A stretch of DNA of 64,000 bases, from the NCBI GenBank assembly GCA_030615175.1, contig JAUWZX010000001.1, positions 387,840-451,839 on the forward strand. Direction: 5' to 3'. The notes under the pieces are model-generated. The model ran no database searches. It was not told the origin of the DNA and saw nothing but the letters and a program-made list of their open reading frames with translations. Position 1 is the stretch's first letter, and each line of letters opens with the position of its first letter. The stretch comes from Candidatus Parvarchaeota archaeon (GTDB taxonomy: Archaea; Nanobdellota; Nanobdellia; WJKC01). This document shows positions 1-64,000 of the stretch, in pieces. The position numbers and the translations under genes were made by a program.

Positions 1-820
1 CAGGCATTAATGGCCCGTTATGGCTTCCTCTCATCCACCCTGCAACTAAGTGAGGGAAAGCAAATGCTTCAAGTACTTCACCAACCGCTGGCAGTCCCTT
101 CTGAGCCCTGATAATTAATGCAGGGTCGTCTTTTCCTACGTACTTGCCTGCTATTAATGATAACTTGGTTGTTGTTGCAGTGGCCGCAATTATTTTCGGC
201 TTGTTCTTGTAAACATTTTTTATCACGTACCTGCCCGGACTGCCAATTAATACTAATAAATCATAGATGTGTTCAGGGCATCTTAGTTTTATTGACTTGT
301 CCTGCTTAACGTCAAGCACTTCGAAAGTGAATCCTTCATGCATTGTGAAGTCAATGATTAATCCGGCAGTATTAAATGGGTCTGCGAAAATCTTGTATAA
401 TGGCAAGTTCCACGCGCCTGGCTCTGTCTTGTCAGCCATGAATATCAGTATTGGCTCGCTCTTACGTTCTTCAAAACTCATTTCAGCCACTCCAGGACCC
501 ATTCCTTTAATATTCCCTGAGAAACTTGTCTTAAGCAGGTCCTGTCCTGCACCGTATAATTTTAATTCCCTGGCTTTTTCAGTGCATTTAAGGAATGTTT
601 CCCAGCCAAGTTCATGAATGTGTTCTGAATTAATTCCTTTCTTGTGAGTCATTATTAATTCCAAGTCATCACCGCATGCTGTTACATAAGAATCAATTAG
701 TAAGTCACTTTTCCTTAATTCCTTTCTTGCTAGTGTTATTACTTCAGGATGACTGGCTGAGTGCCCGACGTATCCTCCTACATCTGCCTTGAGCAAACTA
801 ATAGTTATTTTTTTTGCCAT
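1..820 (-). CDS. fbp: Fructose-1,6-bisphosphate aldolase/phosphatase (type V), C-terminus cut by window
   Basis: Bifunctional gluconeogenic enzyme that condenses triose phosphates to fructose-1,6-bisphosphate and then dephosphorylates it to fructose 6-phosphate. The reverse-strand reading frame starts at an ATG at 818-820 and stays open to the window edge, giving about 273 residues of a family usually 360-390 long, so the C-terminus lies outside. Diagnostic family segments are visible: KADVGGYVGH near residue 11 with metal-binding Asp/His, CGDDLELIMTH near 57, GAGQDLL, GMGPGVAEMSFEER, and MADKTEPGAWNLPLY followed by KIFADPFNTAGL. No frameshift is seen. It complements the phosphoglycerate mutase and glycogen genes nearby as the upward branch of sugar metabolism. 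The family call is firm; only the truncation is a limit. Confidence 0.93.
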   Translation of the reverse strand, partial: MAKKITISLLKADVGGYVGHSASHPEVITLARKELRKSDLLIDSYVTACGDDLELIMTHKKGINSEHIHELGWETFLKCTEKARELKLYGAGQDLLKTSFSGNIKGMGPGVAEMSFEERKSEPILIFMADKTEPGAWNLPLYKIFADPFNTAGLIIDFTMHEGFTFEVLDVKQDKSIKLRCPEHIYDLLVLIGSPGRYVIKNVYKNKPKIIAATATTTKLSLIAGKYVGKDDPALIIRAQKGLPAVGEVLEAFAFPHLVAGWMRGSHNGPLMP

Positions 821-853
821 GTCATTTATTAATGAGTTAGTAGTTTATGAACT

Positions 854-1141
854 TTACCGCCAGTATATTGGAGGAGCCTTCTCCCTCCCACTTCCTTTAA
901 TCATGAAGTAAATGATTGTTCCTATTAAACTAATGTAGAATAATCCTAACCCCCAAGGAATTAGTGATAATAAAAGTATTGTTGGGTCATCAGCCATTGC
1001 CTCATCCGCAGCCACTAACTGCGCTTGGAATTCTTGGAATACAACGAATGCCTGGAATATTACTGAGAATACGAATAAACCGACAACGAATACTATTGTT
1101 CCAGCAATTAATACTTTATACGCTGGTATCTCTTCTGGCAT
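854..1141 (-). CDS. Small two-helix membrane protein, unknown function
   Basis: A 95-residue protein with two strongly hydrophobic segments, roughly residues 9-33 and 54-80, separated by a short acidic stretch (residues about 38-52) and ending in a basic tail. This predicts a hairpin membrane protein with a small loop. I do not recognise a family. It lies 33 bases upstream (in the minus direction) of the FBP aldolase/phosphatase gene on the same strand, so the two could share a transcript, but nothing in the sequence ties their functions together. Confidence 0.6.
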   Translation of the reverse strand: MPEEIPAYKVLIAGTIVFVVGLFVFSVIFQAFVVFQEFQAQLVAADEAMADDPTILLLSLIPWGLGLFYISLIGTIIYFMIKGSGREKAPPIYWR

Positions 1142-1195
1142 TACTATTTTATTAATCGTTTGGTTTTTATATTAGTTTTCAATTAATATTAATTA

Positions 1196-1642
1196 ATGGC
1201 GCGTAAAGTTTTCAAAGACATACCTGTTATTGATGTTCATATTAGGAAATTTGAGAAGCCTGATAATTTTTCACTTAATGTTTTAATGAGAAAGTTCTGC
1301 ATTAGCATGGGCTTACTGCAGCCTGGTGATGGCAGGGATTCAATTGTTGACTTATTAACTCTTTTCTATAAGGCTGGCAGGGTTAAGAGGTACCTGACTA
1401 TTGAGGAGGTTTATAAGTTCATGTTAGGGCTTGAGAAGTCCGGCACTGCTCAGTCAAATGTGAGGCGCAATATTCTCCGCTTGAAAGACTTAGGTTTTAT
1501 TGACAGGACTGGTAATGGTTACAGGATTCGCGAATGGCTTTCCTTTCATGGCTTAGTTAGCGAGTTCACTAAATTCAAGGTTGAACCCGTTCTTGAGCGT
1601 ATTAAGGAATATGCTAAGGCATTGGATGATTCATGTAAGTAA
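1196..1642 (+). CDS. Winged-helix-like protein, unknown function
   Basis: 148 residues, soluble and basic. The central part (about residues 45-115) has the alternating pattern of a winged helix: LTIEEVYKFMLGLEKSG, then SNVRRNILRLKDLGFIDRTG as a putative recognition helix and GNGYRIREWLSF as the wing. This suggests DNA or RNA binding and perhaps transcription control, but no effector domain is visible and I cannot name the family. It is divergent from the small membrane protein gene and convergent with a second winged-helix gene. The ATG at 1196 has an AT-rich upstream stretch with TATA-like sequence about 25-30 bases away, consistent with a leaderless transcript. Confidence 0.6.
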   Translation: MARKVFKDIPVIDVHIRKFEKPDNFSLNVLMRKFCISMGLLQPGDGRDSIVDLLTLFYKAGRVKRYLTIEEVYKFMLGLEKSGTAQSNVRRNILRLKDLGFIDRTGNGYRIREWLSFHGLVSEFTKFKVEPVLERIKEYAKALDDSCK

Positions 1643-1654
1643 TTACAACCTTCT

Positions 1655-1960
1655 TTACTTTCTTCTTGCCATTTCTGCTTTATTGAATAATCTGATTAAT
1701 TGCTCCATGTGACTGCCGACGTCCCTGCCCACCGGCGTCAGCCTTATTAGTTTCAGCCTTCCTTTCTTATCAAATTCTATTAGTTTATTCTTTTCAAGTA
1801 TTTGCAGTATCCTGACTGTGTGACTGTAAGTGCAGTCAACTTCCTTTGCCAGCAGGCTTGCGTATCTTGGTTTATCATCATTTCTGAGTTTTACCAGCAT
1901 CATCACAGGCTTGCGTCTTAAGAAAAAGTGAAGTAATCTTTTTTCAGTATTATCTTCCAT
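1655..1960 (-). CDS. Winged helix-turn-helix transcriptional regulator
   Basis: A 101-residue protein almost entirely made of one winged-helix domain. RYASLLAKEVDCTYSHTVRILQILEKNKLIEF (residues about 32-63, shown here by its ends: RYASLLAKE to NKLIEF) is a classical helix-turn-helix with the recognition helix around THTVRILQ-like residues, followed by a wing GRLKLIRLTPVGRD and a C-terminal helix likely used for dimerisation. It resembles MarR/ArsR-type single-domain archaeal regulators. No metal-binding cysteine cluster is present: a lone Cys43 sits in the DNA-binding helix region. The target is unknown. The start ATG at 1958-1960 has TATATAC-type AT-rich sequence upstream. Confidence 0.65.
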   Translation of the reverse strand: MEDNTEKRLLHFFLRRKPVMMLVKLRNDDKPRYASLLAKEVDCTYSHTVRILQILEKNKLIEFDKKGRLKLIRLTPVGRDVGSHMEQLIRLFNKAEMARRK

Positions 1961-2049
1961 GCTCTACGTTATCTATATACTTCTTTATATACTTTATGGT
2001 TATGTATTCACAACTACTATTTTTCTAAGATATAGATGATAATGTCTAT

Positions 2050-2523
2050 TTAAAAAACATCATAATCAAAAGGATTGTTATACTTTTTTGATAAAATATG
2101 ATTTAAGTAGTAAATCATCTCCCTTCGCGGTTCACCCCACGTAAGCATGTTCACACAGCTTTCCTTGACATCTTTTATTTTATCTTCTGTTAAATCCTTT
2201 ATCACCCATTTAGGAATCCTGAAGCCGTAAATCCTTCCGCATTCCTCATCATATTGTCTGACTCCGTGAACTAAGAATGATAAGTCTTCCCAGAAAATAT
2301 TCATTAAGAATTCATACTTCCCTCTTAAAGCGTGTGGGTCATTTATCTTTTTCAAGTCTTTTCTTAAATACTTAAAGATGTCTTTGGAGCGTTTCCTCAT
2401 TTTTTCATATAATACTGGAGCAATATAATGGTCATCTTCATTGTCTTTAACTGTTAATGATTTATAATCAGCGAAATCCCATAACTTCTTTTGAATATGC
2501 CAGAACTTAATTTTCTCAAACAT
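2050..2523 (-). CDS. Hypothetical protein
   Basis: About 157 residues, mixed charged, with a basic N-terminal half (MFEKIKFWHIQKKLWDFADY) and no recognisable domain. The open frame extends upstream to 2634, but that would overlap tRNA-Arg(GCG), so an internal start is needed. I chose the ATG at 2521-2523 because a TATA-like run (TTTATATA) lies about 27 bases upstream, matching the leaderless pattern used by many genes here; an ATG at 2545-2547 is the alternative. No membrane segments. Function is unknown. Confidence 0.5.
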   Translation of the reverse strand: MFEKIKFWHIQKKLWDFADYKSLTVKDNEDDHYIAPVLYEKMRKRSKDIFKYLRKDLKKINDPHALRGKYEFLMNIFWEDLSFLVHGVRQYDEECGRIYGFRIPKWVIKDLTEDKIKDVKESCVNMLTWGEPRREMIYYLNHILSKKYNNPFDYDVF

Positions 2524-2604
2524 CAATGATTTATATAATAAGTTCATAAATATATAAATGCCCCCACCCCCTGCATTTGATGTTTTTTTATATAAAGAAG
2601 AAAA

Positions 2605-2720
2605 TGCTCCCGCCGCGATTTGAACGCGAGTCAAGCCCTCCGCAGGGGCTCGTTCTATTTGCCCTGCCAGTCAAATCCCTTTAAAAGGATTTAATGGTTT
2701 CCAGGCTAAACTACGGGAGC
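2605..2720 (-). tRNA. tRNA-Arg(GCG) with a D-loop intron of about 40 bases
   Basis: On the minus strand the ends pair as a 7-bp acceptor (GCTCCCG with CGGGAGC) followed by discriminator A. The T arm is TCGCG-TTCAAAT-CGCGG and the anticodon arm AGCCC-CTGCGGA-GGGCT, giving anticodon GCG (Arg). The D arm is interrupted: GTTTAGCCTGG is followed by about 40-42 extra bases before ATAGAAC. The insert contains AAATCC paired with GGATTT, and CCTG in the exon can pair with CAGG near its 3' end, a plausible central helix of a bulge-helix-bulge motif. Without the insert the gene is about 74-76 bases and canonical. Exact splice sites are uncertain by a few bases because of an A-run. Confidence 0.8.
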
Positions 2721-2761
2721 AAACAATCTTTAAATAATATCCACTCTTTAATAATGTTATC

Positions 2762-3982
2762 ATGAAAAAGAAGCTCTTAATGATTATTCTTGACGGCGCT
2801 TCAGGACTGCCTGCAAAGAGTTTAGGAGGCAAAACGCCTCTTGAGGCTGCTCGCACCCCATTCCTTGACAGGGTGGCGATTTCTTCAAAGGCCGGAGTAA
2901 TGAATGTGATTGCTAAAGGCATTGCTCCTCAGAGTGATGCGGCTGCGTTCGCGTTACTAGGAAATAATCCTTTCAGGATTCCTGCACGCGGAGTTACTGA
3001 GGCAGTTGGTGCTGAACTTGAATTCAAGAACGGCGAGTTAGCGCTTCGCTGTAATTTCGCTCAAGTGCATGGCGGCGTGATTAAGAATGTCCGGATTCCA
3101 AAACTGCATCACTTCACTGGCAGGAGGATTGAGAAGGTAATTAATGAAGGAGTTAATTTAAATGTGCCTTTCACTTTTAAGTTCACTATTGGTTACAGGG
3201 CAGTATTAGTCCTTCATGGAAAGGACTTGTCAGACAAGGTGACTAATACTCATCCAGGCTACGTGCGGGAACGCATTGGCGGCGAGTTAGTTAGTGTTGC
3301 AAAGCACTTGAAGGGCTTGAAGAAGATTAAGGAAGCAAAACCATTAATTAAGGATGCTCATTACTCTGCTGAATTAATTAATGACTTCTCAAGGCAGGCG
3401 CATGAAGCATTGAAAAAGGCAGCGATTAAAGACCCTAAAGGAGGCGTTATTAATTACATTTTGTGCAGGGATGCTGGTAATAATAAACCTGAATTCACTA
3501 GTTTTTACAGCAAGTATAAACTCTTATTCGGTTTGGTTGCTGAAATGCCTGTTGAATTAGGGATTGCGAGAATGCTTAAATTAGAAATAATTAAGCCTAA
3601 AAATACTTATCAGAAAACAGCTCACTGCATTATTAAAGAATTGCCTGATTTTGACGGCTTATACATTCACTTGAAGGGTCCTGATAAGTATGGTCATTTA
3701 GGCGATGCTGTTGGCAAGAAGAAGGCTATTGAGAAAATTGATAAGGAATTCATGAGCGTAATGCTTAAACATATTAACCCAAGAGAGCACTTGTTATGCG
3801 TGACTTCTGACCATTCAACCCCCGCTGTTTATGGCAGTCATTCAAGCCATCCAGTACCATTATTAATAACTAGTGGTATGCCCGATGGTGTGAAGAGGTT
3901 CACTGAAAAGGAATGCGCTAAGGGCTCAATTAAAGGACTGGTTGGCAGGGAATTAATGAATGAGTTAGTAAAGAGATTATAA
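2762..3982 (+). CDS. apgM: 2,3-bisphosphoglycerate-independent phosphoglycerate mutase, archaeal type
   Basis: Interconverts 3- and 2-phosphoglycerate in glycolysis and gluconeogenesis. The 406-residue length is usual for the archaeal aPGAM branch of the alkaline phosphatase superfamily. The N-terminus has the metal-binding LDGASGLP (Asp10), GKTPLEAARTP, and the phosphoserine-forming region around APQSDAA (Ser near 60). The C-terminal metal cluster is visible in HLKGPDKYGHLGD (about 303-315) and VTSDHSTPAVYGSH (about 350-363). A TATA-like CTTTAAATAATA lies about 28 bases before the ATG, and the gene directly follows tRNA-Arg(GCG), which points away. Its last six bases overlap the convergent gene at 3977-4372. 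Confidence 0.95.
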   Translation: MKKKLLMIILDGASGLPAKSLGGKTPLEAARTPFLDRVAISSKAGVMNVIAKGIAPQSDAAAFALLGNNPFRIPARGVTEAVGAELEFKNGELALRCNFAQVHGGVIKNVRIPKLHHFTGRRIEKVINEGVNLNVPFTFKFTIGYRAVLVLHGKDLSDKVTNTHPGYVRERIGGELVSVAKHLKGLKKIKEAKPLIKDAHYSAELINDFSRQAHEALKKAAIKDPKGGVINYILCRDAGNNKPEFTSFYSKYKLLFGLVAEMPVELGIARMLKLEIIKPKNTYQKTAHCIIKELPDFDGLYIHLKGPDKYGHLGDAVGKKKAIEKIDKEFMSVMLKHINPREHLLCVTSDHSTPAVYGSHSSHPVPLLITSGMPDGVKRFTEKECAKGSIKGLVGRELMNELVKRL

Positions 3983-4372
3983 TCTTGGATTCTTTTTTGT
4001 AAGGGATGTTTTACTAATTCTGCCTTTTGTTGGGTCACTGACCGTAATTATCTTTGGCAGCTCTCCTAAGCCTCTGAGGATAATGTATCTCTTCTTGAAC
4101 AAGCCTGTCTTGACAGGGTTGAATTCTCCTAAGTATTTGTCAAGACTTTTATTTTCATCTATTAAATTAATCTGTATTTCGAATCCTATAGGCTTCTTGT
4201 TTACTACCTTGCTTAAATGCTCTTTGCACGCGTATAAGATTTCAGCCGCTGGCGCTCTTCTGAAGATAATTGTCTTCACATACTTAACTATCATGTATTT
4301 TGAATCCTCAGAACCGCATTCAAAGCAATTATTATAAACTTCACATGGTACTTCACTAATTTCATCTGCCAT
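3977..4372 (-). CDS. Hypothetical protein with N-terminal Cys pairs
   Basis: 131 residues. Cys10, Cys16 and Cys19 (CEVYNNCFECG) together with Cys49 and His52 (ACKEH) could form a zinc site, typical of small archaeal zinc-ribbon proteins. The rest is mixed alpha/beta with a basic C-terminus. No known family is recognised. The stop is embedded in the 3' end of the phosphoglycerate mutase gene (tail-to-tail, 6 bases), which implies antisense-overlapping transcripts but not a shared function. Confidence 0.55.
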   Translation of the reverse strand: MADEISEVPCEVYNNCFECGSEDSKYMIVKYVKTIIFRRAPAAEILYACKEHLSKVVNKKPIGFEIQINLIDENKSLDKYLGEFNPVKTGLFKKRYIILRGLGELPKIITVSDPTKGRISKTSLTKKNPRL

Positions 4373-4405
4373 GAATAATAAGAAATGCTTGTAGGAATAT
4401 AAATA

Positions 4406-5005
4406 TTATGTGATTAAGTTAACGAATAATGATTGGTTGTGAATTACTATGTGATTCTCGAATAATTTATCATAAAGGTCTGACTTAGTGTTCTTGAATT
4501 TGAGGAACATTTCCTTATTCATTATCCTGGCAGTAATAGCATTCTTAACATCACTGAAAGCATGCTTTAAGAAGTTAATTACTTGTTCTTTATTTAAGTT
4601 ATCACTTAAGACTAGGATGTTTATATTAGCATCTTCCTCGCGCTCATTAACGAATGAGCCGAAGAATATGATGCTCTTAATCTTTAACCTGTGGCAGTTA
4701 TCCTTAATTATCAAGACTCCTTTACTGAATTCAGGGTAGATACTTAGGAATTCATAGTAATTCTCCTTTTCAATAAGTGAATAAATTAATTGCCCTGCCT
4801 CACTGTTAAGCTCCGGCTTTAATAATCTTATAGAACCAGCCCTTGATTCAGCAATTATTCCTGACTTAATTAATTCATCCAAGTGCGCGTAGCCAATCTT
4901 CTGACTTATACCTAACTGCCTAAGCAGTCTGGATATTTTTATTCCCCGGGTTGAATAAATTAATCTAAGCATTTTATGCCTTGACTTACTTATCGGCAGT
5001 ATCAT
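4406..5005 (-). CDS. Winged-helix plus nucleotidyltransferase-like protein, catalytic Asp pair replaced
   Basis: 199 residues. Residues about 8-65 form a winged helix (ISRLLRQLGISQKIGYAHLDEL). Residues about 108-145 resemble the MNT/KNT minimal nucleotidyltransferase core: SIIFFGSFVNEREEDANINILVLSD aligns (ends shown: SIIFFGSF, NINILVLSD) with the usual GSxxxGxxxxxSDIDLLV. The two catalytic aspartates of the SDID motif are both asparagine here (ANIN), so the enzyme is probably inactive or a binding/regulatory derivative. Proteins with this architecture often act as DNA-binding regulators or toxin-antitoxin-like factors, but no HEPN partner gene is adjacent. A single gene with an ATG at 5003-5005. 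Confidence 0.65.
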   Translation of the reverse strand: MILPISKSRHKMLRLIYSTRGIKISRLLRQLGISQKIGYAHLDELIKSGIIAESRAGSIRLLKPELNSEAGQLIYSLIEKENYYEFLSIYPEFSKGVLIIKDNCHRLKIKSIIFFGSFVNEREEDANINILVLSDNLNKEQVINFLKHAFSDVKNAITARIMNKEMFLKFKNTKSDLYDKLFENHIVIHNQSLFVNLIT

Positions 5006-5044
5006 TAATTAGACGTTAATGTCTATAGTTATTTAAAAATTTTA

Positions 5045-5731
5045 CTATTTAATTATGAATAAATATTTTTCAAGCAGCCCGTGTTTAATTTCATCCCAGT
5101 CTTTTTCATTATTCATAAAATCATCTAAGGAAGTGTTTGTTATTATTACCTGATGCTTGTTAAATAATTTCTTTAGTGGATTAATTTGTTTAAGTAAGGC
5201 CTCCTCATCAAGAAGTATTTTATCAACTGATTTTATTCTTATAACTTTTTCAGCCAAATCACCCGGATTACTTGATATAATTATGTAATCAATTTTTAGT
5301 CTTGGATAAATATTTTTTATATGCTTTAATAATCTATCCTCACTAATTTCTGAAAAACTTCCTTTTATTATTATTCTTTTATCATCATCATTTAATCTTT
5401 CTGTCCATTTTTCACAAAAATATGAACGGCACGTACTTGACCTGTAATCATAAACCAAGCACTTCTTCTCCAGGTCATAAGCAGTGCATGGATTTATCAT
5501 TGCTATTTCTTTTTTTCCCTGTAAGTTATGGTAAGCCCAGAGTACTGGTTGAATGTTAAGCTTTTCATTCTTCACTTTAATTAAGTTCTCTAAGAATTCA
5601 GATAATATGAATCCATAACAGCAGTGAAGCGGATGCTTATCTGATTCTTCAATGCTCTTAGTGCTCTTTGGCTTGCACTTACCGCAAATCTTATTTGACA
5701 GCTTGTAATATTGTTTTTGCCATTCATTCAT
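5045..5731 (-). CDS. YkgJ-like cysteine-cluster protein
   Basis: A cysteine-rich protein with CGKC near its N-terminus, HCCYGF, PCTAYDLEKKC, and STCRSYFC. This spacing resembles the YkgJ/UPF0153 family, thought to bind zinc or iron, here followed by a roughly 120-residue C-terminal extension with no recognised domain. The frame is open to an ATG at 5782 (245 residues). I prefer the ATG at 5729-5731 (228 residues) because a symmetric TTTATAAA at 5757-5764 is then about 30 bases upstream, while the same box sits about 27 bases before the divergent gene at 5788. Biological role is unknown. Confidence 0.6.
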   Translation of the reverse strand: MNEWQKQYYKLSNKICGKCKPKSTKSIEESDKHPLHCCYGFILSEFLENLIKVKNEKLNIQPVLWAYHNLQGKKEIAMINPCTAYDLEKKCLVYDYRSSTCRSYFCEKWTERLNDDDKRIIIKGSFSEISEDRLLKHIKNIYPRLKIDYIIISSNPGDLAEKVIRIKSVDKILLDEEALLKQINPLKKLFNKHQVIITNTSLDDFMNNEKDWDEIKHGLLEKYLFIIK

Positions 5732-5756
5732 GTCTGAAGTAATCTTATATTCCTGT

Positions 5757-5764
5757 TTATAAAT
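5757..5764. promoter_or_regulatory. Symmetric TATA box between divergent genes
   Basis: TTTATAAA reads the same on both strands. It lies about 27 bases before the ATG at 5788 on the plus strand and about 30 bases before an in-frame ATG at 5731 on the minus strand. Both spacings match leaderless archaeal promoters, so one box could serve both directions. Inference only. Confidence 0.4.
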
Positions 5765-5787
5765 CTTTTTAAATAAATTCATGATTA

Positions 5788-6792
5788 ATGAATGTTATGG
5801 ACAGGGAATTACTTGAGGATGTGCCGCGCTTAAAAGATTATAAAGTAGGACAAGTAACAACTCATTCTCATAATAAGACGCCAATTCCTTTTAAAGCATT
5901 AATTGATAGATTCTACAGGACTCCGCGAGTAAATGACCACAGTGACTGCGTGAGGATTGAGCCAGGCTCTTCATTTAAATTCAAGGAAGTTAAGGGACCT
6001 GGCATAATTAATCATGTGTGGATGACGATATTGCCTACAATTAGTAAGGTATTATTATCACCATTTAATCTTAAGAGTTTGGCCCCGTTTGGAGGGTATA
6101 ATCCAAAGGATTCCTTAAAACTTGCTAAAATAAAGATTTACTTTGATGGCAAGAAACGAGTTGACGCGCCATTAGGTGACTTCTTTGGAGTGGGGTTTGG
6201 CGAGTATAAATCATTTACTTCACGATTCTTAAAGATGACGAGCGGAGGCTACGTTTGCTGTTTCCCAATGCCATACTGGGATTCATGCAGGATTGAAGTA
6301 GAGAATACGAGTAATTCAAGAGTGATACCAATTTTTTATGGAGCAGTCACTTATCAGGAGCATGAGTCATTGGATGATAAGTTATGCTATTTTAACGCAA
6401 AGTATAATGAGGAGAAGCCGACAACTAAGTGGAAGCCGTACACAATATTAAAGGCAAAAGGTAATGGGCATTTAGAGGGCTGTGTTTTAAATATTAAAGG
6501 AAATAAGAGATGTCTTGAAGGAAATCTTAAGATTGTGCTTGATGATGAACGATTAATAGAGTATACTGGAATTGAAGATTATTTTAATGCTGGATGGTAC
6601 TTTACTAAAGGACTTTTTGATGATGATTACCATGGCTTAACAGTTAAGAAAGATGATATGATTTCAGCTTATAGGTTTCATGAAGGCGGAATGCCTTTTA
6701 AGAAAGGAATTAAGGTCTCAGTACACCATGGAGAATTTGATGAATTAAGAGCTGATTTCTCAAGCGTTGCGTATTATTACCTTAAAGATTAA
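5788..6792 (+). CDS. DUF2961 / GH172-like glycoside-active protein
   Basis: 334 residues matching the DUF2961 fold now classed as GH172, whose characterised members act on difructose dianhydride I and alpha-fructo- or arabinofuranosides. Visible family features are DHSDCVRIEPGSSF and GPGIINHVWMTI near the N-terminus, a central PLGDFFGVGFGEY, a PYWDSCRIEVENTS strand pair, and C-terminal GIEDYFNAGWYF, DYHGLTV and ISAYRFHEGG, which carry the acidic and aromatic active-site residues. There is no signal peptide, so it should be cytoplasmic, unlike many family members. It precedes the HerA-like gene by 39 bases on the same strand but shares no obvious function with it. Substrate cannot be deduced. 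Confidence 0.8.
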   Translation: MNVMDRELLEDVPRLKDYKVGQVTTHSHNKTPIPFKALIDRFYRTPRVNDHSDCVRIEPGSSFKFKEVKGPGIINHVWMTILPTISKVLLSPFNLKSLAPFGGYNPKDSLKLAKIKIYFDGKKRVDAPLGDFFGVGFGEYKSFTSRFLKMTSGGYVCCFPMPYWDSCRIEVENTSNSRVIPIFYGAVTYQEHESLDDKLCYFNAKYNEEKPTTKWKPYTILKAKGNGHLEGCVLNIKGNKRCLEGNLKIVLDDERLIEYTGIEDYFNAGWYFTKGLFDDDYHGLTVKKDDMISAYRFHEGGMPFKKGIKVSVHHGEFDELRADFSSVAYYYLKD

Positions 6793-6831
6793 ATAAATCT
6801 TTTTAATTAAGAATTGCTATTAAATTAAGTA

Positions 6832-8361
6832 ATGATTAATTTAGATGCTGATAATAAAGTATCAATTAATGAGCAGGAATTACTTACCGGGCGTTCATGC
6901 ATTATTGGCCAGTCAGGTTCAGGCAAGAGTTATGCCATTGCAGTGATTTGCGAGTCATTATGCGATAACGGCTTAGGATTCATCATTATTGACACTGAAG
7001 GGGAATACTTCAGTTTAAAAGAGAAGTTTAACCTTATCTGGAGTACTTACTCGGATGAGGGCGACTTAGATTTAAGAAAAGTGGATTTTAAGCGGTTAGC
7101 AAGACAGGTTATTAAGAATAATGTGCCATTAATATTTGACGTTTCAGAAGCAGAAGACCCGAGAGGGGAAGTTGGAAAAATCTGCAAAGCATTATACGAC
7201 CAGGCAACCATTCTAAGAATCCCTTACTTAATAATTATTGAGGAAGCGGATAAGTTCTGCCCTCAGAGAGGCGTGTGCGTACCAGAGGTTGAGGAAATCA
7301 GCAGAAGAGGGCGCAAGAGGGGTTTAGGATTGCTTGTTGCAAGTCAGCGCCCAGCACTGATTAATAAGGCAGTATTATCTCAATGCAATATTCAATTAAT
7401 TGGCAGGTTAACAATTGATAATGATATTGATGCCGTGAAGTCATTCATTCATAACAGAGTGTTATTGTACAAGCTTCCTGACTTAAGTGCAGGTGAGTTC
7501 GTGCTAAGCGGTTTAGGAGAGGACTTCATATTCAAGTTTAAGAAGAGAGTGACTTCTCATAAGAGTTCATCACCGCCAATAAAGAAGAAGGAGCAGCCAA
7601 TGATTAAGGAAGTGCTTAATAATTTAGGAATCATGAAACCTGAATTAATAACTGGTAATGGCGTGAAACCATTAATTTCATTAAGTGATGCGAGGAAGAA
7701 GGTAATTAGGTTGTCACGCAAGAAGTACTTATTCTTCGGCAAGAAGGAGAAAATAACAGGCATTAACTTAATTTATGAGCCATTAATTGAGTTGAAAGTC
7801 AGGTTATTAAAGAAGAAATTTTTAGGAAAGGATTCGCATACTGATTACTACTTATATTTTAATAATTACATGGTTGTTAATAATAATTTTGAATTCATGT
7901 ATAATTTAAAGCCGTTAAAAGAATTATCATATAATGAAGTTCAAGTATTAATCCAGTTACTATACTCTCATGGTTTGAAAACAATTAAGTCCATTACCCG
8001 CGGAACTAAGTTAAGCGAGGAGCGGGTGCGCAGGGCAGTGATTAATTTAACTGATAAGAAGTTAGCATTGAATGTTGGTAAGAGGGGCAGGGTTAATACT
8101 TATGAAGTGTTAAGAAGGATTGACGTGCCGCGCATTAAAAGCATGTCCCAGAAGAAGTTAAGAACAAGTATTAAGCCTGAGGAGAAAGGGAAGCCAAGCA
8201 TTGATTTATCCGCTTTAAACAGTATTATTAAATCAATTAATCGTAAAGCAGAGATTTTAGAATCTAAAACTTTATATTTCCCCTTCTATGAAATTACTTT
8301 AAGAAGGGGTGACAGAGGCAGGCGTTTATTAATTAATGGGGTTACGGGCAAGGTGAAATAA
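6832..8361 (+). CDS. HerA/DUF87-like ATPase with C-terminal winged helix
   Basis: 509 residues. The N-terminal 230 residues are a HerA/FtsK-type RecA ATPase: Walker A GQSGSGKS at 26-33, IIDTEGEYFSL after strand 2, Walker B LIIIEEADKFCPQ near 134-145, and the conserved EISRRGRKRGLGLLVASQRP sensor region. Around residues 360-410 there is a winged helix (NEVQVLIQLLY... LSEERVRRAVINL), followed by a basic C-terminal domain. Such archaeal DUF87 proteins are thought to move or remodel DNA; no NurA nuclease is adjacent. The stop is immediately followed by the metallopeptidase start, indicating translational coupling. A TTTTTAATTAAG TATA-like run lies about 27 bases before the ATG. Confidence 0.82.
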   Translation: MINLDADNKVSINEQELLTGRSCIIGQSGSGKSYAIAVICESLCDNGLGFIIIDTEGEYFSLKEKFNLIWSTYSDEGDLDLRKVDFKRLARQVIKNNVPLIFDVSEAEDPRGEVGKICKALYDQATILRIPYLIIIEEADKFCPQRGVCVPEVEEISRRGRKRGLGLLVASQRPALINKAVLSQCNIQLIGRLTIDNDIDAVKSFIHNRVLLYKLPDLSAGEFVLSGLGEDFIFKFKKRVTSHKSSSPPIKKKEQPMIKEVLNNLGIMKPELITGNGVKPLISLSDARKKVIRLSRKKYLFFGKKEKITGINLIYEPLIELKVRLLKKKFLGKDSHTDYYLYFNNYMVVNNNFEFMYNLKPLKELSYNEVQVLIQLLYSHGLKTIKSITRGTKLSEERVRRAVINLTDKKLALNVGKRGRVNTYEVLRRIDVPRIKSMSQKKLRTSIKPEEKGKPSIDLSALNSIIKSINRKAEILESKTLYFPFYEITLRRGDRGRRLLINGVTGKVK

Positions 8362-8769
8362 TTGTTAAAATTCAAGCAAGCGCCTGACGTGCACTTAATT
8401 GTGCGCGAAATAATTGAAGGACTTGGTTTTGATTACATTAATCCTGACCAAGTTATCTGTTTTAGGAGTGAGGGCACTAAGTCTGATGCTGTTCACGCTC
8501 GCTGCTGGTCCTTGCCCCGCATCTGGCAGCAGGCACTGCAAGTTAAGCCTCACTACACTCTTGAAGTAATTAGTGAGAAATTTGATTCATTAAGCATGGC
8601 TGATAAGAAGAAATTACTCATTCATGAATTACTTCACATCCCTAAATCATTCAAGGGTGGTTTAAGACCTCATAAGGGTTACATTAGTCAAAAAATAGTT
8701 AATGAATTATACAGGAAATTAGAGATGAATCAGGAGAAGTCAAAGGAGTTCGGAATAAGATTCTTTTAG
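8362..8769 (+). CDS. Putative zinc metallopeptidase (HExxH)
   Basis: 135 residues with HELLHIPKSFKGGLRPH near residues 93-109, an HExxH zinc motif with a further His downstream, as in small putative phage-type/SprT-like metallopeptidases. The start is a TTG directly after the stop of the upstream HerA-like ATPase; an AGGTGA stretch a few bases before it fits ribosome binding and reinitiation. Coupling to a DNA-handling ATPase suggests a role in clearing DNA-bound proteins or processing a partner, which is inference. No signal peptide or membrane segment. Confidence 0.65.
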   Translation: MLKFKQAPDVHLIVREIIEGLGFDYINPDQVICFRSEGTKSDAVHARCWSLPRIWQQALQVKPHYTLEVISEKFDSLSMADKKKLLIHELLHIPKSFKGGLRPHKGYISQKIVNELYRKLEMNQEKSKEFGIRFF

Positions 8770-8836
8770 AATAAAATTAATGGACCTCCTAAGGCTCATC
8801 AACCTCTTCCCTTTACAAACACAGAGAATAAATTAA

Positions 8837-8908
8837 TGGACCGGCCGGGATTCGCACCCGGGACCTCTTCCGTGCGAGGGAAGCATTCTACTGCTGAACT
8901 ACCAGCCC
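8837..8908 (-). tRNA. tRNA-Ala(CGC)
   Basis: Intronless cloverleaf of 72 bases on the minus strand: acceptor GGGCTGG with CCGGTCC, including the G3:T70 pair that is the alanine identity element, discriminator A, T arm around GTGCGAATC, and anticodon arm CTTCC-CTCGCAC-GGAAG with anticodon CGC. Confidence 0.92.
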
Positions 8909-8924
8909 ATAAAGAGAGATAGTA

Positions 8925-9302
8925 TTATGCTTTTTTAAATTCTTCCCTGTAAGGCCATTGGTTCCTATCCATCACTTTTAGGACTTCATCAATGCAAAGG
9001 CAGGTCTCACTGCAAACGCGAACATCTGACCTGTTTAAGTTGCGCTTGCAAATACTCTTAACAAAGCCGGTGAATTCATCATCACTGACTTTAATAACGT
9101 AGTCATTCCTTGCTGGCTCTTTATTAACTCTGTGCAAGTACTTGTCATTTATTTTCCAGCCATTATGTTTCATGATTCCAAGCATGTAATCAGTGAAAAG
9201 GCATTCACTGTATGCCTTAACATTGCCCTTTCTTAAATTATTCCTGCAAATACGATTAAGATGCTTTTCTAATTCACTTCTTGATGAGTAAATTGTAGTC
9301 AT
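8925..9302 (-). CDS. Hypothetical protein with an internal duplication
   Basis: 125 residues made of two related halves. The first (about 17-52) reads RICRNNLRKGNVKAYSEC then MLGIMKHNGWKI; the second (about 83-118) reads SICKRNLNRSDVRVCSET then VLKVMDRNQWPY. Each half has a Cys near its start and a conserved (M)xxNxW ending, so the protein is a tandem repeat of a roughly 37-residue helical unit. The cysteines (18, 34, 85, 97, 101, 103) may bind metal or form structure. No family is recognised. It follows tRNA-Ala(CGC) on the chromosome; start is an ATG at 9300-9302. Confidence 0.55.
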   Translation of the reverse strand: MTTIYSSRSELEKHLNRICRNNLRKGNVKAYSECLFTDYMLGIMKHNGWKINDKYLHRVNKEPARNDYVIKVSDDEFTGFVKSICKRNLNRSDVRVCSETCLCIDEVLKVMDRNQWPYREEFKKA

Positions 9303-9328
9303 TGAGAATTCAGTAGTAATAGCGTCTT

Positions 9329-9985
9329 TTAAATTTTTAGTTCGCTTGCCTTGAATTCAATGATTATTGAACCATCAATCAATCCTGCATTAATTGAACT
9401 AACTATTGGAAGTCCAGTAATTCTTTCAAGGCAGAAGCTAACGCTTAAATTCATAACTTCACCGTCAATAATGTAATTAATGAAACTCTCTGACGTTGCC
9501 ATGATTTCAGAGTTAATTAAGTCACAGTACAATCCGTTCACTACACTGAATCCTCCATAACTTAAACTGATTAATTCCTCATCAAGCAATTCACTAATCT
9601 TAGTTATTGCTGAAACGCCAGCGAATCGCTGCGAAGTTAGTTTTGAAAGGTCTGCCTTGCTGCATTGATTATTCTCGCAGAAAAAGTGGGATTCATTCTC
9701 AATAATTAACTTAATAGAGTATACGCCGCCTTCATTAGGAAGGTTAAATGTGTAACTCTCGCTTGTTTCATTAAACATTATTATTGTTGGAATACTGGTT
9801 GTTACTGAGTAATTACCAATCTTTATTGAAGTAGTCATTAAACCAGTTATTGAATAATTAGTTATTAATGACTGCTTGTTCAAGGCATTAATAATCACTG
9901 TATTAGGATTCAAGTTAATTAATTGAGTGAAGATTAGTAGTAAAACTGATAAGCATATAAGGAGTGTTAAACCTAAACCCTTCAT
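9329..9985 (-). CDS. Membrane-anchored or secreted protein, unknown function
   Basis: 218 residues beginning with Lys-rich MKGLG and a hydrophobic segment LTLLICLSVLLLIFTQL (about residues 5-21), a signal peptide or N-terminal anchor. The rest is polar and beta-rich with many Asn-X-Ser/Thr sequons and a lone pair of cysteines in CENNQC, suggesting an extracytoplasmic domain. The frame can be extended to a TTG at 9991, but the ATG at 9983-9985 is preferred. No family recognised. Confidence 0.55.
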   Translation of the reverse strand: MKGLGLTLLICLSVLLLIFTQLINLNPNTVIINALNKQSLITNYSITGLMTTSIKIGNYSVTTSIPTIIMFNETSESYTFNLPNEGGVYSIKLIIENESHFFCENNQCSKADLSKLTSQRFAGVSAITKISELLDEELISLSYGGFSVVNGLYCDLINSEIMATSESFINYIIDGEVMNLSVSFCLERITGLPIVSSINAGLIDGSIIIEFKASELKI

Positions 9986-10121
9986 TTTCAATTAAGAATA
10001 AAGGATTTATAAGTATTTTAAGGTTTTTAATATAATTTTCCGCAAGCATTTTTACTCTCCTATAGCACTACTTTTTTTTTGGGACAAAATTTAATAATTC
10101 GGAACTTTTAAGTAATACTTT

Positions 10122-11249
10122 ATGAAGGTGGCTATGCTTGGATGGGAGTTCCCTCCATTTATTTCAGGCGGATTAGGCACTCACTGCTATGAATTAACAA
10201 AGAAGTTAAAGAAGTGGTGTGAAATATTGTTCTTCATGCCAAAACCTAAAGGAGAATTTTCAGCGCCTCATGTTCAAATAATACCAGTGCCTGGCGGATT
10301 CAGTGGTCCATACTTAAAAGAACTTGAAGGAATGGTTTCTGACGGGTTCTTTAGCAGGGTAAAACATTATAATGAGAATGTTATTAAAACAGCGTTAAAG
10401 CATAGTTTTGACATAATACACTGCCATGACTGGATGACTATTACTGCAGGAGTTAAGTTAAAGAAATTAACAGGCAAGCCATTAGTATTCACTGTTCACA
10501 GCACTGAATGGGACAGGACTGCAGGCCATCCATGGCAGTTCATAGCCGATATAGAAAGGTTAGGGCTTAATGAGGCTGATAAAATAATAACAGTAAGTAA
10601 TTGGATGAAGAAACAATTAATGGACAGATACAATGTTAATGCTTCGAAGATTAAAGTGATTTACAACGCTATTGACCCTTCAAGGTTTAAGGCAATGGTT
10701 GAGAAATTAGGCAGCAAAGTGGTATTATTTCTCGGAAGATTAAGCATTCAGAAAGGAGCTGATTACTTCATTCACGCTGCTAAAAAAGTTTTAGACGTTG
10801 AACCAAACATTACTTTCCTAGTCGGGGGTAAGGGTCCTGAATTAAAGAACTTAATTAAATTAACAATTAACTTAGGAATTAGTGATAAAGTAAAATTCTT
10901 AGGCTACATTCCTGACGAGGACCTGCCTAAGTTATACGCGCTCGCTGACGTTTACGTAATGCCAAGCGTTGCCGAGCCGTTCGGCATAACTGCACTAGAA
11001 TCAATTGCTTCAGGCACACCATTAATTATTAGCAAGGATGCAGGTGTTTCAGAAGTCCTCCAGCACTGCTTGAAAGTTGATTTCTGGGATGTTAATGAGA
11101 TTGCTAACAAAATAATAGGCGTTCTAGAATATACAGGGTTAGGAGAGGAGTTATCAAAGCATGGATTAGAGGAATGTTCTAAAATCACTTGGGGTGAGGT
11201 TGCTAAGAAAACGCATGATTTATATTCATCATTAGCAGTTAATACATAG
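10122..11249 (+). CDS. GT4-family glycosyltransferase, glycogen/starch synthase-like
   Basis: 375 residues with a GT-B fold. The N-terminus MLGWEFPPFISGGLGTHCYEL holds the glycine-rich donor-loop typical of glycogen synthase and other GT4 enzymes; HCHDWMT (about 104-110) and FTVHSTEW follow; the C-terminal half has LFLGRLSIQKGADYF (about 205-219), a phosphate-binding VGGKGPELKNL, and the EX7E-type motif VAEPFGITALESIASGTP (about 284-301). It is followed two bases later by the GH57 gene and sits in the same block as GT3 glycogen synthase, so a role in making alpha-glucan is likely. Donor sugar cannot be read from sequence. Confidence 0.88.
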   Translation: MKVAMLGWEFPPFISGGLGTHCYELTKKLKKWCEILFFMPKPKGEFSAPHVQIIPVPGGFSGPYLKELEGMVSDGFFSRVKHYNENVIKTALKHSFDIIHCHDWMTITAGVKLKKLTGKPLVFTVHSTEWDRTAGHPWQFIADIERLGLNEADKIITVSNWMKKQLMDRYNVNASKIKVIYNAIDPSRFKAMVEKLGSKVVLFLGRLSIQKGADYFIHAAKKVLDVEPNITFLVGGKGPELKNLIKLTINLGISDKVKFLGYIPDEDLPKLYALADVYVMPSVAEPFGITALESIASGTPLIISKDAGVSEVLQHCLKVDFWDVNEIANKIIGVLEYTGLGEELSKHGLEECSKITWGEVAKKTHDLYSSLAVNT

Positions 11250-11251
11250 TA

Positions 11252-12451
11252 ATGGTTAAGGTCTGTTTGTACTTTCAGGTTCACCAGCCGGAGAGGCTTG
11301 CAGGGTATAACGTGTTCAGGCGTGACGGCAAGTACTTTGATGATGAGAGGAATAAGAAGATATTCCTGAAGGTTGCAAAGAAGTGTTACTTGCCGACGAA
11401 TAAGTTAATCCTTAAATTAATTAATGAAACTAAAAATGCTTTTAAGGTTTCTTATTCACTGACTGGAATCTTCATTGACCAGGCATTAAAGTACTGTCCA
11501 GAAGTTATTGAATCATTCAAGGAGTTAGTTAAGACAGGATGCGTTGACTTACTGTCAGAAACTTACTATCACTCGCTTGCATTCCTAATGGATGAGCGCG
11601 AGTTCAGGGAGCAGGTGAATCTTCACAGGACAAGGATTAAATCATTATTTAATTATGAGCCATTAGTATTTCGGAATACTGAGGCAATGTATAATAATGA
11701 ATTGGCAAGAATGGCAGAGCAGTTAGGCTTTAAAGGAGTTGTTGCTGAAGGATGGCATAAGTACTTGGAATGGCGGAGCCCTAATTATATTTACAAGCCA
11801 GTTAAATCTAACATCAGGTTGTTACTGCGTAATTACAGGTTGTCAGATGATATTGGCTTCAGGTTCTCATTAAGGGACTGGTCTGAGTTCCCGTTAACAG
11901 CTGATAAGTATGCTTTATGGCTTAGCAGGGTTGAGGGGACGAATGTTAATTTATTCATTGATTATGAGACTTTTGGAGAGCATCAGTGGACGGAGACAGG
12001 GATTTTTGAATTCCTTAAATACCTGCCAAGGGAAGTCCTTAGATACCCTCACTTAAATTTTGTCAGGATTAATGAATTATTAAGCGAAGAGCCTGTAGGA
12101 GTTATTGACATTCCTGACTTACTGTCATGGGCTGATATTGACCGGGATGCGTCAGCATGGCTTGGCAATGAAATGCAGCATAATGCTTTTAACAAGTTAA
12201 AAGAGTTAGCTGGTCTTGTTTACTCGCTTGGCAATGCTGAATTAATTGATTCGTGGCGCAGGCTTCAAACAAGCGACCACTTTTATTACATGTGCACTAA
12301 ATGGTTTGCTGACGGCGACGTTCACAAATACTTCAATGCTTATGAAAACCCTTATGATGCTTACATTAATTACATGAATATTTTACAGGACTTGAAGCGA
12401 TTAATTAGTAACAAACTTAACGCGCGCGGAACACGCAAGACTACATCTTAG
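11252..12451 (+). CDS. GH57-family alpha-amylase or glucanotransferase
   Basis: 399 residues. Family GH57 conserved regions appear in order: HQP at residues 11-13, LLSETYYHSL near 98-107, FRNTEAMYNNE near 140-150 with the predicted catalytic nucleophile Glu, DYETFGEHQW near 234-243 with the predicted acid/base Asp, and WADIDRDASAWLGNEMQ near 290-306. No signal peptide, so it acts inside the cell on stored alpha-glucan. The start follows the stop of the GT4 gene by two bases, indicating an operon and a shared substrate. Whether it hydrolyses, debranches or transfers glucan cannot be decided. Confidence 0.88.
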   Translation: MVKVCLYFQVHQPERLAGYNVFRRDGKYFDDERNKKIFLKVAKKCYLPTNKLILKLINETKNAFKVSYSLTGIFIDQALKYCPEVIESFKELVKTGCVDLLSETYYHSLAFLMDEREFREQVNLHRTRIKSLFNYEPLVFRNTEAMYNNELARMAEQLGFKGVVAEGWHKYLEWRSPNYIYKPVKSNIRLLLRNYRLSDDIGFRFSLRDWSEFPLTADKYALWLSRVEGTNVNLFIDYETFGEHQWTETGIFEFLKYLPREVLRYPHLNFVRINELLSEEPVGVIDIPDLLSWADIDRDASAWLGNEMQHNAFNKLKELAGLVYSLGNAELIDSWRRLQTSDHFYYMCTKWFADGDVHKYFNAYENPYDAYINYMNILQDLKRLISNKLNARGTRKTTS

Positions 12452-12474
12452 CATGCCCAAAACTAATGTCTTGT

Positions 12475-12780
12475 TTACTTCCTTAGCAATGCTTTAATTT
12501 TCTGCAGGGTGCGCCATTTATTTAATTCCTTGTCAAGTACTCTTATAATCTGGTCTTTCACTTCCACTTCGTTGCCCATTATTAAGGCAATCTTGAAAGC
12601 CAGGCCGCTCTTATTTAGTGATTCATTAATCCATGCTGCAAAATCATTCTTATCCTTGGTCACATGATGTTTTATCGCATTATTGCCAGTATTAATCAGC
12701 GAGTTCCTTAATTCTTTTAAATTATTTATTACCTTAATAACTGTTTCTTCATTTTCTTTTAAGTAAAATGGTTCATTCAT
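12475..12780 (-). CDS. DUF5752-like small protein, downstream copy
   Basis: 101 residues. Central segment LKELRNSLINTG, then IKHHVTKDKNDFAAWI (about 40-55), is the motif of the small archaeal DUF5752-like family (recalled by pattern, not searched). It is a paralogue of the gene immediately upstream, whose stop overlaps this start by four bases. Placed between GH57 and GT3 genes of glycogen metabolism; a regulatory or scaffolding role there is inference. Confidence 0.6.
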   Translation of the reverse strand: MNEPFYLKENEETVIKVINNLKELRNSLINTGNNAIKHHVTKDKNDFAAWINESLNKSGLAFKIALIMGNEVEVKDQIIRVLDKELNKWRTLQKIKALLRK

Positions 12781-13055
12781 TTTAATTCCTTAATAAGCTT
12801 GTTCTTTAATTCCTTCCTGTTTTTTGCTTTTAACTTCCTTACCTTGTTCGCTAATGCTTTGCTTCCTATAATATTCCTAATCCAGTCAGCGAAGTCATTC
12901 TTATCCTTTGCCACATGATGCTTTATAACGCTTACCGGCGCTTTCTTCAGCGCATTTCTTAACTCTTTAAGACTGTAACATGCATTAATATTCTTGAAGG
13001 GCGCTGCGCATAACCAGAAAGGGTTACTAACGCGCTTTTCATAATCCTTCTTCAT
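12777..13055 (-). CDS. DUF5752-like small protein, upstream copy
   Basis: 92 residues with LKELRNALKKAP and IKHHVAKDKNDFADWIRNII (about 41-60) followed by a basic helical tail. It shares the HHVxKDKNDFAxWI core with its downstream neighbour, so the pair arose by duplication. Overlap ATGA (12777-12780) couples their translation. Function is unknown; the location inside a glycogen island and 35 bases downstream of the GT3 stop suggests a link to storage polysaccharide. Confidence 0.6.
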   Translation of the reverse strand: MKKDYEKRVSNPFWLCAAPFKNINACYSLKELRNALKKAPVSVIKHHVAKDKNDFADWIRNIIGSKALANKVRKLKAKNRKELKNKLIKELK

Positions 13056-13090
13056 TATTTATAATTAACAGTGTTTGTGTTTAAATAACT

Positions 13091-14926
13091 TTATTTCACT
13101 GCCATATTATACGCTTTAACGTAATTATTGATTTGAATTCTCCAGTCTAATTGTTCAGCAATGTTGCGCGCATTAATGCTTAATTCCAATAGTGAGTCCT
13201 TATCCATTAATACAATGCCTTTCATTATCTCGCTTAAGTCATTACTAATCTGGTCGTCGTTTTTCTGTTTAACATTAAGAACTATTAATCCTTTTTTCAC
13301 TTCCTTAAAAGTTTTTTGAATAAATGAACCTGCACCGCTTGAATTAGTCGTGACTCCTAATGCAAGCAGGGCTCCTGCTTCCATTATAGTTAATCCCCAC
13401 GGCTCATACCTTGAAGGGAATACGCCCATTGTGCAACTCATAACAGCGTCATTCACGTCCATGCTTAGTATCGGGTCCTTAGGGTTTAAGTACTCAGGGT
13501 AAAATATCACTTTAACAGGGTCATTGGCTTTATTCATTAATCCATTCTTCTTTAAGCTCTTCATTATCATGTCATTTTTTTCATTAATTTTGAAAGCGCA
13601 TAATGAAGGCACTTCGCCTTTCCTCATGTTAAGGAATGATTTGCTTGCAAGTCTTAATTCATTCATGAACTCTTCGCCAAAAATAAATTTTAAACTCATT
13701 TCCTTCTCTTCAAGCGAGTTAATTAGTAAATTCTCCTTTATCTTGCCCATTTCTTCATTAATTAATTCATCAATCCTGTCAAATGACAGCATGTTCTCCT
13801 CAATTTCTTCCTTAACCCCTTCATTTTTTTGTGGAATCCAGATGAATGCGTAAACAGGGTTGTACTCGCCTTCCTTCATCCCTTTTAATTTCTTATTTAA
13901 TTTTCCTAACGCGTCAATGTATAAGTTAATGCCTTTGTTATAGAATTCATATCTTCCCAGAGTATAGAATATAACGCAGTCACTTGTCTTAATTATATAA
14001 TAACTTGAGAAGTATGCTAAGAGGAATTTCTTCATTTTAAGCCTCATAACTCTTCTCTTGGCAATTACTTTCTCCATTGTCAGGTAATCACTGAATTCTA
14101 AGGCATTAGGCATGATAATGTGTGGTTTTACTCCTAAGATGCTCGTTGCTTCCTCTGCAACGACATCGCTTACTGTAGTGAACGCGTCTGCTGATTCAGC
14201 GCATTTCTTCTCAAGCATGTGCTGAGCCTTAATCCCTAATCTTGAGGCTTCTTTAAGGTAATTATTTATTCGTGCTTCGCTGACATTAATCCTTTTAGAA
14301 CTTAAAGCCCTTCCAAGTCTTGTAGCATGAGTAGTGAATACTAATCCAATCTTGTCATAATTCTTCTTTAAGTATAATAGTCCTGCTCCTGAAAGCCATT
14401 CATGGAAGTGAGCCACTGCCTTGCCGTGCCTTCCTTGACTGCATACTTTCTCTACTAACTTTCCTGCAGCATAACTCCACGCTAAGGGCTCATCATAATC
14501 CATTCCAGTGTTTAATGAGTCAATGCCGTAATCATCCCATAATCTCTTCTTAATTAAATTAACATTCCGGTCAATAATCATTTCATTATCTTTCTTAAAC
14601 CAGATTCCCTTCTCCCTGAACTCCTTTGTTTCAAGTAATATTAATCTAATATTATTAGCAGTCACCCATCTACCATAATAAGCATTTATTCCTTCATTCT
14701 TTAATTCCTCAAATACTTTCTTGTAATCACTTGGCGCTTCTTCCTGCTCAAAGTGTTCTAGAGCGCTTTTACTGTCATAGAAACCTATTGCCACGTAATT
14801 ATTCCCATAAATCCTTTTCATTTCCTTGCTCTTGCTCTTTAGTACTGTAAATATGCCTCCAACTTTGTGCCCTGCTTCAAAGCTTATTTCAAAAATAGTA
14901 TTAACTTTATTCCTTACTTCTTCCAT
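13091..14926 (-). CDS. Glycogen synthase, GT3 (eukaryotic-like) family
   Basis: Transfers glucose from UDP-glucose (or a related donor) to a growing alpha-1,4-glucan. 611 residues. GT3 hallmarks: FEISFEAGHKVGGIFTVLKSK-like N-terminal donor loop (residues about 12-31), HFHEWLSGAGL near 168-178, TTHATRLGRAL near 198-208, VSDVVAEEA followed by MPNALEF, GRYEFYNKGINLYIDAL near 330-346, and the C-terminal catalytic block VFPSRYEPWGLTIMEAG near 525-541. Length matches the family. The start overlaps the 3' end of the HIT gene by 13 bases. Having both GT3 and a GT4 enzyme is notable in such a compact genome. Confidence 0.93.
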   Translation of the reverse strand: MEEVRNKVNTIFEISFEAGHKVGGIFTVLKSKSKEMKRIYGNNYVAIGFYDSKSALEHFEQEEAPSDYKKVFEELKNEGINAYYGRWVTANNIRLILLETKEFREKGIWFKKDNEMIIDRNVNLIKKRLWDDYGIDSLNTGMDYDEPLAWSYAAGKLVEKVCSQGRHGKAVAHFHEWLSGAGLLYLKKNYDKIGLVFTTHATRLGRALSSKRINVSEARINNYLKEASRLGIKAQHMLEKKCAESADAFTTVSDVVAEEATSILGVKPHIIMPNALEFSDYLTMEKVIAKRRVMRLKMKKFLLAYFSSYYIIKTSDCVIFYTLGRYEFYNKGINLYIDALGKLNKKLKGMKEGEYNPVYAFIWIPQKNEGVKEEIEENMLSFDRIDELINEEMGKIKENLLINSLEEKEMSLKFIFGEEFMNELRLASKSFLNMRKGEVPSLCAFKINEKNDMIMKSLKKNGLMNKANDPVKVIFYPEYLNPKDPILSMDVNDAVMSCTMGVFPSRYEPWGLTIMEAGALLALGVTTNSSGAGSFIQKTFKEVKKGLIVLNVKQKNDDQISNDLSEIMKGIVLMDKDSLLELSINARNIAEQLDWRIQINNYVKAYNMAVK

Positions 14927-15432
14927 ACCTTACTCACGTTTTTTAATAAATCTTTTTGTATTTCATCAAGGGTTTCAGGAACTACTCTCGTGTCAGCTGT
15001 TGACTCCATGAATCCTGCTTCGCGCTTGTACCTTGGCACTATTTGCCAGTGCAAGTGGTCAATGCTTGCTCCGCCGTATTCCCCAATATTTAATCCAACA
15101 TTGAAGCCGTCAGGATTGTAGGTTAATTTGATTAACTTCATTGCTTTCTGAACTCCTGTCATTAAGTTCCGCACTATTCTCCTGTCAAGATTAATAAATC
15201 CTGTTACATGCTTGTTCGGGACGACCATTAAGTGCCCCAGGTTATAAGGGTAAATATTCATTAACACGAAGTAGTCATCTCCCTTGTATATCACTATTGA
15301 TTTGAGTTTGCCGTTGCGTATGGCACACAGAATACATTTATGCTTTTTTGCTTTCTTAACATTCTTAACGTATTGTTTTCTCTTGCTTGACCATAAGAAG
15401 TGGTCGTAAACCCCTTTAAACCCCTTGCCCAT
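14914..15432 (-). CDS. HIT-family hydrolase (Ap4A hydrolase/phosphorylase-like)
   Basis: 172 residues from the ATG at 15430-15432; the frame also runs back to a TTG at 15450 but the ATG has a GATAAATAAAC TATA-like box about 27 bases upstream. CILC near residue 34 and a later region form the usual HIT N-terminal zinc/turn; NIYPYNLGHLMVVPNKH and the catalytic histidine triad ASIDHLHWQIVP (about 124-135) are clear. HIT enzymes cleave or transfer on nucleoside polyphosphates. Some bacterial and eukaryotic relatives use ADP-sugars or UDP-sugars, so a link to the overlapping glycogen synthase is possible but inferred. Confidence 0.9.
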   Translation of the reverse strand: MGKGFKGVYDHFLWSSKRKQYVKNVKKAKKHKCILCAIRNGKLKSIVIYKGDDYFVLMNIYPYNLGHLMVVPNKHVTGFINLDRRIVRNLMTGVQKAMKLIKLTYNPDGFNVGLNIGEYGGASIDHLHWQIVPRYKREAGFMESTADTRVVPETLDEIQKDLLKNVSKVWKK

Positions 15433-15468
15433 TAAATTAATAACAACCAACCTGTTTATTTATCATTT

Positions 15469-16383
15469 ATGCTTGACGTGTTATGCGTTGGTGATGTTAA
15501 TCAGGACATTATTACTACGCCGCTTGATGATTACCCTAAGAGGAATGAACAGGTAGTAATCCCTGAATTCAAGTATTACCTTGGAGGCTCGTCAGCTATT
15601 TGCAGCGCTGCTTGCCAGTCATTAGGTCTTAAAACAGGGTTTGTTGGGGTTGTTGGTGATGATTTCCACGGTTTAAATCTTAAGAGAAAACTTAAGGCAT
15701 TTAATGTTAAGTCTTACGTGAGGGTTTCGGGCAGGGCAGGGACTGATACTACTTTTGCAATAACATTTAAGAATGGTAAGAGGAGTTTCATCACTTCTCA
15801 TGGCGCTAATGATGAGTTAAGTATTAATGATGTTAAGAATGATGTTTTAATGAGTTCAAGGCACTTGCATGTTAGTGGTTACTGGCATTTGAAGAATTTA
15901 AGACCGCGGCTTCCTGAATTATTTAAACGCGCTAAGAGGCATGGTCTTTCAACAAGTTTTGATATTGGCGCGACTATTGAGAAGAGGGATTGGAGTAGAA
16001 TTCTTTCATTATTAAGTGATGTTGACGTGTTATTCCTTAATGATTATGAGTTAAGACTGCTCACTAAATCCTCAATGCTTAAAGGAATTAAAAAATTAAT
16101 TCCTTTAGTCAGCGTTCTTGCTCTTCACTTGGGAGGTGAGGGCGCCATGGCTTGCACTAAGGATAAGCGCGTTAGGATGGATTCTTTTAATGTTAAAGTA
16201 ATTAATCCTACTGGAGCGGGCGACACGTTTAATGCAGGATTCCTTTACGCTTACTTGCGTAATGAACTCTTAGGGTCCTGCTTGAAGCATGCTTTGGCTA
16301 ATGCCTGCGTTTATATTTCAAGAAGTGAGCAGAGGTTTCCATCAATTAATGAAGTCAGGAAATTCATCCGAAGTAATCCTTGA
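15469..16383 (+). CDS. PfkB-family carbohydrate/nucleoside kinase
   Basis: 304 residues, ribokinase fold. N-terminal CVGDVNQDI and YYLGGSSAICSAACQSLG correspond to PfkB signature 1, and NPTGAGDTFNAGF near 242-254 is signature 2 with the catalytic Asp. Phosphorylates a sugar or nucleoside with ATP; the substrate (for example fructose, ribose, fructose 6-phosphate or cytidine) is not readable. It is divergent from the HIT gene across 36 bases and its last 20 bases overlap the convergent hypothetical gene at 16364. Confidence 0.88.
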   Translation: MLDVLCVGDVNQDIITTPLDDYPKRNEQVVIPEFKYYLGGSSAICSAACQSLGLKTGFVGVVGDDFHGLNLKRKLKAFNVKSYVRVSGRAGTDTTFAITFKNGKRSFITSHGANDELSINDVKNDVLMSSRHLHVSGYWHLKNLRPRLPELFKRAKRHGLSTSFDIGATIEKRDWSRILSLLSDVDVLFLNDYELRLLTKSSMLKGIKKLIPLVSVLALHLGGEGAMACTKDKRVRMDSFNVKVINPTGAGDTFNAGFLYAYLRNELLGSCLKHALANACVYISRSEQRFPSINEVRKFIRSNP

Positions 16384-16774
16384 ATTTCTCTTCAATCTTA
16401 AATTCCTTGTTTAGGAATATATCTTCAAAAGCACTTCTTAATTCATTAATCATTTTATAATTCTTCATGCAGTTCTTCTTGCTTGGATTGAAATGATAGC
16501 CCTCTGTTTCCTTCAAGTATAAGTAGATATTTCTGTACTCCAAGTTCATATTTGCAATCGTTATGCCATTTAAAGCAATATTGTATATTTCGCCGCTTAG
16601 CAGTCTTTTCTTCTTGCTTGTTGAGTAATTACTGCATAATCTGCATTCATTGCACATCAAGTTAATATTCCTTGCAATATTTAGCATGTAGAAGAGTTCA
16701 TTTAGTAATTCATCATTACTTAATTCTTCAATTAATTTATTTAATGAATCCTTGACTTCTTTAACAGTTGTCAT
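16364..16774 (-). CDS. Hypothetical Cys-rich protein
   Basis: 136 residues, mostly helical. A compact CNECRLC motif (about residues 38-44) plus a later lone Cys suggest metal binding. There are no membrane segments. No family is recognised. The gene ends inside the PfkB gene (tail-to-tail overlap of 20 bases). Start ATG at 16772-16774. Confidence 0.5.
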   Translation of the reverse strand: MTTVKEVKDSLNKLIEELSNDELLNELFYMLNIARNINLMCNECRLCSNYSTSKKKRLLSGEIYNIALNGITIANMNLEYRNIYLYLKETEGYHFNPSKKNCMKNYKMINELRSAFEDIFLNKEFKIEEKFKDYFG

Positions 16775-16829
16775 TAAGTAATTTTTATTATTAATAATTA
16801 AAAAAGAATTCTATAATAGAGAATATACA

Positions 16830-16904
16830 TGAGCCCGGAGGGATTTGAACCCCCGATCTGCTGGTCCGAAGCCAGCCGCGCCATCCAGGCTACGCCACGG
16901 GCCC
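16830..16904 (-). tRNA. tRNA-Arg(TCG)
   Basis: Intronless cloverleaf of 75 bases: acceptor GGGCCCG with CGGGCTC (one G:T pair), D arm GCGTAGCCTGGATGGCGC, anticodon arm GCTGG-CTTCGGA-CCAGC giving TCG, T arm GGGGG-TTCAAAT-CCCTC, discriminator A. Confidence 0.93.
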
Positions 16905-16923
16905 GTTAAATAATATCAATGCT

Positions 16924-17412
16924 TTATTCTTTTTTTAAACTTGTTGGCGTTGCGAATTCATTACCTGACACGTGCATTAACGGCGTGTAATCCATTGTTT
17001 TCACGTGCTCTAATACTACTTCGCATAATACAATATTATGGTCTCCTGCGGGTATTACTTTCTTAACTTTGCATTCAAGTTGTACAGGGCTTTTCTTTAT
17101 TCTTCTAGGCTTTACTTTGCTGCTTTCCTCCCACTCAATCTTTTCATACTTGTCAGTGTTTCTTCCTGTGCGCGTGCCACAGTATAATGCGTCGTCAAGC
17201 ATTTCCTTTGTTGACACATTAATAACGCACTCAGGATTCTTTTCAATTAATTCTTTTGTATACCTTGCATGCCCAATGCTGAACGCTAATAATTGTGGTT
17301 TAAAGCTTATTGGCGTCACGAAGCTGAATGTTGCCACATCATGAATTCCGTCAGCGAATGAAGTTACTAATAACACTGTTCTTGGCTGTAATAAACTACT
17401 AATGTTTGTCAT
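16924..17412 (-). CDS. Flavin reductase-like FMN-binding protein
   Basis: 162 residues. The split-barrel flavin reductase fold is indicated by RTVLLVTSFADGIHDVATFSFVTPISFKPQLLAF (ends: RTVLLVTSF, KPQLLAF), then IGHARYTKELIEKNPECVINV, CGTRTGRNTDKYEK and a C-terminal MHVSGNEFATP. These proteins bind FMN and pass electrons from NAD(P)H to acceptors such as ferric complexes or oxygenases. No partner enzyme is adjacent. Length and order are typical. Confidence 0.88.
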   Translation of the reverse strand: MTNISSLLQPRTVLLVTSFADGIHDVATFSFVTPISFKPQLLAFSIGHARYTKELIEKNPECVINVSTKEMLDDALYCGTRTGRNTDKYEKIEWEESSKVKPRRIKKSPVQLECKVKKVIPAGDHNIVLCEVVLEHVKTMDYTPLMHVSGNEFATPTSLKKE

Positions 17413-17482
17413 ATTAATTTAGAGAAGTAATTGTTATTAATAAAAATTAATAAAAATTAATAAAATAAACTTCTTTAAAGGA

Positions 17483-18367
17483 TTAATCTTCTTCCCAATC
17501 AATGTTTATTTTTTTAGGAGAAAAACTGTAATGTAATTTATTAATATTATCAATCCATTTTCCAGGCTTGAATTTGTATATATAGTACTTTTTGTTTTTA
17601 ATCATTATCTTCTTTGGTTTGAATATTAAATTTTTAGAAAAGTAGTCTTTTGCTTCGAACACGCGTGAATTATTATATTCAACGCGTATGTGATTAGTAT
17701 GGCTTTCAATGAATAAAGCATCATCTTTGTATTGAGCTTCTGAATACCAGTCGCTATCAGTAGTGCTATGCCCAATTTTCCAGGCAATCTTGTCACACTT
17801 ATTTATTAAGTCTTCATTTATGACTTGTTCTAAATCCTCTTCATTAACTGCATGAACTACTCCCCAATTATTATAAGCCCTCTCAGCAGTACCCTTCTCC
17901 ATCTTCCACCACATTTTTCTAATAGACTCTTCAAACAACGTCATTGCCCTTACCGTTCCATCAGAACTTATTGCCAGTTCATTACCATATATTATTGCAA
18001 GCATTGTATCAAATTTAGGCATCTCTTCAACATCAACAAATGAACCTCCAAGGCTTCTGTAAACGCTTGGCCAAACATGATAATTCTGTATTACTTCATG
18101 AATTCCTTCTAATAATTCACCAATCCTTTTATTATGCGTTGTTTTAGGCTTAATCTCAACAATGTTACTTAATAGTAATCCCTTCTCAAGCATTATTAAA
18201 GGATTTTCTTGACTAATATCTAAATCCTTAAAGTTATTATATAACTCATTAATCTCTTTAATTATACTTTTTAGTTTTTCTTTTTCTTCATCATAATATA
18301 AATCCCTTTCAATTATAGTCTCTAAGTCTTCTCTTAAACTTAAATAGGAACTTATTTTAACAGGCAT
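17483..18367 (-). CDS. Hypothetical protein
   Basis: 294 residues, soluble, acidic and helical in the first third (long charged helices up to about residue 90), then a mixed region with several Trp and a Tyr/Lys-rich C-terminal part ending INIDWEED. No catalytic motif, membrane segment or zinc cluster is evident, and I cannot name a family. It stands alone between the flavin reductase gene and tRNA-Arg(CCT), and its composition (high Lys, Asn, Ile, Glu) is more AT-biased than the housekeeping genes around it, which may mean accessory origin. Confidence 0.5.
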   Translation of the reverse strand: MPVKISSYLSLREDLETIIERDLYYDEEKEKLKSIIKEINELYNNFKDLDISQENPLIMLEKGLLLSNIVEIKPKTTHNKRIGELLEGIHEVIQNYHVWPSVYRSLGGSFVDVEEMPKFDTMLAIIYGNELAISSDGTVRAMTLFEESIRKMWWKMEKGTAERAYNNWGVVHAVNEEDLEQVINEDLINKCDKIAWKIGHSTTDSDWYSEAQYKDDALFIESHTNHIRVEYNNSRVFEAKDYFSKNLIFKPKKIMIKNKKYYIYKFKPGKWIDNINKLHYSFSPKKINIDWEED

Positions 18368-18436
18368 TAGAAGAGTTGCATCTTTTATTTATTAAAAGCG
18401 TTTTGATAGAATAAAATATATTTTATAAAAGAAAAG

Positions 18437-18583
18437 CGGACCCGGAGGGATTTGAACCCCCGACCTACAGCTAACTCCTATAACGCTCAGAGTAGGTCAG
18501 TTACTCCATAAATGGAGATTCGTCGTCTATCATCATCGCTGGATTAGGAGGCTGTCGCCCTGTCCAGACTAGGCTACGGGTCC
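18437..18583 (-). tRNA. tRNA-Arg(CCT) with a canonical 72-base intron
   Basis: Acceptor GGACCCG with CGGGTCC, discriminator G, D arm GCCTAGTCTGGACAGGGC, T arm GGGGG-TTCAAAT-CCCTC. The anticodon stem ACAGC pairs with GCTGT across an insertion. Adjacent to it CTCC pairs with GGAG as a 4-bp central helix flanked by 3-base bulges TAA and TTA: a textbook bulge-helix-bulge at position 37/38. Cutting after the second base of each bulge removes 72 bases and leaves the loop CTCCTAA, anticodon CCT. Confidence 0.93.
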
Positions 18584-18668
18584 GCCCTTAATAAATAAGT
18601 AAAGAACGCGGTTTATAAGATTTTCCAAAGGGAAAATTTTATATCCTGCTTAATTGTCATTAATTCTT

Positions 18669-19061
18669 ATGCCCTTGGTACTCTTAAAGAATGTGAGGAG
18701 TGATGAATTCAGCATTGATGAGAATAATCTTGAAAACTTCTTAGTTAAGCCTACGAGAATGGAGTTAGCAATTCTTTTTGGTTTGCAGTATTATAATATT
18801 ACTTTAGACTTGAAAAAGGATGAGAAGCGCATACACATTATTGATATCTGCAAGTATTGGTATGAGAATGAAGCTAATGAAATGTATGATAAAATAAGTG
18901 AGTGCATTAAAAGAGGAAATTATAAATTAATTAAAACAGAGATAAACTTTGGATGCCCTGACCTTGAAAGAGAAATTGGCAGACGAGAAATATTATTTTA
19001 TGTGAAGCAACCTAAAGGGGAAATACCTGAAGCCATAATAATAGATAAGAACGATAAATAA
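18669..19061 (+). CDS. Hypothetical protein
   Basis: 130 residues from the ATG at 18669; the frame can be read from a TTG at 18654 but the ATG is better. Begins PLVLLKNVRSDEF, followed by a helical acidic middle and a C-terminal strand-rich segment with REILFYVKQPKGEIPEA. Two isolated cysteines. No domain is recognised. It lies 28 bases upstream of the acetyl-CoA synthetase beta-subunit gene on the same strand and might be cotranscribed. Confidence 0.5.
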   Translation: MPLVLLKNVRSDEFSIDENNLENFLVKPTRMELAILFGLQYYNITLDLKKDEKRIHIIDICKYWYENEANEMYDKISECIKRGNYKLIKTEINFGCPDLEREIGRREILFYVKQPKGEIPEAIIIDKNDK

Positions 19062-19088
19062 TTAAGAAATGAACTCATAATAAGAATA

Positions 19089-19718
19089 ATGCTTGACGTT
19101 TTCGAAAGTCTTGAGTTCTTAAAACAGCAAGGCTTGCCTGTTGTTAAATCATTCCTTGCTGGTTCAAGGCATGAAGCTGTTTTTGCTTCAAGAGCAATTG
19201 GTTACCCTGTAGTCATGAAATTAGTTAGTCCTAAGGCAGTTCATAAGACTGATATTGGAGGCGTGATAACAGGAATTCATGATGAATTAAGGGCTAAGAG
19301 GGCTTATGATGAGTTAATATACAAATCTGAGAAGTTAAAAATTCCTTTAAGAGGCGTGCTCGTTCAGGAACAATTCTCTGGTGTGGAATTAATAATCGGC
19401 GTGAAGAAAGACCATGTGTTTAATCAAGTAATAATGATTGGGGTTGGAGGAATATTTGTTGAATTATTAAAGGATGTTTCATTCCGCGTATGCCCTGTTA
19501 ATAAGAAGCAAGTATTAAGCATGATTAATGAATTAAGAGCGAATAAATTACTTAAAGGGTATCGTGGCGTTAAGGGAGTTAATATTGATAAACTCGCTGG
19601 CTTGATAAGCAAGGTTTCAAGATTAGCGGTTGATAAGGATTTAATTGAAATGGATATTAATCCAATAATAATGAAGGCTGACAAGGCATTAATTGTTGAT
19701 GCAAGAATTAAATTCTAG
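19089..19718 (+). CDS. acdB: ADP-forming acetyl-CoA synthetase, beta (ATP-grasp) subunit
   Basis: 209 residues, the usual size for a separate beta subunit. ATP-grasp features: GYPVVMKLVSPKAVHKTDIGGV near 37-58 (includes the His that takes part in phosphate relay), VLVQEQFSGVELIIGVKKD near 88-106, IGVGGIFVELLKDVSFR, and metal-binding EMDINPII near 193-200. With the alpha subunit it converts acetyl-CoA, ADP and phosphate to acetate, CoA and ATP, an energy-conserving step of archaeal fermentation. Its partner gene is on the opposite strand and their 3' ends overlap by 11 bases. Confidence 0.92.
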   Translation: MLDVFESLEFLKQQGLPVVKSFLAGSRHEAVFASRAIGYPVVMKLVSPKAVHKTDIGGVITGIHDELRAKRAYDELIYKSEKLKIPLRGVLVQEQFSGVELIIGVKKDHVFNQVIMIGVGGIFVELLKDVSFRVCPVNKKQVLSMINELRANKLLKGYRGVKGVNIDKLAGLISKVSRLAVDKDLIEMDINPIIMKADKALIVDARIKF

Positions 19719-21042
19719 TCGCAGCCTTTAATGAGTCAGCGACTTCATTAATTTCGTCAAAAGCAAATACTCCTGCTTTACTGAATAATCTTAAAGCATC
19801 TTTAATCTTCTTACCGCCCAGGAAGCACGGAATCACTGGCTTCTTAACTGTTTTTGAGAATTCAATCACTGCTTTTGCAGTCTTCTCAACTTCAGTCATT
19901 GCCTGAGGAGTAAGGATTATTATAACTGCATCATAGAATTTCTCCTTACTAATTATCTTAAACACTTTTTCATACCTGTCTGCTAACGCGTCACCTAAAA
20001 CGTCTATTGGGTTATTATGACTCCACGCTTTAGGAAGCGCCCTGTTAAGCGCTTTCTTAATTTTTAATGGCAGTTTAGGAATTATTAAGCCGTTCTTAAT
20101 GCATGAGTCAGTCATTAAGATGCTTGGACCGCCGGCATTACTAATAATTAATATTTTCTTCCCAATGACTCCATGTTTGTTAATTAATTCAGCGCTCTTT
20201 ATTAAATTATTAAATGATAATACACTAATTGCGTTGCACTGCTTGAAAGCTGCCTTGTATATTTCATAACTGCCTGCAAGCGACCCTGTGTGACTGCTCG
20301 CTGCTCTCTGACCTGCCTCACTAGTCCCTGCCTTTAATACTAATATTGGTTTTTTTGAATTAATGCATGCGTTCATGAATTTCCTGCCATGCTTTATTGA
20401 TTCAATGTATAATGCAATCACTTTTGTTTCCGAATCATTGTTTAATTCATTTATTAATTCATGGAAGCTGATGTCAGCCATGTTGCCAATGCTTATGAAG
20501 TAGCGCAGCCCTATTCCTTCACCTATTGCCCAGTCAAGTATTGCGACTCCAAGGGCTCCTGACTGGCTTATGAAACTAATACCTCCTTTTTTAGGCGTTT
20601 CCTTGAAGAATGATGCATTAAAGTAGCCTGGCTTAATTACTCCCAGAACATTAGGTCCTAGTAACCTGACTCCTAATTTTTTTGCTTTCCTTATTAACTT
20701 GCTCTCAATTCTTGCTTCACCTGTTTCCTTGAATCCAGCGCTTACAATTATTGCTTCACTTACTCCTTTAACTCCGCATTCACCAATCACTTTATCAACT
20801 AATGATGCTGGAACTACAATTACTGCTACTTCAACGTTTTCTTTTATCTTTGTTACATTTTCATAGCACTTAACTCCAAGAATTCTCTTAGCATTAGGAT
20901 TCACTGGGTAAACTTTTATTCTTGATTTTTTTAAATTCTTGAAGACTATGTGCCCGACTTTACTTGGATTCCTTGAAGCACCAATCACTGCCACGCTTTT
21001 AGGGTTTAGAATCTTTAACATTATGTTTCTATAATTATTCAT
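19708..21042 (-). CDS. acdA: ADP-forming acetyl-CoA synthetase, alpha (CoA-binding) subunit
   Basis: 444 residues. Domains in order: CoA-binding Rossmann fold (NPKSVAVIGASRNPSKVG near 14-31, VYPVNPN), ligase-CoA domain with FISQSGALGVAILDWA near 156-171, the catalytic phospho-His segment SSHTGSLAGSYEIYKAAF near 254-271, and a C-terminal flavodoxin-like domain with ISNAGGPSILMTD. Works with the convergent beta-subunit gene. Family normally places alpha and beta in tandem or fused, so the tail-to-tail arrangement is unusual. ATG at 21040-21042. Confidence 0.94.
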   Translation of the reverse strand: MNNYRNIMLKILNPKSVAVIGASRNPSKVGHIVFKNLKKSRIKVYPVNPNAKRILGVKCYENVTKIKENVEVAVIVVPASLVDKVIGECGVKGVSEAIIVSAGFKETGEARIESKLIRKAKKLGVRLLGPNVLGVIKPGYFNASFFKETPKKGGISFISQSGALGVAILDWAIGEGIGLRYFISIGNMADISFHELINELNNDSETKVIALYIESIKHGRKFMNACINSKKPILVLKAGTSEAGQRAASSHTGSLAGSYEIYKAAFKQCNAISVLSFNNLIKSAELINKHGVIGKKILIISNAGGPSILMTDSCIKNGLIIPKLPLKIKKALNRALPKAWSHNNPIDVLGDALADRYEKVFKIISKEKFYDAVIIILTPQAMTEVEKTAKAVIEFSKTVKKPVIPCFLGGKKIKDALRLFSKAGVFAFDEINEVADSLKAATRI

Positions 21043-21122
21043 AGTATAAAAAACTTAACAACTTGTCTTATTTATTATAATATAACAAACTTTAAATTAA
21101 TTAAAAGCAATTAAGTGATATT

Positions 21123-21470
21123 ATGAGTGAGAGTTATATTGATAAAGATTTCGAGGAATTAATTGAATTGGCCAAGAAGAAACCAGCATATAATAAAGTG
21201 ATTGATAGTAGTCCTGAAGGATTACAGGAATATGAAAATATAATAAAGCGTCTTTACTATCTTGTTAAGGATGGATGGTTAAATAAAAATTTTGAAGGAC
21301 ATGCATTGAAAATCCGTGCACAGGCATATGTTCTTTCAATAATGGATATTTTCGATAAAGAGTTTATAGAGAAAACTAAGTATTTATTAGACAGTGAGGA
21401 AGGTAAGGAAAAGCTTGGAAGAATAATGAGCGAACTTGATGATAAGAATATAGAGTCATTATTAAAGTAA
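21123..21470 (+). CDS. Hypothetical helical protein
   Basis: 115 residues, highly charged and predicted all-helical, with no cysteines and no membrane segments. A central NKNFEGHALKIRAQAYVLSIMD and an acidic C-terminus are the only features. It is divergent from acdA and convergent with the ubiquitin-like gene. TATA-like AACTTTAAATTAA lies about 30 bases upstream of the ATG. Not recognised. Confidence 0.5.
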   Translation: MSESYIDKDFEELIELAKKKPAYNKVIDSSPEGLQEYENIIKRLYYLVKDGWLNKNFEGHALKIRAQAYVLSIMDIFDKEFIEKTKYLLDSEEGKEKLGRIMSELDDKNIESLLK

Positions 21471-21479
21471 AGTTAGCCT

Positions 21480-21713
21480 TCATCCCCCAATCATTTTTGG
21501 CAATATCACTATTCTTGAGTTATCCTTTATTTTCTCATTAAGGTCTTGAATGCTTAATCCATTAATCATGATTACGTAATCCTCAAGTTGCTTGATTTTC
21601 ATTTTTTTAACAACATCTTTTATTGATGAATCCTTGCTCATGCTTAATATGATTTCTTTCTCTGCTGGCTCATAAGTCTTAACCTTTACTTTTATTCTCT
21701 GCACACAACGCAT
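21480..21713 (-). CDS. Ubiquitin-like sulfur carrier (MoaD/ThiS/SAMP type)
   Basis: 77 residues, beta-grasp pattern: IKVKVKTYEPAEKEIIL, a helix KDSSIKDVVKKM, then VIMINGLSIQD and VILPKMIGG. The C-terminal Gly-Gly is the residue pair adenylated by E1-like enzymes, so it probably carries sulfur for tRNA thiolation or cofactor synthesis, or tags proteins as in SAMPs. The gene start overlaps the end of the E1-like gene by 22 bases; a GTG at 21702-21704 is an alternative start. Together they form a minimal activation module. Confidence 0.85.
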   Translation of the reverse strand: MRCVQRIKVKVKTYEPAEKEIILSMSKDSSIKDVVKKMKIKQLEDYVIMINGLSIQDLNEKIKDNSRIVILPKMIGG

Positions 21714-22417
21714 TTAGGATTCCTCCTTATCACTAGTGTATCAAATTTATTATCATGAAGTGAGAATATAGTGATAAATGATTTCTCTGGCTTAGTCATT
21801 CCTGACAATATGTGTATTGCTTGGCTTGCTGATAAACTGCCTGCAACCCCTGGCGCTGGACCAATAACTCCTATTAACTGCTTCTTTTTTGACTCCTTGT
21901 ACACGCAGGCAAAGCATGCCTTGCCAGGCATGAAGACCGCACTCACTCCTTTATTCTTCTCTATTGCAGCATGTATGAATGGAATGCTTAACTTAATGCT
22001 TGCCTCATTCATTATGAAGCGGGATTCCATGTTGTCAGTTCCGTCAAGAATTAAGTCACAGTTTTTAGCAAGTCTTAATACACTATCCTTTGTAATCCTT
22101 GCATTCACTGCTTTTAATTTAACATTCTTATTCATTTTTTTCAATTTCTCTTCCGCAACCTTAACTTTAATCTGCCCAATATCCATTTCATCATATAAGA
22201 TTTGTCTTGGCAAATTGCTTAATTCAACAATGTCATAATCAATTATTCTTAATTCACCAATACCTGCCCTTACAAGGTAAGTTGATATAATTGAGCCAAG
22301 ACCTCCAAGCCCTGCCAGTAATGCTTTTGACTTCTTTAATTTTTCCTGCCCCTTTAACCCTATTTCCTTAAAAATTACCTGACGATTATACCTCTCAAGT
22401 TCCTTCAATGATAACAT
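21692..22417 (-). CDS. E1-like adenylyltransferase (ThiF/MoeB/UbaA family)
   Basis: 241 residues. RYNRQVIFKEIGLKGQEKL near 9-27, nucleotide-binding LLAGLGGLGSIISTYLVRAGIG near 33-54, DYDIVELSNLPRQILY near 60-75, and DLILDGTDNMESRF near 120-133 define the family. Zinc-binding CFAC (about 168-171) and C-terminal CVVC (about 236-239) form the structural tetrad. It activates the adjacent ubiquitin-like protein by C-terminal adenylation. No rhodanese domain is fused, so sulfur transfer would need another partner. Confidence 0.92.
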   Translation of the reverse strand: MLSLKELERYNRQVIFKEIGLKGQEKLKKSKALLAGLGGLGSIISTYLVRAGIGELRIIDYDIVELSNLPRQILYDEMDIGQIKVKVAEEKLKKMNKNVKLKAVNARITKDSVLRLAKNCDLILDGTDNMESRFIMNEASIKLSIPFIHAAIEKNKGVSAVFMPGKACFACVYKESKKKQLIGVIGPAPGVAGSLSASQAIHILSGMTKPEKSFITIFSLHDNKFDTLVIRRNPKCVVCRE

Positions 22418-22480
22418 GAAGATATATGATGGATTAGTAATATAAAAAACTTATAACTGAGAACCGCGTAAACATTTTTT

Positions 22481-22789
22481 ATGCCTGAGTTAAAGGATTA
22501 TATTGAAAAATTATTAGATATGAGGGAAAAAGACCCTGTTAAGTACGCTGAGACAATGAAGAATTATCAGGATAATTACTCAACTTTTTATTCTCAATTA
22601 ATTAATGCCATGCCTAAGGAGGAGGTTGCAGGCGTTGAAGGGAAAAAAAAATTGGTATTGCCTAAGTATAATTTTAAGAATCGTTTAATGGATTTCTTAA
22701 GGGCATTCTGGTTTTACTTGATACTCATTAGTGGAGGCTTAATTACTGTTGTTATATTATTAATAATTCTATTTAGTCGTTTAACGTAG
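22481..22789 (+). CDS. Tail-anchored membrane protein, unknown function
   Basis: 102 residues. A charged, helical N-terminal half (about 1-68) is followed by one strong C-terminal membrane helix, FWFYLILISGGLITVVILLIILF (ends shown as FWFYLIL and LLIILF), and a three-residue tail. This is a tail-anchored topology with a cytoplasmic domain. No family is recognised. Its last nine bases overlap the convergent Sec61-beta gene. Confidence 0.55.
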   Translation: MPELKDYIEKLLDMREKDPVKYAETMKNYQDNYSTFYSQLINAMPKEEVAGVEGKKKLVLPKYNFKNRLMDFLRAFWFYLILISGGLITVVILLIILFSRLT

Positions 22790-22939
22790 TGCTGCGTGCA
22801 GTATTATTATAGTGATTATTGTAATGAATGATGCGAATATCACGTAGCCTGGCTTGATTAATACCTTGCTCTTATAGTCACTGAAGTAACGCATTATTCC
22901 TCCAGTGCTCTGAGGCATCATTGTCTGTTTCTTTGCCAT
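22781..22939 (-). CDS. secG: Preprotein translocase subunit Sec61-beta/SecG
   Basis: A 52-residue gene read directly from the minus strand: starts MAKKQTMMPQSTGGIMRYF, continues through a short charged linker and one C-terminal membrane helix (YVIFASFITIITIIILH), ending in ALR. The STGGIMRYF-type element followed by a single tail-anchor helix is the archaeal Sec61-beta signature. It partners SecY (gene at 62065-63453) and SecE in the membrane channel. A TTTATAAAT TATA box at about 22965-22973 is 28 bases before the ATG, so it is leaderless. It overlaps the convergent upstream gene by nine bases and precedes RNase P RNA on the same strand. Confidence 0.85.
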   Translation of the reverse strand: MAKKQTMMPQSTGGIMRYFSDYKSKVLIKPGYVIFASFITIITIIILHAALR

Positions 22940-22996
22940 TAATAATATAAAATGCATTAAACCGTTTATAAATCTTGCGGGAAAAAGAGAATTGTA

Positions 22997-23323
22997 GTGA
23001 TTGAGTGTTAGCCCGTTTTCTGTTAAGCCCTCAGCGCATTAACCGCGCTTCATTGACGGCTGCGTGGTTATTCTACTAAGCGTCATCTTTTGACTTGCAC
23101 TGCCTTGCGTGCAGCAAGCCGTTTCACACCACTAATCCAAGACCCTCATAATCATAATCATTGGTTGAATTGCCTTGGCGTGGTTGTCGTCACTGTTCAA
23201 GCTGCCAAGCCCTCTCAAGCACTACCCTTACGGGTCGCAAGTTAACGGAGTTGAACCGTTAATAATAGCAGTGAACGGACTTACCTCACTCGTTGCCGAG
23301 CGTGAAACCACTCACTCAATCAC
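22997..23323 (-). ncRNA. rnpB: RNase P RNA
   Basis: 327 bases on the minus strand. The ends form helix P1 (GTGATTGAGTG with CACTCAATCAC, 11 bp perfect). The conserved 5' element GAGGTAAGTCCG and the 3' element ACAGAAA followed by CGGGCTAA, which pair in P4, are both present, with a GCTTGAGAGGGCTTGG-like specificity region between. This is the catalytic RNA that trims tRNA 5' leaders. A TATA box (ATTTATAAG) about 26 bases upstream of the 5' end supports the start. Length is typical of archaeal type A. Confidence 0.93.
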
Positions 23324-23359
23324 TAAATAAAGTAAGTAAATTTACGGATTTATAAGCCT

Positions 23360-23566
23360 TTACTTTTTAATTTTCTTAACTCTTTTTTTAATGTTTAATA
23401 CATCAATAAATATTAGTATTATTGTTATCACTAAACTAATGATTATGGAAGTATTCCAGTCAACACTAAAAGTCATTAATAACTGGGTTAGTACGCTGCT
23501 CATTAATGCAACTACGAAAATAATTATGAATGCAAGGATGTTGATTTTAATCTTAGATTTCTTCAT
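23360..23566 (-). CDS. Small two-helix membrane protein
   Basis: 68 residues with two membrane helices (about 9-32 and 38-58) flanked by Lys-rich ends; topology favours both termini inside. An ORF on the opposite strand covers the same bases but is less protein-like, so I kept this one. It is divergent from the CDP-archaeol synthase gene, 78 bases away. Unknown function. Confidence 0.45.
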   Translation of the reverse strand: MKKSKIKINILAFIIIFVVALMSSVLTQLLMTFSVDWNTSIIISLVITIILIFIDVLNIKKRVKKIKK

Positions 23567-23644
23567 TAAGTGATAATTAATTCTTTTTGTTCTTAATTAC
23601 TTTTTCATTAGATTTTTAAGCACCCATTAAATTAAGCATTTTAT

Positions 23645-24139
23645 ATGAATCTATTATTAACACTCTTTATTTACACGATTTCATTGTACGTGACTAATGC
23701 GTCATGCACTCTTGCAGTGTTAATTAAGAAAAGACATCCTGTTGATTTTGGCAGGAAGTTAGGAAAGTACAGATTACTTGGTGATGGGAAAACTATTGAA
23801 GGATTACTAATCGGTTTCTTACTTGGCAGTTTCACTTCAATAATCATTTACTTGCTCTGGACTGAATTCATGGTTACTGTAAGCATTACTGCTAACGCGT
23901 TCGCATTACTTGGTGACGTGACTCATTCATTCATTAAGCGACGACTAGGGATTAAGCGAGGTGATAGATGGTTCCTTGTTGACCAGTTAGACTTCGTGGT
24001 TGCTGCTTACATTTACCTGTCATTTTACCTTGCTATGGATTTATTATCCATTATCATCATGTTTGGATTTACAGTCCTGATTCATCGCGCTTCAAACATT
24101 ATTGCTTATCATTTGAAATTAAAGAAGGTGCCATGGTAA
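23645..24139 (+). CDS. carS: CDP-archaeol synthase
   Basis: 164 residues with four to five membrane helices. CarS/DUF46 signature: RRHPVDFGR-like KRHPVDFGRKL near 29-39, LLGDGKTIEGLLIGFLLG near 45-62, ALLGDVTHSFIKRRLGIKRGDRWFLVDQLDF (ends ALLGDVTHSF and FLVDQLDF) near 87-117. It transfers CMP from CTP to unsaturated archaetidic acid in ether phospholipid synthesis. The next gene, a CDP-alcohol phosphatidyltransferase, begins one base after the stop, so the two steps are encoded as an operon. Confidence 0.93.
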   Translation: MNLLLTLFIYTISLYVTNASCTLAVLIKKRHPVDFGRKLGKYRLLGDGKTIEGLLIGFLLGSFTSIIIYLLWTEFMVTVSITANAFALLGDVTHSFIKRRLGIKRGDRWFLVDQLDFVVAAYIYLSFYLAMDLLSIIIMFGFTVLIHRASNIIAYHLKLKKVPW

Positions 24140-24140
24140 A

Positions 24141-24704
24141 ATGCTTGCCAAGAATAAGAAGAATTTTGCAGGATTAATTAAGCCGGTTGTAACAGTAATG
24201 GCTAAGACAGGTTTAAGACCTAATCACTTAACAGTGTTAGGGCTCGCGTTAGGAATTATTGCTTTTTTATTCACGAGCATTGATTACTGGATAACGCTTG
24301 CCTTATTCGCGTTAGCATTCAGTCTTGACGCTTTTGACGGCGCCCTGGCGAGGACGACTGGGAATGTTTCAAAGTTTGGAGGATTTCTTGACTCAGTTTG
24401 TGACAAAATTGTTGAAGTATTATTCATTGCGAGCATTGCCTTAAGGACTGGCTTATTCACCATTGCTTTATTCGCTGTCAGTTTATCAATACTCATTTCT
24501 TACTCCAAGCACAGAGCTCAATGCCTGGGCGCTAAATTCATTCACTCATCCTTTGACCGGGCTGAGCGATTAATTTACTCATTAGTGATGATGCTCGTGC
24601 ATCAATTTAATCAATTATACACTCAGTATTTATTCATTATTTACACGGTTCTCTGCGCGACTGCAATACTGCAGGTTTTTTACAGGGTTAAGAAACAGTT
24701 ATAA
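24141..24704 (+). CDS. CDP-alcohol phosphatidyltransferase (archaetidyl transferase)
   Basis: 187 residues, about six membrane helices. The CDP-OH-P motif is intact: DAFDGALAR at about 68-76, then eight residues, GGFLD and a final Asp (DxxDGxxARx8GxxxDxxxD), which bind two metals and CDP. SFDRAERLIYS further on resembles the RAE-type region of archaetidylinositol phosphate synthases. It would replace CMP of CDP-archaeol with a polar head group; which one is uncertain. It follows carS with one-base spacing and overlaps the convergent HAD gene by six bases. Confidence 0.88.
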   Translation: MLAKNKKNFAGLIKPVVTVMAKTGLRPNHLTVLGLALGIIAFLFTSIDYWITLALFALAFSLDAFDGALARTTGNVSKFGGFLDSVCDKIVEVLFIASIALRTGLFTIALFAVSLSILISYSKHRAQCLGAKFIHSSFDRAERLIYSLVMMLVHQFNQLYTQYLFIIYTVLCATAILQVFYRVKKQL

Positions 24705-25409
24705 TTCATCATAATTTATTATTATATCCCTGATGTCTTGAAAAATATGGATTCTCGGGTTTGACTTATCAATCTCACTGTGTTCATCTTCATATGCCCA
24801 TGTCTCGCAAGGAATGTAAATTACTTTTAATCCAACCTCTAATGCTGGATTAACATCTGACCTTATTGAGTTACCAACCTTAAATGTTCTGTCTTTATCT
24901 CTTTTACCAACAATGATTTCTAAATCATTTTTGTTTTTTTCATTAACAATATGAATTTCTTTAAACCAGTATTGAATATGATTAATGTCAATTTTATGTT
25001 GTTGGATTACTTTATCGCCTTTAGTGTAAAGAATTAATTCATCTTCCTTTTCTAAAAGGAAGTTAAGAACTTCTTCAGCTCCATCAATTAAGCATGGACT
25101 TATGTCAAAAGCTTGTTTTCCAATATTATAAACCTCTGTTAATTCCTGATTAGTGAAAGAATAATTTTTTGATTTGCATATAACCTTATATGTTTCCATT
25201 AATGAACCCGGAAACCTTTTTCTCGAAAACCCTAATTTTTTAACCCTGTTTTTATCAATTTCAATTTCTAAATTCATAATTGATTGTAAGTTTGGCGCTT
25301 TATAACCCAGCCTGTCAAGGATGTATTCTAGAAAAGCAATTTGTGCATAACCATAATAATGCGTGTTCGGCGCTAAGGTGTCATCATAGTCAAAAATAAA
25401 GGTTTTCAT
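24699..25409 (-). CDS. HAD-superfamily hydrolase
   Basis: 236 residues from the ATG at 25407-25409; the frame extends to 25439 but the extra residues precede the first beta strand. HAD motif I FDYDDTLAP near the N-terminus (nucleophile Asp), motif II LILYTKG, motif III Lys (near RTFKVGNS) and motif IV VGNSIRSDVNPA. An alpha-helical cap lies between motifs I and II. Probably a small-molecule phosphatase; substrate unknown. Its 3' end overlaps that of the phosphatidyltransferase gene. Confidence 0.88.
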   Translation of the reverse strand: MKTFIFDYDDTLAPNTHYYGYAQIAFLEYILDRLGYKAPNLQSIMNLEIEIDKNRVKKLGFSRKRFPGSLMETYKVICKSKNYSFTNQELTEVYNIGKQAFDISPCLIDGAEEVLNFLLEKEDELILYTKGDKVIQQHKIDINHIQYWFKEIHIVNEKNKNDLEIIVGKRDKDRTFKVGNSIRSDVNPALEVGLKVIYIPCETWAYEDEHSEIDKSNPRIHIFQDIRDIIINYDEL

Positions 25410-25453
25410 TATTAACATTTTATTCATGAGGAAAAGCATTATAATTATTTCTA

Positions 25454-26095
25454 TTATGGAGTAATGGTTAAGTTAATCGCGCTGCCTGGTCCTGGATTAA
25501 TAATTTTAGTCTTCCCAATCATTACCTGCCTGCCTTCATGTTCATGAACGTGACCGCAGATAACCATTAATGGTTGCTCGCTCTTAATGAATTCAAGTAA
25601 TGACTTGCTTCCAGCGTGAATGCCTCTATTCACTTCATCCAAGTAACCGTAAGGTGGGGGGTGACTAATTAATATAAGATTCTCCCTGCCTTTGAATTTA
25701 TCAAGCAATTCATTTATTTCTTCCTCGCTATACTCATTAGGAGTGTTAAACGGCGTCTTGTTGCTGCCGCCCAGTCCTGCAAGCGTTAATCCCTTGTACT
25801 TAACTACTTGACCGCGTAAGTTAATGAAGCCATGTTTCTCACATTCCTTTTCAATTTCATTATTCATTTCATGATTTCCTGGCACCATGAATACTGGAAT
25901 CATTGACTTTGATAGCATCATCATCATTTCACTTAATCCTGCTCCGAAGTTTGTTAAGTCGCCGGCGCAGATAATGAACCTGCAATCCTTGCTCATGGCA
26001 TTACTAACCGCATTCCTTAACGCTTCAATGCTTCCATGCAAGTCAGTGAAAGCGAAAACGCGTAAGACTCGCGTGACTTTATCTTGATGCCTCAT
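25454..26095 (-). CDS. Calcineurin-like metallophosphoesterase
   Basis: 213 residues. The five metallophosphoesterase blocks are present: FTDLHGS near 15-21, ICAGDLTNFG near 41-50, VPGNHE near 71-76, ISHPPPYG near 145-152 and ICGHVHEHEG near 184-193. These residues bind two metals. Family members cleave phosphomonoesters or phosphodiesters, sometimes cyclic nucleotides; the substrate is not readable. It follows the HAD gene upstream on the same strand, with 44 bases between. Confidence 0.9.
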   Translation of the reverse strand: MRHQDKVTRVLRVFAFTDLHGSIEALRNAVSNAMSKDCRFIICAGDLTNFGAGLSEMMMMLSKSMIPVFMVPGNHEMNNEIEKECEKHGFINLRGQVVKYKGLTLAGLGGSNKTPFNTPNEYSEEEINELLDKFKGRENLILISHPPPYGYLDEVNRGIHAGSKSLLEFIKSEQPLMVICGHVHEHEGRQVMIGKTKIINPGPGSAINLTITP

Positions 26096-26120
26096 ACTTT
26101 ATAGTAATAATTAGTGGTAT

Positions 26121-26855
26121 TTATTTTTTCTTTAATTTAATGCTTAATACATTATTATTGTATACTCTTTCAATTAATTCAGCGTCGCATTCAATCTTCT
26201 TACTTAAATTAAAATCGTAGCGTGGAAAGTCATCTCTGAAATTAATCTTTAATTTCTTGCCGTCATCATCATATTTTACTTTAATTCCTTCTTCATTGAA
26301 CTTGCCGAACCTGTTGCTTAATTGAAATATGATTTCATAGAAGTCATCATATTCATTGAATTCATTATGTGTTACGAATAGTGGCGAATTCTTAGTCTTA
26401 TAATCTCTTGGTTCCTTTATTTCATCAGTAAGTACTAATTTATCATTAAAGATGCTTATAAAATCCTCTATTCCACGCCCGGAGCGCCCATCATAATTAA
26501 TGAATTTAATGAAGTCAGGAAACCTATCCCTGCGAACACGGTTATAATTAAGGAAGCTGTTTAAACGATTTAACATATCCTTAAATGCGTCTTCAGGGAA
26601 TACCATGTTATGACCAGAGACTCTTGGCAAATCACTTAATTCCTTTTCAGAGAAACTAAGCAAATCATTTAATCTGTCCGCAGGAAAGTCATTTGAAAGT
26701 CCTTTAAAGAGTCTTAGGAATTTATTCATAACTGGTTCAAACTCTTCTTCAAATCTTTTCTTATCCACTTCATTCCCATCAATGTAGAATCGGCCGTTTT
26801 TCATATCAAATCTTTTCCTAAATACCTTACCCCCTTCATCATCTTCATACTTCAT
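26121..26855 (-). CDS. Hypothetical protein with Hsp20-like C-terminus
   Basis: 244 residues, very rich in Asp, Glu, Lys, Arg and Phe. The last 60 residues (FNLSKKIECDAELIERVY then NNNVLSIKLKKK) resemble the final strands of an alpha-crystallin/Hsp20 domain, where the NGVLxIxLPK motif is usual. The N-terminal 150 residues are not recognised. A chaperone-like role is a tentative inference. The gene ends close to the metallophosphoesterase start and begins about 160 bases before the 23S region. Confidence 0.45.
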   Translation of the reverse strand: MKYEDDEGGKVFRKRFDMKNGRFYIDGNEVDKKRFEEEFEPVMNKFLRLFKGLSNDFPADRLNDLLSFSEKELSDLPRVSGHNMVFPEDAFKDMLNRLNSFLNYNRVRRDRFPDFIKFINYDGRSGRGIEDFISIFNDKLVLTDEIKEPRDYKTKNSPLFVTHNEFNEYDDFYEIIFQLSNRFGKFNEEGIKVKYDDDGKKLKINFRDDFPRYDFNLSKKIECDAELIERVYNNNVLSIKLKKK

Positions 26856-26889
26856 AATTTAATAATAAGCATAACTAGTATTTAAAAAG

Positions 26890-26938
26890 TTAATGGATTA
26901 AAAAAAGATAATAAAAATTTAATGGATTAAAAAAAAAT
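26890..26938 (-). terminator. U-rich terminator region downstream of 23S
   Basis: Read in the 23S direction (minus strand) this stretch has two long T runs (nine and seven) separated by AATCCATTAA. The unit TTAATGGATTAAAAAAA occurs twice in tandem at 26890-26906 and 26919-26935. Archaeal RNA polymerase stops at such T runs, and it lies just after the 3' processing arm of 23S. Confidence 0.55.
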
Positions 26939-26942
26939 AACT

Positions 26943-26999
26943 GACAACCGTTGCATTAAACCCAATAAATAATTAATTCCATTGTCACAGGCGACTTAA
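26943..26999 (-). other. 3' arm of the 23S rRNA processing stem
   Basis: The plus-strand text CCGTTGCATTAAACCCAATA and following bases is nearly repeated, inverted, at about 30050-30092 (CCGTTGCAT and CCCAATAAATAAT match exactly, then TTCCA and CACAGG further in). In the transcript these arms pair and enclose 23S, as expected for archaeal bulge-helix-bulge rRNA processing. Confidence 0.75.
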
Positions 27000-27014
27000 C
27001 TAAGTGACCCTTGT

Positions 27015-30006
<2,992 letters not shown>

Positions 30007-30092
30007 AAAGGGTATATTTTAGTAGTCCCCTGTGAACTACTGGAAATTACTTTACGTCTATTATTTATTGGGCCTATGCAACGGCGTCATGA
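30007..30092 (-). other. 5' arm of the 23S rRNA processing stem and leader
   Basis: On the minus strand GCCGTTGCATAGGCCCAATA followed by AATAAT, then TTTCCAGTAG and CACAGG, is complementary to the 3' flank at 26943-26999. The arm lies between the promoter near 30251 and the mature 5' end. The remaining leader (about 30093-30226) holds small hairpins (for example ACAAC with GTTGT near 30167-30182) but no gene. Confidence 0.7.
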
Positions 30093-30250
30093 ACATGAAT
30101 GTTTCAGCCAGTCACTCCCTTAAGTCTTTACTCAGGAAGCTCATGTTTCGTGTTAAGCAGCGGTCTACAACTCAGAGGTTGTAAGAAGTTTTAATGCTTA
30201 ATTTATTCACTTATCATTTCGACCACTAAATATTAAAAAAAACAAAGAGG

Positions 30251-30258
30251 TTTATAAA
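30251..30258 (-). promoter_or_regulatory. Promoter (TATA box) of the 23S rRNA unit
   Basis: TTTATAAA preceded on the minus strand by a purine-rich GCAACC stretch that could act as BRE. It lies about 245 bases upstream of the mature 23S and just 20 bases outside the end of the PreA-like gene, and no other gene is downstream on that strand until 23S. Confidence 0.6.
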
Positions 30259-30278
30259 GGTTGCGATTCATAATGTCA

Positions 30279-31466
30279 TCATTGACTTTTAGGAATCATC
30301 TTTAATGCATTTGAATTGCATGCTGAAACGCAGCTGCCGCAGCCGTCACATTCATCATCATTTATTATTATTCCAACTTCATCCTTTGTTATTGCATCAT
30401 AATTGCAGAACGACAGGCAGGTATAACACTTAGTGCATTTATCATAATCAACTTTACTAATCCTTTTAATATTATTAAGACTAAACCAGTCAGTAATGGA
30501 ATCAAGCCCGCGTCCCTTAATCTCTTTTAAAACAGTTCCTTGCCTGTTCAAGTAAGATTCTAAATTCTTTATCAAGTCATTAATAACCTGATAACCTTTA
30601 TTCATGACTTCAGTGCATACTTGTATTGTTGTTGCACCTAATAATATGTATTCAATCATTGCATTATTATCTGAACTTACTCCACCCATAGCACTTACTT
30701 GGTGTTTATCATAATCAATGCTCTTGCAAATATTTGCAATACTGGCTCTTGCAAAAGGGCGGATTATTTCTCCTGACATGCCTCCATAAGTAGTCATGCC
30801 GCCAGTATTTAATTCCGGCTTTAAAGTATCAATATTAATCTCGCAAAGCCCTGCTATGGTATTAATGCCGGAGATTCCGTCTGCTCCAGCTTCAATGCAC
30901 TTGGATGCAATGTAACCTTCATTCGGGTAGGATGAATTAGTTAGTTTAACAATTATTTTCTTATCATCGACGAGAACGCTTTTCACTGCCCTGGTTAGTT
31001 CACTGCATAAATCAGGCTTCTGTCCGATAACGTATCCTTTTCCTTCATGGTCTGCATGAGGGCATGAGAAATTAAGTTCAAAACCATCAGTTTTAGTGTT
31101 CTTAAATATTCTTGCAGTATTAATCCATTCACTGACTTCTTGGCTGCCAAAAAGGCTTATGTATAATAATTTATCAGGGTATAACTCTTTTATTTCATTA
31201 ACAGTGCTAACCCAGTATTCAGGTTCATGAATTGAACCCATCTCATAATTCTGTGAGGCAATAATTTTTCCTTTATATTTTATGTGCGCTATCCTCGGAG
31301 TCTTGTCAATAAGTGGGTTTTCGCAAACACTTTTAGTAATCACGCCAGCCCAACCAGCTTTATAACCTTTAATTATGCTTTCTAAATCCTTTGTTGGCGG
31401 AGCTGAAGCAAGAATGAAAGGATTATCAAGTTCTTTACCTAAGAAATTAACTTTTAGGAGCGACAT
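30279..31466 (-). CDS. PreA-like dihydropyrimidine/dihydroorotate dehydrogenase with two 4Fe-4S clusters
   Basis: 395 residues. Residues 1-300 are an FMN-binding dihydroorotate dehydrogenase-type TIM barrel (FILASAPPTKD, GVITKSVCENP, GFELNFSCPHADHEGKG near 127-143, KLTNSS, ADGISGINT, SAMGGVSS). The C-terminus holds a ferredoxin domain with two motifs, CTKCYTCLSFCN and CDGCGSCVSACN. This matches the PreA subunit of NAD-dependent dihydropyrimidine dehydrogenase. The NAD-binding PreT partner is not adjacent, so its electron partner (perhaps ferredoxin) is unknown. It could reduce uracil or serve in pyrimidine salvage or as a redox sink. Confidence 0.88.
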   Translation of the reverse strand: MSLLKVNFLGKELDNPFILASAPPTKDLESIIKGYKAGWAGVITKSVCENPLIDKTPRIAHIKYKGKIIASQNYEMGSIHEPEYWVSTVNEIKELYPDKLLYISLFGSQEVSEWINTARIFKNTKTDGFELNFSCPHADHEGKGYVIGQKPDLCSELTRAVKSVLVDDKKIIVKLTNSSYPNEGYIASKCIEAGADGISGINTIAGLCEINIDTLKPELNTGGMTTYGGMSGEIIRPFARASIANICKSIDYDKHQVSAMGGVSSDNNAMIEYILLGATTIQVCTEVMNKGYQVINDLIKNLESYLNRQGTVLKEIKGRGLDSITDWFSLNNIKRISKVDYDKCTKCYTCLSFCNYDAITKDEVGIIINDDECDGCGSCVSACNSNALKMIPKSQ

Positions 31467-31502
31467 TATTCTTTTTTTTATAAAATTAATTTATTTAAGA
31501 AT

Positions 31503-32063
31503 ATGCGTGTTCTAAAATTAATAATGGAATACTCGTTTAGTAAGGCGGTTCCAGTTCTTAAGCAGGGTGGAGTAATTATTTATCCTACTGAGACTTGCTA
31601 TGGGCTCGGCGCTGACGCAACTAACCCGTTCGCCATCCGCAAAGTGTATAAATTGAAGAAGCGGGGGTTTGACAGGTTATTATCAGTCATTGTTGCTTCT
31701 AAGGACATGATTGCCCGGTATGCTGAATTAAACCCTCATGCTGAGGAATTAATGAACCGCTTCATGCCAGGACCATTAACTCTGATAGTGAGAAATAAGT
31801 TATTTCCTGAAATATTATGCGGCGAGACTGTAGGGTTCAGGATTAGCAGTCATCCGGTAGCGCATGAATTAGTCAGTAAGTTCGGAAAACCTGTTACTGC
31901 GACGAGTGCTAATATTTCAGGCGACCCAAACCCTTATGAGTGCCCTCAATTAAGAGGTGTTGATTACAGAATTTGTATTGGTAAATTAAAAGAAATGCCT
32001 TCATCAACGGTTTATGATACTATTGAGAAACGAGTGTTAAGGCAGGGGTTAATTATTATTTGA
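31503..32063 (+). CDS. Threonylcarbamoyl-AMP synthase (Sua5/YrdC)
   Basis: 186 residues, YrdC domain only, without the C-terminal Sua5 extension. IYPTETCYGLGADATN near 27-42, KVYKLKKRGFDRLLSVIVAS near 48-67, MPGPLTLIV near 88-96 and VTATSANISGDP near 129-140 are the family blocks. It makes threonylcarbamoyl-AMP from threonine, bicarbonate and ATP for the t6A modification at position 37 of ANN-decoding tRNAs. Upstream of the ATG at 31503 is an AATTTATTTAAG TATA-like box; an internal ATG at 31524 is possible. The 3' end is followed at once by a strong hairpin. Confidence 0.92.
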   Translation: MRVLKLIMEYSFSKAVPVLKQGGVIIYPTETCYGLGADATNPFAIRKVYKLKKRGFDRLLSVIVASKDMIARYAELNPHAEELMNRFMPGPLTLIVRNKLFPEILCGETVGFRISSHPVAHELVSKFGKPVTATSANISGDPNPYECPQLRGVDYRICIGKLKEMPSSTVYDTIEKRVLRQGLIII

Positions 32064-32105
32064 GTGAGGATTCCTGCGCCGCGGAGTGCAGGAATCCCCT
32101 CTCAC
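32064..32105. terminator. Strong hairpin between convergent genes
   Basis: GGATTCCTGC and GCAGGAATCC form a perfect 10-bp stem around a GC-rich 10-base loop, with GTGA/TCAC-type pairing outside it. It starts right after the stop of the Sua5 gene and faces the convergent gene ending at 32128. No T run follows, so this may be a 3'-end stabilising or bidirectional stop structure rather than a classical terminator. Confidence 0.45.
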
Positions 32106-32127
32106 CACAGCAATTTAATGGTGAGTA

Positions 32128-32409
32128 TTATTGGAACATTGTTCCAGCCTCATTGAATAACCAGATTAAGATGAAATAAACAATTACTATGGCAATGCCG
32201 AGGATTCCTAATAGTATGCCCAGCATCTTCAGACTAATCTTTGCTTTCTCCTTAATTATTTCAGGCGTTTTAGGCTTGAATTTTTCCTTTGCGTGCATGT
32301 AGCCGGCGTAAACGTCAGGATAATTAGTTATGTACCAGTCCCTGTACTGTTCAATCGGGTACTTGGTTAGGGATTCATTAATAATGTCAGTTCTGGTTTT
32401 TTCTTCCAT
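32128..32409 (-). CDS. Membrane protein, unknown function
   Basis: 93 residues: a charged N-terminal half (KTRTDIINESLTKYPIEQYRDW) with several Tyr, then one long membrane helix (about 65-88: LGILLGILGIAIVIVYFILIWLF, shown by its ends LGILLGIL and FILIWLF) and a short tail. A tail-anchored topology is likely. Not recognised. TATA-like sequence (TTTAAAG) lies about 28 bases upstream, next to the tRNA-Ala(TGC) promoter on the opposite strand. Confidence 0.5.
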   Translation of the reverse strand: MEEKTRTDIINESLTKYPIEQYRDWYITNYPDVYAGYMHAKEKFKPKTPEIIKEKAKISLKMLGILLGILGIAIVIVYFILIWLFNEAGTMFQ

Positions 32410-32468
32410 GCAGTTATTGTTAATACTGAAAACTTTAAAAAACCTTTAGAATTATTCTTTTAATCATT

Positions 32469-32542
32469 GGGCTGGTAGATCAGTCTGGCAGATCACTTCG
32501 TTTGCAACGGAGAGGCCCCGGGTTCAAATCCCGGCCGGTCCA
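32469..32542 (+). tRNA. tRNA-Ala(TGC)
   Basis: Intronless 74-base cloverleaf: acceptor GGGCTGG with CCGGTCC (G3:T70 identity pair), D arm GATCAGTCTGGCAGATC, anticodon arm CTTCG-TTTGCAA-CGGAG giving TGC, T arm CCGGG-TTCAAAT-CCCGG, discriminator A. ACTTTAAAAAAC about 30 bases upstream is a plausible TATA box. It lies between the two rRNA genes but on the opposite strand, so it is not the usual spacer tRNA-Ala. Confidence 0.94.
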
Positions 32543-32679
32543 TTACTTTTTAAATTCTTTATATATTTTATGGAAAGAAAATATTTTTTGATTACTCTGC
32601 TTGGAATCATTATTTATTAATTTTTTTTATAAAGATTTCTATTCAACTGTGATGAGGAACTTTTTAAAATAGTATAAAC

Positions 32680-32868
32680 ATGACTACTCCTTTAATGGGC
32701 GGGCTTGAAAAAATGCTACAGCTTGAGCAGTTAAAGCAGATTATGAAGGCGAATCGCAAGCGTTTCAGGAAGTATGGTAAAGAAGGCACCAAAACGTATT
32801 TGCAGGCAGTTAGTGATAAAAATGAGGGACAGTATATTACTAAAATTATAAATAATTACATGGCTTAA
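32680..32868 (+). CDS. Small hypothetical protein
   Basis: 62 residues, basic and helical (LEQLKQIMKANRKRFRKYGKEG), with no cysteines or membrane segment. TTTTTAAAATAG about 25 bases upstream of the ATG resembles a TATA box, and the downstream permuted-HAD gene begins 11 bases after the stop, suggesting cotranscription. Might bind nucleic acid; that is a guess from composition only. Confidence 0.45.
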   Translation: MTTPLMGGLEKMLQLEQLKQIMKANRKRFRKYGKEGTKTYLQAVSDKNEGQYITKIINNYMA

Positions 32869-32879
32869 CCTGTTAATTA

Positions 32880-33479
32880 ATGGTTTTACGCTCGCAAGTC
32901 CATATTATTGGTTCCTCATACATGGCATTAAATGGAGGCTTCAAGCCAGGCATTAACGCTTTTATTAAGTACTTAAAGGAGCATAAAATTAAGTCTAAGC
33001 GCGTTTTCTTCCTTGGCGACAGATTAGTTGACATGGAATTGGCTGACGCTCTTGCCAATAAATTAAAATTCAAGTATAAAAAGTGCTTAATACTGCGCAA
33101 AGGAGACCACGGCATCGGCGTGGACCACTGCCATTACCGCGTTAGTAATTTAAGGCAAGCATTCAAGCACTTGAAGAGGTTTAAGCCTGACTTAATTCTC
33201 TGCGACTTTGATAACACACTTGTTCATAGTTTTTATGATAAGTTATCAGATGATGTTGAGAAAGTCAGGTTCTGGGAACGTTACTGCGAGAACTGGTTAA
33301 TAAGATTCATATATGGATTTATAAGCCAGCTTGATTACTTTTTCATACGTCGCAAGTTATTTGACACTGAAAAGGACAATACTGAAGGTTTCCTTAGAGT
33401 GATTGAAACTCCATTAATAATTCACAGCATGAGTCCTGAAACAGTTATTAAAAAGGCGCTAAAAAAGTGCTTTAATTAA
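32880..33479 (+). CDS. HAD-like protein with motifs in circularly permuted order
   Basis: 199 residues. HAD-phosphatase motifs are all recognisable but in the order III-IV-I-II. GGFKPG (Lys22) before an amphipathic helix matches motif III. FFLGDRLVDMELADALANK (Gly46-Asp47 and Asp51) matches motif IV. LILCDFDNTLVHS (Asp109, Asp111, Thr113) is a textbook motif I with the nucleophile Asp, and LIIHSMS near 179-185 (Ser183) matches motif II. In ordinary HAD enzymes motif I is N-terminal. The C-terminal half includes an apparent cap region rich in Phe and Tyr. The simplest reading is a circular permutation; a fusion of two HAD halves is the alternative. Role unknown; it ends about 105 bases before the 3' end of 16S. 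Confidence 0.6.
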   Translation: MVLRSQVHIIGSSYMALNGGFKPGINAFIKYLKEHKIKSKRVFFLGDRLVDMELADALANKLKFKYKKCLILRKGDHGIGVDHCHYRVSNLRQAFKHLKRFKPDLILCDFDNTLVHSFYDKLSDDVEKVRFWERYCENWLIRFIYGFISQLDYFFIRRKLFDTEKDNTEGFLRVIETPLIIHSMSPETVIKKALKKCFN

Positions 33480-33485
33480 ATTAAA

Positions 33486-33541
33486 GCCTGGAATCAGGCG
33501 GCGTTAATGAATCAGCGAGCATTAAGTTTTTAACTCTAACC
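33486..33541 (-). other. 3' arm of the 16S rRNA processing stem
   Basis: Segments GCCTGGAA, ATCAGG, GCGTTAATGA, ATTAAGT and CTCTAACC in this stretch recur in the same order in the opposite orientation relative to the transcript in the 16S leader (35142-35278), so the two flanks can pair in the precursor RNA, with several internal loops. Confidence 0.7.
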
Positions 33542-33583
33542 TGTGCACACGAACCTGCATTTTTTTTCTCATACAATAAAAAA

Positions 33584-35113
<1,530 letters not shown>

Positions 35114-35141
35114 TGAATCCTGACTTGATTAATTGTTATTG

Positions 35142-35278
35142 GGTTAGAGTACTTTTTCCTTTAAGGAAACACCACGGGTGTTCCTTGGACTTAATAACAC
35201 TCTTTAAATCATTAACGCCTATTTCGTAAGAACAATCCTTTAATTGCTTACACATATTACCTGATTGCGTTTCCAGGC
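35142..35278 (-). other. 5' arm of the 16S rRNA processing stem and leader hairpin
   Basis: On the minus strand GCCTGGAA, ATCAGG, GCGTTAATGA, ATTAAGT and CTCTAACC occur in this order and match the reverse complement of the 3' flank. Between the last two blocks a nearly perfect hairpin is inserted (AAGGAACACC with GGTGTTTCCTT, near 35162-35188). Confidence 0.7.
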
Positions 35279-35301
35279 AATAATAAGGATATTGCGGAGA
35301 A

Positions 35302-35309
35302 TTTATAAA
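35302..35309 (-). promoter_or_regulatory. Promoter (TATA box) of the 16S rRNA unit
   Basis: On the minus strand CGAAAGGGTAATATTTATAA includes a BRE-like CGAAA and a TATA box TTTATAAAT. It lies about 190 bases upstream of the mature 16S and 16 bases outside the stop of the UbiA-like gene; transcription would start near 35277, at the outer edge of the processing stem. Confidence 0.7.
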
Positions 35310-35324
35310 TATTACCCTTTCGTG

Positions 35325-36341
35325 TCATTCCTTTATTCTTATCGTGCCTATTGATAAGTTAATTAGTGCTTCAAGGTCTTTTAAGTCCTTAATAGGGTAG
35401 TCGTATAATGTGTTATTTATTTGAATGAATACTTTAAGTGATTCATTATCCAAGTTTTTAAGTGACAGCGTGCTTAAAGTATCAATTACCCTGCCAGTTT
35501 CTTCATTAATCTCGCCAACAACTGGCACGTTAAGCAGTAATATGAATACTAATAGCATGAATATGACTAAGTGTATAATTTTTAAGAAACCGAAGAATCT
35601 TTTAACTTGACTTTTCTCCTTTCTTAAGACTAAAAAGATGAATGATATTGGAATAATTGCTAGTAAAGGAATCTTAAACGGGTAGATTATTAATGAAATG
35701 AAGAAAGTTATTAGGACTATTGTTGAGAGGGCGATGGATAACTTTAATTTTTTCTTTAAGAATTTAGAAATGTTTGCTATTCCTCTTTTGTAGATTACGT
35801 AACCAAAAATGTATGAAGTGCATAGGCAAGCAATAATCCATGAGGGCAGTAATGTTAAGTTAGTTGTGAATGTGAACCAGCCGCTCGTGAATTTTAAGAA
35901 CTGCATTATGAACATGTTGGGGAATAAGTATTTTAAATTGTACTTGAATAACTTTTTAGTTCTTGGAGAACTATGAAGGTAATTCGTTGCTAGTAATCCA
36001 AGCAGTAATAATACGTACCAGCCACCAATCAAGGCTCCAAGCGCTATTCCTGACAGGAATAAGGCAATCATTCTTGAAATAACTTTTTCCTTAGTCAAGT
36101 CGCCTCTTGCCAGCGCCTTATAAGTTCTTTTAATACTGCTCTTCCTGTCCTCTTCATAATCCATTAAGTCATTATAATGGTAGATCGATGAGTACGTTAG
36201 CAGGAATGCGGTTAAGCCAATAATTAATCTTAATATGTTTAGTTCACCGAATATTATTAAGTAAAAAGAGAATCCTATTAAGTACTGAAACGCGTTCTTT
36301 GGTAATTGAATCAGGTACGAGTCATTTTTTAATTTCTTCAT
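35325..36341 (-). CDS. UbiA-family prenyltransferase-like membrane protein
   Basis: 338 residues, about eight to nine membrane helices. YNDLMDYEEDRKSSIKRTYKALARGDLT near 56-83 (ends: YNDLMDYEED and ALARGDLT) is the first UbiA motif, NDxxDxxxD, followed by a Lys/Arg patch as in decaprenyl-phosphate phosphoribosyltransferases. The second acidic motif of classical UbiA enzymes is poorly conserved; FGYVIYKRGIAN may occupy its place. The last 60 residues form a non-membrane extension with SLKNLDNESLKVFIQINN. A role in attaching a sugar or ring to a polyprenyl lipid is likely, substrate uncertain. The stop lies next to the 16S promoter. Confidence 0.72.
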   Translation of the reverse strand: MKKLKNDSYLIQLPKNAFQYLIGFSFYLIIFGELNILRLIIGLTAFLLTYSSIYHYNDLMDYEEDRKSSIKRTYKALARGDLTKEKVISRMIALFLSGIALGALIGGWYVLLLLGLLATNYLHSSPRTKKLFKYNLKYLFPNMFIMQFLKFTSGWFTFTTNLTLLPSWIIACLCTSYIFGYVIYKRGIANISKFLKKKLKLSIALSTIVLITFFISLIIYPFKIPLLAIIPISFIFLVLRKEKSQVKRFFGFLKIIHLVIFMLLVFILLLNVPVVGEINEETGRVIDTLSTLSLKNLDNESLKVFIQINNTLYDYPIKDLKDLEALINLSIGTIRIKE

Positions 36342-36369
36342 TAATTATAAAGAATTGATTTGGTGGTTT

Positions 36370-36594
36370 TTAAGATTTGCGTTTCAAAGTCATTCTTCTC
36401 TCAATTAATTTATTAAAGAATGTCCACGCTAAAAGGTAGAACACCCAGAAACCCAGCGCCCAAAGTAAAACATCTGCTATTAAGTCGATTTCCCTGCCTG
36501 ACATTAATTTTATTAGATTGATGCCAAGAGTAACAGATATAGTAACTGCTGTAGTAATTAGGAATGGATTAACTTTTACTGGCTTCAACTTCAT
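36370..36594 (-). CDS. Small membrane protein
   Basis: 74 residues with two membrane helices (about 9-28 and 40-60) and a basic C-terminus (KLIERRMTLKRKS). Located 28 bases upstream of the UbiA-like gene on the same strand, so possibly cotranscribed. No family recognised. Confidence 0.5.
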   Translation of the reverse strand: MKLKPVKVNPFLITTAVTISVTLGINLIKLMSGREIDLIADVLLWALGFWVFYLLAWTFFNKLIERRMTLKRKS

Positions 36595-36611
36595 TGCAAG
36601 TGATTAAAAGT

Positions 36612-36669
36612 AATGTGTACTAATAAAGTTAATTATTAATAATGTATATTAATAAAGTTAATTATTAAT
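36612..36669. repeat. Tandem direct repeat, two 29-base units
   Basis: Two adjacent units, each beginning AATGT and ending TAATAAAGTTAATTATTAAT, differ at only two or three positions (GTGTAC versus GTATAT in the first third). They lie just outside the 3' end of tRNA-Gln(TTG), upstream of the small membrane protein gene. Each copy can supply TATA-like sequence, so this may be a duplicated promoter or tRNA trailer. Confidence 0.7.
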
Positions 36670-36675
36670 GGTGAA

Positions 36676-36771
36676 TAGCCCCGCCAGGATTCGAACCTGG
36701 GTCGCTCGGTCCAAAGCCGAGAATCAATAGTCTTTCCATTATAGGAAATTTGACCGCTAGACTACGGGGCT
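36676..36771 (-). tRNA. tRNA-Gln(TTG) with a 23-base D-loop intron
   Basis: Acceptor AGCCCCG with CGGGGCT, discriminator A, anticodon arm CTCGG-CTTTGGA-CCGAG (anticodon TTG), T arm CCAGG-TTCGAAT-CCTGG. The D loop contains an insert bounded by an ideal bulge-helix-bulge: central helix GGTC with GACT, bulges AAA and ATT, inner stem TTTCC with GGAAA and loop TATAAT. Cutting after the second base of each bulge removes 36727-36749 (23 bases) and restores AGCGGTCAATGATT, giving a normal 73-base tRNA-Gln. Confidence 0.93.
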
Positions 36772-36819
36772 ATATAATGATATAAATAGTTATAATGTTT
36801 TTTAATAGTTTTGGTAGGA

Positions 36820-37452
36820 TTACTTCCGCGTGACTTTTTTCACTGCTTTCTTCTTTGCCTTCTTTTTCACTGCTTTCTTCTTTTTTGGTTTAATAGTTTC
36901 TTCTTTTATGAATTCACGCAGTTCCTTTAATTTGTTAATCTCCATTTTCAATTGATTAATTAATTTCTTATTTTGTATGTTAATCTTTTTCTCTGAAAAA
37001 ACTTTCATTGGCTCATAACAATTAGGGCATGAGAAATTATATTCTATTGCAGCGGAGAATAATAATTTCACATCGCACTTCTTGCAATAGAATTTCTGCT
37101 CCTTGGCTGGCGCTTCAAGTTTTGATTTAATTCTTTTAATCTTTAATCTCTTATTTTTGGTTAGGATTTCAAATAATCTGTTTGGGTGAATCATCCAGGA
37201 GTAAATATACCAGCCCCTGCTCTTCTCCCTTTTCCTAGTGTAACTAACAACTTTGTCCTCATAAAGCTTGTATAATAAGCTTCTGACAGTGTTAACGTAA
37301 ATCCCTGAATGCTCGGCCAGGATGAACTCTGATACGTACTTCCTGCCTTTAAGGAGAATCCTGATTAATGCAAGTCCTTCTTCACCAATTTTCTGAATGA
37401 AGAATTCGCGTGTTGTAGGATTCCCTATTAATTTCTTAAAAACGTCATTCAT
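36820..37452 (-). CDS. tfe: Transcription initiation factor E alpha subunit (TFE)
   Basis: 210 residues. Residues about 1-95 form the extended winged helix of TFE/TFIIE-alpha (GLALIRILLKGRKYVSEFILAE, then VNTVRSLLYKLYEDKVVSYTRK). A zinc ribbon follows with CKKC near 123-126 and CPNC near 142-145. A helical segment and a Lys/Ala-rich tail (KKKAVKKKAKKKAVKK) close the protein. TFE helps open the promoter together with TBP, TFB and RNA polymerase. The histone-H1-like basic tail is longer than usual and may bind DNA. ATG at 37450-37452. Confidence 0.9.
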   Translation of the reverse strand: MNDVFKKLIGNPTTREFFIQKIGEEGLALIRILLKGRKYVSEFILAEHSGIYVNTVRSLLYKLYEDKVVSYTRKREKSRGWYIYSWMIHPNRLFEILTKNKRLKIKRIKSKLEAPAKEQKFYCKKCDVKLLFSAAIEYNFSCPNCYEPMKVFSEKKINIQNKKLINQLKMEINKLKELREFIKEETIKPKKKKAVKKKAKKKAVKKVTRK

Positions 37453-37509
37453 ACAATTAATACTATCATTATAGGGCTTACAGAAATAAATACTTTTTTC
37501 GTCAGGAAT

Positions 37510-38667
37510 TTATATAATAATGTATGGTCCAATGAGATTCCATAACAGCACTGTTAAGCTGAAACCGTAAATAATGGTTAATACCTTATTCAAGTACTTG
37601 CCTTTCATTATGTACGCGAGCATGTCATGGACCATTAACCCGCCGTCCAGCCCCCAGACGGGCAGTAAGTTCATTATTCCTACCAGGAAGTTTATGTTAG
37701 CAATCCATAGTAATAATTCAAAGATTATTGTTATGATTGCTAGTAATTGTTCGCTGTACACCATTTTTGTTTCACTTGTGTAGTCCTTTTCCTGTTTAAG
37801 GTATACTCCAATGTATGGTAGTGAATTATTAGCAGGGTTAGGAGCCAGAATGAGGCTTATTTCCTCACCTCCTTTTAGTCTTAGGACTGCTTCATTACCC
37901 ACCTTAGCTTTTGTTAGTTCATTGCTAAAGGCAGTGATGTTTAGTGTTTGAACTCCATTAACCCCTATAATCACGTCGCCAATGCTTAAAGTGGCATTCT
38001 CTGCCGGGTAGCCCGGTCTTAGGCTTGAAATCTCAACTCCTGTGTACATCATGTGCTCGTCAAAGAAAGGGATGAATAATTGAGCTAATAAGGCGAATAT
38101 GCAGAAGCTCAGTATTATGTTTGTTCCTGCACCAACACTTGCAATCCTTAACCTCTTTAATTGCCCTGCCTTGTTCATGTCCTCCCTGTCCGGTTCAACG
38201 AAGAATAATGGGAATATGAAGAACATGCCGAACCCTGTGTTCTTAATCCTTAATCCTTCCGTTCTTGCCAGGATGCCGTGAGCGAATTCATGGACAATGG
38301 CTAGTATTAGGATGCTTGCAATGCCGTAGAATAATGGCACGTATAAAGGGCTTCCGGGTATCCTGATTCCAGGTATTAGCGGTGTTACTCCTGGCGTTGA
38401 ACCCGGATTTAATCCTATATTAATTGCGTTATCAATTAATGCGTAGATTAGTATGAACATGAAGTAAAATGTTATTGGTATGCATATTGTACCGTAAATC
38501 TTCCATAGGGTTTTATGCTTTGCTAATTTATCCATCCACTTTATTGGTTTCTTAGTTTTGTAGGCGAGTATTACTTTACCCATTACCGTGAATTTCTTCC
38601 TATTCAAGTAAATAATGACTCCGAGTACTGAGTAAAAAATTATTGCAATAATTAATTCCAAATCCAT
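37510..38667 (-). CDS. Site-2 protease family (M50) membrane metalloprotease with PDZ domain
   Basis: 385 residues from the ATG at 38665-38667. The open frame extends to 38754, but a TTTATAA box about 28 bases before 38667 supports this leaderless start. Several membrane helices carry the zinc motif HEFAHGILAR, followed by FPLFFVEPDRED and a PDZ-like segment (ISSLRPGYPAENATLSIGDVIIGVNGV, shown by RPGYPAENA and GDVIIGVNGV), then the second active-site motif LLPVWGLDGG. It would cut membrane-embedded substrates such as anti-sigma-like or signal proteins. Its target is unknown. Confidence 0.9.
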   Translation of the reverse strand: MDLELIIAIIFYSVLGVIIYLNRKKFTVMGKVILAYKTKKPIKWMDKLAKHKTLWKIYGTICIPITFYFMFILIYALIDNAINIGLNPGSTPGVTPLIPGIRIPGSPLYVPLFYGIASILILAIVHEFAHGILARTEGLRIKNTGFGMFFIFPLFFVEPDREDMNKAGQLKRLRIASVGAGTNIILSFCIFALLAQLFIPFFDEHMMYTGVEISSLRPGYPAENATLSIGDVIIGVNGVQTLNITAFSNELTKAKVGNEAVLRLKGGEEISLILAPNPANNSLPYIGVYLKQEKDYTSETKMVYSEQLLAIITIIFELLLWIANINFLVGIMNLLPVWGLDGGLMVHDMLAYIMKGKYLNKVLTIIYGFSLTVLLWNLIGPYIII

Positions 38668-38797
38668 CAGGTAATAAACAATAAATGAATGGTTATAAAT
38701 TCTTCTAAAAAATGCAAAGGAATCCTGACGAATTATGCGAGTAATTCTTGGCAAAACTAAAAACTTAATAATTCCTTAATCCTATTTCTAATTTATT

Positions 38798-40279
38798 ATG
38801 GCTGAAGAAGATTTAATGAAAGCAAGGAAGAAGAAGCTTGAAAAATTAAAAGGTTTAGGGATTAATCCTTATCCTAACCGGTATGCTCGCAGTCATTTAA
38901 TTACTGACATTATTAAAACATCTAATAATATTAAGCCAGGCATTAAGACCAAGCGCAAGGCAAGTATTGCTGGCAGAGTAATGGCTAAGCGCGATATGGG
39001 TAAAATATTGTTTCTTGATTTAAAGGATGATTCTGGCATGATTCAATTATACATTGATAAGGGCGAAATCACTGAGCTGGACTTTAAGGTTTTAGAAGAA
39101 GTTGATATTGGTGATTTCTTAGGTGTTAAGGGCTTCGTTTACCGCACAAAGAGAAAGGAATTAAGCATCTGGGTTAAGGGTTTATCAATGCTTGCCAAAT
39201 CATTAAGGCCGCTGCCAGCTAAATGGCATGGATTAAAAGACCTTGAGTTACGTTATAGGAAGCGTTATCTTGACTTAATTATGAATCCTGAAGTTAAGGA
39301 CAAGTTTGTTAAGAAAATTGGGTTAATTAAATTGTTTAAGGACTGGATGGATGACCATGGCTTCTTGGAAGTGCAGACGCCAATTCTTGAATTAGTATAT
39401 GGTGGTGCAATGGCTGAACCGTTCGTCACTCACCATAATGCATTAAATACTGATTTTTATTTAAGAATATCAACTGAGATGTACTTGAAGCGGTTAATGG
39501 TTGGTGGTTTTGAACGCATTTATGAAATTAACACTGTATTCAGGAATGAGGGTATTGATGCTTCTCACTTGCAGGAGATTCCGAATCATTTTGAGTTTTA
39601 CTGGGCTTATCAGACTTATGAGGGCTTAATGAAATTCGCTGAGAACATGATTTCACATGTTTTGAAAAAAGTTTTAGGCACTCTGAAACTCAAGTATCAG
39701 GGAGTTACTTTTAATTTTAAGATTCCATATAAGCGTGTTAAGTTCAGGGATGTGATATTAAAGGAAACAGGTATTGACATTAATATACATAATACTTATG
39801 AGAAACTTAAGAAAGAAATAATTAATAAGAAAATTAAGGAAGTTGACCCTAAGAAGTGCCTTCATTATGCTGCATTGCTTGATGAGTTCTTCAAAAGGAT
39901 TGTAAGACCTAAAATGATACAACCAGTATTCATAACTCATTACCCCATTGAATTAAAACCATTAGCTAAGCGTAATGAAGTTGATAGGACTAAGAGCAAT
40001 GCATTCCAGTTACTTGTTAATGGATGGGAATTAATTAATGCTTTTGACGAATTGAATGACCCGGTTGAACAGCATGAACGACTGCTTGAGCAGCGAAGAT
40101 ATTCAGATATGGGTGACAAGGAAGCGCATCCGCTTGACGAGGACTTTATTGGAGCAATGGAGTATGGTATGCCTCCAATGGCTGGGTTTGGATTTGGGCT
40201 TGACAGATTCTGCACTTTAGTGCTTGGTTTTGAGAATATTAGAGGCAGCGTTTTCTTCCCTACACTAAAGCCAGAGTAA
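38798..40279 (+). CDS. lysS: Lysyl-tRNA synthetase, class II
   Basis: 493 residues. N-terminal OB-fold anticodon-binding domain (SIAGRVMAKRDMGKILFLDLKDDSG, ends SIAGRVMAKR and FLDLKDDSG) and a class II catalytic core with motif 1 (FLEVQTPILE), motif 2 (FERIYEINTVFRNEGIDASHLQE, ends FERIYEIN and NEGIDASH) and motif 3 (GFGFGLDRF near the C-terminus). It charges tRNA-Lys. Most archaea use class I LysK, and class II genes are thought to have moved from bacteria into some archaeal groups including many DPANN. It is divergent from the site-2 protease gene. Confidence 0.96.
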   Translation: MAEEDLMKARKKKLEKLKGLGINPYPNRYARSHLITDIIKTSNNIKPGIKTKRKASIAGRVMAKRDMGKILFLDLKDDSGMIQLYIDKGEITELDFKVLEEVDIGDFLGVKGFVYRTKRKELSIWVKGLSMLAKSLRPLPAKWHGLKDLELRYRKRYLDLIMNPEVKDKFVKKIGLIKLFKDWMDDHGFLEVQTPILELVYGGAMAEPFVTHHNALNTDFYLRISTEMYLKRLMVGGFERIYEINTVFRNEGIDASHLQEIPNHFEFYWAYQTYEGLMKFAENMISHVLKKVLGTLKLKYQGVTFNFKIPYKRVKFRDVILKETGIDINIHNTYEKLKKEIINKKIKEVDPKKCLHYAALLDEFFKRIVRPKMIQPVFITHYPIELKPLAKRNEVDRTKSNAFQLLVNGWELINAFDELNDPVEQHERLLEQRRYSDMGDKEAHPLDEDFIGAMEYGMPPMAGFGFGLDRFCTLVLGFENIRGSVFFPTLKPE

Positions 40280-40286
40280 GAGTTTA

Positions 40287-41072
40287 TTACCAGTTCTTGT
40301 CAAACATCTGGCTTAGCGCTGTCCCGAATAACCCGCTGTTAAGCCACACGCCAATATCATATTTAGGATGTACTTTCTCGTCATCTAACAGCATTAATAA
40401 TATGCTTTCATCGTCAACCAGCATGAACCTTGCTCTTAACTTTTTAGATTCTTTATGCTCAATCATGCCTACTAATTCATTTACTGCTTTCTTAACTTCA
40501 TCATTAATTGGTGACAGTATTTTAATTACCACACCTCTATTCTTAGCCTTCTTTAACATGCTCTTCATTGTTGATAAATTCCTTACTACTTCTTTCTCAG
40601 TTGTTATTATCTTAATTGTTGACTGGGCTTTCTTAATCATTGACTCCATTTGATTATAAATGCTCTGCCTGCCCCTGAAAGCGCCTGACAATTCTGAAGG
40701 GCTGTAGAATTCAATGCCTTTCTCGTATAACGCGTTTAATTTCTTAAGAGTTTCAGTTTCCTTTAACTTGTCAAGCATTTTAGTCTTCTCATCTGCTTTC
40801 TTAGTAATTAAATCCTTGAATCTTACAATGACTTCTTCAGGCGGGACTGCAATGTATTGTATTGGCTTGCCTAACTTCATTACTACGAATCCCTTCTTCT
40901 CAAGGCTTTCTAAAATGTCATAAGCTCTTGAACGTGGGACATTGCTTAAGTCGCTTAATTCTCCTGCTGTTGACACGCCTCTGCTAAGTAAGTGAACCCA
41001 GATATTCACTTCATACAAGTTTAATTCAAACAACCTTCTTAATTCGCCGACTATTTTTTTATCCAAGACCAT
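40287..41072 (-). CDS. TrmB-family transcriptional regulator
   Basis: 261 residues. N-terminal winged helix (AGELSDLSNVPRSRAYDILESLEKKGFVVM, ends AGELSDLSN and EKKGFVVM near 36-65) is the classical TrmB DNA-binding domain. A coiled-coil linker follows, then a regulatory domain with a phospholipase D-like core (QSTIKIITTEKEVVRNL). Family members sense sugars and control sugar uptake or glycolysis genes. The upstream region carries an inverted repeat around its TATA box, suggesting autoregulation. It ends eight bases from the LysRS stop. Confidence 0.88.
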   Translation of the reverse strand: MVLDKKIVGELRRLFELNLYEVNIWVHLLSRGVSTAGELSDLSNVPRSRAYDILESLEKKGFVVMKLGKPIQYIAVPPEEVIVRFKDLITKKADEKTKMLDKLKETETLKKLNALYEKGIEFYSPSELSGAFRGRQSIYNQMESMIKKAQSTIKIITTEKEVVRNLSTMKSMLKKAKNRGVVIKILSPINDEVKKAVNELVGMIEHKESKKLRARFMLVDDESILLMLLDDEKVHPKYDIGVWLNSGLFGTALSQMFDKNW

Positions 41073-41082
41073 TACTCTATCA

Positions 41083-41166
41083 ACTCTCTTTACTACTTGA
41101 TGATGAAAAAGTGAATCTGAATTTTTATAATTATTGTTTTCATCATGATTTTAACAACTTGAGAGT
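41083..41166 (-). promoter_or_regulatory. Candidate operator and promoter of the TrmB gene
   Basis: TGATGATGAAAA (41098-41109) and TTTTCATCATGA (41137-41148) form an inverted repeat, and ACTCTC (41083-41088) with GAGAGT (41161-41166) extend it. Between the arms, at about 41122-41131, is an A/T-rich element (ATAAAAATT on the minus strand) that could be the TATA box about 55 bases from the ATG. A repressor dimer on the arms would cover the promoter. Confidence 0.45.
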
Positions 41167-41219
41167 AATAACATCATCTTATAAATATTTATATACTGCA
41201 GAATATAATTCGCTTAGGA

Positions 41220-42887
41220 TTAACCTTTGATTTTCCCCTGACTTTTATATATACCCTCTACTCTTTCTTTGCTGTCTGGTTCATCCTTGTCCTGGCGGAA
41301 ACGGATTAATCGCGGGAAGCGCAGAGCATAACCTGAAGAGTAAGTAGGACTCTTTTGTATTTCTTCATACCCGACTTCAACAATTATTAATGGCTTTACT
41401 TTAACAGTCTTCCCTTTTTCACTGGTTATTAATGGCTTAAGTTTCTTAGTTATTTCTACGAACTGCTTGTCTGATAGTCCAGTGCCCATTTTACCAATAC
41501 CTAATAATTTGCCGTTACTCTTGCATGCGAGAATGAAGCTTGAAAGCCAGTTAGCGCGCCTGCCCTGACCCCACTCAGCGCCGGTAATTGTTAAATCAAG
41601 AGACTCCATTAATGGCTTAACTTTAATGCCGTAACCAATCCTTGAGCCGGGCTTGTAAGGCATTTCAAGGTTCTTCATCATTACTCCCTCCTGGTCCTTG
41701 CTTAATGCTTTTTTATAGAAATTTTCAGCTTCTTTCTCATCGCCAGTAATTATCTGGTCCACTAATTCAATCTTCCAAGGCACCTGCTTAATGATTTTCT
41801 TAAGAACCTTAATCCTTTCCTTGTAAGGTTTGTTAAAATAATTTTCATCAATGCATTTTAGTATGTCAAAAACATAAAGTACTACTGGCGTTTCATTCAT
41901 TAATTCCTTAATCCTGTACTTGCGCTTAATGCGTTTACTAATCTCTTGGAATGGCTTGTAAGACTTAAGTTTAGGATTATAACCCACCCCCTCGCAGTCA
42001 GTAATGCAGTCAACCTTAATTCCTTTTTTAACTGCCTCAACTACTTCAGGGAACATGTTAGTAACATTATCTAACCGTCTTGTGAATAGCATTACTTTGC
42101 TTCCTTTCTTGTGAACTTGAAGCCGTAAGCCATCATACTTGAATTGGATTACGCAGGGCCTGCCAACCCGGTCAAACCCGTTCTTAATTGTTTTCTCTTT
42201 CTGGTAAAGCATTACTTTGACAGGTGAACCGTATGACAGGCTTACATTCTTTAACCCTTTATTACCCTGCTTTGCGCATATTACTGCAACTATTGAGTAA
42301 TCAGTTAATAAATTGTACGCTTTCTCGATTAATTTCTTGTCGCAGTTAAACGCTTGAGCCAGTGCGTCCCTGATAGTGCCTGAACCAACGCCAACCCGCA
42401 GCGTTCCGAGAATAGTTCTTATAACATATTTTGCTTCTTCAGGGCTTGCCTGCATTAGTAACTCACTAATCAATCCTAATTTTTTGTCAATTGTTCCCTT
42501 GCCGGCAAACCTGCTCAGGGTTTGCAGGTTATTAATTACTTTGCTCGTTGTTAATTCTTCATGCCTTAACGTGGACTGCTTCTTCTTGCTTAATGCCTTT
42601 TTAGTTGTCAGTCCCAAATCACCTGTTTTCTTCCATGATTTAATAATCTCCGCAGCATTCATGCCTGAAGCGCGGCTTATTGCCTTAATCAGCAACTTAT
42701 TAGCAATTCCTATTACTTCACTGCTGTATTCAGGGAAAACCCTGCCCGTAAGGAGCAGTATTACTTCACTTAATTCATCTTTTCTTACTTTTTTAAGGAA
42801 ATTAGTTAATATGCTTGTCATCTCAAGGCGCTTAGTAGTTCGTTCAAGTGATTCAATCATTCCTGCAAGTTCTGAATACTTCATCAA
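41220..42887 (-). CDS. lig: ATP-dependent DNA ligase
   Basis: 555 residues, typical of archaeal/eukaryotic-type ligase I. N-terminal DNA-binding helical domain, then motif I FKYDGLRLQVH near residue 248-258 with the adenylated Lys, motif III around TRRLDNVTNMFPEV, motif IV DCEGVGYNPK, motif V EGVMMKN and IKVKPL, and a C-terminal OB-fold with SLDLTITGAEWGQGRRANWLSS. Seals nicks in replication and repair. The start is ATG at 42885-42887 or the next codon. It is divergent from the nitroreductase gene across 34 bases that contain an AATTTATAAC TATA element. Confidence 0.95.
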   Translation of the reverse strand: MMKYSELAGMIESLERTTKRLEMTSILTNFLKKVRKDELSEVILLLTGRVFPEYSSEVIGIANKLLIKAISRASGMNAAEIIKSWKKTGDLGLTTKKALSKKKQSTLRHEELTTSKVINNLQTLSRFAGKGTIDKKLGLISELLMQASPEEAKYVIRTILGTLRVGVGSGTIRDALAQAFNCDKKLIEKAYNLLTDYSIVAVICAKQGNKGLKNVSLSYGSPVKVMLYQKEKTIKNGFDRVGRPCVIQFKYDGLRLQVHKKGSKVMLFTRRLDNVTNMFPEVVEAVKKGIKVDCITDCEGVGYNPKLKSYKPFQEISKRIKRKYRIKELMNETPVVLYVFDILKCIDENYFNKPYKERIKVLKKIIKQVPWKIELVDQIITGDEKEAENFYKKALSKDQEGVMMKNLEMPYKPGSRIGYGIKVKPLMESLDLTITGAEWGQGRRANWLSSFILACKSNGKLLGIGKMGTGLSDKQFVEITKKLKPLITSEKGKTVKVKPLIIVEVGYEEIQKSPTYSSGYALRFPRLIRFRQDKDEPDSKERVEGIYKSQGKIKG

Positions 42888-42921
42888 TAAATTTATAACA
42901 GACTTGTCCTTAAATTCTTTT

Positions 42922-43479
42922 ATGGATGTATTAGAAGCAATACATAACAGGCGTAGTGTAAGGTTCTTTAAGGATCAGAAAGTCAGTGATGAAATAATAT
43001 TTAATGCATTGGAATCTGCTTTGTGGGCTCCGTCAGCAGGCAATGTTCAGGATAAGGAGTTCATAGTGGTTAGGAATGAGGAAAAAATCCGCAAGTTCGT
43101 TGATATTTGTTATGACCAGACATGGGTTGCTAAGGCTCCAGTCATTATTGTAATGGTTTCAAGAATTAACCTGTTAAGGATGAAGTTCGGTGACAGGGCT
43201 GAGCATTACGCGTCCCTGTCAGCTGGCATGGCAGTTGAAAACTTATTATTATCAATTACTGCTAATGGTTTGCAGGGCACTCACGTAGGACTCTATGATG
43301 AGGATGAGGTTAAGAGGCTTTTAAGAATACCTGAGGACAGAAAGGTTTACAGTATTATAGCGCTTGGCTACTCGCGGGAGGAGACAGTGGTCCCTAAGAG
43401 AGTTAACTTAAAGGCAATAACTTTTTTTGACAAGCATGGCAGGAAGTGGGTTAAGAAAGTGCCAAGGAAGACTTACTGA
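42922..43479 (+). CDS. Nitroreductase-family FMN oxidoreductase
   Basis: 185 residues from the ATG at 42922; the frame stays open much further upstream inside the antisense ligase gene, but that part is not coding. NRRSVRFFKDQKVSD near 9-23 binds FMN phosphate, APSAGNVQDKEFIVV near 36-50 and a C-terminal IIALGYSREE are family features. These enzymes reduce quinones, nitro compounds or flavins with NAD(P)H. The physiological substrate is unknown. It converges with the gene at 43480. Confidence 0.88.
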   Translation: MDVLEAIHNRRSVRFFKDQKVSDEIIFNALESALWAPSAGNVQDKEFIVVRNEEKIRKFVDICYDQTWVAKAPVIIVMVSRINLLRMKFGDRAEHYASLSAGMAVENLLLSITANGLQGTHVGLYDEDEVKRLLRIPEDRKVYSIIALGYSREETVVPKRVNLKAITFFDKHGRKWVKKVPRKTY

Positions 43480-43743
43480 CTAATTCATTAATTTTTTCTC
43501 TAATGCAGATAATTCTTTAAATTCTTCTTCAATGCTAATGAAATCATTAACTTTTATGCCTAATTTTTCAGAATCATGAACAAGTTTTTTTAAAGTATTT
43601 AAATAAAATTTACAGAGTCCAATATTAATTTTATCATGACTGCACTCATCATTTATTTTTAATCTGGCTTTATTTTGGTAATATAATTCAGCAAGTTTTG
43701 CGTACTGTTTTGTTAGATTAATCATTGTTACTTGCGAGTTCAT
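43480..43743 (-). CDS. Small hypothetical helical protein
   Basis: 87 residues from the ATG at 43741-43743; the frame extends to 43797 but the added residues are hydrophobic and run into the ftsZ terminator. Predicted all-helical with two lone cysteines (about 34 and 43) and an acidic C-terminus. No family recognised. It lies downstream of ftsZ on the same strand, separated from it by a terminator-like hairpin. Confidence 0.5.
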   Translation of the reverse strand: MNSQVTMINLTKQYAKLAELYYQNKARLKINDECSHDKINIGLCKFYLNTLKKLVHDSEKLGIKVNDFISIEEEFKELSALEKKLMN

Positions 43744-43797
43744 AATTAGGTAATAAATCTTTCGTTTATGAAAAAAAAGAAAAAATAGGAGAAGCAA

Positions 43798-43828
43798 TTC
43801 GTTAAAGTTTGGGGGGGCCTTTAACGAA
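43798..43828 (-). terminator. Terminator hairpin downstream of ftsZ
   Basis: TTCGTTAAAG and CTTTAACGAA form a perfect 10-bp stem around a G-rich (C-rich in RNA sense) 11-base loop, six bases after the ftsZ stop. On the minus strand a T-rich stretch (TATTTTTTCTTTTTTTTC) follows. Confidence 0.65.
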
Positions 43829-43834
43829 CTGCCT

Positions 43835-44923
43835 CTACCTGATTATGCTTATGCCAAGTTCTTGTGATACTTGGCTCATTCTTTCTTGGGCGTTTATTTC
43901 GTGCTCAATTTTTTCAGGACCAATTATCCATGGCGACTTAACGCCAGTGGATATGAGCATTACGCGAATCCTGCCTGTCATGTCCTCCTGAATTCTTGAA
44001 CCCCACATGACCATTGCGTCAGGGTCAAGTGTTTCAGTTATTAACTCACCAACCCTGTTAACTTCTTCAAGAGTCATATCAGGTCCGCCAGTTATGTGAA
44101 TTAAGGCACCAGTTGCTCCAGTGTAATCAACCTCTAGTAATGGGTTATTCATTGCTTTCCTAACTGCTTCTTCAACCCTGTTATCGCTGTCACTCTCTCC
44201 AATACCCATGCTGCATACGCTTCCATGAGTCATTATTGCCTTAACGTCCGCGAAGTCTAGGTTAACAAGACTTGGCAGTGCAATAGTTTCAACTATTGAC
44301 TTAATCATTGTTGAAACAAGTTCATTGGCAACTGCAAAGGCCTGCTCTACCGGGAGACCTCCAGCAATCTCGACTAATCTGTTATTGTCAATGACTATTA
44401 CTGAATTACAGGACGCCCTTAACTTCTGCAGTCCTGCCTCTGCTTTGTCAACGCGGGCTCTTTCAATCTTAAAGGGCATTGTTACTACTCCAACAACTAT
44501 TGCTCCTTTTTCTTTTGCCATTTGAGTAATTAAGGGCAGTGACCCAGTTCCTGTCCCTCCTCCAAGTCCTGTTAATGCGAATAGCATATCACAGTCCTTA
44601 AGGACTTCTTTTAATTCAACGCGGGATTCTTCTACTGCTTGCTCGCCGATTTTTGGATCTCCACCAGCTCCCAGTCCACGTGTTAATTCCTTGCCTATCA
44701 GTACTTTTTTATCAGCCTGGGTAATGTGCAAGTGTTGACTATCAGTATTAATAGCAATTATTTCTGCACCCGTAATTCCTTTCTTGTATAACCAGTCTAC
44801 AGTGTTACTGCCTCCGCCCCCAGCACCAATAACTTTAATTCTGGCCTGCATTGCTAGGCCGTTCATAATTGATTTTTCACTGTTATCAACCATTTTCATA
44901 GCGCTTTCAACTACAAAATCCAT
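43835..44923 (-). CDS. ftsZ: Cell division GTPase FtsZ
   Basis: 362 residues. IKVIGAGGGGSNTVDWL near 29-45, NTDSQHL, the tubulin signature GLGGGTGTGSLP near 118-129 and RVDKAEAGLQKL, NNRLVEI and a C-terminal domain with TGGPDMTLEEV follow the FtsZ pattern. Polymerises with GTP into the division ring. The C-terminal tail is short and lacks an obvious linker. Unlike most neighbours, it has a strong Shine-Dalgarno (AGAGGTGAT) seven bases before the ATG, so its mRNA has a leader. It is divergent from a MinD-like operon across a 423-base intergenic region. Confidence 0.96.
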   Translation of the reverse strand: MDFVVESAMKMVDNSEKSIMNGLAMQARIKVIGAGGGGSNTVDWLYKKGITGAEIIAINTDSQHLHITQADKKVLIGKELTRGLGAGGDPKIGEQAVEESRVELKEVLKDCDMLFALTGLGGGTGTGSLPLITQMAKEKGAIVVGVVTMPFKIERARVDKAEAGLQKLRASCNSVIVIDNNRLVEIAGGLPVEQAFAVANELVSTMIKSIVETIALPSLVNLDFADVKAIMTHGSVCSMGIGESDSDNRVEEAVRKAMNNPLLEVDYTGATGALIHITGGPDMTLEEVNRVGELITETLDPDAMVMWGSRIQEDMTGRIRVMLISTGVKSPWIIGPEKIEHEINAQERMSQVSQELGISIIR

Positions 44924-44930
44924 TTTTTAT

Positions 44931-44939
44931 ATCACCTCT
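44931..44939 (-). promoter_or_regulatory. Strong Shine-Dalgarno site of ftsZ
   Basis: On the minus strand AGAGGTGAT complements the 16S 3' end (ATCACCTCCT in the 16S gene) over eight or nine bases, seven bases before the ATG. It fixes the start at 44923 and contrasts with the leaderless pattern elsewhere. Confidence 0.75.
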
Positions 44940-45346
44940 ACCGAAACCTTTTTATTTTTTAATTGTTTACTATATTCAGTTGATGCGGAAAACATTTTTT
45001 AGGAGCGCGTCAATATTAATGAAGTGACACTTCACAGTGCACATAAAGAATCATAATCGCTTGATTTTTACTAAATTCATTACTAATTTATATACCTTTT
45101 TCAGAAATTTTTTAAAAAAACCCCTCTTCCACACGAAATAAGGGTTATGCCTTTGCGTTTCCAATGGAATTTTTTGTGCTGAAATTCCTTTTTTTCTTGT
45201 TTTTGCCGCTTTTCCACTTGAAGTAAAGGTTTTTGCTTAATTTGTAGTTTTTTGTCTTATGAATTTTTGCTAAAGTAAGGTTCTTAATTAAATATACTCT
45301 GTGTTTTAATAAAACTTAAATAACCTTTAATCCCTGAACTATTAAA
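44940..45346. other. Long divergent intergenic region with repeats
   Basis: The largest gene-free stretch in the window, between ftsZ and the MinD operon. It holds a perfect palindrome TGAAGTGACACTTCA (45020-45034), two imperfect direct repeats beginning TTCCAC and including GAA.TAA.GG.TT.TGC (45127-45150 and 45212-45236), a third degenerate copy (AAAGTAAGGTTCTTAATT near 45272-45289), and a GGAATTT/AAATTCC hairpin (45166-45188). No ORF or known RNA was found. It may be regulatory for division genes. Confidence 0.6.
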
Positions 45347-45514
45347 ATGGATTTTGATTTATTCTTAGAAGAGATGAAGAAGAGAGTGCCTAAGGCCAGA
45401 AAGTTTAGAAAGATTTCACGAAAGAAGGATAAGGAGCGCGTTGAGAGTGCAGTGCTGGATGATAAGTGCACTGAGATTCCGCAGACAAGTGATGGGAGGA
45501 GGGCTTATAAATGA
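45347..45514 (+). CDS. 55-residue basic protein upstream of MinD
   Basis: Read directly: starts MDFDLFLEEMKKRVPKARKF, continues with a basic RKISRKKDKERVES segment and ends DGRRAYK. Its TGA overlaps the MinD start (ATGA), and a GGAGG within its last codons serves as the MinD ribosome-binding site, so the two are translationally coupled. An N-terminal amphipathic acidic helix followed by a basic linker suggests a small adaptor, but no family is recognised. Likely real because of the coupling; function unknown. Confidence 0.6.
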   Translation: MDFDLFLEEMKKRVPKARKFRKISRKKDKERVESAVLDDKCTEIPQTSDGRRAYK

Positions 45515-46257
45515 CGAGGGTTATTGGAATCTTGAGCGGTAAGGGAGGGGTTGGCAAGACAACTGCAACTGTTAATATTGGTGCAAGCCTTGCATTTGAT
45601 TATGGTAATAACGTTGTTGCAATTGATGCTAACACAACCAGTTCAAGTCTTGGATTGTACCTGGGTAATCATAAGTTCCCTGTAACCATTAATGAGGTGT
45701 TAACAGGCAAGGCATCAATTGCTGACGCGATTTACGCACACCCTTCAGGATTGAAGGTTATCCCGTCAAGCCATGGATTTAATGGGGTTGTTAACAATAA
45801 GAGGATTAAGAGCGTGGTTAATTCCTTAAAGGAGTTCACTGATTTTATCCTGTTAGATTGTCCGCCAACTCTTGGCAGCGAGACTAGGGCAGGGATTGAA
45901 GCTGTTGATGAATTAATCGTGATTGCTAATCCTAATTGGGCAAGCCTGCTTGAAGCTAAGAAGACAATTGAGTATGCTAAGCAGTTGAAGAAGAAGGTTT
46001 TAGGATTAGTGCTTAATCAAGCGGATTTAGAGCCTGAAGAGATTGATAAGATTAAGAAAGCCTTGAAGATTGATATCCTTTCAGTGATTCCTCTTGATGA
46101 TAACGTGGTTAAGAGCAGTGATAAGAGAGTTCCTGTTATTCACTTGTATGGCAGGTCAAGGCCTGCAAGGGCTTATAAGAAGTTAATGGAGAAAATCACT
46201 GGCGAGAAATTCCCTAATAGAGGTATTATTGAGCGTATTATTGGCTGGTTTGATTAA
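45511..46257 (+). CDS. minD: MinD/ParA-family ATPase
   Basis: 248 residues. Deviant Walker A SGKGGVGKTTATVN near 9-22, an AIDANTTSSSLGLYLG switch I region, Walker B-like FILLDCPPTLG near 112-122, and a C-terminal amphipathic helix (GIIERIIGWF) resembling the MinD membrane-targeting sequence. Such proteins position cell structures by ATP-driven cycles on the membrane. Divergence from ftsZ supports a role in division or partition. Strong GGAGG ribosome-binding site. Whether it is a true MinD or another ParA-like positioning factor cannot be settled by sequence alone. Confidence 0.85.
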   Translation: MTRVIGILSGKGGVGKTTATVNIGASLAFDYGNNVVAIDANTTSSSLGLYLGNHKFPVTINEVLTGKASIADAIYAHPSGLKVIPSSHGFNGVVNNKRIKSVVNSLKEFTDFILLDCPPTLGSETRAGIEAVDELIVIANPNWASLLEAKKTIEYAKQLKKKVLGLVLNQADLEPEEIDKIKKALKIDILSVIPLDDNVVKSSDKRVPVIHLYGRSRPARAYKKLMEKITGEKFPNRGIIERIIGWFD

Positions 46258-46348
46258 AGCCATACTCATTCATGGAGGGGTTTCTAGAGCGCGCGCAAGA
46301 ACTTTTTAGAAAACCTTTTATTATTTCCTTATCTTAATTCTTTTATTC

Positions 46349-47668
46349 ATGTATTCAAAGAAGATTCAGTTATTACTCAAACGAAGGAAGATTAGTGTTT
46401 ACGATTTTGTTGAAGTCACTTCCAAAGGCTTTAAGGTTAAGGGCTGCGTGATGCCCAGGACTGCTGGCAGGCCGGACACGTTAGTAATTAAAAAAGAGAA
46501 TGGTTATAATATTGGCATTAAACCTGACTCTGTTAAGAAATTAAGGTCATTAAAGAAAAGGAAGCATACAGGGTTTAAATTCAAGAAGAACTTGAACAAG
46601 AAGGACGTTGTTATTCTTGCTGCTGGAGGCACTATTGCTTCAAGGATTGATTACAGGACTGGAGCTGTTAAGCCTGCAATGACTGCTGATGAAATAATCC
46701 GCTTCACGCCAGGCATTAGTGATGTTGCTAACATTAGGGTTCGCGTGTTGTTCCAAATGCTTAGTGAGTGCATGACTCCTTACCAGTGGAGTATTATTGC
46801 AAAAGGCGTTTCCAAAGCAATTAAGGAAGGCGCTGACGGCGTTGTAGTAATGCACGGCACTGACATCATGGGTTACACTGCTGCTTTCCTTTCATTCGCT
46901 CTTCAGGACTTGCCAGTGCCTGTAGTGCTTGTTGGCGCTCAGCGCAGCACTGACCGCGCTTCCTGCGATACTCATGTGAATATTACTTGCGCTGTTAAGG
47001 CAGCAACAAGTGATATTGCTGAAGTCATGGTTTGCATGCATGAAGGATTGAATGATGATTGCTGCATTCTTCATCAGGGAACGCGAGTCCGTAAGTGTCA
47101 TACGAGCAGGCGCGACGCTTTCAGGAGTATTGGAGTTAAACCTTTTGCCTGCATTAAGTATCCTGAACTCAGTGTTGGATTCCTGCGTGATGATTATGCC
47201 CGCGTTGATAAGTCACGCAAGTTAGTATTGAAAGCCAAGTTTGATGACAGGGTTGCATTACTAAAAGTGGTTCCTGGCTTAAAACCTGACATTATTAAGT
47301 CTTTGAAGAATTATAGAGGTCTTGTTATTGAAGGCACTGGCCTCGGGCACCTGCCAATTACTGGTTATGGTGATAAATACACTGAGATGAATGTATTGAA
47401 TTTTAAGGCTTTAAAGGAGTTCTCGGGGAAGGGTGTTGTTTTCATGACTCCTCAGGCAATTAATGGCAGGATTAACATGAATGTTTATGAGACTGGCAGG
47501 GATTTGATTGATATTGGCGTATTAGGCAACTTGTGTGATGTAATTCCTGAAACAGCTTACGTTAAACTAGTCTGGGCGCTCGGTAATTCAAGGACAGTAA
47601 AGGAGGCTAAGGAGTTAATGATGACTAATATTGCTGGCGAATTCACTGAGCGGAGCATGGTTTCATGA
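46349..47668 (+). CDS. gatD: Glu-tRNA(Gln) amidotransferase subunit D
   Basis: 439 residues. An N-terminal beta-barrel-like domain (about 1-80: VYDFVEVTSKGFKVKGCVMPRT, ends VYDFVEV and GCVMPRT) precedes an L-asparaginase-type domain with AAGGTIASRID near 92-102 (first catalytic Thr) and VVMHGTDIMGYTA near 165-177. It releases ammonia from glutamine or asparagine and passes it to GatE. With GatE it makes Gln-tRNA(Gln) in archaea. Its stop overlaps the gatE start by four bases. Confidence 0.95.
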   Translation: MYSKKIQLLLKRRKISVYDFVEVTSKGFKVKGCVMPRTAGRPDTLVIKKENGYNIGIKPDSVKKLRSLKKRKHTGFKFKKNLNKKDVVILAAGGTIASRIDYRTGAVKPAMTADEIIRFTPGISDVANIRVRVLFQMLSECMTPYQWSIIAKGVSKAIKEGADGVVVMHGTDIMGYTAAFLSFALQDLPVPVVLVGAQRSTDRASCDTHVNITCAVKAATSDIAEVMVCMHEGLNDDCCILHQGTRVRKCHTSRRDAFRSIGVKPFACIKYPELSVGFLRDDYARVDKSRKLVLKAKFDDRVALLKVVPGLKPDIIKSLKNYRGLVIEGTGLGHLPITGYGDKYTEMNVLNFKALKEFSGKGVVFMTPQAINGRINMNVYETGRDLIDIGVLGNLCDVIPETAYVKLVWALGNSRTVKEAKELMMTNIAGEFTERSMVS

Positions 47669-49461
47669 AATGCGGATTGGAAATTCATCAAAGGATTTGC
47701 CGTCATAAATTATTCTGTAATTGCAATGCAACAGGTAATAAAGGTGAATTGCAGAAGAAGTTCACCCGTTACATGCACGCGGTTGCTGGTGAGACAGGAG
47801 AGGTTGATAAGACAGTCAGGTTTGAAGCAATTAAATCTAATAAGTTCACTTACGAATCATTTGATAATACTTCATGCCTTATTGAAACTGACAGTGAGCC
47901 TCCATTAAAACTAAATGAGGAGGCATTAATCACGGCTTTAAGCATTGCAAAGCACTTGAAAATGTTCATTCCCAGCGAACTTCACGTGATGCGCAAAACA
48001 GTTATTGACGGCAGTAATACTGGTGGTTTCCAGCGCACAATTATTATTGGACTTGGAACTGACAAGTCTGTCATTAAGACTAGTGAGGGTTCTGTACGCA
48101 TCAAGGATTTGGAGTTAGAGGAAGAGTCTGCCAGAATCATTGAGCGGTGGAGTGGAGGAACGCGTTATGACTTGTCTGGTTTAGGCATTCCATTAATTGA
48201 AGTCAGCACTCAGCCTGACATTAAGAGCCCTGAGCAGGCTTATGAGGCTGCATTGAAACTTGGCGAGTTATTGCGCTTAACTGGACGCGCCCAGAGAGGT
48301 ATCGGTACTATCAGGCAGGACATTAATATCAGTGTTAAGGGCGGCGCTCGCGTGGAAATTAAAGGATTCCAGGATATCAGGATGATTAAGAGGCTTATTG
48401 AATTAGAAGTTAAGCGTCAGGAGTCACTTATTGCCTTGAAGAGTGAATTAACTGGTTATAAGTTGAGGAAAATTAATGTAACTGAATTTTTTGAAAAATC
48501 AAAATCTAAGGTTGTTAAGGGGAAAAAACTTGTTCTCAGCCTGATTGCTCCTGGTTTTAAAGAATTATTTAAGCGCAAACTTAATGAGTTAAAAACCCTC
48601 GGCTCTGAGATTGCTGATTACGCCTGCGCGCACAGAGTTAAGGGATTAATTCACAGTGATGAGGACTTGAATGATTACGGGCTTGAAACTGAATTCATCA
48701 GGATGCGGAACGAGTTAGGAGTTAAGAGTAATGATTTAATATTAATCATTGCAGGGGATGGCAGTGAAGTTGAGAGGGCAATGAGGGCGGTTATGGATAG
48801 GATTTACTTATTGAATGACTGCATTCCTGAGGAGACGAGGACTGCTAAGCCGGATGGAACTTCATCTTATGCCAGGCCATTGCCTGGCGGTGAGAGGATG
48901 TATCCTGAAACTGATATTCCATTAATTAATCCTTCCGGATTCATTAAGAGAACTTTTAAAATTGAGTCAAAGGAGTCCAGAGTTAAGAAGTTAAGGAGGC
49001 TTGGACTGCCCGCGCACTTAATTAATTCATTGGTGCTGAGCCAGCGTCTTGAATTATTTTATTTACTCATTAAGTCTTTGAAGAGATTAAAGCCAGTATT
49101 GATTGCAGGCGTTTTAATTGAAGCGCCTAAGGAGGTTAAGAAGCGCTTTAAGCATGACACTTCTGTTTTACGTGATAAGCACTTTAAGGACTTGCTTGCG
49201 TTATTGGATAAGGGGCTGATTACCAGGCAGGCAGTAATACCTTTACTTAATAATTTATGCGCTGCGCCTGAGTTAAGCGTTAAGGACTTGGCAGGCGAGT
49301 TCAAGGCGTTTAGTGATGCTGAGTTAAAGAAGTTAATTAAAATGGTTGTGAAGAGTAATGAGGGGCTCAAGTTTAAAGTCCTTATGGGTTTAGTAATGAA
49401 GGAAGTTGCCGGCAGGGCTGACGGGAGCAGGGTTTCAAGGATTCTTAAAAAAATCACTTAA
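47665..49461 (+). CDS. gatE: Glu-tRNA(Gln) amidotransferase subunit E
   Basis: 598 residues. KCGLEIHQRICRHKLFCNC at the N-terminus is the GatB/E kinase core; a GAD-like insertion similar to bacterial AspRS occupies roughly 280-400; a C-terminal helical plus YqeY-type tail contacts tRNA. GatE activates Glu-tRNA(Gln) with ATP and amidates it with ammonia from GatD. Translation is coupled to gatD (ATGA overlap). Its last 27 bases overlap the convergent Nudix gene. Confidence 0.95.
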   Translation: MKCGLEIHQRICRHKLFCNCNATGNKGELQKKFTRYMHAVAGETGEVDKTVRFEAIKSNKFTYESFDNTSCLIETDSEPPLKLNEEALITALSIAKHLKMFIPSELHVMRKTVIDGSNTGGFQRTIIIGLGTDKSVIKTSEGSVRIKDLELEEESARIIERWSGGTRYDLSGLGIPLIEVSTQPDIKSPEQAYEAALKLGELLRLTGRAQRGIGTIRQDINISVKGGARVEIKGFQDIRMIKRLIELEVKRQESLIALKSELTGYKLRKINVTEFFEKSKSKVVKGKKLVLSLIAPGFKELFKRKLNELKTLGSEIADYACAHRVKGLIHSDEDLNDYGLETEFIRMRNELGVKSNDLILIIAGDGSEVERAMRAVMDRIYLLNDCIPEETRTAKPDGTSSYARPLPGGERMYPETDIPLINPSGFIKRTFKIESKESRVKKLRRLGLPAHLINSLVLSQRLELFYLLIKSLKRLKPVLIAGVLIEAPKEVKKRFKHDTSVLRDKHFKDLLALLDKGLITRQAVIPLLNNLCAAPELSVKDLAGEFKAFSDAELKKLIKMVVKSNEGLKFKVLMGLVMKEVAGRADGSRVSRILKKIT

Positions 49462-50052
49462 CGCTTTAATTGATATCCTCGTCCATTCCTCATAATCTTT
49501 TTCATAACAGTTTTTTAGTAATTCATTAATTGTTTTGAACTGCACGCTTTCCTTAATGATTTCAGCATCCTTTGATTTAATCATGCTTGAATTAGTTTTA
49601 ATGAGGAATAATAATCCGAAGTGAACTTTATCTATTCTGCCCGGTTCATTAATGTAACCAATTAATCCTACAGAGTAATTATTTATCATAACTTCTTCAC
49701 TTAACTCTCTTATTAATGCCTTATGAATAGGGTTATGGTAATGAGCGTCATTTTTCTTGTTAATATGACCTCCAACTCCGCAGGACCATTTGCCCTGAAG
49801 TCTTTTTTCAGGATAATCTTTGTCTTTAGTTGAGCGCTGGTAAGTGAAAACCATTTTTAATTCAGGATTGTATATTAAGCAGTAAGGGATTGGCTGCTTA
49901 TATTCTGGTTTATGCTCTACTTTACTCCTCTTCTTCCATTTATAATTACTTAGTATTCTTGACAGGAAGTCAACTTCTTTTCTTGGCTTAAAACCTTCAA
50001 AGTAGTCATTACCGAAGAGTTTGTCTTTTTTAATAACCATTATTTTTTCCAT
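49435..50052 (-). CDS. Nudix-family hydrolase
   Basis: 205 residues. GGHINKKND then NPIHKALIRELSEEVMI near 110-140 is the Nudix box (Gx5Ex7REUxEExGU) with one imperfect spacing. An N-terminal extension with KEVDFLSRILSNY suggests the predicted phosphoesterase branch (COG4112-like). It hydrolyses a nucleoside diphosphate-linked substrate, unknown. It is followed upstream by a dUTPase-like gene five bases away on the same strand, fitting nucleotide clean-up. Confidence 0.85.
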   Translation of the reverse strand: MEKIMVIKKDKLFGNDYFEGFKPRKEVDFLSRILSNYKWKKRSKVEHKPEYKQPIPYCLIYNPELKMVFTYQRSTKDKDYPEKRLQGKWSCGVGGHINKKNDAHYHNPIHKALIRELSEEVMINNYSVGLIGYINEPGRIDKVHFGLLFLIKTNSSMIKSKDAEIIKESVQFKTINELLKNCYEKDYEEWTRISIKALSDFFKNP

Positions 50053-50057
50053 TATTT

Positions 50058-50405
50058 TTAGTACCCGTTCTTTATTCTCTGCCTGTTGACTTGATTTTTT
50101 TCTTTGTATTTTTCATAAAAGTCATTGCTTGTCATGTCAATTGATAATGCCAGATTTATCAGGAAGTGCATGCAGTCAATGATTTCTTCCTTGAATTTTT
50201 CCTTATTGAATTCCTGATTTTTCTTCCAGCTCTTGAATGGTGTTTTCTTTATTGCTTCACCAAGTTCGATGTACAATGCTAGTCCATTCTCATTTATGTA
50301 CGCCTGTCTTTCCTTCTCATTCTTGAAAGGAATGTTTTTCCCATAAGCTTCTTGCAGTTCTTTTTGAATTTTAAATAATTCATCTAACTTATCTTCCAGC
50401 CCCAT
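50058..50405 (-). CDS. dUTPase/MazG-like all-alpha NTP pyrophosphatase
   Basis: 115 residues, all-helical. YIELGEAIKKTPFKSWKK (helix 1, Glu ligands), FKEEIIDCMHFLINLAL (EExxD metal motif near 70-86) and KYKEKNQVNRQRIKNGY match the dimeric dUTPase_2/MazG-like family. Cleaves dUTP or related dNTPs to monophosphates, keeping uracil out of DNA. Lies next to the Nudix gene, probably one operon. Confidence 0.82.
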   Translation of the reverse strand: MGLEDKLDELFKIQKELQEAYGKNIPFKNEKERQAYINENGLALYIELGEAIKKTPFKSWKKNQEFNKEKFKEEIIDCMHFLINLALSIDMTSNDFYEKYKEKNQVNRQRIKNGY

Positions 50406-50460
50406 AATCCTCTTAATTAATTAATAATACTTTTTAATCATTGTTGTATTGCATTATTCA

Positions 50461-51060
50461 ATGATTAAGTCTCAAAGAGAGTTGTCAAGGAGGTTGTCAG
50501 AAACCATTGGTTTCACAGAGCCGAAATTAAAGCTTAGGCAGTACTTAACGCCTCCTAATATTGCAGCAGCATTATTATGGACTGCATTCATGAATGGTGA
50601 CATTAAGGGTAAAGTAGTGTTTGACTTAGGGTGCGGTACTGGAATCTTAAGTATTGGTGCATCACTGCTCAGTGCTCTGAAAGTTAAGGGTTTTGACATT
50701 GACGCTTCAACTTTAAGCATTGCTGAAAGAAATGCCGCTGGATTAAGTAATGTTGAATTCATTGAAATGGATGTTAAGAAAATTACTGGTTCCTGTGATA
50801 CTGTTATAATGAATCCGCCGTTCATGGTTAAGGGAGGAGTTAGTGACAGAGCATTCCTTGATAAAGCGTTCTCAATTGCTAAGAGGATTTACTCCATTCA
50901 TAATTTAGGAACTCATGAATTCATTAATAAGTACTCTTTAAGGAATGGTTTTAAGCCAGCAGTCATTGATAGTTATAAATTCCCGTTAAAGTATAGTTAC
51001 AAGTTTCATGAAAAAGAAAAAGTGAACTTCATGGTTGGCTTATGGTTTTTCAAAAAATAA
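50461..51060 (+). CDS. METTL5-like RNA N6-adenine methyltransferase
   Basis: 199 residues from the ATG at 50461 (the frame extends to a TTG at 50449). Class I methyltransferase: QYLTPPNIAAALLWTAFMNG, VVFDLGCGTGILSIGA near 52-67 (SAM-binding), GFDIDASTLSIAERNA, and the catalytic NPPF at about 117-120. It matches archaeal METTL5 relatives, which methylate a conserved adenosine of the small-subunit rRNA in eukaryotes. It overlaps the following MBL-fold gene by 19 bases. Confidence 0.88.
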   Translation: MIKSQRELSRRLSETIGFTEPKLKLRQYLTPPNIAAALLWTAFMNGDIKGKVVFDLGCGTGILSIGASLLSALKVKGFDIDASTLSIAERNAAGLSNVEFIEMDVKKITGSCDTVIMNPPFMVKGGVSDRAFLDKAFSIAKRIYSIHNLGTHEFINKYSLRNGFKPAVIDSYKFPLKYSYKFHEKEKVNFMVGLWFFKK

Positions 51061-51605
51061 TTAATAAAGTATTCCTGTATCATGGTTCATGTAATTCTTA
51101 TTACATTGATGATGAAGTTAAAATCCTGATTGATGCCGGCGTTGACTTGGATAAGAAAATTGACTTGCTAGTCCTTACTCACTTCCACCCTGACCACGCG
51201 TTATTTGCCCGCAGGATTAAGGATAGGACTAATTGCAGGATTTTAATTGGTCACAGGGATTTAGAGCCTTTAAAATTACTTACTAAGGTCTGGCCTACAT
51301 GGGAGGGCAAGAAGATTGGTGAAGTATTGCCTGATGGTTTACTAAAGGAAGGTGATGTTATTAATACTGGTTCAATGATTCTTAAGGTATTGGAAGTGCC
51401 TGGTCACACTATTGGTTCAATAGCCTTTTTCGAGCCTGTTAAGAAGATTCTCTTCACTGGTGATACATTATTTGCTCATGGAGTTACTGGAAGAATTGAT
51501 TTCCCTTACAGCGATTCTCAGAGCATGGATGAGAGTGTTGAGAGATTAAAGTCATTAAAAGCTGATATAATACTGCCAGGGCATGGAGAGATTATTAGAG
51601 TATAA
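51042..51605 (+). CDS. Metallo-beta-lactamase fold hydrolase
   Basis: 187 residues. VLTHFHPDHALFARR near 45-59 (THxHxDH zinc motif), VPGHTIGSIAFF near 118-129, FTGDTLFAHGVTG near 136-148 and ILPGHGEIIRV at the end carry all metal ligands of a glyoxalase II-type enzyme. Substrate is probably a thioester or phosphoester; not readable. The start ATG lies within the last codons of the METTL5-like gene, suggesting coupling. Confidence 0.88.
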   Translation: MVFQKIINKVFLYHGSCNSYYIDDEVKILIDAGVDLDKKIDLLVLTHFHPDHALFARRIKDRTNCRILIGHRDLEPLKLLTKVWPTWEGKKIGEVLPDGLLKEGDVINTGSMILKVLEVPGHTIGSIAFFEPVKKILFTGDTLFAHGVTGRIDFPYSDSQSMDESVERLKSLKADIILPGHGEIIRV

Positions 51606-51639
51606 ATTATTTAAGTGACTAATTAATCATTACTCTTTA

Positions 51640-51933
51640 ATGCCTGTGAAGGGGATTAGTAGGGATGAATTACTGCACGTTGCAGGGATTGCGCGGTTAA
51701 AACTCACTGGAGAGGAGATTGAATTATTCTCCAAGCAAGTGAGTGATATTATTGAATGGTTTAAGGAATTAAGTAAAATAAAAACTGCTGGCGTTAAGCC
51801 AAGCTTTCATGCACTGGAAACAATTAATGTCACTCGCGAGGACAAGGCAGGTGAGTGCTTCAGTAAAGAGCAAGTCTTTAGTAATACTGATAATAAGGAG
51901 AAAGGATTTTTTAAGGGGCCTAGAATAGTATGA
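51640..51933 (+). CDS. gatC: Asp/Glu-tRNA amidotransferase subunit C
   Basis: 97 residues. ISRDELLHVAGIARLKLTGEE and FSKQVSDIIEWFKELSKI are the GatC helical hairpin that clasps GatA, and RED near 66 with VFSNTDNKEKGFFKGPRIV at the end is the usual tail. First gene of gatCAB; its stop overlaps the gatA start by four bases. A TATA-like ATTATTTAAG is about 30 bases upstream. Confidence 0.93.
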   Translation: MPVKGISRDELLHVAGIARLKLTGEEIELFSKQVSDIIEWFKELSKIKTAGVKPSFHALETINVTREDKAGECFSKEQVFSNTDNKEKGFFKGPRIV

Positions 51934-53312
51934 ATGCTGTTGAATTCATAAGTAAAGCGAGGAGAGGAGAAATTGACTTAAAACGTTTTTACAGGCAGTT
52001 ATTCAGTAAACTTCATGATATTAATGATAAGTATGAATGCTTCATAACTATTTGCAGGGATGAAGCATTAAAGCAGTTGAAGAACCTGCCAAGAGGAAGG
52101 CTTTACGGGCTTCCAGTAAGCGTTAAGGATGCTTTATGTACTAAGGGGATTAAAACAACTGCTGGTTCAAGAATACTTGGTGATTACACCCCGCCGTTTG
52201 ACAGTACAGCAGTTGCAAGGATAAAGGCTGAGGGAGGAGTCATTATTGGCAAGACTTGCATGGATGAATTCGGGTTCGGCGGTTTCTCAACTAACTGCGC
52301 TTATAAAGTGCCTAAGAATCCTCATGACTTAGAGCGCTCGTGCGGTGGTTCATCAGGAGGGGCTGGATGCATTACATCAGTGCTTGATGAGCCTCATATT
52401 GCGATAGGCGAGTCAACAGGCGGTTCAATCACTAGTCCGGCAAGTTTTTGCGGAGTGTGCGGTTTCACTCCTACTTATGGAAGGGTTTCCCGTTACGGCT
52501 TAATTGATTATGCTAATAGTCTTGACAAGATTGGACCAATGGCTAAGACTGTGCGGGAAATTGCGTTAATGCTTAAAGTAATTTCAGGTCATGACTTAAA
52601 GGACCAGACTTCAAGAATGGAGAAAGTGCCTGATTATGCGCGAACAGGTAGTGTTAAGGGATTAAGAATAGGTATTCCAAGAGAGTATTTTAAAGACGTG
52701 CCTGATGATATTTCAAACACTGTTTGGAAGGCAGTTAAGGAGCTTGAAAGCATGGGGGCTAGAGTAAAGAATGTTTCATTAAAGACAACCAAGTATTCAT
52801 TGCCTGCTTATTACGTGACTGCCATGTGCGAAGCATCAACTAATCTTGCAAGATTATGCGGTATGCGTTACAGTCTGGAAGCGCCTCTTAAAGGAAACTT
52901 TAATGAATACTTCAGCAAGATAAGGAGTAAGGGTTTTGGTCAGGAAGCGAAGCGCAGGATAATACTCGGGACTTACGCGCGCATGAGCGGTTACAGGGAT
53001 AAATACTATTTGCAGGCATTAAAGGTTAGGACACTTATTATCAGGGATTTTAAGCAGGCGTTCAAGACTTGTGATTTATTAGCAGCGCCTTCAATGCCAG
53101 TGATAGCTCCGCGTTTTGATGAGATAGAGAAGTTATCTCCTTTAGAGAATTATTTGATGGATATATTAACTGTTGCACCTAATCTTGCAGGCATTCCAAT
53201 GCTTTCAGTGCCTTGCGGTAAAGTGAATGGCCTGCCTGTTGGTCTTCACTTAATGGCTGACCACTTGGAAGAGCAGAAATTAATTAATGCAGGAGTAGCT
53301 TATCATGGCTGA
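51930..53312 (+). CDS. gatA: Asp/Glu-tRNA amidotransferase subunit A
   Basis: 460 residues, amidase signature family. The catalytic triad is visible: Lys in PVSVKDALCTKG near 62-73, Ser in the GGSSGGAGC stretch near 142-150, and the cis-Ser in ESTGGSITSPASFCGV near 163-178. It releases ammonia from glutamine and passes it to GatB. Flanked by gatC (4-base overlap) and gatB (8-base overlap) as one operon. With GatDE present, GatCAB most likely makes Asn-tRNA(Asn). Confidence 0.95.
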   Translation: MNAVEFISKARRGEIDLKRFYRQLFSKLHDINDKYECFITICRDEALKQLKNLPRGRLYGLPVSVKDALCTKGIKTTAGSRILGDYTPPFDSTAVARIKAEGGVIIGKTCMDEFGFGGFSTNCAYKVPKNPHDLERSCGGSSGGAGCITSVLDEPHIAIGESTGGSITSPASFCGVCGFTPTYGRVSRYGLIDYANSLDKIGPMAKTVREIALMLKVISGHDLKDQTSRMEKVPDYARTGSVKGLRIGIPREYFKDVPDDISNTVWKAVKELESMGARVKNVSLKTTKYSLPAYYVTAMCEASTNLARLCGMRYSLEAPLKGNFNEYFSKIRSKGFGQEAKRRIILGTYARMSGYRDKYYLQALKVRTLIIRDFKQAFKTCDLLAAPSMPVIAPRFDEIEKLSPLENYLMDILTVAPNLAGIPMLSVPCGKVNGLPVGLHLMADHLEEQKLINAGVAYHG

Positions 53313-54720
53313 GCCTAAGACAATAATAGGGCTTGAAACTCATGTGCAATTAAATACTAATACTAAATTATTCTGTAACTGCCCGACCACTGGCCTTGAT
53401 AAGCCTAATACCAGGGTGTGTGATGTGTGCCTTGGATTCCCTGGAACCAAGCCGCGCTTTAATAGAATGGTTCTTGAGAAGGCAGTTGCAGTGGCTTTAG
53501 CGCTTAACTGCAAGTTTAATAAGTTAATGCCTTGGGCTCGTAAGTCATACTTTTATCCTGACATGAGCAAGAATTATCAGATAACCCAGTATGATGTGCC
53601 GCTTGCTTATAATGGTTACTTGATGCTTGACTTTGAAGGCAGGAAGAAGAGGATTAGGATTAGAAGAGTTCACATTGAGGAGGATCCTGCAAGGATTATT
53701 CATGTTGGAGGGAGCATAATGAAGGCTGATTACGTGCAAGTTGATTATAACCGGAGCGGCATTCCTTTAATTGAAGTAGTGACTGAGCCTGACTTAAGCA
53801 GTCCTGCAGAGGCAAGAGCTTACTTGAATAAGTTAATCAGTATTCTTGAGCACTTAGGCGTTTATGATGCTGCTAATTTTGTTCTTAGGAGTGATGGCAA
53901 CGTCAATGTTGCCGGCACTAAACGGGCAGAAGTGAAGAATATTTCAGGAGTTAAGACTGTTGAGAAGGCAATGGCTTATGAAGTCACGCGTCATAGGAAT
54001 CTGTTAAGGCGCGGCGCAGCACTTAAGCAGGAGACAAGGCATTATAATCCTAAGACAGGGCTTACTCATTCATTGCGTGTTAAGGAGACGGAGGAGGAGT
54101 ATGGTTACATAATTGACCCTGATCTTTCATGGATTAAACTGAGTAATGAGTTAATAAGCAGGGTCAGGAAGTCACTGCCCGAACTCCCTGACGAGCGCGC
54201 TAAGCGTTTCATTAAGGATTACAAGCTTAACGTGGAGCAGGCAGGTACTTTAATTAATGATAAATCATTGGCTGATTTCTTTGAAGAGTGCTTGAAAAAG
54301 CATAATCCTTTATTAATTGCTAAGTGGATTGTGACTGAGTTAATGAAGTCATTGAATTATCATTCAATTAGTCTGCGAGAGTCAGGCGTGACTGTTAAAG
54401 GATTTCTTGAATTATTCAGTTTAATGGATGATGGAATAATAACTTCCAGGATGGCTAAGGAATTAGTTAAGGATTATGTTGACTTGAAGAAGACTCCTAA
54501 GCAGTTAGTCAGGGCTAAGGGTTTGAAGCGGATTAGCAGGGCTGAGGATTTATTAAGCACTATTAAGAAAGTAATTAAGAACAACTCTTCTGCAGTTCGT
54601 GATTACAAGTCTGGTCAGGGGAGAGCACTTCACTTCCTTATTGGTCAGGTAATGAAGGAGACTGGAGGGCAGGCAGAACCTGGCAAGGTGCGTGAGTTAA
54701 TTAAAAAGTCTCTAAAATAG
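53305..54720 (+). CDS. gatB: Asp/Glu-tRNA amidotransferase subunit B
   Basis: 471 residues. IGLETHVQLNTNTKLFCNCP near 7-26 starts the kinase domain (zinc-binding Cys), with CDVCLGFPG, ARKSYFYPDMSKNYQITQYD and HIEEDPARI near 124-132. A C-terminal helical YqeY-like domain ends in VMKETGGQAEPGKVRELI. Activates and amidates Asp-tRNA(Asn) or Glu-tRNA(Gln). Last gene of gatCAB. Confidence 0.95.
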   Translation: MAEPKTIIGLETHVQLNTNTKLFCNCPTTGLDKPNTRVCDVCLGFPGTKPRFNRMVLEKAVAVALALNCKFNKLMPWARKSYFYPDMSKNYQITQYDVPLAYNGYLMLDFEGRKKRIRIRRVHIEEDPARIIHVGGSIMKADYVQVDYNRSGIPLIEVVTEPDLSSPAEARAYLNKLISILEHLGVYDAANFVLRSDGNVNVAGTKRAEVKNISGVKTVEKAMAYEVTRHRNLLRRGAALKQETRHYNPKTGLTHSLRVKETEEEYGYIIDPDLSWIKLSNELISRVRKSLPELPDERAKRFIKDYKLNVEQAGTLINDKSLADFFEECLKKHNPLLIAKWIVTELMKSLNYHSISLRESGVTVKGFLELFSLMDDGIITSRMAKELVKDYVDLKKTPKQLVRAKGLKRISRAEDLLSTIKKVIKNNSSAVRDYKSGQGRALHFLIGQVMKETGGQAEPGKVRELIKKSLK

Positions 54721-54724
54721 AAAA

Positions 54725-55354
54725 TTAGAATTCAGGTTCAGGTTCCTTGTGTATGTGTTTTATTGCCTTGGCGAATGAGCCTTCCCTGTAACCTAAGTTA
54801 ATTAATTCCTCTGAAGTCATTTCAGCAAGGGTTTTATTACTGCCTTTGGGCTTGAATATAGCGTTATACCAGCCGCCCCACTCTTCTTCTTCAGGGCTTA
54901 CCCATAGCGGTCCCTTAATCCACCGTTCTTTATGAGTTATCTCACCTTTTATTTTATGCTTGAATTTCTTAATCTTGCCTTTCTCATTAATGAAGACGCA
55001 GACGCTTTCCAATTCCGCCTTCCTGTTCTTCATGCCTTCCATCATTGTAAGCAATGCCTTCCTGCCTTCCTTCTTAACGAATTCAATGCTCTTCAAGCCA
55101 GGGAAGCCGTTTAATGCTTTAACTTTGAGGAATGTTTCTTCAGTAACTATTGGTCTTTTAATCTTGCCGTAAATTAGTTTAGCCCCTCTTAACGCGACGT
55201 CTACAGGAGCTTCACCAAGCTTTTCATATTTGGCTAGTGCGCCGAATATGTCTCTTGCTGGCACAATTCTTAAAGGCAGTTTTAAGTAATCTGCAACGAA
55301 TTGCATCTGGTTTAATTTAAACTTATTCCCCGTCGCCAATAACACGCGTTTCAT
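54725..55354 (-). CDS. rdgB: XTP/dITP diphosphatase (RdgB/HAM1)
   Basis: 209 residues. LLATGNKFKLNQMQFVADYL at the N-terminus is the substrate-binding T/SxNxxK element, and LNGFPGLKSIEF near 81-92 is typical. It hydrolyses ITP, dITP and XTP to prevent mutation. In the metal-binding loop the usual EDSGL is EETFL here, so one of the conserved acidic residues is replaced. Start overlaps the pelota stop by four bases; it is thus in a two-gene operon. Confidence 0.85.
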   Translation of the reverse strand: MKRVLLATGNKFKLNQMQFVADYLKLPLRIVPARDIFGALAKYEKLGEAPVDVALRGAKLIYGKIKRPIVTEETFLKVKALNGFPGLKSIEFVKKEGRKALLTMMEGMKNRKAELESVCVFINEKGKIKKFKHKIKGEITHKERWIKGPLWVSPEEEEWGGWYNAIFKPKGSNKTLAEMTSEELINLGYREGSFAKAIKHIHKEPEPEF

Positions 55355-56403
55355 ATTTCATACCTTAATAACAAGGCGATGCCGCCCATCTTATGGAATC
55401 TTTCGCCCAGTTCGTGAGTTCCGCTTATGAACCCAATCTTTGTATTACTTTGCTCTGCTTTATGTAATACGTCTTCAATTTTTTTAAATTCTTTCTTTTC
55501 CTTGTATTCTTTTATTAATTCCTCGCTTAATAGGAGCACTTCACCAGCCCCGCTTTCTAATGCCTGATTAACATCTTGATAGCCATACTTTATAAGTTTT
55601 TCTTTTTTTAATCGCAGGAAGAATTCCATTATAAGTTCGGTTTCCTTAATAAGCCTTGATTCTTTTCTAATGCTTTTAATTGCGCCGCCTTTTATTAATT
55701 CATTAATCCCTGACTTTGAAGCAGTGCTTGCTTTTTTAAAATAAGATTTCTTAAGTATTTCTGAATGTTCTTGCTTTATTAATTCCTTTAAGTCCTCTGA
55801 TGCGAATCCAGGTCCAGCGAATACTATTAACTCTGCATTATTTTCCTTGAATAAGTTAATTGATTCCTTAATTGTTTTCTTATAGAAATTGATTAGTTCC
55901 TTATCATAATTTGGCATGTCTTTTCTTGGAAGCCTGCTTGACTCACTGCTTATATGCTTGACTCTTAAGCCTTTCAGTACTGCGTGATAGTTTTCTCTTG
56001 AGTCCGTTAAAGTAATGATGATTGCTTTCTGTTTTGGTTGAACGTTTTTCTTAATAATTGACTTGTCATAAGCACTCCATTTATCTTTTACTAATTTTAA
56101 TCTGCTTCCCTGCTTTAGGCTTATTGAGTGGTGACTTCCTTTTGCAACATCTTCAGGTCCTTTAATAATTACTCCTAATAATCTAAGCTCGCTGCCATTC
56201 CATTCAGTTTTCTTCACCCTTATTTTTAAAGTCATTGGCTTCCTTCTCCCTTCCTTCGCATTCTGTTTCTTAACAAGCCTTGTAGTTCTTGATGTAATAA
56301 TGTCATTTGGATTAATTAGTTGATACAAAGCCCATAAGTCTTCATTATCAGTTATTAATAATTTCGCAAACCCTTTTTTATAATCTTTATTAATTAGTTT
56401 CAT
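55351..56403 (-). CDS. pelA: mRNA surveillance protein pelota (Dom34)
   Basis: 350 residues. N-terminal Sm-like domain (MKLINKDYKKG, DLWALYQLINPNDIITSRTTR), central eRF1 domain 2 without the GGQ release motif (AIIITLTDSRENYHAVLKGL, then a segment ending FAGPGFASEDLKE), and a C-terminal eRF1 domain 3 (QALESGAGEVLLLSEEL). It splits stalled ribosomes with ABCE1 and rescues mRNA. The length matches the archaeal family. Confidence 0.94.
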   Translation of the reverse strand: MKLINKDYKKGFAKLLITDNEDLWALYQLINPNDIITSRTTRLVKKQNAKEGRRKPMTLKIRVKKTEWNGSELRLLGVIIKGPEDVAKGSHHSISLKQGSRLKLVKDKWSAYDKSIIKKNVQPKQKAIIITLTDSRENYHAVLKGLRVKHISSESSRLPRKDMPNYDKELINFYKKTIKESINLFKENNAELIVFAGPGFASEDLKELIKQEHSEILKKSYFKKASTASKSGINELIKGGAIKSIRKESRLIKETELIMEFFLRLKKEKLIKYGYQDVNQALESGAGEVLLLSEELIKEYKEKKEFKKIEDVLHKAEQSNTKIGFISGTHELGERFHKMGGIALLLRYEI

Positions 56404-56447
56404 TAAAACCTATTTAAGCATTGTTGGGTTAATAATCTTATTATTCT

Positions 56448-57383
56448 TTACTTAAGCACTTCAATTCCATCAATCTTGCCGTCACTATCAAAGTCAAATC
56501 CTTTAATAACTCTTATGAAAGGTATTTCAGTGTTATCATTTAGTATTTCATTAAATTGTTTAGTGAGTCCAATAACGCAGGCTTTAGTGCCAATCACTCT
56601 TAAGCCTGCAAGTATGATTATTACTTTTTCATGGTTAAAAGGGTTCTTAATCTTTGCGATAAGCCCGCATGCGTCATCATTAAATGTGCTGCCATTAATG
56701 TCAAGGCTTGTCCAGTAATTTTCTTTTTTAAAACTTATTGAGAATTTTTCATTAATTTCAAAAATCTTTGCAGTTATTAAATTAGTGCCTGGACCGCCGA
56801 TTAGTATTAAGTTTTCATTAAGTCTTTTCTCATTAATGATGTCCGTGTCAAGTCTTATATTGAATTCATCGCTTAATTCAACAAAGTGTCCTAGGAACAT
56901 GCTTAAGTATGCTGAGTAATGACCGTCTCTTGAAGTAGTCTTGTTAGGGCCGTGCGGTAATGGGTTTCCGACAACTATTAATCCATTAAATTGTTCTCCT
57001 AAGAATTCCTTGAAAAATGACTGAATCTTGGGGTTGTCCTTTAATTTTTCGAACCCGCTGAGTTTCACTGGCTTGGTTTCAAATTCTAAGGCAAAGGCAT
57101 GGCTTGATAAGCCGTAATACCTTGCTAGAGCGCCTTTAATCTCCTTTTCCTTAACAATCTTGATTAATTTAGCCTTCCTTAACTTCTTAATATGGTAGTA
57201 AATCTTCTGCTCGTGAATTCCGAGTTTCTTGGCAATTAAGTTAGGATAACTTGGCTCCTTGTTAATTAGTTTTAATATTTTAAGCCTTATTGGATGTGAT
57301 ATTGCTTTAAAGCCTTCAGGTCCCAGGATTTTAACTTCTTTACCGTAAACTCCTTTCCTTGTTTTTTCAACAATGTATTTCAT
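56448..57383 (-). CDS. ArsR-type winged helix plus S-layer-like domain regulator
   Basis: 311 residues from the ATG at 57381-57383, preferred because a TATAATG element lies about 25 bases upstream; the frame extends to 57467. Residues about 20-95 form an ArsR-like winged helix (ISHPIRLKILKLINKE, IYYHIKKLRKAKLI). The remaining 210 residues resemble the archaeal S-layer C-terminal type fold, with IGGPGTNLITAKI and NENLILIGGP. Proteins of this architecture occur widely in archaea as predicted regulators, ligand unknown. Confidence 0.75.
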   Translation of the reverse strand: MKYIVEKTRKGVYGKEVKILGPEGFKAISHPIRLKILKLINKEPSYPNLIAKKLGIHEQKIYYHIKKLRKAKLIKIVKEKEIKGALARYYGLSSHAFALEFETKPVKLSGFEKLKDNPKIQSFFKEFLGEQFNGLIVVGNPLPHGPNKTTSRDGHYSAYLSMFLGHFVELSDEFNIRLDTDIINEKRLNENLILIGGPGTNLITAKIFEINEKFSISFKKENYWTSLDINGSTFNDDACGLIAKIKNPFNHEKVIIILAGLRVIGTKACVIGLTKQFNEILNDNTEIPFIRVIKGFDFDSDGKIDGIEVLK

Positions 57384-57526
57384 AAGTAATTTAAAAGAAA
57401 AAACCATTATAAAAAACTTGTTATTAGTTTTATCCTTTTTTATAAATACTATTATAAAATTATTCATAATGGTTTTGCTGTTTTTTCAAAAATCATTTTT
57501 AATAACGAATTACTTTGTCATTAATC

Positions 57527-58180
57527 ATGAAGGAATTGTTTGATTTGAGTAAGTTCAGGTTCCCTGAATTGTTAGGTGATAACTTATTGTTTCATGATAG
57601 GTTGTCCAGGTTGCTTGCGAAGTTAAGGCGCCATGAATCTTCAATTTTTGTGCGCTTTAAGGAGTCAGGTAAGACCGTGAGTTTTAACGGCATTACTTTC
57701 TACTTGAATGGTGAGTTATTCCTTGGGGAGAATGTTAAGATTAAGCCTGGATGCGTTTTTGAAGGCACGGCATTCATTGATGATAATAGTGTTATTGGAC
57801 CATTTGCTTATTTCAGAGGTGAGAATGTTATTGGTAAGAATTGTGGTATTGGACGTAGCGAGGTGAAGTCTAGTTTAATAATGGATGGCGTTAAGATTCA
57901 TCATAACTCTTATATTGGGGATTCAATACTTGGCAACCGAGTTAATATTGCTGCTGGATTCGTTGCTGCTAACTTAAGGTTTGATGATGAGACTGTGAAT
58001 TTGTATTATCGTGGCAGGAATGACTTTAAATTCATTTGTGATTCTAAGAGAAGGAAGTTTGGTGCAGTGATTGGTGATGATTGTAAAACAATGGTGAACA
58101 CGTATACAATGCCTGGATGGGTTTACCCTAAGGGTTCGGTGATTGCTTATGACATTAATAGAATCATTCAAAAGTTATGA
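57527..58180 (+). CDS. Left-handed beta-helix acyltransferase/GlmU C-terminal-like protein
   Basis: 217 residues from the ATG at 57527 (frame extends to a TTG at 57515). Residues about 65-200 contain hexapeptide repeats of a left-handed beta-helix (FLGENVKIKPGCVF, IGPFAYFRGENVIGKNCGIG, IGDSILGNRVNIAAGF), as in the acetyltransferase half of GlmU and related sugar-nucleotide enzymes. The N-terminal 60 residues are a helical extension. It overlaps the mutase gene by 32 bases and heads a three-gene NDP-sugar operon. Confidence 0.82.
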   Translation: MKELFDLSKFRFPELLGDNLLFHDRLSRLLAKLRRHESSIFVRFKESGKTVSFNGITFYLNGELFLGENVKIKPGCVFEGTAFIDDNSVIGPFAYFRGENVIGKNCGIGRSEVKSSLIMDGVKIHHNSYIGDSILGNRVNIAAGFVAANLRFDDETVNLYYRGRNDFKFICDSKRRKFGAVIGDDCKTMVNTYTMPGWVYPKGSVIAYDINRIIQKL

Positions 58181-59396
58181 CGTTAGGGGTGTTGGATTAA
58201 GTTTTGAGGACGCGGTTAGGCTTGGCAAAGCTTTCGCTAGACTGTACGGTAACGTGGTTTTAGGCAGGGATAATAAGAAGAGTTCTTATTCATTGAGCAG
58301 GGGCTTCATTAAGGGAGTTTTATCGCAGGGCATGAATGTGTATGATTTAGGTAAAGTGCCTACTGACCTTGTTTCTTTTGCTTCTAAGCATTACGGTTTG
58401 TGTTCATGCATGATTACTGCTTCTCATTTAGGTTATGAGTATGACGGGTTCAAGTTTAATTACGTTACTGGCGCGAGCTTTATGAGTGAGGATTTGAATA
58501 ATCTTCGTGATGCAATTCTTATTGATTATAATGATTCTGGCAGTGGCGTGTGCTTTGAGAAGGATTTAAGACCTGATTACTTTAATTCAATGAAGAATTG
58601 TTATCATAATTTTTTTGATTATGATTTAAAGGGATTAAGAATAGTTCTTGACTTAAAGGGCGGTGTTTCAATGGCTCCTGAATTATTAAGTATGCTTAAT
58701 GCTGATATTATTTCAGTAATTAATTCTAATGGTCCTGATCCTAAAGAAAGTAATTTAAAGGAATTATCATCAGAAGTAGTGAGGCGAGGAGTTCATTTAG
58801 GCATTGCATTTGATTGTGATGCTGACCGGGCTGTCTTTGTTGATGATAAAGGCAGAAAGGTTAATGGTAATCACATTACATGCTTGCTCGCAAAACGTTA
58901 TGGAAGCCCTGTAATCGCCAGTATTGATGCTTCTTCAATTATTGAAGGTTTTGCTGAAATCATTTATTCACGTGTCGGTGACCCTAATGTTCTGGATGCT
59001 TTAATTAATACTAATGGAGTGCTTGGAGTTGAGCCTCCTTCAGGTCATTATACTGACCCTAATCACGCTTTATGCAGCAGCGGCGCCTTGTTTTCTTCAA
59101 TAATTGCTGGCTTAATTAAGGATGAAAGTCTTAGTTCATTAGTGAGTGAACTGCCTGAAGTCAGGCTTTATGAAACTGCTTTTGAAGCTGATGATGATAA
59201 AAAGGAGTTTTATATGAAGATTGCTATGAATTTAACGAGTATTTATGGATTAATCTCTGATATTGATGGCTTTAAATTTTATTATAAAGGCATGCCAGCA
59301 GGCGCTCGCGGGTCAGGCACTTCTGATAAATTCAGGTTGTGGATTGAGACTGATAATAAGGATTTAATTAATGAATTCATTGGTGAATTTAAGTGA
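58149..59396 (+). CDS. Phosphomannomutase/phosphoglucosamine mutase-like
   Basis: 415 residues from the ATG at 58149. TASHLGYEYDGFKF near 88-101 holds the phospho-Ser region (TASH in place of TASHNP), DCDADRAVFVD near 224-234 is the Mg loop DxDxDR, GVEPPSGHY near 292-300 the sugar loop and GSGTSDKFRLWIET near 388-401 the phosphate loop. Interconverts hexose 1- and 6-phosphates (mannose, glucose or glucosamine). Sandwiched between an acyltransferase-like and a nucleotidyltransferase gene. Stop overlaps the next start (GTGA). Confidence 0.88.
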   Translation: MTLIESFKSYDVRGVGLSFEDAVRLGKAFARLYGNVVLGRDNKKSSYSLSRGFIKGVLSQGMNVYDLGKVPTDLVSFASKHYGLCSCMITASHLGYEYDGFKFNYVTGASFMSEDLNNLRDAILIDYNDSGSGVCFEKDLRPDYFNSMKNCYHNFFDYDLKGLRIVLDLKGGVSMAPELLSMLNADIISVINSNGPDPKESNLKELSSEVVRRGVHLGIAFDCDADRAVFVDDKGRKVNGNHITCLLAKRYGSPVIASIDASSIIEGFAEIIYSRVGDPNVLDALINTNGVLGVEPPSGHYTDPNHALCSSGALFSSIIAGLIKDESLSSLVSELPEVRLYETAFEADDDKKEFYMKIAMNLTSIYGLISDIDGFKFYYKGMPAGARGSGTSDKFRLWIETDNKDLINEFIGEFK

Positions 59397-60076
59397 AGGC
59401 TGTTGTGCTTGCTGCAGGCAAGGGTAATCGGATGGGTATTTTAAGCAAGGACATGCCTAAAGTCATGATTAAGTTAAGAGGCAAGCCAGTGCTTGAATGG
59501 GTTTTACAAAGTCTTGTCGGAAGGTTTTCTGAAGTCATTATTGTTGTTGGTTATAAGAAAGAAGTTGTTATGGATTACTTTAAGAATGATTTTAAAGGAC
59601 TTAAAATTCATTACGTTGTTCAGGATGAGCAGTTAGGCACTGCTCATGCTGTTGGCCTTGTTGAAGGATTCATTAGTGACAGGTTCCTGCTTGTTTACGG
59701 TGACTTGTATTATAATCCTGTAGTCATTAATGAATTATTAAGTAATCCGTGCGCTGGCGTAATGACTGTTAAGAAGGTTAGTAATCCTGAGGATTATGGT
59801 GTTGTTGAGTTGCGTAATTCTCGTGTTTTAAGGATTCTTGAGAAGGTTAGTAATCCTCCTTCTAATCTCGTTAATGCAGGTATTTACTTATTGCCTGTTG
59901 AAGTTTTTCATGCAATTAAGCTTACCCGGCTTTCTTCCAGAGGCGAGTATGAGTTAACGGATAGCATTCAATTACTGATTAATGATGGCTGGCGTTTCGG
60001 TGTTGTAGGAATTGATGACTGGTTTGATGTTGGCACTGAGAACAGGTTCATGCAGGCTTCTGAATTAAGTTTTTAA
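59393..60076 (+). CDS. NDP-sugar nucleotidyltransferase, GlmU N-terminal-like
   Basis: 227 residues starting with a GTG that overlaps the previous stop. LAAGKGNRMGILSKDMPKVM near 6-25 is the nucleotide-binding GxGxRM signature with Lys; VQDEQLGTAHAVG near 78-90, VYGDLYYNP near 104-112 and NAGIYLL near 175-181 bind sugar and metal. It couples a sugar 1-phosphate to UTP or another NTP. No beta-helix follows in this protein, but one is encoded two genes earlier, so the operon looks like a GlmU split into two. The 3' end overlaps ribosomal protein L34e by 29 bases. Confidence 0.86.
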   Translation: MKAVVLAAGKGNRMGILSKDMPKVMIKLRGKPVLEWVLQSLVGRFSEVIIVVGYKKEVVMDYFKNDFKGLKIHYVVQDEQLGTAHAVGLVEGFISDRFLLVYGDLYYNPVVINELLSNPCAGVMTVKKVSNPEDYGVVELRNSRVLRILEKVSNPPSNLVNAGIYLLPVEVFHAIKLTRLSSRGEYELTDSIQLLINDGWRFGVVGIDDWFDVGTENRFMQASELSF

Positions 60077-60308
60077 TTGCCTGCCTCATGCACTTGCTGC
60101 AGTAGTGCCCTCCATATGGTCTGTTAATTGTTTTCTCACTCTTGCTTAATCTTCTTGCATTCCTTGGTATTCCATGTAATTCATTGCCGCATTTAGCGCA
60201 TAAAGCCTTTCCTTTCATCTTGCCTTTAACTCTTTTAACCGTCCTGCCTCCAGGCAAGCGCTTGAATTTCCTCTGCCTCTTCGTCGTCCGGTCACTGGGT
60301 TTTGGCAT
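60048..60308 (-). CDS. rpl34e: Ribosomal protein eL34 (L34e)
   Basis: 86 residues. KRLPGGRTVKRVKGKMKGKA, then zinc pairs CAKC (37-40) and CSKC (about 72-75), match archaeal L34e of the large subunit. It follows the EMC3-like gene, whose stop lies 17 bases inside this start, the order EMC3-like then L34e being usual in archaea. Its 3' end overlaps the convergent nucleotidyltransferase. Confidence 0.94.
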   Translation of the reverse strand: MPKPSDRTTKRQRKFKRLPGGRTVKRVKGKMKGKALCAKCGNELHGIPRNARRLSKSEKTINRPYGGHYCSKCMRQAIKNLIQKPA

Positions 60309-60741
60309 ACTTGTCTCCTAAACGAGTTATTAGTGGTTTTAAAATCATTGAGAATATTAAACTGAATATTATGTAAGTCCCCAGCCAACTGATTGCTGGT
60401 CCGAATAATGGCAGGTTTACTGGCAGGTTTATTAAATCACCATATGGCTGGTATGCTGACTGCAGTAGGAAGAACATTATCCATAATGGTGCTATCGTTA
60501 TTATCATCGGCTTAAAACTTAGTTTAAACATTTTGCTGTTAATCTTCATCATTTCCTCCTGCAACTTAACTACGCCTTTAGGGTTCTTGACTGTCCTTAT
60601 TTGTCTTTGTATTTCTTTTAACCGTTTCTTATGCTTGCGCGTTGCTCCCTGGTCTATTAATTTATAATTAACTATTTGCGTGGCTAAACTAGCCCCTAGT
60701 GTTATCAGGATTAATGATATTAAAACCCATGGTTCAGCCAT
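60292..60741 (-). CDS. EMC3/TMCO1-type (DUF106) membrane insertase
   Basis: 149 residues, three membrane helices (about 5-22, 78-95 and 117-138) and a central charged coiled-coil (RKHKKRLKEIQRQIRTVKNP). This is the archaeal YidC-like Oxa1-superfamily protein usually found between SecY and L34e. It inserts short membrane proteins. Overlaps L34e by 17 bases. Confidence 0.88.
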   Translation of the reverse strand: MAEPWVLISLILITLGASLATQIVNYKLIDQGATRKHKKRLKEIQRQIRTVKNPKGVVKLQEEMMKINSKMFKLSFKPMIITIAPLWIMFFLLQSAYQPYGDLINLPVNLPLFGPAISWLGTYIIFSLIFSMILKPLITRLGDKYAKTQ

Positions 60742-60782
60742 GTGGTTTGAATAATTAGAAAGGGTTTTTAAATGTTATGGAT

Positions 60783-61514
60783 TTACTTTCCACGCCGTCT
60801 GTTCCTTCTGGAGTACTCAATTAAGTCTTGAATAAGCATTTCATTTGTATATTCAGGCCAGTACTTGTCTCTGAATATGAATTCAGCGTAACTCGCGTCC
60901 CATACTAGGAATCCTGATATCCTCGCCCCGTCCTTCATTCCTGTTCGAATAATTAAGTCTAATTCAGGTGAATCCTTTGTGTATAAATGCTTCTTTATTG
61001 TTTCCCTGTTCAGGTCATTGCTTGTTAATCCTTTGTTAATCATTGTCTTTACCGCGTCAACTATTTCGTCCTGCCCGTCGTAAGCAATGCATAAGTTAAG
61101 AGTGAGTTTATCATAGTCTTTTGTTAATTCTTGTGTTTGCCTTATTTCTTCTTGCAATTCTTCTGACAGTAAGTGTGTTCTTCCTATAATATTTATTTTA
61201 ACTTCATCTTCTTTTAAGGTCTTATCCTCTCTTAACTCTTTTAATCCTTTCTTTAATAGTTTGAGTAAGTGTTTGACTTCACCTTCCTTCCGTTTAAGAT
61301 TCTCCATTGACAGGCAGTAAATGCTTAAGAATTTAATTCCTGTTTTGAATGTGAACTTAATTATTTTTTTTAATATATCAAATCCTTTTTCATGACCGTT
61401 AAATGCGTTTAAAATATGCTTTTTTGCCCATCGCCTGTTTCCGTCAATAATTATTCCTACATGTAATGGTAATTTAATGCCTTCAAGTTTTTTAAGCAGT
61501 TCATCATCATTCAT
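60783..61514 (-). CDS. uppS: cis-Prenyltransferase (polyprenyl diphosphate synthase)
   Basis: 243 residues. VGIIIDGNRRWAKKHI near 19-34 has the catalytic Asp and GNRRWAK phosphate loop; FNGHEKGFDILKK, LSIYCLSMENLKRKEGEV near 64-81, and the C-terminal RTGMKDGARISGFLVWDASYAEF (ends RTGMKDGAR and WDASYAEF) follow the family. It makes the polyprenyl carrier lipid used for glycan assembly. Consistent with the UbiA-like enzyme and NDP-sugar operon in this window. Confidence 0.93.
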   Translation of the reverse strand: MNDDELLKKLEGIKLPLHVGIIIDGNRRWAKKHILNAFNGHEKGFDILKKIIKFTFKTGIKFLSIYCLSMENLKRKEGEVKHLLKLLKKGLKELREDKTLKEDEVKINIIGRTHLLSEELQEEIRQTQELTKDYDKLTLNLCIAYDGQDEIVDAVKTMINKGLTSNDLNRETIKKHLYTKDSPELDLIIRTGMKDGARISGFLVWDASYAEFIFRDKYWPEYTNEMLIQDLIEYSRRNRRRGK

Positions 61515-61601
61515 TCTTATAATTCTTAATGAAATAATTGCTTTTTAAACTTTACTTTATTGGATAAATTTATATATTAGTTTTGACAGGTTCTTCTTTA
61601 A

Positions 61602-62063
61602 ATGACTGAGAAATTATTGAGTGTTCCGTTCGTGAAGCAGAAGCCTAGTTACTGCGGTCCGGCAACGTTAGCAATGGTTTTGCAGTACCATGGTCATAAT
61701 ATTAGTCAGGATTATCTTGCAGAAAGAATTTCTTGTGTTGAATTTTTCGGGTCCACGATAAGTGAATTAAAGGATTGTGCAGTTAATGAAGGTTTTAAGG
61801 CGTTTTCAAATGAAAGTGATTTGAATGAATTAGTTTCATTTATTAATAAAGGCTGCCCTGTGATTGTTGCTCAGTACAGGAGTCTTACTGATAAGAGCAT
61901 TCATTATAGAGTTGTTGTTGGATATGATTCTGATAGAGAACAAGTAATTTATCATGACTCTGAAATTAGTAATGGTGATTACTTAAGGGTTCCTCAATGG
62001 TTATTCTTAAGGGTTTGGCATGCCAATGAGTTCAGTAATCCTGCAGTAATAGTCTTGCCTTAA
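61602..62063 (+). CDS. C39-like cysteine peptidase domain protein
   Basis: 153 residues. VPFVKQKPSYCGPATLAMVLQYHG near 8-31 (ends VPFVKQK and MVLQYHG) has the catalytic Cys18 of C39 papain-like peptidases; HYRVVVGYDSDREQVIYHDSE near 105-125 holds the His and Asp. No signal peptide or transporter domain is fused, so it may be an intracellular peptidase or processing enzyme. It is inserted antisense between secY and uppS. Confidence 0.82.
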   Translation: MTEKLLSVPFVKQKPSYCGPATLAMVLQYHGHNISQDYLAERISCVEFFGSTISELKDCAVNEGFKAFSNESDLNELVSFINKGCPVIVAQYRSLTDKSIHYRVVVGYDSDREQVIYHDSEISNGDYLRVPQWLFLRVWHANEFSNPAVIVLP

Positions 62064-62064
62064 A

Positions 62065-63453
62065 TTATTTCTTTAATATTTTCTTTAATCCTTCCGGCAG
62101 TTCATCGTAATGCTTTCTATAAACTTCTTCGTATAATTGGTAGATAATCATGACTGTTAATAGTATTCCTGTTCCTCTGCTTAATGCTCCGAGTAAGTCA
62201 GCAAGGACTGCGAGGGCGCCTACTGTTGCGCCGCCAAGAATTGTTAAAGGCATTATGTAGCGGTTAAGCAAGCGCTCGAAAATTCGTTTATCAGCGCGGA
62301 ATCCGGGTATTCTCAGGCCAGAGGAGAGTATTTGGTCAGCAACATCGCCAGCACTTTGACCGCCAACATTAATCCATAAAATACTGAATAATATTGCACC
62401 AATAATCATGAATAATGAGTAGACAATAATGCTGGTGGAGTATTCAGGCAGTAATCCTTGAGTCACTATGTCGCGTAATTCAGGAGGATTCAAGTACTTG
62501 ACTAAGCCGTCCTTAGGCACTTCTTGTAATTGTCCTCCAACATTGATTTGCTCGTAAGTTCCTAGTATGGGTATTCCCATGCGGAATAAGCTTAAGCCCC
62601 AGAACTGCATGCTTGCGATTAGGGCTGCAGTGAAGATTACTGGCATGTTGGAAGTGTAAACGAATTTTAGAGGCCACCTGAATGAGAATCCTCTGAACCT
62701 GCCGAAGCTTAGAGGTATTTCAACCTTGACTGCTTGAATGTAAACGCTTAATATGAATACTACGACAGTGGCTATTACTGCAATGATTGGCCATAGAGCT
62801 GCTTGCGGTATTCCTTGAAGAGCTAATTGAATGCTTTTAATTAATGAACCACTACTTAGTGTTGGATTCACTGGGTCAGGTAAAGGGTTTAATGCGTTAA
62901 TGAATACCTGCCTGCAAACGCCTGCAGCAATGAATAAGCTAATGCCTGAGCCAATACCCCATTTACTTACTACTTCATCAAGGAACATTACTAGTAATCC
63001 TCCAACGATTAATTGAATGATTATAATCCATATGAATTCAGGGCTTGCTGCTGGCAGGGCGCCTGACATTACGTATAAAGCGTTCTCTCCGATAATGAAT
63101 ATTATGCTTAGTAATTTTTGCAGTCCTTGGAAAGTTTTGCGTCCTTTGTGAGTTTTAATGTCAATTTTCAGTACGTCAGCGCCAACCAGTAATTGAAGTA
63201 TGATGCTTGCAGTAACTATTGGTCCAATGCCCAGACTAATGATTGAGCCGAACTGGGCTGCAAGTAAGATGCTTAGCGTTTCAAATCTGGCCTGGTAGTT
63301 AGGGTCTAAGCCGTATAATGGGATTAATGCTAGTATGTAGTAAATAATTAGTGCTGCGCCAGTCCACATTAATTTTTCCTTGAAAGCGATTTTCTTTTTA
63401 GGGTGCTCAACTTCTGGCAAGTTGTCCAGTACCCTGTCTATGTTAAACTTCAA
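62065..63453 (-). CDS. secY: Preprotein translocase subunit SecY
   Basis: 462 residues with about ten membrane helices, plug and hinge typical of archaeal SecY/Sec61-alpha (for example GSIISLGIGPIVTASIILQLLVGAD, ends GSIISLGIGP and LQLLVGAD; later GFRADKRIFERLLNRYIMP). Forms the protein-conducting channel with SecE and the Sec61-beta encoded at 22781-22939. The start is a TTG one base after the L15 stop, with AGTGAT as a weak ribosome-binding site within the L15 end, so it is coupled to L15. Confidence 0.95.
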   Translation of the reverse strand: MKFNIDRVLDNLPEVEHPKKKIAFKEKLMWTGAALIIYYILALIPLYGLDPNYQARFETLSILLAAQFGSIISLGIGPIVTASIILQLLVGADVLKIDIKTHKGRKTFQGLQKLLSIIFIIGENALYVMSGALPAASPEFIWIIIIQLIVGGLLVMFLDEVVSKWGIGSGISLFIAAGVCRQVFINALNPLPDPVNPTLSSGSLIKSIQLALQGIPQAALWPIIAVIATVVVFILSVYIQAVKVEIPLSFGRFRGFSFRWPLKFVYTSNMPVIFTAALIASMQFWGLSLFRMGIPILGTYEQINVGGQLQEVPKDGLVKYLNPPELRDIVTQGLLPEYSTSIIVYSLFMIIGAILFSILWINVGGQSAGDVADQILSSGLRIPGFRADKRIFERLLNRYIMPLTILGGATVGALAVLADLLGALSRGTGILLTVMIIYQLYEEVYRKHYDELPEGLKKILKK

Positions 63454-63454
63454 G

Positions 63455-63847
63455 TTATATCACTACTGCTTGTCCTTTTGCTTTTTTAATTTTTGTTTCA
63501 GCTTTCTTGGTGAATGATTTAGCAATGACTTTAAGATTTGCTTTCAGTTCGCCTTTGCCGCCGACTTTATCGTATCCTAATTTTTTAGTGTTCACTTCAC
63601 TTTTTACTGCATGTTTCTCTAGGTCGCGGACATTAATTATTTTCTGTTTTTTCCTTGTAGGGTTGGTGAAGCCTTGATGTCCTAACTTAATTTTTTTTGC
63701 AAGGTTTCTTGTTTTCTTCTGGCTTCCTGTTTTTTTTCCCATGCCAGCCATTCCTCTGCCGCCCCTGTTCCCTGCGCCTCTTCTGCGCAGGCCTGAATGG
63801 CTTTCCCTGCCTCTTTTCTTAGTGCTCTTCTTCCTGCGCCGTATCAT
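63455..63847 (-). CDS. rpl15: Ribosomal protein uL15 (L15)
   Basis: 130 residues. Starts RRRKKSTKKRGRESHSG, then GAGNRGGRGMAGMGKKTG and GHQGFTNPTRKKQKIINVRDL (ends GHQGFTNP and IINVRDL), the archaeal L15 pattern, with the L15 core domain behind. Structural large-subunit protein from the end of the spc operon; directly precedes secY. Confidence 0.94.
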   Translation of the reverse strand: MIRRRKKSTKKRGRESHSGLRRRGAGNRGGRGMAGMGKKTGSQKKTRNLAKKIKLGHQGFTNPTRKKQKIINVRDLEKHAVKSEVNTKKLGYDKVGGKGELKANLKVIAKSFTKKAETKIKKAKGQAVVI

Positions 63848-63904
63848 AAAAAAAGAAGAACAAGAACGCGATTTATAAATATTATCATTTAAAAAAATTA
63901 ATTT

Positions 63905-64000
63905 TTAGTTCCTTGCTTTAACGCATCTCCAGTTATGACAGTCAAGCTTGAACGAGCAGTCAACATTAGTTATGCATTCAACGCTGCATTCGCCTTTGAC
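63905..64000 (-). CDS. C-terminal fragment of a Cys-rich protein, cut by window
   Basis: Read on the minus strand from the window edge to a stop at 63905-63907: the last 31 residues include GECSVECITNVDC and LDCHNWRCVKARN. The even spacing of cysteines (C-x3-C, DC, DC-x3-C) resembles small disulfide or repeat units seen in secreted archaeal proteins. The start and the rest of the gene are outside the window, so no function is assigned. Confidence 0.5.
   Translation of the reverse strand, partial: VKGECSVECITNVDCSFKLDCHNWRCVKARN

What the first reader, a model, noticed from the sequence alone, without database searches (positions are those of the whole stretch)
32880..33479. HAD-like protein with motif order III-IV-I-II
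All four HAD motifs can be assigned but in circularly permuted order: Lys22, Gly46-Asp47/Asp51, Asp109-x-Asp111-x-Thr113, Ser183. A single ORF that begins with the C-terminal half and ends with the N-terminal half of a HAD fold would be a rare natural circular permutation, or a fusion of half domains that swap within a dimer.
Basis: partly seen in the sequence, partly recalled or inferred. Interest (0 to 1): 0.6.

Follow-up and report, generated by a model that had tools for sequence, protein, structure and literature searches.

The report
Circularly permuted HAD-type phosphatase family
This small archaeal protein is a HAD-type phosphatase whose chain has been cut and re-joined so that its second half comes first, and the same rearranged order is kept in ten related genes from seven Nanoarchaeia genomes, so it is a real and apparently undescribed variant of one of the largest enzyme superfamilies.

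Summary
The ORF at 32880-33479 (+, 199 aa) carries HAD motifs in the order III (Lys22), IV (Gly46-Asp47, Asp51), I (Asp109-x-Asp111-Asn-Thr113), II (Ser183). This is not chance: homologues in the same order occur in 7 genomes of two GTDB families of Nanoarchaeia, as 10 genes in two subfamilies, including a second copy in the window's genome. No canonical-order version of the family was found in 378 genomes. The N-half is homologous to the C-terminal half of ordinary HADs (profile-profile E 3e-13). The C-half matches HAD N-terminal halves weakly but in the right register (best of 177,635 PDB sequences: HAD phosphatase 3mc1, E 0.03; NCBIfam HAD-IIIC and HAD-IA, E 0.002-0.005). AlphaFold models (pTM 0.65, 0.75) give the HAD strand-helix series rotated, with catalytic Asp/Ser at or just after strand ends. 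I read it as an Mg-dependent aspartyl-phosphate phosphatase with a C1-type cap, cut between helix 2 and strand 3; substrate unknown. I found no description of a permuted HAD in the papers held. It is a new variant of a known kind.

The parts
32880..33479 (+). Permuted HAD gene, 199 aa (P0001), subfamily B (short form)
   Evidence: homologues
32898..32912 (+). Strand 3 of the HAD fold (residues 7-11), now the first strand of the chain
   Evidence: AF2 secondary structure; aligned to HAD strand 3 before KP
32943..32945 (+). Motif III lysine, Lys22 (in GFKP)
   Evidence: K-P invariant; aligned to the KP of canonical HADs
33015..33032 (+). Motif IV, Gly46-Asp47...Asp51, at and after the end of strand 41-46
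   Evidence: invariant; aligned to GDsxxD of canonical HADs; AF2
33135..33182 (+). C-terminal strand/helix of the canonical HAD (residues 86-101), now the link into motif I
   Evidence: aligned to the canonical C-terminus AD..ITNLEEL
33204..33218 (+). Motif I, Asp109-Phe-Asp111-Asn-Thr113, at the end of strand 105-109
   Evidence: D109, D111, T113 invariant; NCBIfam HAD N-half hits in other members
33225..33404 (+). C1-type cap insert between motifs I and II (residues 116-175), mostly helical with a hydrophobic stretch
   Evidence: AF2 helices 124-135, 139-155, 168-174, low confidence for most of it; hydropathy
33426..33428 (+). Motif II Ser183 at the end of strand 179-183
   Evidence: invariant; AF2
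33438..33473 (+). Helix 2 of the HAD fold (residues 187-198), now the C-terminus of the chain
   Evidence: AF2

Best explanation
The gene encodes a circularly permuted HAD-superfamily hydrolase. Relative to a canonical HAD, the chain is cut between helix 2 (after motif II) and strand 3 (before motif III), and the old C-terminal helix runs straight into the motif-I strand. By homology to HADs, Asp109 attacks a phosphoester to form an aspartyl-phosphate, Asp111 acts as acid/base, Ser183 and Lys22 hold the phosphoryl group, and Asp47/Asp51 with Asp109 bind Mg2+; the insert between motifs I and II acts as a C1 cap that selects the substrate. Shown here: conserved rotated order, homology of the N-half, invariant catalytic residues, predicted secondary-structure order. 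Inferred: one compact active site within one chain, Mg2+ dependence, phosphatase chemistry. The substrate is unknown; in some members the cap is hydrophobic, which hints weakly at a membrane or lipid-phosphate setting.
For: Same order in homologues: the family profile finds 10 genes in 7 genomes of 378 in the class (first seen), and none outside those two GTDB families in the phylum sample. hhalign: N-half equals canonical residues 130-208, Prob 97.9, E 3.3e-13, and a second alignment puts motif I on canonical residues 4-14, E 0.003. The profile's N-half also hits C-terminal halves of ordinary HADs (E 1e-8 to 1e-5), most ending at their stop codon. NCBIfam: N-half on HisB-N/HAD-IIIA C-halves (best E 1e-5); C-half of other members on HAD-IIIC/HAD-IA N-halves (E 0.01-0.06; C-half alone 0.002-0.005). 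PDB: best hit of the C-half profile is HAD phosphatase 3mc1, residues 5-124, E 0.027. Over all rotations, the global score peaks with the cut at residue 105, the start of the motif-I strand (89.9 against 83.8 unrotated). AF2 models, pTM 0.65 and 0.75: strand order 3-4-5-6-1-2 with Asp47, Asp109 and Ser183 at or just after strand ends. Tree: two subfamilies, each in both GTDB families; the branch between them has 100/99 support.
Against: C-half matches are individually weak, and the rotation-scan peak is only modestly above other cuts (89.3 at residue 9 with fewer columns). Foldseek, which is sequential, returned no HAD in its top 50 for either model: expected for a permutation but not proof. 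The cap is modelled at low confidence. G001 has Asn for Asp47, and two paralogues lack a clear Lys-Pro, so not every member need be active. No coordinates and no assay.
Confidence: 0.8

Rival explanations
1. Half-domain exchange: the N-half of one chain and the C-half of another build each HAD domain in a dimer, so the active site is formed in trans.
For: The two halves are separable homologous units.
Against: AF2 monomer models give one chain with pTM 0.65-0.75. The link between the old C-terminal helix and the motif-I strand is short, with the usual helix-to-strand connection of a Rossmannoid, so closure within one chain needs no special geometry (inference).
Confidence: 0.1
2. Permuted HAD fold, but a pseudo-enzyme or phospho-binding regulator rather than a phosphatase.
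For: Asn for Asp47 in the G001 orthologue; two paralogues lack a clear motif III lysine; substrate and partner genes unknown.
Against: Asp109, Asp111 and Thr113 are invariant in all members aligned. Loss of catalysis would usually relax them.
Confidence: 0.15
3. A receiver-like (CheY) Rossmannoid rather than a HAD. Receivers use the same residues in the order IV-I-II-III, and the middle of this protein is colinear with that.
Against: Motif III lysine is at the N-terminus, not after motif II. DxDNT, a cap insert of about 60 residues and the KP...GDxxxD segment are HAD traits with HAD profile matches. Foldseek E-values are above 0.008 and TM-scores to the query about 0.25.
Confidence: 0.04
4. 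The cut lies elsewhere: the N-terminal strand (I-I-G-S / V-S-A) is motif II and the C-terminal strand-helix is extra.
For: A Ser sits near the end of the first strand in most members.
Against: Its distance to the lysine (about 10 residues) fits canonical strand 3; canonical motif II lies about 35 residues from the lysine. hhalign aligns it to strand 3, and the 3mc1 alignment places the C-terminal strand-helix on HAD motif II and helix 2.
Confidence: 0.05
5. Chance fusion or assembly artefact of two HAD fragments.
For: Only the single ORF in the window was known at the start.
Against: Ten genes in seven independent assemblies, two subfamilies, and no complementary HAD halves seen next to the window gene.
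Confidence: 0.01

Closest known systems
HAD superfamily subfamily IA / HAD_2 (Pfam PF13419; C1-cap hydrolases such as phosphoglycolate phosphatase)
   Same: All four motifs, KP before helix 3, GDxxxD, C-terminal AD...NL-x-E element, insert between motifs I and II
   Different: Order III-IV-I-II instead of I-II-III-IV; cap sequence unrelated; below the Pfam gathering score
HAD-IIIA / histidinol-phosphatase HisB-N (TIGR01662, TIGR01261)
   Same: Best library matches of the window protein's N-half (E 1e-5)
   Different: Only the C-terminal half of those models matches; motif order differs
Response-regulator receiver domain (CheY)
   Same: Same type of sheet and same catalytic residue set; order IV-I-II is colinear with part of this protein. 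The HAD-CheY similarity is from Ridder and Dijkstra 1999, as cited in PMC10400377; the motif correspondence is from my own knowledge
   Different: Receivers have the lysine last, no cap, and no DxDxT

Membership tests
HAD superfamily | Motif I DxDx(T/V) nucleophile at the end of a strand | tested here: met
   D109, D111, T113 invariant; strand 105-109
HAD superfamily | Motif II Ser/Thr after a hydrophobic strand | tested here: met
   S183 invariant (Thr in G001), strand 179-183; unclear in L004/L005
HAD superfamily | Motif III Lys | tested here: met
   K22 of the KP invariant in six members; not clear in two paralogues
HAD superfamily | Motif IV acidic pair after a strand | tested here: met
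   G46-D47...D51; Asn at the first position in G001
HAD superfamily | Canonical motif order I-II-III-IV | tested here: not met
   Order is III-IV-I-II in the window protein and its relatives
HAD superfamily | Detectable sequence homology to HADs | tested here: met
   N-half E 3e-13 by hhalign; C-half weak, E 0.002-0.03
HAD superfamily | Rossmannoid core with squiggle and flap, one active site | tested here: inconclusive
   Secondary structure order fits under rotation; no coordinates, and no HAD in the sequential Foldseek top 50
HAD superfamily | Mg2+-dependent phosphoester hydrolysis via aspartyl-phosphate | not testable with these tools
   needs an assay
Response-regulator receiver domain | Order DD - Asp - Thr/Ser - Lys in about 120 aa, without insert | tested here: not met
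   Lys is N-terminal; about 70 residues separate motifs I and II

The most novel reading that the evidence does not exclude
A natural, catalytically active circular permutant of the HAD fold, arisen in Nanoarchaeia before the split of two families, whose motif order (III-IV-I-II) is a rotation both of canonical HAD (I-II-III-IV) and of receiver domains (IV-I-II-III, one step away), showing that the HAD/receiver fold can be permuted in nature while keeping its catalytic site.
Probability: 0.5. Interest if true: 0.72.

Novelty: new variant of a known kind. Interest (0 to 1): 0.6.

Why it matters
HADs are one of the largest enzyme superfamilies, and their motifs have served as a fixed-order signature. 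A conserved natural permutant shows which connections of the fold are dispensable, is missed or half-annotated by order-based models (only HAD halves are hit here, below curated cut-offs), and gives a natural test case for the proposed kinship of HADs and response-regulator receivers, whose motif orders are rotations of each other.

Tried and rejected
Viral contigs: no relatives. PHROGs: nothing of note. Pfam on rotated sequences raised HAD scores only slightly, and for the window protein only (Hydrolase 15.0 to 18.3 bits; HAD PF12710 full-length 15.9 bits after rotation). Foldseek against PDB and viral models gave only generic Rossmannoid hits. A HMMER rotation test failed on an option clash and was replaced by hhalign. 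Searching the rotated alignment for a canonical-order sister gave only the family's own halves separately and ordinary HAD C-halves. L009 and L010 are unrelated proteins by inspection (no motif series; L010 resembles a metallophosphoesterase) and were left out. Functional clues from neighbours are weak: a metallo-beta-lactamase-fold gene lies beside subfamily A in one GTDB family, Ogg and Hjc genes beside the short paralogues, UbiA and 16S near the window copy and its G001 orthologue.

Full report
Observation. The ORF at 32880-33479 (+) encodes 199 aa in a 1.0 Mb genome. Relatives found in named GTDB records are uncultured archaeon LFW-252_1, Nanoarchaeota archaeon Zod_Metabat.1304, Ca. Nanoarchaeia archaeon STB_47 and archaeon CG07_land_8_20_14_0_80_38_8, and they lie in the same class as the window's genome, so the group is Nanoarchaeia or close to it. 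Pfam sees only a weak HAD_2 match to residues 21-57 against profile positions 134-170 of 178, i.e. the C-terminal part of a HAD.

Family. The own genome holds a second, 229 aa copy with the same order. In the class sample (378 genomes) the family occurs in seven genomes of two GTDB families, ten genes in all; a phylum sample of 371 genomes added none. The order is K-P, then G-D-x(3)-D, then D-x-D-N-T, then a hydrophobic strand ending in Ser/Thr, at 22-46% identity to the window protein, with exceptions in two short paralogues and one divergent long one. Two members are cut by contig ends. A tree gives two subfamilies, long (A) and short (B), each present in both GTDB families (100/99 support), so the permutation is older than the duplication unless one subfamily was transferred.

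Homology of each half. Compared with five ordinary HADs of the class, the N-half aligns to residues 130-208, the last part of the chain, Prob 97.9, E 3.3e-13; the second alignment puts the motif-I segment on residues 4-14, E 0.003. The family profile also hits ordinary HADs through its N-half alone, most running into their stop codons. In NCBIfam the N-half matches C-terminal parts of HisB-N and HAD-IIIA, and in other members the C-half matches N-terminal parts of HAD-IIIC and HAD-IA; the G001 protein shows both at once. The C-half profile's best PDB match is a HAD phosphatase, 3mc1, from motif I through motif II and helix 2, E 0.027. A scan over rotations peaks at a cut before the motif-I strand, but the margin is small because the N-half carries most of the signal. 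No canonical-order sister with the same cap was found.

Structure. AlphaFold of the window protein (five-sequence alignment) gives pTM 0.65, and of the LFW-252_1 homologue pTM 0.75, with most core blocks at pLDDT 80-92 in the latter. The element order is strand 3, helix, strand 4 (motif IV at its end), helix, strand 5, short strand 6, helix, strand 1 (motif I at its end), cap helices, strand 2 (motif II at its end), helix 2: the HAD order rotated, with the cut between helix 2 and strand 3. The sheet order 32145 for HADs is from PMC6957218. HAD and CheY share their site (Ridder and Dijkstra 1999, cited in PMC10400377), and by my own knowledge receivers carry the same residues in the order IV-I-II-III. 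I could not measure distances, since coordinates are not returned.

Mechanism. From HAD chemistry: Asp109 nucleophile, Asp111 acid/base, Ser183 and Lys22 phosphate ligands, Asp47/Asp51 Mg2+ ligands (roles of the motifs as summarised in PMC3734299). The insert between motifs I and II would be a C1 cap. Its hydrophobic stretch (mean hydropathy over 19 residues up to 2.3 in G048; 0.9 in the window protein) suggests, weakly, a lipid or membrane-linked substrate. The most likely route of origin is tandem duplication of a HAD gene, then a new start before strand 3 of the first copy and a new stop after helix 2 of the second (inference); no intermediate was found.

Known or new. Literature searches for circular permutation with HAD terms found no permuted HAD (passages checked), within an open-licence library only. 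It is therefore filed as a new variant of the HAD superfamily: the four motifs are met, the canonical order is not.

Noticed in passing
window 27015-30005 (-) and 33586-35113 (-): 16S and 23S rRNA genes are on the same strand but separated by about 3.6 kb with protein genes on both strands and a tRNA-Ala on the opposite strand: the rRNA operon is broken up.
   Followed up: no
window 36676-36771 (-): A 96-base tRNA match in Rfam that ARAGORN missed; its length suggests an intron-containing tRNA.
   Followed up: no
window 24702-25439 (-): An ordinary-order HAD (FDYDDT at its N-terminus) in the same window, next to a metallophosphoesterase gene (25457-26095): a natural control for the permuted one.
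   Followed up: partly
L048 2646-3829; L051 9021-10246: In two genomes of one genus the short permuted paralogue overlaps the Ogg-type 8-oxoguanine glycosylase gene by about 30 bases, beside an Hjc resolvase gene.
   Followed up: no
window 35328-36341 (-); L045 289-1302: A UbiA-family prenyltransferase gene next to the 16S gene, conserved near the permuted HAD gene in G001 as well.
   Followed up: partly
window 30279-31466 (-): Dihydroorotate-dehydrogenase-like protein with a C-terminal pair of 4Fe-4S motifs, like PreA-type dehydrogenases.
   Followed up: no
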